This document shows, in pieces, positions 1 through 37,437 of a stretch of 37,437 bases of DNA. Within the stretch, counting starts at the first letter, position 1, and each line of letters opens with the position of its first letter. Made by a program: the position numbers and the translations under genes. The DNA is taken from positions 1-37,437 of the IMG/VR virus record IMGVR_UViG_3300025122_000062; one strand, 5' to 3'. The notes under the pieces were generated by a model. It searched no databases, was not told the origin of the DNA, and saw only the letters and a program-made list of their open reading frames with translations. The stretch comes from a virus.

Positions 1-14
1 AAATGAAAATGAAA

Positions 15-119
15 TTATTCTTTTATGATTATAAATTCACACCCCAATAACTCTATTATTTCTGATTGTCTTCTTAAATCACATTCTATTGGTAAAATAT
101 TAGGTAAAATGTAGTTTTT
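15..119 (-). pseudogene. C-terminal remnant of an EDxHD-type homing endonuclease
   Basis: An open frame ends with DLRRQSEIIELLGCEFIIIK and then E and a stop. This is the same C-terminal signature (D..RQ.EI..LL.C.FI.I) as in the intact endonuclease at 14013-15032 and in the remnants near 6972, 9573, 15165 and 18510. A stop codon just upstream and the lack of a start show that only the tail survives. It overlaps the end of the gene at 100-447. The gene it once preceded would lie left of the window. The family match is by eye but repeated five times in this window. Confidence 0.6.
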
Positions 120-447
120 CTACTACTTTGGTGAGTTTCATCCTATCGGTTACTAGTACATTTGATGTACTATGTGCTTTATCTCGGATACCAGTCACCT
201 CACATTCAACTAGTACGAGGTCGCGTTCTCTTCTAAATTTCTTTACGAATTTTCTACAATCATCTATATCTCTTAGTACGTGAAACCCCGATGTGTACAT
301 TTTTGATGTCTTTCTACTACCATCACATACCTCTTTGATATCAGCGGTTAACCACTCATTCATTGGTAATTCCCGTGTACCGTTTAAGGCATGAAATAAC
401 GTATGTAATTTACCGTCATTACGTTCACAAATTCTATATGCTATCAT
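100..447 (-). CDS. Hypothetical phage protein, 115 aa
   Basis: I do not recognise a named family. The protein has no signal peptide or membrane segment and is basic in its middle part. A central motif, YTSGFHVLRDIDDCRKFVKK, followed by a strand-rich stretch (LVLVECEVTG) and a late LVTDRMK motif, suggests a small alpha/beta fold of a type I associate with short uncharacterised phage proteins. Its start overlaps the end of the upstream gene (434-745) by 14 bases, so the two are probably translated as a coupled pair. No Shine-Dalgarno sequence is visible. The stop at 100-102 overlaps the endonuclease remnant at the left edge. Confidence 0.6.
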   Translation of the reverse strand: MIAYRICERNDGKLHTLFHALNGTRELPMNEWLTADIKEVCDGSRKTSKMYTSGFHVLRDIDDCRKFVKKFRRERDLVLVECEVTGIRDKAHSTSNVLVTDRMKLTKVVEKLHFT

Positions 448-745
448 TATTTCGATTATATCTAAATGATAAGTCTTTTGGTGTTAGTATATCTCCCATT
501 GGTTCAACCATTTCTAAATTAACACTAGTTTCACCGTGACTTAATTTTCGTAATCCTGGTAATTGCATTCCCTCAAATGTAACCTCATATAGATCACCAA
601 AAAATGTAGTATCATCAGTTGTTACAGTATGTGTAACCTCTATTACATATTTTTTTGTTGTAATTAATGATTGTTGTAAATCAATAAACCATAACCTAGT
701 TCCACTTGGTACTATATATTGATCTCCTATTTTTAGTTTTTTCAT
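434..745 (-). CDS. Hypothetical phage protein, 103 aa
   Basis: Unrecognised. The sequence starts MKKLKIGDQYIVPSGTRLW and is rich in beta-strand-like segments with alternating hydrophobic and threonine residues. That suggests a small all-beta protein, perhaps SH3-like, given the 'GDxYxVPxG' opening. It lies 8 bases after the GIY-YIG gene at 754-1332 and overlaps the following gene by 14 bases. It was probably part of the same transcript before the GIY-YIG cassette was inserted upstream. No function can be assigned. Confidence 0.55.
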   Translation of the reverse strand: MKKLKIGDQYIVPSGTRLWFIDLQQSLITTKKYVIEVTHTVTTDDTTFFGDLYEVTFEGMQLPGLRKLSHGETSVNLEMVEPMGDILTPKDLSFRYNRNNDSI

Positions 746-753
746 AATATTCT

Positions 754-1332
754 CTACTTAAAATCTTTACAATTATCAAAGTGCCATCTATTCATACAAG
801 TACCACCCACTTTTCCACAATGTGGACAGGTTAACTTTTTCTGTGGTATTCCTCTGTTAGCATCCCCTATTTTCCGTTTATTTTCTTCACTCATTGGGCC
901 AATGTACCTACCTGTACCTGATATCCCTATTTGTTTCTTATGTGATTCACTTAACGTTTTATTTTTATGTTTTAAAGACATTTTACGTTTTGTTTCATCC
1001 GAATGATGTTTACCATATAAAGGGTGTTTCTTCCCAACTCCACAAAAACCTACGGTCGGAATGTGATTATTTCTGTTTAATTCATTCTTAATATTTTCTT
1101 TTATAAGTTTAGCTTCGTACACAATAGCTGTTTCACGTTTTCTAAAATTTGATTTTAATATGGTTTTTATTAATCTTGATTTATCCTCTGGTTTCCACGA
1201 TTTATAACTACCCATATAACCATCGTCAGTTATATTACATTTACATGTTCTACTACCTAGATAAAATTCACCAGTTACAGGGTCATCAATGCGATACACA
1301 TAGTGATTACGTTTCTTTGTTTTTTTGCTCAT
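754..1332 (-). CDS. GIY-YIG homing endonuclease with NUMOD3 repeats and a zinc finger
   Basis: The N-terminus carries the GIY-YIG signature in the form YVYRIDD...FYLGSR (residues about 11-29), with the later catalytic-type Glu in YEAKLIKENI. Two NUMOD3-type DNA-binding motifs follow: HPLYGKHHSDETKRKMS (about 103-119) and a second around SEENKRKIGDANRG. The C-terminus is a zinc finger with CPHCGK and H...C ligands (about 169-189). Such proteins cut a DNA target and promote copying of their own gene. The start codon lies inside the 3' end of the MGRK ORF (1307-1450) in another frame, with GGAG eight bases upstream. It appears to be the only intact nuclease still attached to an MGRK cassette in this window. 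Confidence 0.88.
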   Translation of the reverse strand: MSKKTKKRNHYVYRIDDPVTGEFYLGSRTCKCNITDDGYMGSYKSWKPEDKSRLIKTILKSNFRKRETAIVYEAKLIKENIKNELNRNNHIPTVGFCGVGKKHPLYGKHHSDETKRKMSLKHKNKTLSESHKKQIGISGTGRYIGPMSEENKRKIGDANRGIPQKKLTCPHCGKVGGTCMNRWHFDNCKDFK

Positions 1333-1450
1333 AGTATTTCTCCATACGATGGGCGTTTATTTTTTCTTTATTCTTTTCATAATAAAGTCGATTCCACTCT
1401 CGTTGAGCTTCTTTTAATTCTTCATCAGTATACTTTTTCTTTCTTCCCAT
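1307..1450 (-). CDS. MGRK leader ORF, copy 1 (47 aa, basic)
   Basis: This small ORF encodes a lysine-rich peptide beginning MGRKKKYTDEELKEAQREW and ending EKYYEQKNKET. It shares its start and spacing of charged residues with ORFs at 7734-7877, 12864-13037 and 19439-19618, and with the N-terminus of the gene at 4892-5290. Its last 26 bases overlap the start of the GIY-YIG gene in another frame. A TATATTTATA box sits four bases before the ATG. The basic N-terminus and predicted helices suggest nucleic-acid binding, but the function is unknown. About 40 bases around its 3' end are identical to copy 2. Confidence 0.7.
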   Translation of the reverse strand: MGRKKKYTDEELKEAQREWNRLYYEKNKEKINAHRMEKYYEQKNKET

Positions 1451-1511
1451 CGTATATAAATATAACACTATGATAAAAACACTATGATAAATGGTAATTT
1501 ATAGTGATTCT
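1451..1511 (-). repeat. MGRK cassette 5' arm, copy 1
   Basis: On the minus strand the arm opens with AGAATCACTATAAATTA directly after the stop of the nuclease gene at 1514. It then has two tandem copies of TTTATCATAGTG and closes with TATATTTATATA before the MGRK start. The same arm, with scattered changes, occurs at 7878-7939. The shared left border, which begins just after the stop of an unrelated gene in both places, marks the edge of a duplicated or mobile unit. TATATTTA fits a Bacteroidota -7 element. Confidence 0.7.
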
Positions 1512-1513
1512 AA

Positions 1514-2374
1514 TTAAATGAAATCCTTACAAATCTTTCTACTTTTGAACTCACACCAGTCACAAAGTTTCGTAACATTGGTTCGATATTCTATATTAGT
1601 ACGTCTTTCACCATCCTCATCGAATACTGTATCTACGAAATTCATGAATCCTTTCCATGCCATATTTATTGATGGTTTACCGTTAGCAGGTACAAATTTA
1701 CTTATTCTTGGTGCTGGATATTGTGCGGCCTCATCTATCTTTCGTTTGAAAATGTGATACTCCACCCTAATTTTATCCATTGAAACGTTGTATTTTTCTG
1801 AATAAAACTTTTTGTACAATAATAACTGTGATGTTTTTGTCTTATCGTTCTTTTGCCACTTGTTCCAACCTTTGGTTGATGTTTTGATATCAATTATGAT
1901 AATTTCATCTGATGAAATATCTTGTAATATCACATCTATAAAACCAATAAAATGTACATTATCTCGTACCTTGGCATTAAGTGGTAATTCCATACCCAAT
2001 AACTTAAATCCTGATTTAGAATAGTACTTGGTTAACTTACTAGTAAATTGTTTTAATGCCAATCTACCATCACCAAACGCCTCTTCAAGTTCTTCTTGTG
2101 TACATGGATCAACACCTTTTTGTTTCTTACGAACCTCTGTAAATTCCTTTATTAGATTATTCTGTAGTAATTTAGTCATATCAATTTCTAGTGCCTGTTT
2201 CTTAGATACACCGTACATTACGCTCAGAAAATGTTGAACCGTTTCGTGAAGTGCAACTCCGAAGACAAAATGCACATTACTACCTGATTCACCAAGCTTA
2301 TCTATGTATTGTAATTTGTATTGTTGTGGACAACCATGCCACGTAGAATATTGTGAGTAACTTACTCTTGCCAT
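1514..2374 (-). CDS. PD-(D/E)XK nuclease, RecB/Cas4-like, probable iron-sulfur protein
   Basis: The opening SYSQYSTWHGCPQQYK (residues 5-20) and the GxALHETVQHF helix (39-49, His43) are typical of the RecB/AddB/Cas4 branch of PD-(D/E)XK nucleases. Candidate catalytic residues are Asp147 in GFIDVI, Asp162 and Lys164 in IDIKTS, and the QxxxY motif at 183-187. Cys15 plus Cys271, Cys274 and Cys282 reproduce the split four-cysteine layout that holds a 4Fe-4S cluster in AddB and Cas4. It probably trims DNA ends in phage recombination. It sits in the replication operon downstream of the clamp loader, and the MGRK cassette begins two bases after its stop. Confidence 0.82.
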   Translation of the reverse strand: MARVSYSQYSTWHGCPQQYKLQYIDKLGESGSNVHFVFGVALHETVQHFLSVMYGVSKKQALEIDMTKLLQNNLIKEFTEVRKKQKGVDPCTQEELEEAFGDGRLALKQFTSKLTKYYSKSGFKLLGMELPLNAKVRDNVHFIGFIDVILQDISSDEIIIIDIKTSTKGWNKWQKNDKTKTSQLLLYKKFYSEKYNVSMDKIRVEYHIFKRKIDEAAQYPAPRISKFVPANGKPSINMAWKGFMNFVDTVFDEDGERRTNIEYRTNVTKLCDWCEFKSRKICKDFI

Positions 2375-2401
2375 AACTTATTATTTTTTCTAAACTAGAA
2401 A

Positions 2402-2887
2402 TCACTTAATCCGTAGCTTTAATTTCGTAATCATTTTAGGGTCAGTTCCATATTTATCACATACATATTTTATGTGTTCACGTCCTTCAAGTGTTGCATA
2501 TAATATTTCCACGTAATCGGTGGCTTCTTTGATTGAACATTGGTAATCCACTTTAATCAAATCTATTAACCATGATTCATATCTTGAATCACCTTTACCC
2601 TTAACATATTTTAAATAATACCGACCTTTTGGTATCAATCCAATGTACACCTTATATAGTACCTCTGGTTCTAATGCCTGTGTATATGGTTGTAACTCTG
2701 CTATAAGGTCTACCCAATCAGGTTGCATTGATAAAAATCTATGTATCATGTAATTTGACCACGAACGTTTACCGGCATCATCTAACGTACTCCAATAGTC
2801 TGGATTTTGAACATTAGTTATTTGTTTAATATGATCAAAAAGTGTCGGTGTTTTAACAACACCCGTATCTGTTTTTTTCTTTGCCAT
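2402..2887 (-). CDS. Clamp loader small subunit, gp62-like
   Basis: The 161-residue length and the pattern SWSNYMIHRFLSMQPDWVDL, LQPYTQALEPEVLYKVY and IPKGRYYLKYVKGK match the T4 gp62-type clamp loader subunit. In T4, one gp62 joins four gp44 ATPases to open and load the sliding clamp at primer ends. The gene follows the gp44-type gene (3315-4268), with the zinc protein and a mobile-gene scrap between them, an order like T4's 44-62. There is no promoter in the short gap before it, so it should be co-transcribed. Similarity across this family is low, so the call also relies on context. Confidence 0.8.
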   Translation of the reverse strand: MAKKKTDTGVVKTPTLFDHIKQITNVQNPDYWSTLDDAGKRSWSNYMIHRFLSMQPDWVDLIAELQPYTQALEPEVLYKVYIGLIPKGRYYLKYVKGKGDSRYESWLIDLIKVDYQCSIKEATDYVEILYATLEGREHIKYVCDKYGTDPKMITKLKLRIK

Positions 2888-2923
2888 TATGTTTTTTTAA
2901 ATAAAATTTCCACCCTGAATATT

Positions 2924-3193
2924 TTAGATACCCAATTGTTTTAATACCTCTATATATAATTCACTATTAATTTCTCCGCAGTTTCCGCACAAATGCACCT
3001 CAATTGGTATTATCATATCTGCTGGTTGTCCTGTTAGTAATTTGGATATTTTTCTAAATTTAACACCTGGTACGAATATAGTGTTCCCACATTCAGCACA
3101 TTTCATTTCTACTGAATCTGTTATATTAAATTTCGGTTGTTGTGGTTGTTGTTCTTTGAGTGGATTACCACCCATATCTACTGTTTTTCCCAT
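2924..3193 (-). CDS. Small zinc-ribbon protein, 89 aa
   Basis: Two CxxC pairs, CAECGNT (about 32-38) and CGNCGE (about 69-74), form a probable zinc ribbon. The region before the first pair is a flexible Gln/Pro-rich linker (LKEQQPQQPKF). The fold resembles small zinc-binding phage proteins that sit in replication operons, but I cannot name a family. It lies between the two clamp loader genes and may have an accessory role in replication or transcription. The leader is very AT-rich, and no Shine-Dalgarno sequence is visible. Confidence 0.6.
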   Translation of the reverse strand: MGKTVDMGGNPLKEQQPQQPKFNITDSVEMKCAECGNTIFVPGVKFRKISKLLTGQPADMIIPIEVHLCGNCGEINSELYIEVLKQLGI

Positions 3194-3204
3194 TTTATTT
3201 TATT

Positions 3205-3297
3205 TTATTTATTTTTATATTTCCAAGTGAACCCACCTGCTGATTTTTGTTTACCTTTACATACTGAACTTATCTGATGTATGTTTAATTCTCTCAT
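3205..3297 (-). pseudogene. NUMOD1-type tail of a lost homing endonuclease
   Basis: A 30-residue ORF reads MRELNIHQISSVCKGKQKSA and then GGFTWKYKNK. This is the last part of a NUMOD1 DNA-binding motif. It aligns by eye with the C-terminus of the GIY-YIG enzyme at 32878-33585 (I...L.CCQKKYGYKTAGGYRW). No nuclease domain remains. It lies between the clamp loader large subunit and the zinc-ribbon gene, so it marks an old insertion into the 44-62 operon followed by deletion. It may still be translated because it keeps an ATG. Confidence 0.6.
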
Positions 3298-3314
3298 AAG
3301 AAAATAAAGAAAAG

Positions 3315-4268
3315 TTACTTAATTACACCAAGTATTGATATCAAACAGGCCATAAACGGGATTTCTTTATCCACGCTCAGCGCATCTTTATGTTGTGATT
3401 CTGCTAATATTAATATTACCGCTGATGTGTTGTTGTTAGAATACGTATCCACCTTCTCATACAAGAATGTATATAATTCCGAGAAATCTTTCATCCTTGA
3501 ATCCGCGATTAATTGCCGTGAATTCACATACGCATTTCGTGAATCCATATCAGATGATAAAATCTGTACGAGTTTTACCTTAATATCTGAATCTATGATA
3601 CTAGCCACGTCTACTTTTAATTTACCCTTTGATGAGTTAAGTTGACAAGTATTGATAATCTTACGTATATCTGGATACATTGAATCAATAATCGGTACTA
3701 TATCAGGTAAGTCATACGTTACATTTTCAGCCGTTAATATTTGACTTATTTTTACCGCAACATCTTTCTTAGTTGGTGGTATCACTTGAAAAGTTTGACA
3801 CCTACTTTGAATAGCTGGTATTATCCGTTCCACGTAATTACATGTAAGAATGAACCTACAATGACGTGAAAATACTTCCATTACATTACGTAAACTAGCC
3901 TGTGCTTCTGGTGTTAAATAATCAGCCTCATCCAATACTATGATCTTTAAACTCTTGAATCCAATTGTGGAAGCAAATCCTTTAATTTTATTTCGTATGA
4001 TATCAATACCACGTTCATCTGAAGCATTAATTATAATACTATCGCAATTAAGTGTATTACTAAGAATTTTGGCCAATGTGGTTTTTCCCGTTCCCGGCCG
4101 TCCAAACAGCAATAAGTGAGGTATATCATTAAACTCAATATAATCGGCTACTTTTTCTTTTAAATGATCATTTCCAATATAATCATCTAACGTCTGGGGT
4201 CTGTGCCGCTCACACCAAAGCGTGTTTGCTTCTTGGTTATCTACTTTTTGTTCCTTGAAAAAGTCCAT
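3315..4268 (-). CDS. Clamp loader large subunit, gp44-like AAA+ ATPase
   Basis: This AAA+ ATPase has Walker A GRPGTGKT (56-63), Walker B VLDEAD (111-116), sensor 1 TCNYVER (about 142-148) and the SRC arginine-finger motif (155-157). It has the N-terminal [15 protein letters not shown] box of RFC and gp44 subunits. The 317-residue length matches T4 gp44. It loads the sliding clamp (12067-12780) onto DNA together with the gp62-type protein at 2402-2887. It follows the SNase-like gene by four bases. Identification is secure. Confidence 0.95.
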
Positions 4269-4272
4269 ATTC

Positions 4273-4605
4273 TTAATATAATTTACCTAATCCTTCGTTT
4301 ATAATTTGTTCATTGATACTCACATCATCACCATCTAAAAAGATTGTACCGATATACCTACCATATTTACCTTTTTTATCTTTATTAGTGTGTAATAACA
4401 CATCTTTATTCAATATCTTTTCGCGTAACCAATCACGGCTAATGAGTCCACTTTCACGTTCTTCACCACGTAGTTCTGGTGTATCTACACCAGCCAACCT
4501 AATCTTTTCTGTTATCTTCACATTACACCCAAGATCAATAAGTGCTGTTACAGTATCACCATCATATACTTTTATGATATGAGCTTTGTAGTTATATAGT
4601 TCCAT
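4273..4605 (-). CDS. Staphylococcal-nuclease-like (SNase) protein
   Basis: The pattern VYDGDTVTA (13-21), [15 protein letters not shown] (about 35-49), [10 protein letters not shown] (about 77-86) and a closing INEGLGKLY is the SNase/thermonuclease fold. It includes the Asp residues, the Arg in the RLAGVDTPE loop, and the Glu and Arg of the catalytic set. At 110 residues it is a minimal domain with no signal peptide, so it should act inside the cell. Likely roles are nucleic-acid degradation or processing during infection. It is packed between the GroES-like and clamp loader genes with gaps of three to four bases, so it is part of that operon. Confidence 0.88.
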
Positions 4606-4608
4606 ATC

Positions 4609-4911
4609 TTATATCCTCACCATTAATAAATCTGAATCTCTGAATAGTATATATTCATCATCACCAAATTTGATTTTATCACCTGCCATATCTTGTCTGT
4701 ACATTACAGTTTGGTTCGGTGATACTGACATTGGTATCAAATGGCCGTTTTGTGTATAGATACCATGACCTATTGATATCACATTCCCATATACAAACTC
4801 GCCACGTTCTATTGAATCCGTTATAATTATACCACTTTTGTTTCTTTCTTCGGTTGTAAGTGGTTTTACCAATACCCGATCACCTAATGGTCTATACTTT
4901 ATTTTTTTCAT
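4609..4911 (-). CDS. GroES-like co-chaperonin (gp31-type role)
   Basis: The start RPLGDRVLVKPLTTEERNKS followed by GIIIT is the cpn10 opening. A mobile-loop region, a central strand GNVISIGHG and the ending DDEYILFRDSDLLMVRI complete the fold at the usual length of about 100 residues. T4 encodes a functional analogue (gp31) that works with host GroEL to fold the capsid protein, and a similar role is likely here. Its first 20 bases overlap the end of the chimeric gene at 4892-5290, so translation is probably coupled. Confidence 0.92.
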   Translation of the reverse strand: MKKIKYRPLGDRVLVKPLTTEERNKSGIIITDSIERGEFVYGNVISIGHGIYTQNGHLIPMSVSPNQTVMYRQDMAGDKIKFGDDEYILFRDSDLLMVRI

Positions 4912-5290
4912 ATTTTTTAATTTTATTATTTATTTGTTTATTTAGATAATCTCTTAATTTTGCAGCTTGTTCATAAGCTTCAACCTTTATTGAAAATTTT
5001 AACATATCTTTAACCAATTCTTCAAAATTCTCTTTATATTTATTTTCTAGGAAAAACTGAAATAATAGTTCATCTTTTAATGATATATTATCCCTCCCCA
5101 TTTGAAATTTACAAGTTAACTTCAAAGCTTCAGGAATTTTAAATCCTCTCTTTTCCATTTCTATTATATCTTCCTCAGTTAAAGGTTGGTTTTCATATTC
5201 TTTTAACTGTTCAGGGGTTAACCTTTTCCAATCAGCATTATTTGCTGCTTTCTTTTCTTCTTCGGTGTTATATTTCTTCTTTCGTCCCAT
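4892..5290 (-). CDS. Chimeric protein: MGRK-cassette N-terminus fused to a UVR-motif-like domain
   Basis: The first 23 residues (MGRKKKYNTEEEKKAANNAD, then WKR) match the MGRK ORFs of the mobile cassettes, best the one at 19439-19618. From residue 24 on the sequence is unrelated. It is acidic to mixed, helical, and includes SIKVEAYEQAAKLRDYLNK, which resembles the UVR motif of UvrB/UvrC/McsA (Y..AA.LRD.L). The DNA before the start keeps part of the cassette arm (TTATCAAATGTTTTTTATCA) but lacks the TATATTTATA box. I infer that a cassette inserted upstream and a deletion fused its ORF to a resident phage gene. The function is unknown. Confidence 0.65.
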   Translation of the reverse strand: MGRKKKYNTEEEKKAANNADWKRLTPEQLKEYENQPLTEEDIIEMEKRGFKIPEALKLTCKFQMGRDNISLKDELLFQFFLENKYKENFEELVKDMLKFSIKVEAYEQAAKLRDYLNKQINNKIKKYEKNKV

Positions 5291-5324
5291 TGATAAAAAA
5301 CATTTGATAATTAGTAATTTAGAT

Positions 5325-5918
5325 TTATCTTAAGAGGTGAGGAGCGGCTTCCACAATCCCTGCGTTTGTTACCCGTATATATTCAGGCCGATATTCTGTT
5401 AGATTTCGTGCACCACCATATGATAATGCTGAACGTATTCCATCTACCAACCCATTGATAATAAATTTAACTCCACCTTTATATGGTATCATTGCTGACT
5501 CACCCTCTACATTACTAACAATTCCACCATTATCTTGTTTTGCTTCAAGTGATGCTGAACCTCTGTATCGTTTGTATAACCCTTGTTTAGTTTCTATAAC
5601 CAAGCCTGGTGATTCATCAGTACCAGCTAATAGTGAACCCACCATTACACAATCCGCTCCTAAAGCTAATGCCTTTGATATGTCACCACTATTACGTATA
5701 CCACCATCAGCTATTATCGGTACAGTTGCAACTTGGCTAATATTTATTAAACTCGTTACACTTGGTACACCAAATCCAGTTTGAATTCGTGTACTACATA
5801 ATGAATTGTGTACAATTGTACCATTAATGTTATATGAATGGTCGTTTTCAACCGTTAAATCATACACTACTCCTTTATAATGTTTTTTTGTTATATTTTC
5901 AATTTTTCTTAATTTCAT
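5325..5918 (-). CDS. guaB: IMP dehydrogenase C-terminal half, with split C-intein at its start
   Basis: Residues 1-38 ([20 protein letters not shown], then [18 protein letters not shown]) are a C-intein ending in the HN pair. Ser39 follows as the first extein residue. Residues 39-197 continue IMP dehydrogenase from the catalytic-loop cysteine (SLCSTR), through [10 protein letters not shown] and [14 protein letters not shown], to the C-terminal EAAPHLL. Joined to 6073-6975 by trans-splicing, this gives a complete CBS-less enzyme of about 360 residues, which would oxidise IMP to XMP for GTP supply. The C-intein closely resembles what I recall of the metagenomic IMPDH-1 split intein. Its ATG overlaps the stop of the endonuclease scrap at 5915-6097 (ATGA). 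GMP reductase is a less likely alternative. Confidence 0.88.
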
Positions 5919-6097
5919 AAAATTTCTTTTAATTTCTCCTTATAAGTACCATTTTTTATTTCATGTTCCCATATGCGAATGAGTGTAAATCCACGATCTA
6001 ATGCCCATTTGGTTTTTTCTATATCCTTTTTAATTTTACCGTGTTGAATATTATTTAATTTTCGTAAGAAAATTAAATTTCCAACAAAAAATATTCG
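5915..6097 (-). pseudogene. Remnant of a Vsr-like endonuclease inside the split IMPDH intein
   Basis: An open frame without a proper start reads ...IKKDIEKTKWALDRGFTLIR, then [19 protein letters not shown] and a stop. The pattern 'D..K...L...G...L.IWE.E' is the C-terminal end of Vsr-like free-standing endonucleases. It aligns with the end of the intact gene at 36130-37386 (DNDKKRIDWLESHGYEVLII, then WESD). The nuclease core is missing. It overlaps the 3' end of the N-intein ORF and, by ATGA, the start of the C-intein ORF. The endonuclease gene therefore once filled the break in the gene. Confidence 0.72.
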
Positions 6098-6975
6098 TTA
6101 GATAATTCCGATGCTTCAATCCATTTTGCATATTCGTGGACATTTTCATTAGTAATTATATTTTCAAATTTACTATGAACTACATAAAATTCGTGATTTT
6201 TAGTGCACTCAATACCATTAATTTCCATTATTTCTTCATCACGATCATATTCAAATTTATTTACAACTTTTTGTAATTGACCCGTATGAGTATATACCAT
6301 ATCACCAATTTTTACATCTTCAATACACTTTAACCCATTTTTAGTCAGTACTTTCATATCAGGTGTAAAACACCCATTTCCTACATTTATACGTAACCCA
6401 TCTACACCCGCTTGTTCCAATTCTTCTGCCGCGTCGGCGGTAGCAATGTTACCTGCTATAATATCAACCGTATCTTTTAAATTCAATTTGCACCACCTAA
6501 CCATGTCAATGACTTTTTGGTGGTGACCATGTGCCACATCAATTACAAGAATGTTTGCACCAGCTTCAACTAAATGTTGTGCTCGTTTTCTATCACTTGT
6601 TCGAACACCAATAGCGGCCATTATTGGTGGTTGTTTAATTTCTGAATGCCAGTCATCATACATAAAACCCCAATCTTCTAATTCTCGTTCACCATCTTTG
6701 GTTTTGTATATCCTAGTGTATAGTTCACGTACCATTGTAATTTGATCTGATATGGTCATGAATCTATGTATAACACCCACCCCGCCTAGTTTATATAACT
6801 TCCAAGCCATTTCTAAATCACATATAGTATCCATTGGTGAAGCAACTATTGGTATTATAATACCATATCTTCTACTTACCAACGTTCGTAATGAAACATC
6901 TTTTCTACTTTTGATATTTGAAAATTCAGGTACCAACGATATATCATCATACGTTAGTGCTATTTCGGGTTTCAT
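6073..6975 (-). CDS. guaB: IMP dehydrogenase N-terminal half, with split N-intein at its end
   Basis: Residues 1-201 are the first half of the IMPDH barrel: ALTYDDISLVPEFS, VASPMDT, GGVGVIHR, AAIGVR, LVIDVAHGHH, IAGNIATADAAEEL and a phosphate-loop-like INVGNG. The usual CBS pair is absent, replaced by a short acidic stretch (about 84-112). From Cys202 a 99-residue N-intein follows: CFTPDMKVLTKNG (block N1), IGDMVYTHTG, and CTKNHEFYVV (block N3, with the conserved His). It ends in a stop with no C-terminal intein blocks. The partner ORF is 5325-5918. The insertion point lies immediately before the catalytic Cys loop. The gene's ATG overlaps the stop of an EDxHD remnant. Confidence 0.88.
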   Translation of the reverse strand: MKPEIALTYDDISLVPEFSNIKSRKDVSLRTLVSRRYGIIIPIVASPMDTICDLEMAWKLYKLGGVGVIHRFMTISDQITMVRELYTRIYKTKDGERELEDWGFMYDDWHSEIKQPPIMAAIGVRTSDRKRAQHLVEAGANILVIDVAHGHHQKVIDMVRWCKLNLKDTVDIIAGNIATADAAEELEQAGVDGLRINVGNGCFTPDMKVLTKNGLKCIEDVKIGDMVYTHTGQLQKVVNKFEYDRDEEIMEINGIECTKNHEFYVVHSKFENIITNENVHEYAKWIEASELSNEYFLLEI

Positions 6976-7088
6976 TCTTCTATTATTATAAATTTACATT
7001 TCAGTAAATTCGTTATTTCCTGTTGTCTATTCATATCCTTTTTTATATTACTGGTATGGAACTTCTCATAATATTCGTTTAGATTTTT
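6972..7088 (-). pseudogene. C-terminal remnant of an EDxHD-type endonuclease, upstream of IMPDH
   Basis: A startless frame reads KNLNEYYEKFHTSNIKKDMN, then RQQEITNLLKCKFIIIEE and a stop. It keeps the EYYExxH and D..RQ.EI..LLKCKFI.I signature of the intact enzyme at 14013-15032. Its TGA overlaps the IMPDH ATG (ATGA). The last 45 or so bases are nearly identical to the remnants ending at 9573 and 18510. A further 53 bases (7089-7141) up to the next gene contain ATGGGAAGAAAA followed by a stop, possibly another MGRK scrap. Confidence 0.65.
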
Positions 7089-7141
7089 TCATTTACCATT
7101 TCTTTCTATTTTCTTCCCATGTTTCTCTTCGTTGAGTGTGA

Positions 7142-7681
7142 TTATCTACCAAACGGCCAACCGGCAAATTCTTCAGAATCCATTATAGATTCAATTAATG
7201 AAACACAATAATCTTCATCTAATGAAGTAAATGTTATTTTATCTATATCATATCCTTCAGGATGTTTTTTGGCATAAAACAACATAGCACCATTTTCTGG
7301 TAGTTTATAGTTTGAGTTATCTTTTAGAGGTTTAATGTATTTATCATATACTTGTTGAGCAGACATTTCTACAAATAGCTGTTCTATACCATCAGTATCT
7401 GAATTGATTTCTTTTAATTCACCTTCCGAATTAGTATAAATTTTATCTTCTGTATTTTCTATAGTATATGGGTATACTTTTTCAATAGTAATAACTATTT
7501 TGGCACCACCGGTATAAATTGGAATTTTTATTAAGTCTTCTGTTGGGTGATACATTTTAGGAAATTGTTTAATTTCATATTCCTGTTTGTTTTCTACATT
7601 ACCACCAATGGTTTCCCATAGTTGCAATGATTCTTGAATCTTTGTTGCGATTCTTTCTGTTTGTTTTGATTTGTTTTCCAT
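7142..7681 (-). CDS. Hypothetical protein, 179 aa
   Basis: Unrecognised. The protein is acidic and soluble, with no transmembrane segment. It starts with a helical region (KSKQTERIATKIQESLQLWE), followed by a strand-rich middle (IPIYTGGAKIVITIEKV) and a conserved-looking ending ESIMDSEEFAGWPFGR. It lies between MGRK cassette 2 and the debris upstream of IMPDH. The codon and base composition resemble the core genes. I cannot assign a role. Confidence 0.55.
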   Translation of the reverse strand: MENKSKQTERIATKIQESLQLWETIGGNVENKQEYEIKQFPKMYHPTEDLIKIPIYTGGAKIVITIEKVYPYTIENTEDKIYTNSEGELKEINSDTDGIEQLFVEMSAQQVYDKYIKPLKDNSNYKLPENGAMLFYAKKHPEGYDIDKITFTSLDEDYCVSLIESIMDSEEFAGWPFGR

Positions 7682-7696
7682 GATTTTATTTTTATT

Positions 7697-7756
7697 TTAA
7701 TAAATTTCCCTCTCTTTGCCACAATATTCACAATTAACTACTATTCTTTTGCTCAT
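7697..7756 (-). pseudogene. Zinc-finger stub of a cassette endonuclease (19 aa)
   Basis: The ORF MSKRIVVNCEYCGKEREIY keeps one CxxCGK half of the zinc finger that opens many phage HNH endonucleases, then stops. It starts at the position, relative to the MGRK ORF, at which the intact GIY-YIG gene starts in copy 1: both use GGAGAAATACTATGAGCAAA. It is what is left of the nuclease carried by cassette copy 2. Confidence 0.55.
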
Positions 7757-7877
7757 AGTATTTCTCCATACGATGGGCGTTTATTTTCTTTTTATTACGT
7801 TCATAATAACGTTTCCATTGAGTAGCCTTTGCAACTTTCAATTCTTCTTTAGTTTGATATTTCTTTTTTCTTCCCAT
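7734..7877 (-). CDS. MGRK leader ORF, copy 2 (47 aa)
   Basis: A basic peptide beginning MGRKKKYQTKEELKVAKATQ and ending INAHRMEKYYEQKNSS. It has the same length as copy 1 (1307-1450), with almost the same last third in protein and DNA. The box TATATTTATA lies five bases before the ATG. Its 3' end overlaps the zinc-finger stub at 7697-7756 in another frame. The first reading frame is preserved although the nuclease is gone, which suggests the leader ORF either has a use of its own or was duplicated recently. Confidence 0.65.
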   Translation of the reverse strand: MGRKKKYQTKEELKVAKATQWKRYYERNKKKINAHRMEKYYEQKNSS

Positions 7878-7939
7878 CTATATATAAATATAACAGTATG
7901 ATAGAAATAGTGTGATAATTGATAATTTATAGTGATTCT
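7878..7939 (-). repeat. MGRK cassette 5' arm, copy 2
   Basis: On the minus strand it begins GAGAATCACTATAAATTA two bases after the stop of the methyltransferase at 7942, then runs through diverged tandem elements (ATTATCACACTA, TCTATCATACTG) to TATATTTATATATAG before the ATG. It parallels the arm at 1451-1511, including the left border and total length. Confidence 0.68.
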
Positions 7940-7941
7940 CA

Positions 7942-9576
7942 CTAAGGCTTCCAGAACACAAATATTGGTTCATATTTACTCCAACTACCCTTGTGATATA
8001 CTTTATTCTTCACACCGTCTGATGCTGAATCTAATCCTACCATTCTGGTCATAAGAAGCTTAAGCTTACCTTTATATACACAACCAAGCTCCTTTAATAT
8101 TTTAACCGAATCCCCTTCCAGATCAATATATTTATCAGTTCCAATTTTTATTGAAGCTATGTTCCAAAGTATATACCTATCATGTTTCAAGTATTCGAAT
8201 ATAGTAACCAATGTTGGTTCTAAGAAATTATCTCTCCAGTTATCGTAATCTGAATACTCATCCCATGATTGGCCTGTTCCTTTGTCACCGTACCGTTCCC
8301 TATTAAAGTAAGGTGGACTTGTGAATGCTATATCCAACGTTCCTTTGTACTTTTGAAACTCTGGATTATGTTGTATTAACTCTGAACCATTGTGGAATAA
8401 TTCAAATGTATTTGAAGTTCTAGTAATCTCAAAGAACTTACCAAATGTATCCGAAAAATCATCTACACAATTTTTGTTGTAAAAATCAGCCATGTACTCA
8501 TACCGTGATATACCAAGACTTGGTATAAAGTTATCAGGGTTTGGATCAGTACCAATGTAATGAAATTTCTTACGTGAGCTCATTGCACCGAGTATTCTAC
8601 CACCCCAACCACTTGATGAATCATATATGTTTAATGGTTCACTTTGTTTAATATGTGATGTATATGTTTCATATAGATACTTTGCAGTTAATGCTGGGAA
8701 ATTCACAGCAGGTTGTCCACAACTTAATCTAAACACACTAAATATCTTCGGAAAAATCTGTGTTGATTTATCATACCAACGAATCTGATATGAGTATTTC
8801 GTAACATTACCCGATTGTGACTCCGATTCCGATTCTAATTTATCAATATTAGATACTTGATGTGATTTTAACCACCCATTTTCTAAACATTGTTTTATTT
8901 CTTCATATGTACAATATAGATTATTAAATTCCAAAAACTGGTCATTAACTGTTCCATAATTTTCTAAGGTTGATTCCTTTACTTTAGATATTGATATATC
9001 ATAGTTAGAATATTCACCTCTAAATACGTTTCCATTGTGGATATCTTTAATCAACTCAAATCCAGTCTGTCCATTCCAAAATGGGTTTTCATCTGGTTTC
9101 GTAACAACCGAACGTGACCATGAATACATAGAGTCTCGTTTAACTGCTCGTTTCATTATCCTAATGAACTTTTCTTCCATATCAGGATCACCGAAATGGT
9201 CATATATTGAAATTCCATTATCAGATGATTTTCCACTTGATATCTTAGTTTTCAACATAGTAGGAAAAAACTGATTTACAACTGATGCATCTTTATTGAA
9301 ATTCTGTATAATTCCCAACGATTCGGTATCATCTGATAAATCTGTCTTTAAGAAATCACAACTGTTACCCTTTAGTTTTTTCAAAGAGGTTATAATATCA
9401 TTTCGATCTCTACCAATAACAGGTGGTGTGGAATTAACATCCCATTGGTGAGTGATTTCCTTTCGTAGTAATCGTGCCCAATTCGTAAATTCGTCATCAG
9501 ACATCTTTAATAATTGATAATATTCAATATTAGATTCTAATTCTTCAAACTTCGATCTCTCGTGAAAATAATTCAT
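7942..9576 (-). CDS. DNA methyltransferase with TSPPY motif, paralog 1 (544 aa)
   Basis: The catalytic part has a SAM-binding motif I of the form YDSSSGWGGRILGA (about residues 315-330), an acidic strand end YIGTDPN, and motif IV FTSPPYF. [TS]SPPY is typical of N4-cytosine and some N6-adenine DNA methyltransferases. A helix FPALTAKYLYETY comes before motif I, as in the paralogs at 19664-20890 and 33881-34948. The first 250 residues are unlike either paralog and may be a specificity or partner domain. It starts at an ATGA overlap with an EDxHD remnant and ends two bases before MGRK cassette 2. Likely role: modification of phage DNA to resist host nucleases. The methylated base is not determined. 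Confidence 0.75.
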   Translation of the reverse strand: MNYFHERSKFEELESNIEYYQLLKMSDDEFTNWARLLRKEITHQWDVNSTPPVIGRDRNDIITSLKKLKGNSCDFLKTDLSDDTESLGIIQNFNKDASVVNQFFPTMLKTKISSGKSSDNGISIYDHFGDPDMEEKFIRIMKRAVKRDSMYSWSRSVVTKPDENPFWNGQTGFELIKDIHNGNVFRGEYSNYDISISKVKESTLENYGTVNDQFLEFNNLYCTYEEIKQCLENGWLKSHQVSNIDKLESESESQSGNVTKYSYQIRWYDKSTQIFPKIFSVFRLSCGQPAVNFPALTAKYLYETYTSHIKQSEPLNIYDSSSGWGGRILGAMSSRKKFHYIGTDPNPDNFIPSLGISRYEYMADFYNKNCVDDFSDTFGKFFEITRTSNTFELFHNGSELIQHNPEFQKYKGTLDIAFTSPPYFNRERYGDKGTGQSWDEYSDYDNWRDNFLEPTLVTIFEYLKHDRYILWNIASIKIGTDKYIDLEGDSVKILKELGCVYKGKLKLLMTRMVGLDSASDGVKNKVYHKGSWSKYEPIFVFWKP

Positions 9577-9785
9577 TCGTTTATTATTACAAATTTACAT
9601 TTCAGTAAATCGGTTATTTCATTTTCTCTCATTATATCACGTTCTAAACTGTATTTGTGATTTTTTTCATAATACTCAATTACAATGTTTTTTTCTTTAC
9701 TGTACCCATCTACCCAATAACCAAGTTCTTCTATGTAAAATTCCCCACCGTTAAACGGTTTGATAATTAGTAGTTTGTATTTAAT
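9573..9785 (-). pseudogene. C-terminal remnant of an EDxHD-type endonuclease, about 70 codons
   Basis: This is the longest of the decayed tails. It reads GGEFYIEELGYWVDGYSKEK, then NIVIEYYEKNH and RDIMRENEITDLLKCKFVII, NE, stop. It matches the catalytic end of the intact enzyme (VDAYDTEKNVVLEYDERYH and DKIRQDIIGKLLKCKFIRI), including the probable E/D..H residues. An in-frame stop upstream removes the rest. Its TGA overlaps the ATG of the methyltransferase at 7942-9576. It fills almost all of the gap to the DruA-like gene. Confidence 0.72.
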
Positions 9786-9790
9786 CTAAA

Positions 9791-10951
9791 TTATCTACCT
9801 ACATCTTTGAGATATTGATATTTGAATGAATCCCACGAGCAACCTATACCATCAATATAATACAAATCCTCTGGTTTCAGTCTATTTTCATCATATAGTT
9901 TTTCGTATCGTCTGATAGCCTTAGGTTTCCACCACCTATTAATATAATCAACACCCTCAACAAACTTTTTCTTCATTACCAAATCTGATTCTTCAATCTC
10001 TGAACGTAGAAATTCATTACCATTGTCATACATTTGAGCCAAATAAACACCACGTTTAAATCCATGATGATATGTTTTTGCACTCACCCCAATATGTTTA
10101 AGAATACAATTTATAACATTCTGTTTGGGGCCCGTTCTACTAATGGCATCCTCAAATTGTTCAGGGTGATTTGTTTTCAACCAATGAGACCACGGGATAT
10201 ACACATCATCATCTGGTTTTGTTGCCGTTTGGCCTGTTGATTCACCAAGTGTTTTGAAATGTGGTAACCCATTATATTGAGAATGAACACCATATAATGA
10301 TGTAGTTGTAACACCTATCAGAACGTTATCATACTTTTGTTTCCAATAATCTCTGATTGCGGGTGTTGTTGTCATTGCTGCTATTAACTTTCCTCCGAGA
10401 AAATTAAATCCCAATGGTTGTGTACATACAATGGTCGAGGCAATTGTGGTATTATTCAGTTTACCTTTTTCAAATTTATCTTCCTTTTTCCAACCGATAT
10501 AATTATCACGTACCTTTATACTTGTAACATCAGATGCTAATGATATTTGGCCTAGTAACTTTCCACTAGTTCTATCAATAACATACACCTTTACGTTTCT
10601 ACCTGGATTAGCTGACCAACTCATGGTGTGAATCATTTTTCGAATATGAGTCCATTTCATCATTTCGTCTGAATTCTCTACGATTCTCACATATGGGTCT
10701 AACTCATTTATCTCACTAATGGTAAGTTCTTTGTTAGTTATATCGGTGGGTTTCCATTGCCAATCATAAAACCCAGCTATTGTAGATTTACGGCGTATCA
10801 TACTAGGTTCTTGTAATTCAACCCATTTTTTGTATAATGTCTGTTCTTCTACTGACATGGAACTTAAATAGTCCATGTTCTCCAGCAATAGTTTTTTCTC
10901 TAATTCGAGATCGAATTTGCTTCTATCTATACCGATATCCCAAAACTTCAT
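9791..10951 (-). CDS. DruA-like (DUF4338) protein
   Basis: The central part resembles the DUF4338 family, to which the Druantia defence protein DruA belongs: LLGQISLASDV (about 132-142), VRDNYIGW (about 147-154), LNNTTIAS, then LGFNFLGGKLIAAM, IRDYWKQKY, TTTSLYGVHSQYNGLPHF and LGESTG. The family's biochemical activity is unclear. Phage members may be derived from, or act against, host systems. It follows the glycosyltransferase gene by one base, so clamp, glycosyltransferase and this gene form one operon. The family call is by motif memory. Confidence 0.6.
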   Translation of the reverse strand: MKFWDIGIDRSKFDLELEKKLLLENMDYLSSMSVEEQTLYKKWVELQEPSMIRRKSTIAGFYDWQWKPTDITNKELTISEINELDPYVRIVENSDEMMKWTHIRKMIHTMSWSANPGRNVKVYVIDRTSGKLLGQISLASDVTSIKVRDNYIGWKKEDKFEKGKLNNTTIASTIVCTQPLGFNFLGGKLIAAMTTTPAIRDYWKQKYDNVLIGVTTTSLYGVHSQYNGLPHFKTLGESTGQTATKPDDDVYIPWSHWLKTNHPEQFEDAISRTGPKQNVINCILKHIGVSAKTYHHGFKRGVYLAQMYDNGNEFLRSEIEESDLVMKKKFVEGVDYINRWWKPKAIRRYEKLYDENRLKPEDLYYIDGIGCSWDSFKYQYLKDVGR

Positions 10952-10952
10952 A

Positions 10953-12053
10953 TTATAGTACTTTCCAATCTTTTAATGAATTCTTCCAATATAATCTCTC
11001 AGTAATCTTTTTTGTATTTGGTCGTTCTATTTTCCCATCTAAGTAATCTACTAGAATTTTAACAAATTCCTTTTTAGTATCATAAAATAGTGGATAATCA
11101 TCCCCAACCATTTCTTCATAACATAATCCACGTGGTAAAATGTACGGTACACCTACACTCAATCCATCAGTTGCACTCATACTCCAAGCTGAATATGTTC
11201 GGAAACAACCCACACCAATATCAGCAGATGCAACATTTTTTAAGTATTGATTCCTATCAATGGCTCGTATTGATTGAACATACGATCTATCCACGTCTGA
11301 AATTGAGGTTAAGACTTTGAAATCTTGTCGTATTTTCCACAACTTATCAATTTCCTTAAAGAACCATTCAGCTCCTGTGTATGGATTTGCACGGTGATTA
11401 AATAGAATTGTTTTAGGTTCAACCGTTCCAGTTGTAAATGATTCCGTTCCTAAATACCACGGCTGTATGATTTTATCTAACTTATCCAATACGTTTTGAT
11501 TGAAATAATCACCAGCTCTTTTAATAACCATACGTTTTACCCAATCCGAGTTAACCCCACACTCTTCCATTTGTAACATTCCTGTTACATTGGCTGTAAA
11601 ACTGTTATATTGGTATCCACCGTTTTCGGGGATTTCCCACCAATGACAATATCCAATGATACGTTGTCCCATCTTACTATAACGTCTTAGTATCAATGCC
11701 TGATTTGTCCATTCTGGTAAATGCGACCAAACAATATCGGTACTATCCCAATCTACTTTAGATTTAAAGAAATTCGAAGGAAATTGGGTTCGCATTACGG
11801 GTGGAAATGTACTGATTTTACCCATGTTTACCAAAGTAACGTTTGGGTATTTTATAAAATCAGCAGGTATATAACCATCAGGATACGGTATCGTGAAATG
11901 GTAATGTTCATTTTCTGTATTATTCAGAAATGATTTCATTACCAAAACAAACGAATCCGAATTGATGTCTTTATTTTTACCAAAATACGTATAGTTCGGT
12001 ATTATCAATACACGTTTATCGTATTTTGAATCACTACCTTTCCAGAATTCCAT
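10953..12053 (-). CDS. GT-B type glycosyltransferase (family 4/1-like)
   Basis: The protein opens with a Rossmann-type strand VLIIPNYTYFGKN. In the C-terminal half it has an ILFNHRANPYTGAEWFFK region and a donor-site-like segment ADIGVGCFRTYSAWSMSATD, then GLSVGVPYILP, typical of GT-B enzymes. There is no signal peptide or membrane segment, so it is cytoplasmic. In a phage genome rich in DNA methyltransferases the likely acceptor is a modified DNA base, but a protein or surface glycan cannot be excluded. It lies 13 bases after the sliding clamp and one base before the DruA-like gene, an arrangement that links it to replication. Confidence 0.65.
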   Translation of the reverse strand: MEFWKGSDSKYDKRVLIIPNYTYFGKNKDINSDSFVLVMKSFLNNTENEHYHFTIPYPDGYIPADFIKYPNVTLVNMGKISTFPPVMRTQFPSNFFKSKVDWDSTDIVWSHLPEWTNQALILRRYSKMGQRIIGYCHWWEIPENGGYQYNSFTANVTGMLQMEECGVNSDWVKRMVIKRAGDYFNQNVLDKLDKIIQPWYLGTESFTTGTVEPKTILFNHRANPYTGAEWFFKEIDKLWKIRQDFKVLTSISDVDRSYVQSIRAIDRNQYLKNVASADIGVGCFRTYSAWSMSATDGLSVGVPYILPRGLCYEEMVGDDYPLFYDTKKEFVKILVDYLDGKIERPNTKKITERLYWKNSLKDWKVL

Positions 12054-12066
12054 AACTACGTTATCT

Positions 12067-12780
12067 TTAGTTACTTATCTGTACCAAGTAATAATCTGAT
12101 GTGTAATTATCAATATCAAAGTGAATAGCCGCTAATCCCTGTGTTGAGATATCCAACACCGCATTTGTGGCATCTTTGTTAGCAACAAGAATCTCTTTCA
12201 AGTATGTAGCTGAAAATGAAATTGGGTCAACATCCTCTGTTACAGATGCATCAACCTCAATTGAAATACGGTTACTGTTAATCGAAGCGTATCCTAAGAT
12301 AATCTTAGCAACACCATCTTTAACCATAAAGGTAAAGTTATCTTCATCAGATAAAGCCGATTTTGCACGAATGAATTTGTTAATAAACTTGTCATCTAAT
12401 TTAATTTGTACATTAAATTCAGGTAACTTTTTCAAATCCGGAACAGTTGGTATTACTGATAAATCAGATAACATATAATTGATTGTTGATGATTTGTCAT
12501 TGAATTTAAGAGATACCAATTTATCCTCAACTTTATTCAATGTCAATGTAACATCCTCACCAAGTACCGATAACATTTTTACCAATTTACTTGTATCATA
12601 TATACCATAAGTGATAGGATCACTTTCAAACTCTTTCATTTGAACCACACCTAATACGGATTTATCATCTGATATAAATGATGTTTTTAATGTTGAAGAG
12701 TCTGATTCCCATTTTACGCTTTCAATAAGTCCGGACAAATGGTATTTGCTGACAAACTTTATCAATTTTGTTTTTTCCAT
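12067..12780 (-). CDS. Sliding clamp (gp45-like DNA polymerase processivity factor)
   Basis: At 237 residues it matches the T4 gp45 clamp in size. The repeated strand-helix pattern fits the two-domain clamp fold: GLIESVKWESDSSTLKTSFI, GIYDTSKLVKMLSVLGEDVT, then INYMLSDLSVIPTVPDLKKL and the ending HFDIDNYTSDYYLVQISN. It is loaded by the products at 3315-4268 and 2402-2887 and would tether the polymerase. It has its own strong-looking promoter (12812-12843), the best match in the window to the Bacteroidota consensus, and heads an operon with the glycosyltransferase and DruA-like genes. Confidence 0.9.
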   Translation of the reverse strand: MEKTKLIKFVSKYHLSGLIESVKWESDSSTLKTSFISDDKSVLGVVQMKEFESDPITYGIYDTSKLVKMLSVLGEDVTLTLNKVEDKLVSLKFNDKSSTINYMLSDLSVIPTVPDLKKLPEFNVQIKLDDKFINKFIRAKSALSDEDNFTFMVKDGVAKIILGYASINSNRISIEVDASVTEDVDPISFSATYLKEILVANKDATNAVLDISTQGLAAIHFDIDNYTSDYYLVQISN

Positions 12781-12799
12781 GTTTGTTTTTATTATAGTT

Positions 12800-12916
12800 T
12801 TATTTGTTATACAAAGATACGAAATTTATTTTACATATCCTAATTTTATTTTTATAAATTTGTTCATTTCCACAACTCGGACAATTTTTCTTCCATTTCT
12901 CTGATTTGTCGTTCAT
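12800..12916 (-). pseudogene. Zinc-finger stub of a cassette HNH endonuclease
   Basis: A 38-codon ORF starts MNDKSEKWKKNCPSCGNEQI, closely like the start of the HNH-type remnant at 19171-19497 (MKNELKKWKRNCPTCGKVIN). It then runs into the clamp promoter, where its reading loses family similarity (about residue 25 on). It overlaps the MGRK ORF copy 3 in another frame, as in the other cassettes. The nuclease part has been deleted. Confidence 0.5.
12812..12843 (-). promoter_or_regulatory. Bacteroidota-type promoter of the sliding clamp
   Basis: TTAGGA-N18-TATCTTTG on the minus strand. TATCTTTG is a full match to the Bacteroidota -7 consensus TAnnTTTG. The -33 side TTAGGA recurs at the same spacing before four other genes. 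The start codon is about 30 bases downstream, after an AT-rich leader without a Shine-Dalgarno sequence. Confidence 0.78.
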
Positions 12917-13037
12917 AATATTCTACCATTTTTTGTTTATTTATATTTTCTTTGTTCTTATGGTAGTACCTAAGAGACTTTTCACGATTAGCTATTAATC
13001 GTTCTTCATCAGTTTCGTATTTCTTAGTTCTTCCCAT
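12864..13037 (-). CDS. MGRK leader ORF, copy 3 (57 aa)
   Basis: Starts MGRTKKYETDEERLIANREK and ends in a coiled-coil-like helix (YYERQIREMEEKLSELWK) shared with copy 4. It is more diverged than copies 1 and 2. The TATATTTATA box (13042-13051) is four bases before the ATG and is preceded by a tandem TTTACTTTACTT repeat. Its 3' end overlaps the zinc-finger stub at 12800-12916. The cassette lies between the polymerase C-terminal piece and the clamp. Confidence 0.62.
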   Translation of the reverse strand: MGRTKKYETDEERLIANREKSLRYYHKNKENINKQKMVEYYERQIREMEEKLSELWK

Positions 13038-13041
13038 TGTA

Positions 13042-13075
13042 TATAAATATAAGTAAAGTAAAAAAAGTAAAGTAA
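13042..13075 (-). promoter_or_regulatory. TATATTTATA box and tandem repeat before MGRK copy 3
   Basis: On the minus strand two copies of TTTACTTTACTT lead directly into TATATTTATA, which ends four bases from the ATG. The layout (tandem 12-mers, then the box) mirrors the arm of cassette 1 although the repeat sequence differs. If TATATTTA is a -7 element, the transcript would start at or near the ATG and be leaderless. Confidence 0.5.
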
Positions 13076-13093
13076 TTATATGTTAAATAAATG

Positions 13094-14032
13094 TTAATCT
13101 TCACCAAAGTCAAAAAATACGGATGCAGCCTTGGCTTCATTTACCACTTGTCCCCATCCGAGAACCGAGTAAAAATCTTGTAATTTTTTGAGTAATTCAC
13201 GTTCAAATATCTTATCGTAATCAATATACGTTTTGATAAATTCAGTTATTTCATCGGGATCGTTATATCCCGTAAATCCAACCGCCGAGACTCCAAATGG
13301 ATTGTTTCTCATATATGCCCATTTAATCTTATCAGTATCCCTAACAGGTGCATATTTATATGGTGTTTTAAAGTGTTTCAACATATCATTATATGTTATA
13401 GCGGCTTTAACGTGAGCGGGTGTTCCCTTTTTATATCTAAATAACGTACCATCCGTAACCATATATTTTTTAAGTCCTTTAATAGCTGAATTCTTTGATA
13501 TTTCGGCTATATTAAGTTGGTTCATATTATGTTTGAAATCCATTATTAGATCACGTAATTCATTTTGTGTTTTACCACGTAATATATCAATGAGTACCGT
13601 TTTCATTAGGTTTGCAAATGATTCGGGAAATGATGATCTAACCACGTCCAATCCTTTTACATCTAGTTTATCAACTGGTACACCCTTATCCAAAATAATC
13701 CATTGGGCGTAACGTTTCTTAGCAATCCAAATACCAGCTTTAGCAATATATTCCTTTTTAATCTCCAAACGGTGATTATCTTTGGAAACGTTAAACACAC
13801 TAGGTGCTAACATATCATAGAAATCATTTAGATAATCTTGCATTTCACCAGCAATCTCATCTACGAACTTAGCGATTGTTTCTTGGTCATTATTTTCCCA
13901 AGTTGGCCGGCGATAGTTTAACATTGAAACAGCACTAAAAAATACTGAATCTGTATCAATGTAAATGTTCCAGTCTGACTGTTCCAGTTTTTCAACTGGC
14001 ACCTCAACTCGTTCAATCTTCTTTATAATCAT
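13094..14032 (-). CDS. Family B DNA polymerase, C-terminal piece (motif C and thumb)
   Basis: Motif C is intact as YIDTDSVFFS (24-33), giving the second catalytic aspartate pair. It is followed by the thumb-side KKRY element (105-108) and DVKGLDVVRSSFP. The C-terminus AASVFFDFGED resembles a clamp-binding tail. The first 19 residues (MIIKKIERVEVPVEKLEQS) are not polymerase-like and resemble the start of the window's C-inteins, but there is no C-intein core or terminal HN. The piece must act with 16923-18509 and 15665-16213 to make a polymerase. Its ATG lies inside the 3' end of the endonuclease gene at 14013-15032, a 20-base overlap. Confidence 0.88.
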   Translation of the reverse strand: MIIKKIERVEVPVEKLEQSDWNIYIDTDSVFFSAVSMLNYRRPTWENNDQETIAKFVDEIAGEMQDYLNDFYDMLAPSVFNVSKDNHRLEIKKEYIAKAGIWIAKKRYAQWIILDKGVPVDKLDVKGLDVVRSSFPESFANLMKTVLIDILRGKTQNELRDLIMDFKHNMNQLNIAEISKNSAIKGLKKYMVTDGTLFRYKKGTPAHVKAAITYNDMLKHFKTPYKYAPVRDTDKIKWAYMRNNPFGVSAVGFTGYNDPDEITEFIKTYIDYDKIFERELLKKLQDFYSVLGWGQVVNEAKAASVFFDFGED

Positions 14033-15032
14033 ATTCTGTTATTTCATTTTTGTGATTTATACGAATAAACTTACATTTTAATAGTTTACCAATAATATCT
14101 TGTCTAATTTTATCATGCTCTGATACACCTGGTCTTGTGTGATATCGTTCATCATATTCCAACACTACATTTTTTTCTGTATCATATGCATCTACAAAAA
14201 AACTTGTATTTGGTGGTGAATATTCGCCACCATTCTCAGCGTGTTGAAAATTATACCCATTATCTTTACCATATTGTTCTATTATTGGTATTGAATTTAT
14301 ATTGTATGCTGGTGAAAATACTTTATTTGATTTTACCATCAATTTCATATACTTAATAACTGAATCTGAGATTTGTTTTATTTCACTCGCTGGTCGTGGT
14401 CTGCCATAACACCCATTCTTTTCACCGAGTTTAGCGTTAGAACGATTATCATGATATTTTTGTTCCATTTCATCGGCTTTACGTTTGCCAAATTGATTAA
14501 CCCAACCATCATAATACGCTTTATTTAATTGATGATTAAATTGTCCTACCATTTTATCATCAGCCTCTATGTATAATTTCAACCATTCATCGGGCCAACC
14601 ATATAACTTTTGTCGGTTTTTGAATCGTAATTTAATCCTATCCAATTCCGAATCGGATATCCAATTCTCGTTTATATTTGTTATTATTTTATTTCGGTTC
14701 TTATTATATTCATTATACTGATCTAAATTCCAACCATATTTATCAAGTTTATACTCAAATGAATTACTATATGCTTGCCTATCCTTGTAAAGTTGCCATT
14801 TTATTTCACCCTCAATTTCACCATGTTTTTTAATAAAATTCTCGTATGTATTTTTTCGTTTACCGTGATATTGTTCTTTAGCTTTCTTAGCATCATCTTC
14901 ATTCATTTTTTTGAATATCATAAAATACTCTAATGTTCCTGGTATTCTACTTAACCTCATTCGCTCAGCTTCTTCACCTTTATAACCTTTATCTAACCAA
15001 TATTTTAATGTCCTTGCACTTCCTTTACTCAT
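14013..15032 (-). CDS. EDxHD-type homing endonuclease in the second DNA polymerase break
   Basis: The C-terminal catalytic part reads FFVDAYDTEKNVVLEYDERY, then H, DKIRQDIIGKLLKCKFIRI. It fits the EDxHD subgroup of the PD-(D/E)XK/Vsr superfamily described for free-standing endonucleases in fractured phage genes. The N-terminal two thirds is basic and carries YENFIKKHGEIEGEIKWQLY-like DNA-contact repeats similar to the gene at 36130-37386. There is also a NUMOD3-like NGCYGRPRPASEIKQISDSV. It sits between polymerase motifs B and C and probably cleaves the uninterrupted polymerase allele. Five decayed copies of its tail occur elsewhere. A near-match of the TATATTTATA box (GATATTTATA, 15070-15079) and AAAGGA precede its ATG. 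Confidence 0.8.
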   Translation of the reverse strand: MSKGSARTLKYWLDKGYKGEEAERMRLSRIPGTLEYFMIFKKMNEDDAKKAKEQYHGKRKNTYENFIKKHGEIEGEIKWQLYKDRQAYSNSFEYKLDKYGWNLDQYNEYNKNRNKIITNINENWISDSELDRIKLRFKNRQKLYGWPDEWLKLYIEADDKMVGQFNHQLNKAYYDGWVNQFGKRKADEMEQKYHDNRSNAKLGEKNGCYGRPRPASEIKQISDSVIKYMKLMVKSNKVFSPAYNINSIPIIEQYGKDNGYNFQHAENGGEYSPPNTSFFVDAYDTEKNVVLEYDERYHTRPGVSEHDKIRQDIIGKLLKCKFIRINHKNEITEYDYKED

Positions 15033-15085
15033 ATTATATCCTTTACATTGATACGTTAATGTATCTATGTATAAATATCATATAA

Positions 15086-15175
15086 TTAAGTTTTACATTC
15101 ACTTTTAGATAATTTAGAATTAATCCATATTGTATCTACATCGACTTCTATTTTTTGTATGTTTTTAATCTTCAT
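15086..15175 (-). other. 29-aa ORF resembling the start of a C-intein ORF
   Basis: MKIKNIQKIEVDVDTIWINS plus nine more residues. Its ATG overlaps the end of the EDxHD remnant 15165-15299 just as the polymerase C-terminal piece (MIIKKIERVEVPV) overlaps the intact endonuclease. The likeness of both the junction and the first 13 residues suggests a duplicated endonuclease/C-part junction that has since decayed. It may not be translated. Confidence 0.4.
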
Positions 15176-15299
15176 AAATTGTATCTACATTTTTATCACT
15201 TAATCGTATAAATTTACAATTAAGTATTTCCATTATTTTTTGTTGTCTTTCTAAATCTTTAGTTTGTTGTTTGATATGTAAGTGATATCGTTCATCAAA
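15165..15299 (-). pseudogene. C-terminal remnant of an EDxHD-type endonuclease in the polymerase break
   Basis: Reads FDERYHLHIKQQTKDLERQQ, then KIMEILNCKFIRLSDKNVDT and IYED, stop. The FDERYH and L.CKFIRL signature is the same as in the intact enzyme 14013-15032, which follows downstream. Two endonuclease genes were therefore once present in this break. An in-frame stop at 15300-15302 separates it from the ORF above. Confidence 0.7.
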
Positions 15300-15560
15300 T
15301 CATGTTTTTAATGCATCTAGTTGTAATTCTAAATCAATTCGTTTCTTTTCTTCATTAAAAAATGAACATTTTTTAGATTGAGTGCACATCACACACCAAT
15401 TGCCAATTCCCCACTTTGTACCATCTTCACATGTGTAACTAAGGTGTTCATTTATATAATCATCCATTAACTCTAATACCGCTTCTCGTGGAAGTGAATC
15501 GAATCCCTGCCACTTGTACAATCGGTACTTATCATCATACATGTTTTCTTTTGATTTCAT
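15300..15560 (-). CDS. Hypothetical protein, 86 aa, cysteine cluster
   Basis: Unrecognised. Four cysteines (YTCEDG, NWCVMCTQSKKCSF) could bind zinc. The N-terminal half has SLPREAVLELMDDYINEHLS, a likely helix. It lies within the second polymerase break, downstream of the middle polymerase piece and directly upstream of the EDxHD remnant. It may be cargo brought in with an endonuclease, or a resident gene. No function can be assigned. Confidence 0.45.
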   Translation of the reverse strand: MKSKENMYDDKYRLYKWQGFDSLPREAVLELMDDYINEHLSYTCEDGTKWGIGNWCVMCTQSKKCSFFNEEKKRIDLELQLDALKT

Positions 15561-15587
15561 ATTATTATACTATCTCGTAATATCCTG

Positions 15588-15662
15588 TTACTTTCTCGTT
15601 AATTTCGTTAAGTGTAACCCGGTTACACCCTTATCAAGTTTTTCTATCTTAAATGTTTTCAT
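15588..15662 (-). other. 24-aa ORF following the middle polymerase piece
   Basis: MKTFKIEKLDKGVTGLHLTK and four more residues, starting two bases after the stop of 15665-16213. A -1 shift near AAGGGT would instead give an ending KGCNRVTLNEINEKVTGYYE, which looks more like a normal protein. It may therefore be a frameshifted relic. It contains the palindrome at 15612-15628. Confidence 0.3.
15612..15628. repeat. Perfect 17-base palindrome
   Basis: GTGTAACCCGGTTACAC has two perfect eight-base arms around one central base and is unusually GC-rich for this region. It lies just after the middle polymerase piece. It could be an operator, a short hairpin, or a protein-binding or cleavage site. There is no T-tract after it on the minus strand, so a classic terminator is unlikely. 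Confidence 0.6.
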
Positions 15663-15664
15663 GC

Positions 15665-16213
15665 TTAACTTAATTCATCTGTCATTACTAAATCTTTTGC
15701 CATTATTTCAGCTAATTCACCATTTCGTACTACCTTTATGTATTCAGTTAATTTGTATTGCTTAATCGTATTATCTTCTAATTCAACTTGAACTCTATGT
15801 GGTGAGTTTATTTCATTATTATACTTAGTGTTACCCATATCAGCTGTAGACTTTATAATAAGTTGTCCTGACCCAGTCGTTGCACCGGCGTTATCCACAT
15901 CGTAGAATCTCCAACCAGGCAATCCAAGTACACCATATAAACTGTTAAGTAGTATCTTTTGTACGTGTTGGCGTTTGTTATAATAATTGTATTTGTCGGT
16001 ATCATTTGCTATACCGTATTTTTTCATTAAACCTTTATACTCAACACGTTTATCGAACCAAATGTTCAATATACCTGGAATACAACCTATGTCTTCTGTT
16101 TTTATAATATCACCATTATCGTTTAATTTCAACTCATATCGGGTTAAATGTTCCAACATTGATTCACGGTTGTCAAATTCTAAAATTTTATTATATAACT
16201 CTATTTTTATCAT
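15665..16213 (-). CDS. Family B DNA polymerase, middle piece (fingers, motif B)
   Basis: Residues 44-135 are polymerase: CIPGILNIWFDKRVEYKGLM, then motif B QKILLNSLYGVLGLPGWRFY (85-104) and DNAGATTGSGQLIIKSTADM, ending NTKYNNEI. Residues 1-43 (MIKIELYNKILEFDN...) and 136-182 (VQVELEDNTIKQYKLTEYIK, VVRNGELAEIMAKDLVMTDE) are extra tails. The C-terminal tail looks like block N3 of an intein/Hint domain (V.LEDNT.....Y..V...G....MAKDL...D.L), but no N1 block with a leading Cys or Ser is present. The ORF overlaps the HNH gene by 23 bases. It must associate with the other two pieces to make an active enzyme. Confidence 0.85.
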   Translation of the reverse strand: MIKIELYNKILEFDNRESMLEHLTRYELKLNDNGDIIKTEDIGCIPGILNIWFDKRVEYKGLMKKYGIANDTDKYNYYNKRQHVQKILLNSLYGVLGLPGWRFYDVDNAGATTGSGQLIIKSTADMGNTKYNNEINSPHRVQVELEDNTIKQYKLTEYIKVVRNGELAEIMAKDLVMTDELS

Positions 16214-16883
16214 AATCTACTACGCTCTTACATAATTCTATAAATTCTCGTTGAGTGTACGCTTGTTTCATCATATTAATTTTCGTATACACCCATTGTA
16301 CATTTCCTTTGATATAGCCACGTGATGAATCTATTCTATCAAGAGATGCACTCATATGACCATTTGCGATATTATACCCATCCCGTGGAATAAAATCTAT
16401 ATCTATACCAGTTAATGCACATTTTTTACCTTGTATTTTATACAGTTCCATTAGATAATGACCATCTACGTTATATTCATAACCCCGTTTATGTGCTCTA
16501 TTTTTTATCTTAGTGATGACTGTAGCTGGTATTTCACCGTGCCCGCGCCAGTTCCCACTACCACTACCAACAACCGTACATTTTCGGCAACCATTTGTTG
16601 TACCATTTAACAATCTATTTATTTTAACTGTTGATATATAACCACATTCACATTCACATTTTATCAAACCGCCATCTTTTATTACATCACCTATTACCGT
16701 CCATTTTCTAAAAACATCACCATGTTTGATTTTATCATTATATTTAGACACCCGGTTGGGTCTTTGTTTTTGTGCACATGACCTACATACAGTCTTATCT
16801 AATCGTTTAGCTTCGTAATAACTACTCTCCGTAAACTCACGTGATTTACCACATGACGAACATTTAATTTCATATTGTTTCAT
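16191..16883 (-). CDS. HNH homing endonuclease in the first DNA polymerase break
   Basis: An N-terminal zinc finger has CSSCGKS (about 9-15) and CRSCAQK. A second cysteine set follows (CECECGY, CRKC). The C-terminal HNH nuclease reads KCALTGIDIDF, then SASLDRIDSSRGYIKGNVQW and a closing NMMKQAYTQREFIELCKSVV. This kind of HNH enzyme nicks or cuts intron-less or insertion-less alleles. It lies between polymerase motif A and motif B, and its 3' end overlaps the start of the middle piece. TATATTTATA stands 21 bases before the ATG. It is probably responsible for fracture 1 of the polymerase. Confidence 0.87.
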   Translation of the reverse strand: MKQYEIKCSSCGKSREFTESSYYEAKRLDKTVCRSCAQKQRPNRVSKYNDKIKHGDVFRKWTVIGDVIKDGGLIKCECECGYISTVKINRLLNGTTNGCRKCTVVGSGSGNWRGHGEIPATVITKIKNRAHKRGYEYNVDGHYLMELYKIQGKKCALTGIDIDFIPRDGYNIANGHMSASLDRIDSSRGYIKGNVQWVYTKINMMKQAYTQREFIELCKSVVDYDKNRVI

Positions 16884-16904
16884 ATTTCATATAATTAGTA
16901 TGAC

Positions 16905-16914
16905 TATAAATATA
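16905..16914 (-). promoter_or_regulatory. TATATTTATA box before the HNH gene
   Basis: Exact copy of the ten-base box found before the MGRK ORFs and the endonuclease genes at 32878-33585 and 36130-37386. It lies in the 39-base gap after the stop of the polymerase N-terminal piece and would allow expression of the HNH gene independent of the polymerase transcript. Confidence 0.5.
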
Positions 16915-16922
16915 AAAATATT

Positions 16923-18509
16923 TTATTTAGTGTCATTATCATATATAATTTTTCCAACTTTTTGTTCTTTTACAGATTTATATAACACATTATTAGCTGA
17001 TATTGTGACTCTACCACTATCTAATAATTTCCTAACATCATCAGCTGATATTTCTTTGTTATCGTTTGGGCCAACTGCAATTGATATTGGTTCATTATAC
17101 TCACCACTCTTAAGTTTCAGAATGTCCCAGTCATGATTATTTATTTTCGCCAATTTTGTTTCAGGTGAAATATTCAATGTGATAATAATCATTGGATATA
17201 GTGATGTTAAATCCAAATCATATATCCATTCGTATCTACCTGTAATTGGGTCTTTTACATAAGCACCCATTAAATCAATAACAACACCCCACTCTTTATC
17301 TAATGTTTCTGGAAGTGGTTTTGCCGTTTCAAAATATCCCTGTTCACGGTTAATGCCTATATATGGTATTAGTATTTTACTTGATTTTGATTTATTTATC
17401 TTTAGTGTACCAGTATTTGGTATTTCAGCCAATGAACCCCTTACGTATATACGTGATTCACCCGATATACCCTTTTTGATAACCAATTTTGTTTTTGGTT
17501 TTTTATTCGGAGCAACTATACCACGTTGTTTTAGATACGTTAATAATGCACCCTCTAAGTATTTAGATGAATATACTATATCCTCATATGGCACGTGGCC
17601 TGCGTGACAAATACCACGTGCTAATTCAATGAACTCTAATTTTTTCTCAAACTTAATAATCAATTTGGTATCTACTAAACTATACTCGATAAATTTATCA
17701 AGATTAGTTCTAAATAACTCATCCAAGTTACCTTGATGTTCAATTTTACCCTCACCAAGTTCTAATCTAGCAACTGTATCTAATCTGTAATTAGGTAGTT
17801 CACCAAATGTGAATTTCTTGTACATTACCATGTAGTCTAAACAACTTACACCAGCAATGAACCACCTATCTCGGTAATCTGAATAAAACATCTCGCCGAT
17901 TGGTGATAATCTATTAGCATATACATCACCAAGAACACGTTTTAACCGATTATATATGTATGGTATATCAAAGTAATCAATATTCCAACCTGTAACTATA
18001 TCTGGGTGTATTCCCTCATAAATTTCTAAGAATTTCATGAGTAATTCATGTTCAGTCTGAAATGGTAGTACAATGGCTTCTGGTGTTGTTCGTTCTTGCA
18101 TCGTACCATCTTTATTGAGTACCAATACCCAATATTGATCAGTTGCACTATCATGTAAACTTATAGCAGTAATTTCGTTTTCAGCTGTTTTAACATTAGG
18201 TGCACCCGTTTCGGTTTCGACCTCAATATCAAATGGCATTACTACAATACCCGTAGATACCTCATCACTATCGGTGTACATATCTACTAATACCCGTGTT
18301 GTCTCAGGTACATCGGATTCAAATAAACCCTCTTGTCCTTTTTTAAACTTATATATTTTAGATAACTTGTCACCATACAATGATGTATACTGACCATTCT
18401 CAGCAGGTTCATATGCATACTTAGTGTATGGCATTGTTATGTAACCCCGTTCGTCATCCCAGACATGTACACGGTTACGTTCTTTTTGGTAATAGCAATT
18501 GCGATACAT
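16923..18509 (-). CDS. Family B DNA polymerase, N-terminal piece (exonuclease and motif A)
   Basis: The 3'-5' exonuclease motifs are intact: ExoI FDIEVE (93-98), ExoII NIDYFD (176-181) and ExoIII YSLVD (276-280). Polymerase motif A is DLTSLYP (433-439). The piece ends after SANNVLYKSVKEQKVG with nine novel residues (KIIYDNDTK). In an unbroken enzyme KVG would be followed by IPGILN, found in the next piece (15665-16213). No N-intein is present, so a functional enzyme must form by non-covalent assembly, as in other phage polymerases and reductases split by endonuclease genes. Proofreading should be intact. The start follows the stop of an EDxHD remnant. Confidence 0.93.
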   Translation of the reverse strand: MYRNCYYQKERNRVHVWDDERGYITMPYTKYAYEPAENGQYTSLYGDKLSKIYKFKKGQEGLFESDVPETTRVLVDMYTDSDEVSTGIVVMPFDIEVETETGAPNVKTAENEITAISLHDSATDQYWVLVLNKDGTMQERTTPEAIVLPFQTEHELLMKFLEIYEGIHPDIVTGWNIDYFDIPYIYNRLKRVLGDVYANRLSPIGEMFYSDYRDRWFIAGVSCLDYMVMYKKFTFGELPNYRLDTVARLELGEGKIEHQGNLDELFRTNLDKFIEYSLVDTKLIIKFEKKLEFIELARGICHAGHVPYEDIVYSSKYLEGALLTYLKQRGIVAPNKKPKTKLVIKKGISGESRIYVRGSLAEIPNTGTLKINKSKSSKILIPYIGINREQGYFETAKPLPETLDKEWGVVIDLMGAYVKDPITGRYEWIYDLDLTSLYPMIIITLNISPETKLAKINNHDWDILKLKSGEYNEPISIAVGPNDNKEISADDVRKLLDSGRVTISANNVLYKSVKEQKVGKIIYDNDTK

Positions 18510-18560
18510 TTATTCGTTTATTATTATGAATTCACATTTCAGTAAATTCGTTATTTCTTT
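18510..18560 (-). pseudogene. Last 16 codons of an EDxHD-type endonuclease, upstream of polymerase
   Basis: KEITNLLKCEFIIINE and a stop, lying immediately before the polymerase ATG. The DNA is nearly identical to the corresponding ends at 6972-7017 and 9573-9620. It overlaps the 3' end of the 47-codon ORF at 18551-18694. Confidence 0.6.
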
Positions 18561-18694
18561 TCATCTACACGTAATACTATTGGATAATCAACTTTATCTT
18601 CAAGAATATCATCAATTACATATACAGCATCAGTCGGTAACCCCATTTCATATGAGGCCTTTTCTGTTAATTTAACACTTGATTTTGATTTCAT
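18551..18694 (-). CDS. Hypothetical protein, 47 aa
   Basis: MKSKSSVKLTEKASYEMGLP, then TDAVYVIDDILEDKVDYPIV and LRVDEKK. The composition and the amphipathic pattern look like a real small protein rather than noise. It starts one base before the end of the NADAR gene's stop region and is followed by the polymerase. Its last codons may have been supplied or altered by the EDxHD insertion, whose remnant overlaps its stop. No family is recognised. Confidence 0.5.
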   Translation of the reverse strand: MKSKSSVKLTEKASYEMGLPTDAVYVIDDILEDKVDYPIVLRVDEKK

Positions 18695-18695
18695 A

Positions 18696-19169
18696 CTATC
18701 TATCTCTTAATTGATTCCGTACCTCTGTTAATACGTTTCCTAACCGATTTTCACCTTTCCATTCTGATTTCGGTGTTTTCTTAGCTTCATTTACACCCAT
18801 TCCGATGCCCCATATTGAGTCATATGGCGAAGCCTCTACTAATGTAGTTGGGTAGGTTTCCATTAACTCTGTCATCAGTATAGGATTTTGTTCGAATTTT
18901 GCAACGTTACCACGTTTTACAATATCATATGATATTCCATCCCACATAATTGCATCAAAATTTCGTACCGATCTCCCCAATTTCTTTTGAGAATGAGGTG
19001 ATGATGTTTCCATAATCTTTTGTGATGTCTCTAAATCACCAAATGTTATTGCTTTTTGGTGCATCATGTATTGTTCAGCACAGGTGTACGTAACACCATC
19101 AACTGTGAATTCTGTTGGATACCATTGTGAAAAAGGGCCGTTCCAAAAGAATGTGTATTCTTCGTTCAT
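18696..19169 (-). CDS. NADAR-family protein (YbiA-like N-glycosidase)
   Basis: The sequence FFWNGPFSQWYPTEF (7-21), CAEQYMMHQKA (30-40, Glu32), KKLGRSVRNFDAIMW (63-76) and LVEASPYDSIWGIGMG (110-124, Asp117 and Trp120) is diagnostic of NADAR (DUF1768). Characterised members hydrolyse N-glycosidic bonds of riboflavin intermediates, and some remove ADP-ribose from guanine placed by DarT-type toxins. In a phage a role in reversing ADP-ribosylation or in NAD-linked defence is plausible but inferred. It lies between the cassette remnant and the 47-aa ORF, upstream of the polymerase. Length (157 aa) is normal. Confidence 0.85.
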   Translation of the reverse strand: MNEEYTFFWNGPFSQWYPTEFTVDGVTYTCAEQYMMHQKAITFGDLETSQKIMETSSPHSQKKLGRSVRNFDAIMWDGISYDIVKRGNVAKFEQNPILMTELMETYPTTLVEASPYDSIWGIGMGVNEAKKTPKSEWKGENRLGNVLTEVRNQLRDR

Positions 19170-19170
19170 A

Positions 19171-19497
19171 TTACTTTACCCATTCATTAAATGCCATTTC
19201 ATATGCTTCTACCAATGTAGTAGTTGAACCTTCATTTATGATTTTCCATGCCGTTTGTTCTACCTCATTTCGTAGACCATATGCGTTAGCTTCGGCAAGT
19301 ATTTCTAGTATTTGTTCTTTTTCGTCCATTGTTTTATGTTTTTTAGTTTCTTCGGTATGAGTTCGTCCTGTATTTGCACATGACTGACAATTTGTCTTAG
19401 TTTTATTTGCATATTGCCAATTTCTTTCACGAGTGTAGTTAATCACTTTCCCGCAAGTTGGACAATTTCTCTTCCATTTCTTTAATTCGTTTTTCAT
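19171..19497 (-). CDS. Fusion of a truncated HNH-type zinc finger with a small resident protein
   Basis: Starting at MKNELKKWKRNCPTCGK, residues 1-56 are the zinc-binding and NUMOD3-like start of a cassette endonuclease (NCPTCGK...NCQSCANTGRTHTEETKK). From Met57 (ATG at 19329) the sequence MDEKEQILEILAEANAYGLR, then NEVEQTAWKII...EMAFNEWVK looks like a complete 52-residue phage protein. The nuclease domain is absent. I infer that the cassette decayed by a deletion that joined the finger in frame to the resident gene, which could still start at its own ATG. It ends one base before the NADAR gene. The upstream extension of the frame beyond Met1 runs through the MGRK ORF and is not used here. 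Confidence 0.6.
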   Translation of the reverse strand: MKNELKKWKRNCPTCGKVINYTRERNWQYANKTKTNCQSCANTGRTHTEETKKHKTMDEKEQILEILAEANAYGLRNEVEQTAWKIINEGSTTTLVEAYEMAFNEWVK

Positions 19498-19618
19498 AAT
19501 AAGCCTCCATCTGACGGGTATTATGCTTGTCTTTGTTTTTGTTATACCAACGTTTCCAGTCTGCTCTATTAGCAGCTTTCTTTTCTTCATCGGTATGATA
19601 CTTCTTGTTTCGTCCCAT
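19439..19618 (-). CDS. MGRK leader ORF, copy 4 (59 aa)
   Basis: Starts MGRNKKYHTDEEKKAANRAD, the closest relative of the N-terminus of the chimeric gene at 4892-5290. The C-terminal helix YYEKRIKEMEEKLSNLRESD is shared with copy 3. The box TATATTTATA (19624-19633) is five bases upstream of the ATG. The last 59 bases overlap the zinc-finger ORF 19171-19497 in another frame. The 45 bases between it and the methyltransferase stop hold the box and nothing else recognisable. Confidence 0.65.
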   Translation of the reverse strand: MGRNKKYHTDEEKKAANRADWKRWYNKNKDKHNTRQMEAYYEKRIKEMEEKLSNLRESD

Positions 19619-19623
19619 CTATA

Positions 19624-19633
19624 TATAAATATA
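19624..19633 (-). promoter_or_regulatory. TATATTTATA box before MGRK copy 4
   Basis: Exact ten-base box, five bases from the ATG of the MGRK ORF. The upstream tandem repeats of cassettes 1 and 3 are not obvious here; the sequence is AT-rich with TTTTATAAAAG. Confidence 0.5.
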
Positions 19634-19663
19634 AAACTTTTATAAAAAACCTTTGTTTAATTG

Positions 19664-20890
19664 TTATTTAGAAAAAATCCAAATAGGTTCAGAAAACAAC
19701 TTGTCTTTTGACTCTTCTGATTCTTGTATTCGTTCTTCACTATATTGTTCGGTATCTTTAGCAGTTCCGGCTCCACCGGAATTTGGTCTACGTGCCATGG
19801 CCTGTCCTATACAACCCTCATATGTTAATCCCTTTGATGTTAAATAATCATTCATTGGGTTACATATTTCTAACCACGACCTATCAGTTGACCACTTTGC
19901 GTTTGTATATACATCAGCTATGTTAATTGCAATGATACCACCTTTTTTAACAGTTGGTATAATCTTTTCAAGAGTCTTGTGTAGGAAATTGGTATTCCAA
20001 TCATCTATATTCTTGTATCGTACCCAACTCTGTGTATCATCATACGAATACCGTTCTACTGAAAAGTATGGTGGTGATGTAAATACAACGTCAAAGTATT
20101 CATTCCATTTACTGAAATCAAAGTCCTCTGAGGGTGATATATGAAATTCTGATGTTTTATCATTTTCAAAGAACCCCAAATGTTTCTCATAGAATTCCTT
20201 TTGTTGTTCGTATATAGGATGATTCTCTTTACGTGGATCTAAACCTACGTAATGTTCGGTACAATCCGATGCATAAAAACCTGCCAATCTATCACCCCAT
20301 CCCATTGAAAAATCCAATACGGTTTTAGCCTTGAACATTTCATAGAATATCTTGGCAACATTTGGTTTGAATTGGGCGCATATATACTTGCGTAATCCAA
20401 TCATGGTACGTAACTCACTCTTACCCAATTGTGGTAATTTGAGTGAATACGCCGATCCCATTAACGAGATCATAAATTTCTTATCTCCCCATGTCCTTTG
20501 AGGGCCTGGTGAAACTGAGCCATCAACTGACCACCTATTTTTCTGTTGGAAGTAGTTAGATGATGAGTTACCTGTGTTTAATCTACTAAAATATAATTGT
20601 TTGTCTTTATATATGTACGGATACCGAGACTCGGAGGCCTTACGTGGAAACCATTCACCTTCTTTTAATATTTCATTCCAACGCACCGTTTTGAGCCGCA
20701 TAAAATCTTTATAAGCATCTTGTTCGATGATATCCGCATATGGTATGGGATATGCCATTAGAATTTCAGCTAGTATTTCCCTAACCTCTTGCTTCGGATA
20801 CGTTTCTTTGACGTGAGTCCACTGATCTTCATTTATGAAGAAGTAAGGCTTCATGTCTTTGAACTGATTGAAATATTCTTGTATGTCCAT
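19664..20890 (-). CDS. DNA methyltransferase with TSPPY motif, paralog 2 (408 aa)
   Basis: Motif I is VLDFSMGWGDRLAGFYAS, with HYVGLDPRKENHP after it. Motif IV is DVVFTSPPYFSVERYSYDDT. GGIIAINIADVY and a C-terminal SEPIWIFSK complete the SAM-methyltransferase core. The helix FKPNVAKIFYEMF before motif I is shared with the paralogs at 7942 and 33881. The N-terminal 160 residues differ from paralog 1, so target choice may differ. It has its own promoter (20902-20933) about 12 bases before the start. The enzyme probably methylates phage DNA at N4-cytosine or N6-adenine. Confidence 0.78.
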   Translation of the reverse strand: MDIQEYFNQFKDMKPYFFINEDQWTHVKETYPKQEVREILAEILMAYPIPYADIIEQDAYKDFMRLKTVRWNEILKEGEWFPRKASESRYPYIYKDKQLYFSRLNTGNSSSNYFQQKNRWSVDGSVSPGPQRTWGDKKFMISLMGSAYSLKLPQLGKSELRTMIGLRKYICAQFKPNVAKIFYEMFKAKTVLDFSMGWGDRLAGFYASDCTEHYVGLDPRKENHPIYEQQKEFYEKHLGFFENDKTSEFHISPSEDFDFSKWNEYFDVVFTSPPYFSVERYSYDDTQSWVRYKNIDDWNTNFLHKTLEKIIPTVKKGGIIAINIADVYTNAKWSTDRSWLEICNPMNDYLTSKGLTYEGCIGQAMARRPNSGGAGTAKDTEQYSEERIQESEESKDKLFSEPIWIFSK

Positions 20891-20901
20891 GTATTATATA
20901 T

Positions 20902-20933
20902 TAAAAGTACGAAAAATCCATCACAATTCCTAA
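20902..20933 (-). promoter_or_regulatory. Promoter of methyltransferase paralog 2
   Basis: TTAGGA-N18-TACTTTTA on the minus strand, with the spacing and upstream TTTTTCG seen in the other core promoters. Its TTAGGA begins inside the last codons of the repeat GIY-YIG gene, whose TAG stop is part of the motif. Confidence 0.68.
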
Positions 20934-22507
20934 TTAAATTGGAAAAACTTTTCACTTTTTATGTTTTTGTTTTGTGTTGGAAATAATGTTTTTAATAAGC
21001 CTGTACGTTTTGCAAATTTATACGCGCCACTACAATTACATTGTAACTCACTCCTATTTTTATATTTTTTAGCCTCTACTATACAATCCATTTCATTCCA
21101 TTCACCTGGAAATCGTGTTGTCTTCACTAAACCATCCATAATATCAGGCCACCAACCAGATTCTATAGCTACCGTTCTAGCATGAGGTGGTACTTTTTTA
21201 TAATATTCCTCACGAGTAGTACATTCATTTTTTATTTTAAAAAGTACATCACGTGTCCATTTCGTTCGCATTCCACCCAAACTACCAGCAGGTGCTTTGT
21301 TTAACAACACCCATCCGTTACTCTTATACTTATCCATGTAAAATTGTTCTCTATCACCTGCGTTTTTCTCTAATACCGGTCTACGTGTTAATATCTTAAA
21401 CGTAAATGTCTCATTGTTTTTTATCATATAATTATACACAGTAGATTTACTTACTCCATGTTTATTACGTTCTAATCCCATGTGTGATCGTTTCCTACGT
21501 TCCACCTCACATGATAAACCCACATATACAGTCTTACTGCTCTCAAACTCACACGCATATATATGTCGATGTTTCATGGTCATTGTTCTAACCATGTGTT
21601 TAAAACAAGATGATTGCCATTTATTGTCAAGTATTGCGCGATACACACCACTACAAACATTCATTAACTCACTACGTGTTTTATATTTAGATGCTTCAGT
21701 AAGACATCTATCATGGTTTAATCTATAATACCCGTTTGGTATTTTGGCACTACTCATGTGACTACATAATTCATCCCACCAATCATTATTCTTTATTATA
21801 TTATATACGGATGCATCTTCGCTGTTTCTAAAGTCCACAAACGTTGTATATTTGTTAGCAATTACCCTACACCGTTCCTTAGTCCAATACCCATTGGGTT
21901 TAAAAATATAATCCATATGTTCAATACACTCATCGAAAAATGGTTCTAGTTTTTTACGTGATCTAGATGCAGTATAATATGTACCACTGTCACCTAATTT
22001 CCAATCACGTTGGTTTTTATACTTTCTAGCAGATTCAATACATTCATCACGGGTATACGCCGGTAAATGAGCGGAACGGTTCATGTGTTTACAAACCTCA
22101 TCAAATACACCCAACCGTTTAGCGGCACAATACTCACCATTAGATTGTCTCTGAAAATCAACTCGTCTATTATATTTAGCTGCGGCTACTTGTACCTCAT
22201 CAATTGTATATGGTCTATGAAGTTGTCGTTTTAGGTGTACCGTTAACTCATCAAACCAACCGTTTCGTTTCATAGCATTACAAGCTGAATGGCCTTGTAA
22301 TTCAGATAGATGTGTCATTTTACTAACTTCTTCCTTACATCTATCATATGTCCATTTAATTAACAATGGAATATGTGATATTAACTCATCCCATTTATTT
22401 TTTTTAATTTTCATCCATACTGAAGCATGTCCATTCAAATGAAATTCAGTTCGAGTGTTATACTTCGAAGCTACAACTTTACAATACACATATGTTAATT
22501 TAGCCAT
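20930..22507 (-). CDS. GIY-YIG endonuclease embedded in eight helix-turn-helix-like repeats
   Basis: A GIY-YIG domain (HIYACEFESSKTVYVGLSCE, then RRKRSHM, with the later EQFYMDKYKSNGW) sits in the second half. Six copies of a roughly 45-residue repeat, pattern 'C...A.KY.TR.EF......Y..A..N.W.DE.C.HM', precede it and two follow (RDVLFKIKNECTTREEYY..., then MDCIVEAKKYKNRSELQCNC...). Such repeats are seen in T5orf172-like phage proteins and probably read DNA in a modular way. It has its own promoter (22532-22563). Its last residues, EKFFQFN, copy the end of the upstream GNAT protein (EKFFSFD), suggesting insertion next to a duplicated flank. Confidence 0.82.
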   Translation of the reverse strand: MAKLTYVYCKVVASKYNTRTEFHLNGHASVWMKIKKNKWDELISHIPLLIKWTYDRCKEEVSKMTHLSELQGHSACNAMKRNGWFDELTVHLKRQLHRPYTIDEVQVAAAKYNRRVDFQRQSNGEYCAAKRLGVFDEVCKHMNRSAHLPAYTRDECIESARKYKNQRDWKLGDSGTYYTASRSRKKLEPFFDECIEHMDYIFKPNGYWTKERCRVIANKYTTFVDFRNSEDASVYNIIKNNDWWDELCSHMSSAKIPNGYYRLNHDRCLTEASKYKTRSELMNVCSGVYRAILDNKWQSSCFKHMVRTMTMKHRHIYACEFESSKTVYVGLSCEVERRKRSHMGLERNKHGVSKSTVYNYMIKNNETFTFKILTRRPVLEKNAGDREQFYMDKYKSNGWVLLNKAPAGSLGGMRTKWTRDVLFKIKNECTTREEYYKKVPPHARTVAIESGWWPDIMDGLVKTTRFPGEWNEMDCIVEAKKYKNRSELQCNCSGAYKFAKRTGLLKTLFPTQNKNIKSEKFFQFN

Positions 22508-22531
22508 ATTTTATTTTAAAAAGTTATGATG

Positions 22532-22563
22532 CAAATATATGAAAAATATTCCATATTTCCTAA
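22532..22563 (-). promoter_or_regulatory. Promoter of the repeat GIY-YIG gene
   Basis: TTAGGA-N18-TATATTTG, a full match to TAnnTTTG. The TAG stop of the GNAT gene is part of TTAGGA. The spacing is identical to that of the clamp and methyltransferase promoters. Confidence 0.72.
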
Positions 22564-23084
22564 TCGAAACTGAAAAACTTTTCATTGTTTATTTTTTCTA
22601 ACTGATATTTGTACACAACACCTGGAATAATCCCATCCGCTTTAGATGTCCAATGAGTTTCTTCAACAAATTTAAATCCATATCGTTCGTAGAATATTCT
22701 TGCTCTACTATTGAATGAACGTACTGTTAATATGATATTCGGTGCTCCTTTTGATTTACAATATGTTACAAATTCATCTAGTACCTTTTTAGTTGCACCT
22801 TTTATTTTCTGATCTGATGCTATTTGGTGTATTATAAATGCCTTTGGTTTTGCTTTACTACGTGAATTACGAGTTATTGGTGTACTACCTTTATATTGAT
22901 GAAATGTAATTACCACACCATCTTGTAATACCAAGTTTCCTTTCTTAATTCTCTTAACTAATCTGAATCCCTGTTTATACATATGTGGAAATATCTCTGG
23001 ATATAGATTGATAATTGCCATTGAATCCTCAATGACTTTATCCATTTCTTCACCCTCTTCCTCTATGTGTATCACATTCAACAT
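22560..23084 (-). CDS. GNAT-family N-acetyltransferase
   Basis: The C-terminal half has the GNAT core: FIIHQIASDQKIKGATKKVL (the CoA-binding helix region), then IILTVRSFNSRARIFYERYG with FKFVEETHW, the classic 'N..A..FYE..GF' motif. The N-terminal half is less conserved. Substrate unknown. It overlaps the asparagine synthetase stop by one base (TAATG), so the HD hydrolase, synthetase and acetyltransferase form one tightly coupled operon. Acetylation of a modified nucleotide, amine or host protein are all possible. Confidence 0.82.
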   Translation of the reverse strand: MLNVIHIEEEGEEMDKVIEDSMAIINLYPEIFPHMYKQGFRLVKRIKKGNLVLQDGVVITFHQYKGSTPITRNSRSKAKPKAFIIHQIASDQKIKGATKKVLDEFVTYCKSKGAPNIILTVRSFNSRARIFYERYGFKFVEETHWTSKADGIIPGVVYKYQLEKINNEKFFSFD

Positions 23085-24520
23085 TATCCAAAGAATTTAT
23101 TTAGTACCAATGTGTTCTTATACTGAAATTTATCAGATAATCTTTGTTTTAACGTGTGTTTTTGTTTCTCTATAATATCAGATATACCAGCTCCTTGAGC
23201 AAACCATATCTTTTTTCTATATAATAGTTCATCACTTATCTCACCTTTGAATGCATCCCTCAATAGTGGTTTCATTCTACTATTTTCAGTTTGGTACAAT
23301 GGTGGTATGTTTAATGAGTATTCTACAAATGGTCGCCAACTATACGGTGTACGTATTTCAACCGTACCACCGTGCATAATACTTGTATTTTGTGATACGA
23401 AATTTCCTTTATGTACATCACGTATTAATTTCCTACGAGCTTTATCATAATCCTCTTCGGTATATGCCCACCTAGTAATGTGTCCATAACTACCCCATAT
23501 TTCATCTGATAAATCACCACTAAATACTACCTTAAATCCTTGTTCATCAATAGCTTCACCGAGTTTTCTAGTAGCTAATGCACTACCAACGTTTTGCCAT
23601 TTGGCCATTTCGGTAACATACAATGTACTATCTATCATACTTTCAATTTCTTCACTTGATAAATAAACCTCATGTAGTTTGATACCAAATTCCTTAGCGG
23701 CTATTCTTGCAAACTCTATATCAGTACCACCATCTGTTGTAACCACAAAAGCTTCTATCTGTGGGTATATCTTTGAAAGTAAGTATGTGATTATCACACT
23801 ATCTATGCCACCACTTAAAAGTGTACAAATGGGTACGTCAGATATCATCTTAACTCGCACCGCCTCTTCTAACGATTCTCTAATTTTCTTTACTATGGTT
23901 TCTCTATCATCGTTTATGATATCAGTTGATAACTCATAATATGTATGTTGTTTGTGTATCTTAGTTTTGTAATTGTATTCGATATATGTTCCAGGTGGCA
24001 CCGTTTTAACTTGTTTTTCATACAACTCGTTAATTGGTAAACCTTTCTTTTCAGAACAAAATACCAAATTAGAATCACTATTAAGTGCATACCAAAACGG
24101 TACTTCACCAATGTAATCCCTAACTAAGAAACATGTATCAATTCGTGTATCTATAATTGCAAATGAAAACATACCGTCTAACTCACGAAATACATCTACA
24201 CCAAATTGTAAATACCCATTCAGTATAATTTCGGTATCTGAAGTCGTTCTGAATGGTATTGTAATCTTATCCTTTAATTCCTTAGTAAATTCACTTCCCC
24301 ACAATTCACCATTATATGTTATACAAACCATGTGATCTATATCCCAAAATGGTTGGTGTGCATCAGTTGATAAATCTTGTATTGATAATCGGTTGTGTCC
24401 AAAATAGAATTCATCCACATTATCGTAAGCAGAGTTATCCCTACCACGATGTATTATTTTACGTAAACCACCTTGAATTGTATCTACGTTGTATCCATTA
24501 CCACCAATTATACCACACAT
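23084..24520 (-). CDS. asnB: Asparagine synthetase-like glutamine amidotransferase
   Basis: After Met1, Cys2 begins the N-terminal nucleophile glutaminase domain (CGIIGG, HRGRDNS, NRLSIQD, YNGELWG at 69-75). The synthetase domain has the PP-loop SGGIDS (236-241), the DGGTDIEFAR strand and FSGDLSDEIWGSYGH. At 478 residues it is shorter than bacterial AsnB (about 550), mainly at the C-terminus. AsnB makes asparagine from aspartate, ATP and glutamine. Phage members could instead amidate a different acceptor, such as a modified base or a cell-wall or sugar intermediate. It is flanked by the HD and GNAT genes with gaps of one base or less. Confidence 0.88.
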   Translation of the reverse strand: MCGIIGGNGYNVDTIQGGLRKIIHRGRDNSAYDNVDEFYFGHNRLSIQDLSTDAHQPFWDIDHMVCITYNGELWGSEFTKELKDKITIPFRTTSDTEIILNGYLQFGVDVFRELDGMFSFAIIDTRIDTCFLVRDYIGEVPFWYALNSDSNLVFCSEKKGLPINELYEKQVKTVPPGTYIEYNYKTKIHKQHTYYELSTDIINDDRETIVKKIRESLEEAVRVKMISDVPICTLLSGGIDSVIITYLLSKIYPQIEAFVVTTDGGTDIEFARIAAKEFGIKLHEVYLSSEEIESMIDSTLYVTEMAKWQNVGSALATRKLGEAIDEQGFKVVFSGDLSDEIWGSYGHITRWAYTEEDYDKARRKLIRDVHKGNFVSQNTSIMHGGTVEIRTPYSWRPFVEYSLNIPPLYQTENSRMKPLLRDAFKGEISDELLYRKKIWFAQGAGISDIIEKQKHTLKQRLSDKFQYKNTLVLNKFFG

Positions 24521-24521
24521 A

Positions 24522-25172
24522 TTATTTTGGTCTTACGGTATCACGTTCGATACATGTACTCATGTGGTCAGCCCAATGAATTATATAAGGAATATTTGTT
24601 CGTCTGTGTTGTGTTACATTATAAGCTCTTAGATAACGTGCGTTTTCGTCCTCATACATACCATCAGCCAATTTGATACCGAAAAATTCAGTTTCAGAAT
24701 ATTTGATTCCATACCGATTCAATAGTAAAAAAGTACGATCAGTTACGGTTATATATGATAACGCTGGATTTGGTACATATAGTTTACCTTGATTCTTTAT
24801 ATGCCATTCCGATTCATTTGGTAAAAAGTGTATTTTACCAACATCACCAAGTTTACCTAAATCATGGTGTATTGCTGAGAATAGTAATTCTTCTTGTGTG
24901 AAATTAATTATACCACCACTGTCTTGGTACATTTTCATCATTTTCATACCATTCTTAGCAACATTCATAATGTGGTCAAGATAACCACCATCATAGGAAT
25001 TATGATAATCAATGTTACCACTTGCGGGTGATATCAATGCATTTATCCCAAGTTCCTTTTCGGAATACATGTGTAATAGTTTATCTAATCTATCTCCTGA
25101 GAATGCCTTTTTAAGAAATTCTATGAAATCAGCATAATTTTGCTGTAATTGTTGTTCTGTGTATTTAGCCAT
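24522..25172 (-). CDS. HD-domain phosphohydrolase
   Basis: Metal-binding HD residues appear as GGYLDHIMN, AIHHDLGKLGD and HWADHMS, in the usual H...HD...D order. At 216 residues it resembles dNTP- or nucleotide-directed HD hydrolases and the HD enzymes that phages use in nucleotide metabolism. It leads the operon HD-AsnB-GNAT and has its own promoter at 25190-25221. The substrate cannot be read from the sequence. Removal of a host nucleotide, to favour a modified one, is a reasonable guess. Confidence 0.8.
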   Translation of the reverse strand: MAKYTEQQLQQNYADFIEFLKKAFSGDRLDKLLHMYSEKELGINALISPASGNIDYHNSYDGGYLDHIMNVAKNGMKMMKMYQDSGGIINFTQEELLFSAIHHDLGKLGDVGKIHFLPNESEWHIKNQGKLYVPNPALSYITVTDRTFLLLNRYGIKYSETEFFGIKLADGMYEDENARYLRAYNVTQHRRTNIPYIIHWADHMSTCIERDTVRPK

Positions 25173-25189
25173 TGTTTTATTTTATCTTG

Positions 25190-25221
25190 TAAAGATACGA
25201 AATTTATCTGTAATAACCTAA
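25190..25221 (-). promoter_or_regulatory. Promoter of the HD-AsnB-GNAT operon
   Basis: TTAGGT-N18-TATCTTTA on the minus strand. It shares AAATTTCGTATCTTT with the clamp promoter at 12812-12843. The last base of the -7 element is A rather than G. Confidence 0.7.
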
Positions 25222-25225
25222 TTAT

Positions 25226-25699
25226 TTATATAAATCTATTTAAAGTATTTTCCGTTTCTGTCGTTTCTGGTGATGACCCATCAAACCGGTAGTGGTATGT
25301 GAGTGCATCTGCACATACTATGTTTTTATCCAAGATATCTAATATCTCTTGTGTTGGATGTGGTCCTTGTAATCGTTCCTTGCATAGCTTTACATTATCT
25401 TCCATTAATTCTACCCCATATGTGGTTGAAAGTGCTTGTTCCAATGAACATTTACTACGTTCCATTTTTCGTATTACCACTTCTGATAAGAATTGACCAT
25501 CACCACAACTTGGGTCTAGGAATGTTTTTGTTTTATCTATGAATGTGAATTCTGGTAACTTATTTAACATTTCTTGTACCAACGATGTGGGTGTAAAAAC
25601 TTCGGCGGTTTCTTTTACTCGGAGATCATCACGTTCTACACCACTCATGTAATCGAAATTACGAGTGTGATTTATATATTTATCTAAAATCACGTTCAT
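25226..25699 (-). CDS. Short N6-methylase-like protein (motif I half only)
   Basis: The sequence AEVFTPTSLVQEMLNKLPEF, then FLDPSCGDGQFL (motif I) and TTYGVELMEDNVKLCKERLQ is the first half of an N-6 DNA methylase. It ends after NIVCADALTYHYRFD, before any NPPY motif could occur. Short versions like this appear in other phage genomes and may act with a separate partner. It starts inside the end of the helicase-methylase fusion (20-base overlap), so the two are translationally coupled. It is probably not an independent methyltransferase. Confidence 0.72.
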   Translation of the reverse strand: MNVILDKYINHTRNFDYMSGVERDDLRVKETAEVFTPTSLVQEMLNKLPEFTFIDKTKTFLDPSCGDGQFLSEVVIRKMERSKCSLEQALSTTYGVELMEDNVKLCKERLQGPHPTQEILDILDKNIVCADALTYHYRFDGSSPETTETENTLNRFI

Positions 25700-28600
25700 A
25701 CCAATTTTGAATATATGTTTCTATGAATTCAGTTTCTTCAACTGTTAAATTAAAATGTTCATATAATTTCCCATCTGTCCATTTTTGTGAAAAATCTAAA
25801 TAAGGTACTGAGTTTAACTCCCCTCTGTGTAAATTACCATTTATTTTATATAATGAAACGCAAAATCTGGCAAATTTAGTTTTTACATATTCGAATAAAT
25901 TTCGACCTTCTGTTTTATTTGATACACCAATGTAATTATATCCCCGTTCAAAGAAATCACCAAACACATCATCAAATTTATTCTCGTCATCTTTATATAA
26001 TAACTGAAAGAAGTCTGGATTTAATTTTCCGTGATTTGGAATATGTCCTGAGATGGATGGTAAATGTACATAAAATTTATATTTTTTATAATCACTATTT
26101 CGTGCATTGTAATTTTCCAACGTTGTATTCATTTTTGAAAATATTTTATCTTTAATACGTATTACAATATCATTTCCATGTATAAAGATATCATCTAATG
26201 TATTATATGTTTTAATTTCAACATTAGTATCATCAATGTGAGAATAAATAACTTCTATATTTTTATCTTTTGTTTTCGTAACATGTGTAATCGAAAGTGG
26301 GGTGAAAAATCCAGCATTGAAAATTTCATTTCCATCAATTAACGTTAATTTAGTTTTATAATCTAATATTATTTCTTTAATTTGTTTGGTTTTAGAATTT
26401 TCATTTGTTGGTTTTCTGTTAATGAATGGTGTACTTGGTTGTACATAAATTATGTCACCGTTTGGTTTCAAATAATCAAATGCTGTATTAAAAATATCAA
26501 TATGTAATCCATTCTTATATGGTGGATTACCTATTATTACATCGAATTCTTTCATATCTAGTAGTTTTTTTAGTTTGTTGGATGGATTCAACACATCACC
26601 ACAAAATATATTTTCATCTGGAATACCAAGACTATACTCGTTATTAAGTTTCTTGAAAATCTTAACCCAGATTGGATTAATATCACAATAATATATATTA
26701 GATGTGTCAAGTTCCATTCCCATTCGTTCATAAGTTCTAATGAACGATATCAATGATGTCCCACGACCACCAACAGGATCCAAGACCATTGGATTTTCAA
26801 TTCTGTTTATTTCAATGAACTTTTCAATCATTTCATCAAATAACCGTAATGGTGTTGGATAATATGCTGTATCCTCCTCTTGTAATTCCTTAGATGCCAA
26901 TAACTCAATAACACCATCCAATGATAAATTATCTGAGTTAATTTTATGTATCCACCTGTTAATATAACTTATGTCAACTTGTGTACCATCTAACATATAA
27001 TGTGGTATCCATTGAACACCCTTCCCAATCTGGTCAAGAATAAGCTTATTTTCTGTGTTTCGTGGGTTTTGTACCGCGTTTTCAATAACAGATACTGCCT
27101 CTTGTAAAGTATTAATCTCATTGGTGTAACATAGTAATCTCACTTTTGCAAGATGTTTTTTTACCATGTTTCTATACCATGTATCTTTATCTTTTTGTTT
27201 ATTTAGTTCCTCTGTAAATAGTCTAAGTTGTTTTGCTAGTGTTCGTTTGTTTATATCTTTGGCTTTTGTACCACCATTATCAACAATATCAATCTTTTCC
27301 TTACCACGTTTAATAGTCTTAAACATATCATCAAAACCATATGGTGTTTTTAACTCTCGTATACAACCAGAAACACCGTAATTTCCTTTTACAGATAACT
27401 CCTCTAGAATAGAGGGCATATCAGGAAAATCAATTTCTTCCCATTTGCCATTTTTACCCACAAAGATATTATAACAATCTAAGACACTAATGGCGATTTC
27501 CTTGAACGATGTTGATTCACCATTCATCATGGAAATTTTCTCGGCTATGGAAACCTCGATATTCATGACTTCATCAATATTTCCAATGAAAATACCACAA
27601 TTAGATTTACCATCAAATGGTCGTTTCACCCTACCAATTATTTGCTCGAATAATTTAACTGAGTCGCCGATTGGTTTTAGGAATACAACAGAACCCCATG
27701 CTGGAATATTAGTTCCAGTTAAATATTTTGTACAAGTTAGTGTAATTGTTTTTGACTCATTACTGTCAACTAACTTATTAATATCACCAACGTCGCCATC
27801 TTCGTAAACCTCTATTAATTTGTATTCCGATAATATTCCACTATCCTCAAGAATCTTCTTTAATTTAGGAACATACTCACCAACGCCGTGGCCATTCTGT
27901 CCGGATGGAAGTGCTATAATGATATGACGTTTAGCCAAATCACATAGTTTGGGAGCTGCGTTTATACTAAGGCCCTCCTCTTGGTTTGAGAATGTATCTA
28001 CATTTCGTCCAAACAATCTTTTGAACAAGAATAGTATACCATCTTTATAAGTAAATTCACCGTTGTCATCGAATGTTGTGAATAGTTTTCTATAAGTAAG
28101 TAAGTTCATGTCGGATTCCCACTTAACATTACGTTTTAATTCATCAATTACATCTTTTAGATTTGGTAACCCATAGTAATTAGTATCAGGATACTTTCCA
28201 AACGGGCCATTTGGATTTTTATATTTCTCTCTAATCAAATCTAACCAAGTGAACAATACACGTTCCTCTGGTTTAAAATAAAGTTGCTCTTCCTCATTAA
28301 AAATATAATCATACGGTGTTCCTGTAATTAATATCAAAAATTCTCTTTTTAGTGAATTAATATGTGACCACATTTTGTTATCTGACCTAGATAAAAACTT
28401 GTGAGCCTCACCAATAGATAGAATTCCAATCCTAGATTCCAAACCTCTATATTTGGGTTTAAGTTTAGTGATCTTGTCGTGTTTATTAGCCATACCAATA
28501 TCATGAAAACTACCAAACAATACAGGTACAACCTCTTTTGGGTGATATGTTGGAATATCCAATACATCATCCACAACAGTAACATTCTGTCTAAACCAAA

Positions 28601-29420
28601 CTCTTTGTTCGGTGTTTAATATTGGATAATAACTTTTTTCGTAATCACGTACCATATATGGTTTAATTCTAAAATAATCATAGAAATTAAGTTCATTCAC
28701 CATACCTCTGACAGATGATAACTCTTTAATAAGTTCCATCGTAGTTGAAGGAACAGTTGCAACTGCAACGTGCAATTTAGTTTCGTTAAACTTAGTTCCC
28801 CACCACCTATCGTGAAAATGTATTATAGTAGTAAGTGTTGATGTTTCTTTACCGGAACCAGGACACCCACCAATTAATCCTTTATCTGACATAAAGTCAT
28901 CACTCAAAAGTGGTCTTAAATAAGGTCTTGCGGTGTATATCACCGATGGTTTGATTAATTCTTGATTAGATAATCTAGTTATTGTTTCCAATAATTGTTT
29001 TTTTATCTCATCCTCATCAATTTCACTTGCATCAAATTCTAATAGTTCTTGTGAAGAACCACCGAATTTATTTGTAATAACGCCGTTCCAATTAGGAAAA
29101 TGTGGCCTAATAAAATCATCAAACTTAGAATTCTCATGAAGCATACCAACTTTCTTAGCTTGGTCGGTCATATCCACACAAAAAATTATATTTTTCTCTG
29201 TAAGTACCCCTCTTAATTTACCGGCGGTATTGTTGATGGCGTATTTAATAGCATCTTCACGTGTGAGTTGAAAAGTTTGACCAGGTGCTTTAGCCAACAT
29301 CCATGTTTTTTTAACTGGATGATATATCAACACACCATATACCCACAATCGTTTCAATGAAAACAACGTAGATTGTTTTGTATTTGGTTTAAATTTACTC
29401 ATTTTAAGTTTTACTTTCAA
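25680..29420 (-). CDS. Superfamily 2 helicase fused to an Eco57I/TaqI-type N6-adenine methylase
   Basis: The order is an N-terminal unassigned region (1-180), an SF2 helicase-like region (about 181-620) and a methylase (about 850-1246). The helicase has a Walker A-like GGCPGSGKET (184-193), with Glu192 where Ser or Thr is expected. Its motif II is IGEAH (336-340), with Gly337 in place of the DEAH Asp. Motif III (TGTPYDY) and motif VI (QIIGRVKRPFDGK) look normal. The methylase has YYPTPLRLFDEM, motif I LDPVGGRGTS (about 879-888), motif IV NPPY (965-968) and a TaqI-like C-terminal target-recognition region. Type III or ISP-like modification enzymes are the closest analogues. No nuclease motif is visible. 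It has its own promoter (29430-29461). Confidence 0.82.
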   Translation of the reverse strand: MKVKLKMSKFKPNTKQSTLFSLKRLWVYGVLIYHPVKKTWMLAKAPGQTFQLTREDAIKYAINNTAGKLRGVLTEKNIIFCVDMTDQAKKVGMLHENSKFDDFIRPHFPNWNGVITNKFGGSSQELLEFDASEIDEDEIKKQLLETITRLSNQELIKPSVIYTARPYLRPLLSDDFMSDKGLIGGCPGSGKETSTLTTIIHFHDRWWGTKFNETKLHVAVATVPSTTMELIKELSSVRGMVNELNFYDYFRIKPYMVRDYEKSYYPILNTEQRVWFRQNVTVVDDVLDIPTYHPKEVVPVLFGSFHDIGMANKHDKITKLKPKYRGLESRIGILSIGEAHKFLSRSDNKMWSHINSLKREFLILITGTPYDYIFNEEEQLYFKPEERVLFTWLDLIREKYKNPNGPFGKYPDTNYYGLPNLKDVIDELKRNVKWESDMNLLTYRKLFTTFDDNGEFTYKDGILFLFKRLFGRNVDTFSNQEEGLSINAAPKLCDLAKRHIIIALPSGQNGHGVGEYVPKLKKILEDSGILSEYKLIEVYEDGDVGDINKLVDSNESKTITLTCTKYLTGTNIPAWGSVVFLKPIGDSVKLFEQIIGRVKRPFDGKSNCGIFIGNIDEVMNIEVSIAEKISMMNGESTSFKEIAISVLDCYNIFVGKNGKWEEIDFPDMPSILEELSVKGNYGVSGCIRELKTPYGFDDMFKTIKRGKEKIDIVDNGGTKAKDINKRTLAKQLRLFTEELNKQKDKDTWYRNMVKKHLAKVRLLCYTNEINTLQEAVSVIENAVQNPRNTENKLILDQIGKGVQWIPHYMLDGTQVDISYINRWIHKINSDNLSLDGVIELLASKELQEEDTAYYPTPLRLFDEMIEKFIEINRIENPMVLDPVGGRGTSLISFIRTYERMGMELDTSNIYYCDINPIWVKIFKKLNNEYSLGIPDENIFCGDVLNPSNKLKKLLDMKEFDVIIGNPPYKNGLHIDIFNTAFDYLKPNGDIIYVQPSTPFINRKPTNENSKTKQIKEIILDYKTKLTLIDGNEIFNAGFFTPLSITHVTKTKDKNIEVIYSHIDDTNVEIKTYNTLDDIFIHGNDIVIRIKDKIFSKMNTTLENYNARNSDYKKYKFYVHLPSISGHIPNHGKLNPDFFQLLYKDDENKFDDVFGDFFERGYNYIGVSNKTEGRNLFEYVKTKFARFCVSLYKINGNLHRGELNSVPYLDFSQKWTDGKLYEHFNLTVEETEFIETYIQNWYERDFR

Positions 29421-29429
29421 TATCTACTA

Positions 29430-29461
29430 CTAAAGTACAGCAATTATTTGACATACACAAG
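29430..29461 (-). promoter_or_regulatory. Promoter of the helicase-methylase gene
   Basis: The -7 element is TACTTTAG with the leader TAGTAGTAGATATTGAAAGT, then AAAACTTAAAATG. The -33 side is CTTGTG rather than TTAGGA. The -7 element and leader are nearly the same as those at 29885-29923, upstream of the neighbouring gene. Confidence 0.6.
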
Positions 29462-29508
29462 TCTTTTTGTGAAAAGTTATTAACAATTTGACAAAAGGAA
29501 ATATTAAA

Positions 29509-29871
29509 TTATTTTACTGAATACGAAGTTTTTAACTTCCTGTTACCACTAGTTCTTTTCTGAAATGGTCTAAGTGGTGTGTAATCGTAACCATGTTTTT
29601 TCAACATTGCCATCACATCCTCTTTGATTACCAATGAAGTTGCAAGTATTTTAACATTACGTTTCAATACTCTACGAGAATCATTACCACGTAGATTCGT
29701 AATTACATCACCTACTTTGAATGTTCCACTTTGTGCGTATAGTAACATATTTTCATCTGTAAGAAATACAGATGTTGTGGTTGGGAAATTATCATAAATA
29801 CCCCAATCATATTGGGTCTTCCCTGATGGGATATTAATTACACCGATTGGTAACACATATACATCATTCAT
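29509..29871 (-). CDS. Hypothetical protein, 120 aa
   Basis: Unrecognised. The first 65 residues are strand-rich (DVYVLPIGVINIPSGK, SVFLTDENMLLYAQ, KVGDVITNLRG). The C-terminal third is basic (KRNVKILATSL, PFQKRTSGNRKLKTSYSVK), which suggests nucleic-acid binding. It is a single-gene transcription unit with its own promoter (29916-29947). That promoter duplicates the one serving the helicase-methylase gene immediately downstream. No function assigned. Confidence 0.6.
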   Translation of the reverse strand: MNDVYVLPIGVINIPSGKTQYDWGIYDNFPTTTSVFLTDENMLLYAQSGTFKVGDVITNLRGNDSRRVLKRNVKILATSLVIKEDVMAMLKKHGYDYTPLRPFQKRTSGNRKLKTSYSVK

Positions 29872-29915
29872 ACTTTATAGTTTTAAGTTTTAAGTTTTAT
29901 TATCAATTTATACTA

Positions 29916-29947
29916 CTAAAGTACGACTTTTTTTCGAGACTTCCTAA
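29916..29947 (-). promoter_or_regulatory. Promoter of the 120-aa gene
   Basis: TTAGGA-N18-TACTTTAG on the minus strand, followed by TAGTAGTATAAATTGATAAT and a leader with AAAACTTAAAACTTAAAACT. It has the same spacing as four other promoters. Confidence 0.7.
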
Positions 29948-29958
29948 TAAAAAGTGAC

Positions 29959-30144
29959 TTATTTTAAGTGTTTCCAAATAAATTCTTTGGCAATATAATC
30001 CACGTTCCACGTACTTATTTTGTAGTTGCGTGCGATTAATCGTTTAGAGAATCCTTGTTTTATTAGTTTCTTAATCTCTATAACTTGATTATCTGTTAAT
30101 TTGGCATTCGGGTGGTTTTCACCACGTAACCTATTATCACTCAT
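29959..30144 (-). pseudogene. Stand-alone helix-turn-helix tail of a homing endonuclease (61 aa)
   Basis: MSDNRLRGENHPNAKLTDNQ, then VIEIKKLIKQGFSKRLIARN and IAKEFIWKHLK. The GENHPNAKLT...IK.L...G.S...IA..Y.IS pattern is the C-terminal DNA-binding helix-turn-helix of many HNH endonucleases. No nuclease motif is present. It keeps an ATG and may be expressed as a small DNA-binding protein or be debris. Confidence 0.6.
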
Positions 30145-30155
30145 GATAATATTTT

Positions 30156-30452
30156 TTATGTAATCTCACAAAATTTAAATGTCCATTCTTTATATGGGCC
30201 TCTAACGTAATGTGTATCATTTTTACAATGTTCTCTCACCCGTTGTGGTGCAACTCCAAGTTTGTTAGAAACTTCAACGGCTGATTCATAAACTGTACTT
30301 GTTCCTTCTAAATCAATAACCTCAATACTTCCCAACCATCTACCATTGTTTGATCCTTTTTTACAGTCACTCCATTTTTTTAAATTCTCTGGTGTGTTTA
30401 TTGTTTTCTTTAATGATGATGATATCCTATCTCGTACAGTTTGGTCACTCAT
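30156..30452 (-). pseudogene. NUMOD3/NUMOD1 DNA-binding part of a homing endonuclease (98 aa)
   Basis: Begins MSDQTVRDRISSSLKKTIN. It then has a NUMOD3-like KKGSNNGRWLG and a NUMOD1-like IDLEGTSTVYESAVEVSNKL, VAPQRVREHC and GPYKEWTFKF. The catalytic GIY-YIG or HNH domain that normally precedes these is missing. It lies between the C-terminal half of NrdJ and the helix-turn-helix tail, so both may come from one or two decayed insertions behind nrdJ. Confidence 0.65.
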
Positions 30453-30499
30453 AATTAATTTTGAAGCTTTACTCCTGTTTTGTTTATATTAATTCTAAA

Positions 30500-31177
30500 C
30501 TATTCCAACGCACATGAAGCCCCACTACATGCAAGTTCGGCTGATAACTCAGTTGTATCTTCTGCTTCCACTACTTTGGTTAAGTCGATACTTTTAAGTT
30601 GTGAGTATAATTCTTCGTATTCTTTTTTAGTAATGTCTTCAAACGGCATTTGTTTATACGTACCACCATCGAAAGGAATTACGGATATACCGTTATAATG
30701 TCGTTTTTCTCGCCACATCCAATCACGTACCAAATCCCATTCATTATCTTTTACCGAAACTGTACATGATACATTATGGTGATTTTGTCCTTTTCGGTAT
30801 CCATTATGTATCCAATTTTCGGATATAAACTTAACACGTTCCAATAAATCTATCGGTGATTCGTGTCTTGTTATCGCTCCCTTTGGTGCTTGTTGTGGTA
30901 CTGATATTACCGATTGTTGTTCTGGTCTGAAAAACTCATCCTCAATTAATTTTGGATGTCTTTTCTTTAGATATGGATAAATTGATTCATCTTTACCAAT
31001 TCTCATTCGTCTTATATAGTAGTTATTGTGCCACGCATGTATTCCACTACTTGTACCCAACACTAAACTTGTTGTATTATGTGAAAGAGTCCCATTTGAC
31101 ATTTGATACATCGGTTTATTTTCTACCTCAATGTCTACTGTGAACGATTGTGTTATTTCTTTTTTCTTGAATTTCAT
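30500..31177 (-). CDS. nrdJ: Class II ribonucleotide reductase C-terminal half, with split C-intein at its start
   Basis: Residues 1-34 (MKFKKKEITQSFTVDIEVEN, then KPMYQMSNGTLSHN) are a C-intein ending in HN. Thr35 is the first extein residue. The extein starts TTSLVLGTSSGIHAWHNNYY, the finger-loop region of monomeric class II reductases, and ends TTELSAELACSGASCALE. The final CxxxxC pair is the redox shuttle. The ATG overlaps the stop of the N-terminal half (ATGA, 31174-31177), so no endonuclease gene remains in the break. Trans-splicing with 31174-32847 would restore the enzyme, which reduces ribonucleotides using adenosylcobalamin. Confidence 0.88.
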   Translation of the reverse strand: MKFKKKEITQSFTVDIEVENKPMYQMSNGTLSHNTTSLVLGTSSGIHAWHNNYYIRRMRIGKDESIYPYLKKRHPKLIEDEFFRPEQQSVISVPQQAPKGAITRHESPIDLLERVKFISENWIHNGYRKGQNHHNVSCTVSVKDNEWDLVRDWMWREKRHYNGISVIPFDGGTYKQMPFEDITKKEYEELYSQLKSIDLTKVVEAEDTTELSAELACSGASCALE

Positions 31178-32847
31178 TGTATCTGTTCCTTTAACTTATT
31201 TTTTAGTTCATCTTTATTAGAATGCCAATCATCATCCTCTGTTATATCAATTGCTTGTTTCCAAGTGCCGTCTGACATCATAAATTTATGATGTGGTGTA
31301 CATTCAATTATACTACCATCTTCCATTGTAAATTTAACTGTTTCTTCTGTACCATTGATGAATAATTTTGTAATGGAGTTTTCGTTTCCGTTATCATCAT
31401 ACACTTTAATATCAGTATTCACATCATACCATTCTCGGTACTCATTGAGTTTATCATTAAGTTCTATACCATTTTTCTTAAAAATATCATATAAACTCAT
31501 ATCACCATCAGTTGTTCGTATTTTAGTAGACGGTATTTGACACCCTGCAGGTTTTACTGATGTTGTTCTTGCCGCTGGGTTTATACCAATTATCTCAGCA
31601 ACACGTTTGTTTTCATCATTTACAACGTGAGTTGCTGAACTATAATCTAATAATAAATTACCCTTTGATGCAATACCTGTCATACTAACACCTAGTAGGG
31701 CATCCTTTTCAGTAGTTCTAGCCCATACATCACGTAGATAATGAAAATCAGTATAACCACCTTGTAATGTACCTATGAAAGCGGCTGCCTTTGCACGTTG
31801 ATTAAAATCTTCTTGACCATTCACACTACTCATGTTAATCTCGGTAAGATTACAAAATTGATTAGATCTTAATGAAATTTCAGCACAAGGATTTGTACCC
31901 CAATCCATATCATTTGTAAAGTATATTCCAGGTTCACCTGCTTTACTAGCTTTCATCCGCTCCCACAAATGATGGAATTTAGATTTAGTGATTTTATGTC
32001 TAAGTATTACAGCACTGTTATTAGCTCTACCACGTTGTGGATTTCTAATGTACCAGTCACCAATCTTACATGATAACATAGCAGAATCATTTAGGTTAAA
32101 CAACGCTATCATTGCCGCCCTACGAATACCACCTGCTAAAACTGCATCAGCGATATGACACATAATGTCATGTGCTTCAAGTGATGATAAACTTGAGTTA
32201 TCTTCCTTTTCACGTAACATACCCTCTAATTTAGTAAGAGCCAGTCTAAGTGGTTCAGGACCAGGTGCTCTACCACCTGCCGTGATTAATAATGCACCCT
32301 TTTCTCGGATGTCACTATAATCAAATTGAATATGTGAATTGATTTTACCTGTATATGATTTGAATAGTACCTTAACAGCATCAGCCCAACCTATAATACT
32401 ATCTTGTATCACATATTTTCGTTTTCTATCATAATTAGGTTTATGAATTTCAGGCAGGTTTTCAATATGGTGTGTTTGTACACTATAACCCACTCCTGTG
32501 CCACCTAGTAGAAGAAACATAGTTTCCGAAAAACTGTATATTGAATCTATTGGTAGGAATGCACAATTATAAATTCTTGAATTGTTTATCTCAATAGGTC
32601 GTCCACCAAACTGCATTGACCTCATTGAGGGTAATACTCTTTTAGTTAATACAAATTTATTATATACATCTTCGATTTCACCCGCTATCATTGGGTATTT
32701 TCTCACATGCATGTCTTTATTTCGGGTCACAATTTCTAACCAATTCTCCCTACGATTTTCCTTCTCTAAATGTCTAGCGTATTTGGTGTGTACCACAATA
32801 TCACTAAGTATTCTTTTATCCAAATCTAATTGATTCGTTGTGTTCAT
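31174..32847 (-). CDS. nrdJ: Class II ribonucleotide reductase N-terminal half, with split N-intein at its end
   Basis: Residues 1-435 are reductase: Cys95 in YNCAF, GGTGVGYSVQ, IQDSIIGWADA, GGRAPGPEPL, and Cys321 (NPCAEI) with Cys332 (FCNLTEI). The 11-residue spacing of the last two matches the thiyl-radical and partner cysteines of monomeric class II enzymes. The extein ends SVKPAG. From Cys436 (CQIPSTKIRTTDG) a 122-residue N-intein follows, with block N3 CTPHHKFMMSDGTW and an acidic-basic tail. Adenosylcobalamin dependence lets it work without oxygen or a second subunit. The partner is 30500-31177. The intein differs from the IMPDH one, so the two are separate insertions. Confidence 0.9.
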   Translation of the reverse strand: MNTTNQLDLDKRILSDIVVHTKYARHLEKENRRENWLEIVTRNKDMHVRKYPMIAGEIEDVYNKFVLTKRVLPSMRSMQFGGRPIEINNSRIYNCAFLPIDSIYSFSETMFLLLGGTGVGYSVQTHHIENLPEIHKPNYDRKRKYVIQDSIIGWADAVKVLFKSYTGKINSHIQFDYSDIREKGALLITAGGRAPGPEPLRLALTKLEGMLREKEDNSSLSSLEAHDIMCHIADAVLAGGIRRAAMIALFNLNDSAMLSCKIGDWYIRNPQRGRANNSAVILRHKITKSKFHHLWERMKASKAGEPGIYFTNDMDWGTNPCAEISLRSNQFCNLTEINMSSVNGQEDFNQRAKAAAFIGTLQGGYTDFHYLRDVWARTTEKDALLGVSMTGIASKGNLLLDYSSATHVVNDENKRVAEIIGINPAARTTSVKPAGCQIPSTKIRTTDGDMSLYDIFKKNGIELNDKLNEYREWYDVNTDIKVYDDNGNENSITKLFINGTEETVKFTMEDGSIIECTPHHKFMMSDGTWKQAIDITEDDDWHSNKDELKNKLKEQIQ

Positions 32848-32877
32848 ATTATATTAGTTGTTTTTTATTTGATTAAT

Positions 32878-33585
32878 TTACTTTTTCGTATACTCCCAAC
32901 GATATCCACCGGCAGTTTTGTATCCATATTTTTTTTGGCAACACCCCAATATAGAGTCGCACCTAATCCCTAAGTTTATATAAGCTTCATTTGCCGAATC
33001 CCATTTTTTTATAAAATGTCCATTCAATGAATATTGGTGAACTGTATGTCCAAGTGAACGTCTTATCTTATAAATACTTTCATCTGTATGATGTTTATTA
33101 TACATTCCATTCTTCTCTCCAGTTACCGATTTTGCAATCTTTTGTTTATGTATATCTGATAACTTATTACCCTTACAGTTAGTATTACCTTTCATCATTT
33201 GACTCATATGTTTTTTATATGAATCACTTCTACGTTTTCCTGTATTTGCTACACTAATTTTTTTTCGTGTACTATCACATATCGACTCTCCAGGTCGGCG
33301 GCCTTCACCACCGACTTTAAGATTCATACATTCTTTTTTAGCAATTTCATTGAGATTTACAATTTCCTCCTCACGTGATTTTAATTCTTCTCTGGTTTTA
33401 CAGAATTCTAAGATTTCACGACTGTGGTTTTCTTTACCGTATTTATTTAATGAATATCGTAATCTTCTACCACTACCTAGATATCCATCATCTAAATCAT
33501 CTGCACTGTGCATTCCTATATAATATTTTCCACTTATTGTATTTGTGGTCTTGTATATGAAATGAAATTGTTTTTCTTTTCTCAT
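32878..33585 (-). CDS. GIY-YIG homing endonuclease with NUMOD3 and NUMOD1 motifs
   Basis: The GIY-YIG core is HFIYKTTNTISGKYYIGMHS, with the Arg-rich RRLRYSLNKYGKENH and Glu in REEEIVNLNEI. NUMOD3 motifs follow (CDSTRKKISVANTGKRRSDS, then GEKNGMYNKHHTDESIYKIR). A NUMOD1 helix-turn-helix ends GYKTAGGYRWEYTKK. I chose the ATG at 33583-33585. The frame is open eight codons further, but those codons overlap the TATATTTATA box. The gene lies directly upstream of nrdJ and may target the NrdJ coding region. Confidence 0.88.
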   Translation of the reverse strand: MRKEKQFHFIYKTTNTISGKYYIGMHSADDLDDGYLGSGRRLRYSLNKYGKENHSREILEFCKTREELKSREEEIVNLNEIAKKECMNLKVGGEGRRPGESICDSTRKKISVANTGKRRSDSYKKHMSQMMKGNTNCKGNKLSDIHKQKIAKSVTGEKNGMYNKHHTDESIYKIRRSLGHTVHQYSLNGHFIKKWDSANEAYINLGIRCDSILGCCQKKYGYKTAGGYRWEYTKK

Positions 33586-33588
33586 ACT

Positions 33589-33598
33589 TATAAATATA
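33589..33598 (-). promoter_or_regulatory. TATATTTATA box before the GIY-YIG gene
   Basis: Exact ten-base box three bases before the chosen ATG, which supports that start. Same position class as in the MGRK cassettes. Confidence 0.52.
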
Positions 33599-33626
33599 AG
33601 AAAGTACAAAAAACAACCACATGTTT

Positions 33627-33800
33627 TTAACGAGATTCTGCTACCGATGCTTTACGGTAGTCCGTTATTAGTTTTTTCAATTCCCCAATAGCCTTACGTG
33701 CTTTTGTATTTGAGGCTTTGGTTGTTTTACTATGTTCTACTTCAAATTGATCAAATAATGTCTTAATTTGTTCAAATAATTCTTCTGATGTTTGTGTCAT
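33627..33800 (-). CDS. Histone H1-like (Hc1-type) DNA-binding protein, 57 aa
   Basis: MTQTSEELFEQIKTLFDQFE, then VEHSKTTKASNTKARKAIGE and LKKLITDYRKASVAESR. The pattern 'K..NK.A..RARKA..ELKKL...YRK.S' resembles the small Hc1-like proteins common in Bacteroidota. It is basic in its second half and lacks membrane segments. It could bind phage or host DNA. It lies in the interval between methyltransferase paralog 3 and the GIY-YIG gene; the 80 bases upstream are AT-rich leader with no promoter matching the TTAGGA class. Confidence 0.65.
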   Translation of the reverse strand: MTQTSEELFEQIKTLFDQFEVEHSKTTKASNTKARKAIGELKKLITDYRKASVAESR

Positions 33801-33880
33801 AATTTCGTCTTGATTTTCTATTAATTTCTTATTGGTGAATATAACTATTGTTTATTTAAAAATGTATGTACTTTTAACTG

Positions 33881-34948
33881 TTAATTTTTGATGAAAATGA
33901 ATATTGGTTCGGTTTTTATTCCCTTACCTGCAACACTAGATAGTGTTAGATAAATAGTATCTTTTAGTCTAAATCCAGTATTTTCTGATATTTTTTTTGT
34001 CTGTTCTTCTATGTTCTTATGTTTCGTAGTATTTGCTATGTTTAATATCATATGACCACCTTTACGTAATCCATGATAACAATTATTAATTGTATCTGTT
34101 AAAAACCCATTCAGCCACAAATCCTCTGATGGATATTTCAAATATGATTGAGTTGGTTCATCTGAATACTTCTCAGTATCAAAATATGGTGGTGATGTGA
34201 ATATCAAATCAACACTTTCATGTTTTGGTTTAAATATCTCAGAACCTAAGTTGTGAAATTCAACGTGTTTATCGTGTAAATTCAAATCTTTGTTGAGTTT
34301 AACAAGACCAGCATATGTTTTAGTAGATGGATCAGTACCGATATAAGTCTTACAATTACTTGATAAAAATCCTAGTAATCGTCCACCCCAACCCATACTT
34401 GGGTCATATATCACACCATTATTACCATATGTATTATATAGATATTTAGCAACCGTTGGTCTAAAATTACTCACCGTTTGGTTTCCACCATATATCTTAA
34501 AATTCTGTCGTAATCTGTTTAGTGTGAACTTTCCATTACCATGTTTCAGTTGCCATACCCACGTTTTTCTAATAATTTCTTTTAATTTTTCATCACTATT
34601 CCAGTACTCTATTGGTGTCATTTTACTTGATCCACACCGAACATCCACCCAATGCGGAAAGTACGACCAGGCCGTTGATAAACCATGCATAGTCTGTTCT
34701 AGTCTGTTATCAATTAGTAGTGTATTCTCATCAAAGTTGATTAACGATTTTATATCCTTAACTCGTTGATAATGAGGGACATCATAGTGTGGAAATCCAT
34801 GTTTACGGAAGTACTTAAATATTACGTGTAAAGCATGTTTTGTTTCCTTAACTCTTAATATATCATTAGTTATCTTACGATATTCCACGTCAAGTTCATC
34901 ACATTCAATGAATTTATTTAAGATGTTATATTCAATCATTGTTACCAA
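33881..34948 (-). CDS. DNA methyltransferase with TSPPY motif, paralog 3 (355 aa)
   Basis: FRPTVAKYLYNTYGNNGVIY, then DPSMGWGGRLLGFLSS (motif I), TYIGTDPSTKTY and LIFTSPPYFDTEKYSDEPTQ (motif IV) define the same family as the genes at 7942 and 19664. This is the smallest paralog, and its N-terminal 150 residues are again distinct. It overlaps the D12-class methyltransferase by seven bases, so the two are translationally coupled. Target base and sequence cannot be read; N4-cytosine or N6-adenine methylation of phage DNA is likely. Confidence 0.78.
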   Translation of the reverse strand: MVTMIEYNILNKFIECDELDVEYRKITNDILRVKETKHALHVIFKYFRKHGFPHYDVPHYQRVKDIKSLINFDENTLLIDNRLEQTMHGLSTAWSYFPHWVDVRCGSSKMTPIEYWNSDEKLKEIIRKTWVWQLKHGNGKFTLNRLRQNFKIYGGNQTVSNFRPTVAKYLYNTYGNNGVIYDPSMGWGGRLLGFLSSNCKTYIGTDPSTKTYAGLVKLNKDLNLHDKHVEFHNLGSEIFKPKHESVDLIFTSPPYFDTEKYSDEPTQSYLKYPSEDLWLNGFLTDTINNCYHGLRKGGHMILNIANTTKHKNIEEQTKKISENTGFRLKDTIYLTLSSVAGKGIKTEPIFIFIKN

Positions 34949-35682
34949 AATTTATTTTCAGGTTTCGCTTGTTTATTGTATATAAATAAACGTTCAATTG
35001 GCCTATGTGTAATACGTGTGCTCATTGAATTAGTTACATTTCTCTCCCATATACAAACAAAATCAACAGGTGCTTGATATTCACTTATGAAAACCTTATG
35101 GCCTTTATCACTCATAACTCTACACCATTCCCAAAACTTATCATAATCAAATTCCTTAGATGTTGTATAGTTTGTTGTGTCCTTGTATGGTATATCACAA
35201 TAAATAATACTATTATCTGGTATATTCAAGTTTTCATAACTTGAATGTACAAATTTTGTATCGAATAATTTAGGTATTTGTTTTTTAGTATTCCGTATTT
35301 GCTCGCTGATGTAATCACGTTTAGAGGTTTTACCACCATAACCACCATCAAAAAACTTACCATTAAATGAACCCATCCATCCTACCCAACCTTTCATAAA
35401 ATCATCATACTCAATACTAGTTCCATTATCATATTCCAATTTTACCTTTGAATACAATTCCCTTGATATCACATGAGGGCGTTCGTGGTTGTTCTGTAAT
35501 CCAGACCACATTGCAATCACATACTTATTTAGATCAGCACCAATACGATTACCTTTAACTTTATCAATCATATTACAACCACCTACAAATGGTTCAACAT
35601 ACCACTGATTAATAGTTCTTTCACGTAATACGATTGGTAATATATATTTCGCAATCTTACGTTTGCTGCCCATGTATTTCAT
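34942..35682 (-). CDS. D12-class (Dam-like) N6-adenine DNA methyltransferase
   Basis: MKYMGSKRKIAKYILPIVL and YVEPFVGGCNMIDKV (motif I, FxGxG-like) with GADLNKYVIAMW are D12-class signatures. Motif IV is YCDIPYKDTTNY; DIPY in place of DPPY is a variant I associate with some D12 members. The length of 246 is close to Dam. It probably methylates adenine in phage DNA. It follows the helicase C-terminal half by two bases and overlaps paralog 3, so all three share a transcript. Confidence 0.87.
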   Translation of the reverse strand: MKYMGSKRKIAKYILPIVLRERTINQWYVEPFVGGCNMIDKVKGNRIGADLNKYVIAMWSGLQNNHERPHVISRELYSKVKLEYDNGTSIEYDDFMKGWVGWMGSFNGKFFDGGYGGKTSKRDYISEQIRNTKKQIPKLFDTKFVHSSYENLNIPDNSIIYCDIPYKDTTNYTTSKEFDYDKFWEWCRVMSDKGHKVFISEYQAPVDFVCIWERNVTNSMSTRITHRPIERLFIYNKQAKPENKFW

Positions 35683-35684
35683 AA

Positions 35685-36143
35685 TTATCTCATTGTGTCT
35701 AAATATTTTTTGTGCAGTAACTCTTTCTGTACGAGTTTCCCACTTGATGCCTCTTTTGATGATAGAATACCGGCCGGTGTGTTACCATCATATATCTCAA
35801 TAAACCCAGTATTTGTATCCATTTTACATGGAAACGTAATACCATCGGGGCCAAATCTGTTTTTCATAATGTGAGCTCTCGCGGTATTGTTAACCTTATC
35901 AGCTGTTTTTCTACTCCAACTCATAATAAAGTCGGCATTCATTACTTTTGCATATGAATCTGCTATTTTATCAGCCTCGATTACCTCTGAATCAATTGCC
36001 GAATTATGAGTATATACATCATTTGCGTAAAACATATGGGTATCTTCTACTGTTATATCTACTGTTTCTCGTTCACCGATTAACTCTATGGATACAATTT
36101 CATCCATTATAAAGTCTTTTGGGGTTAAGTTATGTTGTTTCAT
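35685..36143 (-). CDS. Replicative helicase (gp41/DnaB-like) C-terminal part, with split C-intein at its start
   Basis: Residues 1-47 are a C-intein: MDEIVSIELIGERETVDITV, then EDTHMFYANDVYTHN (ending in HN). Ser48 follows. Residues 48-152 continue a DnaB-type helicase: SAIDSEVIEADKIADSYAKV, MNADFIMSWSRKTADKVNNT, then IMKNRFGPDGITFPCKM. The pattern matches the region after Walker B in gp41/DnaB and the known gp41-1 fracture site (SSSD-type extein start). The N-terminal half must lie right of the window. A second possible start, Met13, would give a C-intein length closer to gp41-1. The ORF overlaps the endonuclease gene upstream by 14 bases. Confidence 0.82.
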   Translation of the reverse strand: MKQHNLTPKDFIMDEIVSIELIGERETVDITVEDTHMFYANDVYTHNSAIDSEVIEADKIADSYAKVMNADFIMSWSRKTADKVNNTARAHIMKNRFGPDGITFPCKMDTNTGFIEIYDGNTPAGILSSKEASSGKLVQKELLHKKYLDTMR

Positions 36144-37386
36144 TTATAAAATTTATGCATATGTTTATAATTTGTTCTTTGTCTTTTTTGTAATCTGATT
36201 CCCAGATTATTAATACTTCGTAACCATGTGATTCCAACCAATCTATTCGTTTTTTATCATTGTCCCACAACTCTTCTGCTATTACATGATTATTTGGATG
36301 TGTTAATATTTCATTCTTTTTGTATTGTTTAGGATTTGCGTGCCAAAAATCACCGTTAAATTCTATTATTTTATTACCACATTTGAAGTCTACTTGAATA
36401 TATGAATCAATATTAGTTACAAACTTACATTCTTCGTTTAACTCTGCAAATTTAATTTTTTGTTGGAGTTCATCGGATAATGCAACTGATACGTTCCAGA
36501 ATAATTCTTGTGATATTTTACTATATACCTCTGGTTTGGAATTTAACCACGGACCCATCCGTTTAATATATTCATTACGTGCTAGTTTGCTACCATACCG
36601 TTCAACAAAATATGGATATGTGTTTATGTACGATTGACGTTTACAAAATAATTCATATCGTTCTTTACCAATTTCATCACCATATCTATTAACAAATGAA
36701 TCCAATGAAGTATTATTTTTTAATTTATGACACATTTTAGTTCCGATAACTTCACCGAATTCATCAATGTATCGTTGTAATGATACCATATAGCTCTGGC
36801 GTTTATTCCTAATATTCCATCGTTTATACCCATCTTCTATACCATGTCGTTCCTGATATTCTTCTAAGGTTCTGCCATTTTTCCATCTTTTATTCTTGAA
36901 GTTTTCCCTTTGTGTGTTTAGTTTTTTTGTTAATGTTTCCTGCCATTTTTGTTTACCTAGTAACTCGCCGTATTTTTCTACAAAACGTTGCTCTGAAAAG
37001 CTAACCTTTGATGTACATAACTCTTGCCATTTTTGTTTCCCGTATTTCTTAACATATGTATTTTTACTCACCGAGTTCTTAAATGTATTAATACGTTCTG
37101 TGTGTAATTGTGTGCCCACTACATCACCATACCTACCAATATAACTATTTAACGTTATACTATCCCGTTTAAATTGTTTACTATTATGTATCAGCGTTAC
37201 CCAGTCATCACCTACATTATATTTAATTAATGATGTAATCTGTAATGCCTTGTTTTGAATTTCACGTTTAGTAAATTGTATTACAATTTTATTTAGTTGC
37301 TCTACGATATTATCCGTTATCTTTTCAAATTCATTAAAAGGTTTTATTCTTAAAATATGTTCCGCGTTTTTATAATATAATTCCAT
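36130..37386 (-). CDS. Vsr/EDxHD-type homing endonuclease in the helicase break
   Basis: The C-terminal catalytic region has QVDFKCGNKIIEFNGDFWHA, then NPKQYKK and DNDKKRIDWLESHGYEVLII with WESD. These are the D, E and 'GDFWHANP' elements of Vsr-like free-standing endonucleases known from fractured phage genes. The first 280 residues carry about seven repeats of the form 'Y(V/I)..YGE..GK..W' (for example YVKKYGKQKWQEL, RFVEKYGELLGKQKW, SFVNRYGDEIGKERY), probably DNA-binding. It is the most complete gene of its kind here and sits next to the C-intein half of the helicase. The box TATATTTATA and AAAGAG precede the start. Confidence 0.82.
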   Translation of the reverse strand: MELYYKNAEHILRIKPFNEFEKITDNIVEQLNKIVIQFTKREIQNKALQITSLIKYNVGDDWVTLIHNSKQFKRDSITLNSYIGRYGDVVGTQLHTERINTFKNSVSKNTYVKKYGKQKWQELCTSKVSFSEQRFVEKYGELLGKQKWQETLTKKLNTQRENFKNKRWKNGRTLEEYQERHGIEDGYKRWNIRNKRQSYMVSLQRYIDEFGEVIGTKMCHKLKNNTSLDSFVNRYGDEIGKERYELFCKRQSYINTYPYFVERYGSKLARNEYIKRMGPWLNSKPEVYSKISQELFWNVSVALSDELQQKIKFAELNEECKFVTNIDSYIQVDFKCGNKIIEFNGDFWHANPKQYKKNEILTHPNNHVIAEELWDNDKKRIDWLESHGYEVLIIWESDYKKDKEQIINICINFINETT

Positions 37387-37437
37387 AGTATCTCTTTATT
37401 ATAAATATAATATTTTTATAAAAAACGGAACGAATAC
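37387..37437 (-). promoter_or_regulatory. Right edge: leader with TATATTTATA box
   Basis: The last 51 bases hold the exact box TATATTTATA (37400-37409), 13 bases before the endonuclease start, and otherwise AT-rich sequence. The N-terminal half of the helicase with its N-intein is not visible and is predicted to begin just beyond this edge. Confidence 0.45.

Follow-up and report, generated by a model that had tools for sequence, protein, structure and literature searches.

A gp43-type DNA polymerase spread over three viral genes, with a putative degenerate split intein beside its active site

Analysis of a 37,437-nucleotide stretch of viral DNA (the window) confirmed at the sequence level that a gp43-type family B DNA polymerase is spread over three open reading frames, all on the minus strand. 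We consider it probable that homing endonucleases fractured the gene, that the three products form a non-covalent polymerase, and that a dead split intein was possibly kept as a clip between the second and third chains.

The three ORFs were confirmed at their coordinates. Piece A (16923..18509, 528 aa) contained the N-terminal domain, the 3'-5' exonuclease and the palm with motif A, piece B (15665..16213, 182 aa) the fingers and motif B followed by a tail unrelated to polymerases, and piece C (13094..14032, 312 aa) palm motif C, KKRY and the thumb. Searches against Pfam matched piece A to DNA_pol_B_exo1 (E 8e-24) and DNA_pol_B (7e-6), and pieces B and C to DNA_pol_B (E 5e-13 and 3e-8, respectively). 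The 856 positions of phrog_262 were matched successively and in a nearly complementary manner by A (32-461), B (440-569) and C (556-841). These matches bore out the sequence-only reading, which had placed the exonuclease with motif A, motif B, and motif C with the thumb on separate proteins. Its claim that all catalytic residues survive across the three pieces also held, since the full motif set was present: Exo I (FDIEVE), Exo II (NIDYFD), Exo III (YSLVD), motif A (DLTSLYP), motif B (KILLNSLYG), motif C (YIDTDS) and KKRY were intact. Their order was colinear with gp43, which identifies the polymerase as a gp43-type family B enzyme, and no part of the polymerase core was missing from A, B and C together. 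Piece A contained an extra segment of ~70 residues between the exonuclease and motif A (17280..17498, minus strand), also found in the related contig L004 and, distantly, in the huge-phage record LR756508. By alignment, the breaks correspond to RB69 positions of about 468/469, between palm and fingers, and 608-615, in the loop before motif C.

The first break was occupied by an HNH/endonuclease VII-like homing endonuclease gene (16191..16883, minus strand; phrog_3322 E 4e-23, phrog_1035 E 3e-19), separated from A by a gap of 39 bp and with its 3' end reaching 23 bp into the start of B. Piece A ran beyond the position homologous to the palm/fingers junction, and homology at this break was redundant, A and B overlapping by roughly 20-25 residues. 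The 3' end of A past motif A (ISPETK...DNDTK; 16923..17171, minus strand) had diverged from L004, unlike the rest of A, which was 96% identical to it; this pattern is consistent with co-conversion during homing. The first 43 residues of B were considered as an intein piece and dropped, as they aligned weakly to polymerase instead.

The second break contained gene E (14013..15032, minus strand), which encodes an EDxHD (Vsr-like) homing endonuclease and whose 3' end reaches 20 bp into the start of C. The catalytic region of E displayed the ED, HD pattern (VLEYDERYH..HD..R), and relatives of E occupied break 2 of contigs L005, L028, L150 and L151, which places it in the EDxHD family. Together with the phrog matches of the HNH gene, these results agreed with the sequence-only assignment of one endonuclease family to each break. 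The dN/dS of E measured against L005 was 0.18. Break 2 also held a small conserved ORF (15300..15560, minus strand, 86 aa; dN/dS 0.13), present in L004 with 84% identity, and two fossils on the minus strand: the 3' end of an earlier EDxHD endonuclease (15165..15299; FDERYHLHIKQ...IYED followed by a stop) and the 5' end of an older C piece (15130..15175), made of 46 bp identical to the L004 C-piece start and ending abruptly where the E element starts. The EDxHD fossil and the fossil of an older C head point to repeated insertion at break 2. An endonuclease gene lying within a break, with an uninterrupted homologue in relatives, is the arrangement of a gene split by a homing endonuclease. In 118 relatives the spacing between motif B and motif C was unbroken at 49-50 residues, indicating that break 2 is secondary; from the sequence comparisons both breaks appear to be so, most relatives keeping an intact gene.

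Gene 43 contains group I introns in phages 25 and JSE (PMC2993671), and the breaks could likewise be self-splicing introns with endonuclease ORFs, excised from RNA. This alternative, already raised by the sequence-only reading, is very improbable: Rfam revealed no intron at the gathering threshold or at E<=5, and group I/II introns were rejected as candidates when no catalytic RNA core was found at gathering or permissive thresholds. The 39 bp gap and the 23 and 20 bp overlaps described above also argue against introns, as do the redundant homology shared by A and B and the B and C extensions, which code for conserved protein and have stop and start codons.

The sequence-only reading overlooked that break 2 is flanked by the inner halves of a split intein from which the splice-junction residues are missing. 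Piece B ended with ~45 extra residues and piece C started with ~12-20, neither of them derived from polymerase. The tail of B (residues 138-182; 15668..15802, minus strand) corresponded to the inner N-half of split inteins, from block B to the N4 region, and the head of C (the first ~20 residues, MIIKKIERVEV...; 13973..14032, minus strand) to the start of the C-half. Tail and head matched the inner halves in order, across the natural N/C split point. With an hhalign profile built from the junction-complete split inteins of this virus and its relatives, tail and head together gave P 1.7e-7, with 0/200 column shuffles coming close, and the tail alone, likewise compared with shuffle controls, gave P 5.7e-6. 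Pfam intein models did not match the sequence of this virus alone, and the L069 tail homologue matched PF14890 (E 0.002, positions 51-94 of 155). The best PDB match of tail and head was the AceL NrdHF split intein (E 0.024). An AF2 model of the tail formed a four-stranded beta meander (pLDDT 78-87), which Foldseek aligned to inteins (Hint) with a probability of 0.91 and 1.5-1.7 A over 41-42 residues; this local match was tight, and the whole-model E of 1.6 was not significant. Hint-family sequence was therefore detected on both sides of break 2, about 8-10 residues before motif C.

The intein match spanned only about 55 residues, and the tail and head might be an unrelated small beta-rich clip with no intein origin; in a PDB search the tail alone weakly matched P-type ATPases, whose strands score alike, and zero inteins, and sequence evidence from the tail by itself was accordingly given little weight ahead of the profile-profile and structural tests. 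HMM comparison to the two LR756508 cis inteins yielded nothing for the tail, and it took the split inteins of this virus group to reveal the match. We regard such an origin as quite unlikely, because tail and head match inteins colinearly on either side of the natural split point, inteins are indicated by Pfam, PDB, hhalign and Foldseek alike, and the genome is full of split inteins.

Other genes of the window were indeed fractured with junction-complete split inteins, which the sequence-only reading did not mention. All lay on the minus strand. The N-part of IMPDH (6073..6975) ended in an N-intein with Cys1 (CFTPDMKV...) and its C-part (5325..5918) started with a complete C-intein (...IVHN followed by S; PF14890 positions 120-155). 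Similarly, the N-part of a NrdJ-type ribonucleotide reductase (31174..32847) ended in an N-intein with Cys1 and its C-part (30500..31177) started with a complete C-intein (...LSHN followed by T). A gp41-type helicase was represented within the window by its C-half only (35685..36143), which started with a complete C-intein (...YTHN followed by S) and adjoined an endonuclease ORF (36130-37386).

Given these neighbours and the colinear match of tail and head to split-intein halves, an active split intein could be imagined to splice B to C covalently. That is the least credible of the readings we weighed: neither Cys/Ser1 nor block A was found after the polymerase part of B, where the motif-B helix runs straight into block-B-like strands, and neither block F/G nor HN was found before motif C, the C head leading directly into NIYIDTDS. 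With these elements missing the tail and head cannot splice, and a functional split intein at break 2 was ruled out as a candidate on the same ground; L004, L069 and LR756508 lack the same ends. From sequence and modelling, break 2 thus appears to be a degenerate, splicing-dead split-intein site.

Selection was estimated for each piece. The dN/dS values were 0.077 for A (against L004, up to ISPETK), 0.036 for the B core and 0.076 for the C core, and C was under purifying selection on both branches, that of this virus and that of L004. Contig L088, nearly identical and taken from a different metagenome record, had an identical three-part layout with 4 mismatches in 8.6 kb. These values bear on the proposal that the phage replicates with an intact polymerase encoded elsewhere, the three ORFs being in decay or a mere passenger. 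The window is 37 kb of an incomplete genome, and motif C is further interrupted in L004 (TAAATG) and L069 (a hairpin with a stop). We nevertheless judge this proposal unlikely. The dN/dS of 0.04-0.08 in all pieces and the purifying selection on C speak against decay, which was ruled out by dN/dS, and the polymerase pieces adjoin a sliding clamp gene (12067..12780, minus strand, downstream of the polymerase; phrog_223 E 2e-13). The search for a second polymerase gene proposed by the sequence-only reading returned none in the available 37 kb genome fragment, and no second PolB was found in other split contigs; in the 484 kb LR756508 record the sole PolB is split at break 2. A three-chain enzyme is supported by the purifying selection seen in each piece and by the lack of a second PolB in the available sequence. 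By analogy with two-chain precedents, an active three-chain assembly is the most likely state.

Break 2 recurs in other phages, another aspect missed earlier, and the three-part form has so far been seen only in this virus. The truncated intein module was also present in L004, L069 and LR756508, and partly in L151. Searches of viral contigs by the tail alone and by the endonuclease alone returned the same viruses only.

Tentatively, we hypothesize that selection kept the splicing-dead split intein as a non-covalent clip joining two polymerase chains beside the active site. A docking role is suggested by the assembly of native split inteins, whose inner regions meet first during capture and collapse. 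The clip idea is weakened by the fast drift of the C head, which was poorly conserved (43% identity to L004). Alternatively, in a three-chain polymerase the tail and head could be functionless fossils of a former split intein, which would fit this drift, the presence of break 2 without a tail in L150, and the retention of only part of the tail in L151. A fossil state seems on balance somewhat unlikely, since the tail had a dN/dS of 0.17 (P 1e-4), a sign of purifying selection, and is predicted to be a compact fold, and three lineages with polymerase identity as low as about 36-41% shared the same truncation at both ends.

The proposed fracture with a retained clip would have proceeded as follows. 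Free-standing homing endonucleases would twice have split the polymerase gene of a T4-like/cyanophage-like phage, with an HNH gene inserting between palm and fingers and EDxHD genes arriving on more than one occasion directly ahead of motif C. The start codon of each downstream piece lies inside the end of an endonuclease gene. Break 2 would derive from a split-intein arrangement, B ending in the inner N-intein and C beginning with the first C-intein strand; tail and head may have been retained as a clip that docks B to C. A, B and C would most likely associate non-covalently as one active polymerase and exonuclease.

Several known systems share parts of this arrangement. The split gp43A/gp43B of phages related to T4 (Aeromonas 25 and 44RR and Acinetobacter Acj61; Petrov et al. 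2010, cited through PMC2988022) is likewise a gp43-type PolB on separate genes associated with homing endonucleases, and 43A and 43B of phage 25 co-purify and are active (PMC2988022). There are two chains there and three here; Acj61 43A ends in the fingers past the GVIP motif, at the site of neither break of this virus, and the accessible part of the account reports no intein remnants. Split NrdA of Aeh1, which remains active after mobE insertion (PMC2988022), is similarly an enzyme encoded in pieces following insertion of a homing endonuclease, although it is a different enzyme with two chains and no known intein remnant. Like the fractured genes of Dassa et al. 2009, as described in papers that cite it, the polymerase has an EDxHD endonuclease between gene halves. 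The IMPDH, NrdJ and gp41-type helicase genes of this virus are split-intein fractures of the kind found there, whereas the intein halves at the polymerase break lack both splice junctions and cannot splice. The Aes123 PolB1 intein (PMC13014065) and the split PolB of MIJ3 (PMC6892783) are also intein-associated PolB splits, and MIJ3 likewise has an HNH gene between the PolB halves (PMC6892783). Their inteins have full splice blocks, in contrast to the remnant truncated at both ends, and the polymerase of this virus has a second break. The polymerase of LR756508, an unannotated record, shares break 2 with a homologous tail and head, but is unbroken at break 1; instead, its motifs B and C are the sites of two complete cis inteins. 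The literature searched contained only two-chain precedents (gp43A/43B), in line with the earlier statement that two-part polymerases are known and a three-part one would be unusual, and no family B polymerase whose motifs A, B and C are distributed over three separate chains.

Collectively, these loci display successive endonuclease invasions at a single catalytic motif. The truncated intein of break 2 suggests a way in which selfish splicing elements can turn into structural parts of their host enzymes. The remnant would be a natural small clip beside the polymerase active site, and is directly testable; if true, the clip would show one way in which protein splicing can give rise to an obligate assembly of subunits.

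The window is a virus record of 37.4 kb, and its DNA polymerase gene is broken into three ORFs on the minus strand, as a sequence-only reading had proposed: A (16923-18509; exonuclease and motif A), B (15665-16213; motif B, fingers) and C (13094-14032; motif C, thumb). They corresponded to successive stretches of phrog_262, the gp43-type DNA polymerase (positions 32-461, 440-569 and 556-841 of 856), and Pfam matches were concordant with this assignment. The catalytic residues that had been described as kept were all found (exonuclease motifs I-III, polymerase motifs A, B and C, and KKRY), as were the endonucleases of two families in the two breaks. Break 1, between A and B, is occupied by an HNH/endonuclease VII-like gene that begins 39 bp after A and whose last 23 bp are shared with the beginning of B. 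Break 2, between B and C, contains a small ORF together with an EDxHD (Vsr-like) gene, and the 3' end of the latter runs 20 bp into C. An assembly error is unlikely to be the source of this layout, because a locus from another metagenome record (L088) differs at only 4 positions in 8.6 kb. The three-part form was found in these two records only, i.e. in one virus.

Among about 150 loci taken from viral contigs, nearly all relatives have an uninterrupted polymerase gene, and motifs B and C are 49 or 50 residues apart in 118 uninterrupted relatives. Alignment to RB69 gp43 placed break 1 at about residues 468/469, which by the general domain limits of RB69 is the palm/fingers boundary, and break 2 at about 608-615, in the loop preceding the motif C strand; A, B and C are each close to one structural module. 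In comparison with L004, a relative about 90% identical, the B and C cores had dN/dS values of 0.036 and 0.076, and the part of A up to motif A had 0.077. When changes in C were polarised with the related locus L005, 31 synonymous and 16 non-synonymous ones fell on the window branch and 20 synonymous and 8 non-synonymous ones on that of L004, which indicates purifying selection on both. The second polymerase that the earlier reading had suggested looking for did not appear: no other PolB gene was found in the window (part of an incomplete genome), and none in LR756508 (L084; 484 kb) or the remaining split contigs.

At break 1, A extends beyond motif A to the position homologous to VLYRTDKVG.IP. 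As B begins upstream of this position, the two pieces share about 20-25 redundant residues. Downstream of motif A, the 3' end of A has diverged from L004, which lacks break 1, and the remainder of A is 96% identical, a pattern that would be expected from flanking-sequence co-conversion during homing. About 70 additional residues between exonuclease and motif A (17280-17498) are common only to the window, L004 and LR756508 (24% identity), and a structural search with them gave no convincing match. Of two overlapping ORFs upstream of the polymerase (19171-19590 and 19439-19618), one is likely what remains of a NUMOD3/EDxHD-type endonuclease, of which L004 has an intact copy (1763-2467).

Several sequence and structure-prediction tests identify break 2 as the site of a degenerate split intein. 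B carries a tail of about 45 residues beyond the end of polymerase sequence (KYNNE), and C a head of about 20 residues ahead of NIYIDTDS. Homologous tails were found in L004, L069, LR756508 and, partly, L151, and heads of the form MKIKKI..I in L004, L005, L028, L069, LR756508 and L151. The B tail had a dN/dS of 0.17 against L004 (P 1e-4). The L069 tail matched PF14890 (Intein_splicing; positions 51-94 of 155, E 0.002), and the best PDB match of a tail-plus-head profile was the AceL NrdHF split intein (E 0.024), colinear across the AceL split point. Compared by hhalign with a profile built from eight split inteins of this virus and its relatives, all with complete junctions, tail plus head gave a probability of 93.8 (P 1.7e-7) and the tail alone P 5.7e-6; maxima over 200 column shuffles were 17.6 versus 41.4 and 15.3 versus 32.7, respectively. 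AlphaFold2 predicted the tail as a beta meander (pLDDT 78-87) within a poor whole model (mean 69, pTM 0.39). Foldseek superposed this tail part on inteins 6rpp, 2lcj and 5bkh (1.5-1.7 A over 41-43 residues) with probabilities of 0.80-0.91, although the E-values were not significant. Splicing at break 2 is excluded on known chemistry, because all of them lack Cys1/block A as well as block F/G with HN. In most lineages, though not in L069, the heads are basic and the tails acidic, which agrees with the charge-driven capture and collapse by which native split inteins assemble (PMC13014065).

Between the small ORF and the EDxHD gene lie the final part of an older EDxHD gene and a 46-bp stretch that matches the beginning of the L004 C piece exactly and ends abruptly where the present EDxHD element starts. 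L028, which is nested among intact relatives, has break 2 as well, as do L150, L151 and LR756508, all distant; the polymerase tree requires at least two changes in the state of break 2. Together, these observations show that break 2 was invaded repeatedly. In the divergent phages L151 (5495-9054) and L150 (3167-6800) it holds NUMOD3-EDxHD-like genes, and in L150 an HNH gene also overlaps the polymerase start.

Motif C itself is interrupted in some relatives. In L069 (5902-6035) YID and TDS are separated by about 42 nt that contain an in-frame TAA and form a strong hairpin (TCTCCCCG...CGGGGAGA); a matching GAT codon stands on either side, with GGGGAG upstream of the second GAT. This insert, one copy in one contig, has the look of a translational-bypass element like that of T4 gene 60, or of a palindromic insertion. 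In L004 (6001-6100; the same in L086 and L087), TAAATG divides motif C between two chains, the C head ending ...NIYIDT-stop and the second chain beginning at a new ATG with MDSVFF; the catalytic Asp stays at position 2 and purifying selection persists downstream.

Other genes of the window are fractured too. IMPDH and NrdJ are each split by an intein whose N- and C-halves have complete junctions, and the C-part of a gp41-type helicase, whose N-part lies outside the window, begins with a complete C-intein; the polymerase break therefore stands among working-looking relatives of the same element. More homing-endonuclease-like ORFs surround NrdJ (30156-33609), namely a GIY-YIG/NUMOD3 gene (32878-33609) and a short NUMOD-like ORF (30156-30452). 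The L069 virus (L162/L173) has NrdJ divided into three, with two complete split inteins to join the pieces; this is a precedent for an enzyme that is encoded in three parts and united by splicing. The LR756508 polymerase (L084:10001-17925) has two complete cis inteins, in motif B (KILIN/C...Q/SVYG) and motif C (YTD/S...HN/TDS); it also has break 2, where tail and head are dead.

Split-intein PolB is already known from MIJ3 (PMC6892783) and Aes123 PolB1 (PMC13014065), as are fractured genes with EDxHD enzymes and two-part gp43. In the limited literature searched, neither a family B polymerase made of three chains, one for each of motifs A, B and C, nor a break that keeps a conserved intein core but no splice junctions was found. 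The two-part gp43 of Acj61 differs in that its 43A ends within the fingers. By analogy with phage 25 gp43A/43B, which co-purify and are active, and with the split NrdA of Aeh1 (PMC2988022 for both), the A, B and C chains would assemble into one polymerase. Most speculatively, tail and head might have been kept as a clip between B and C.
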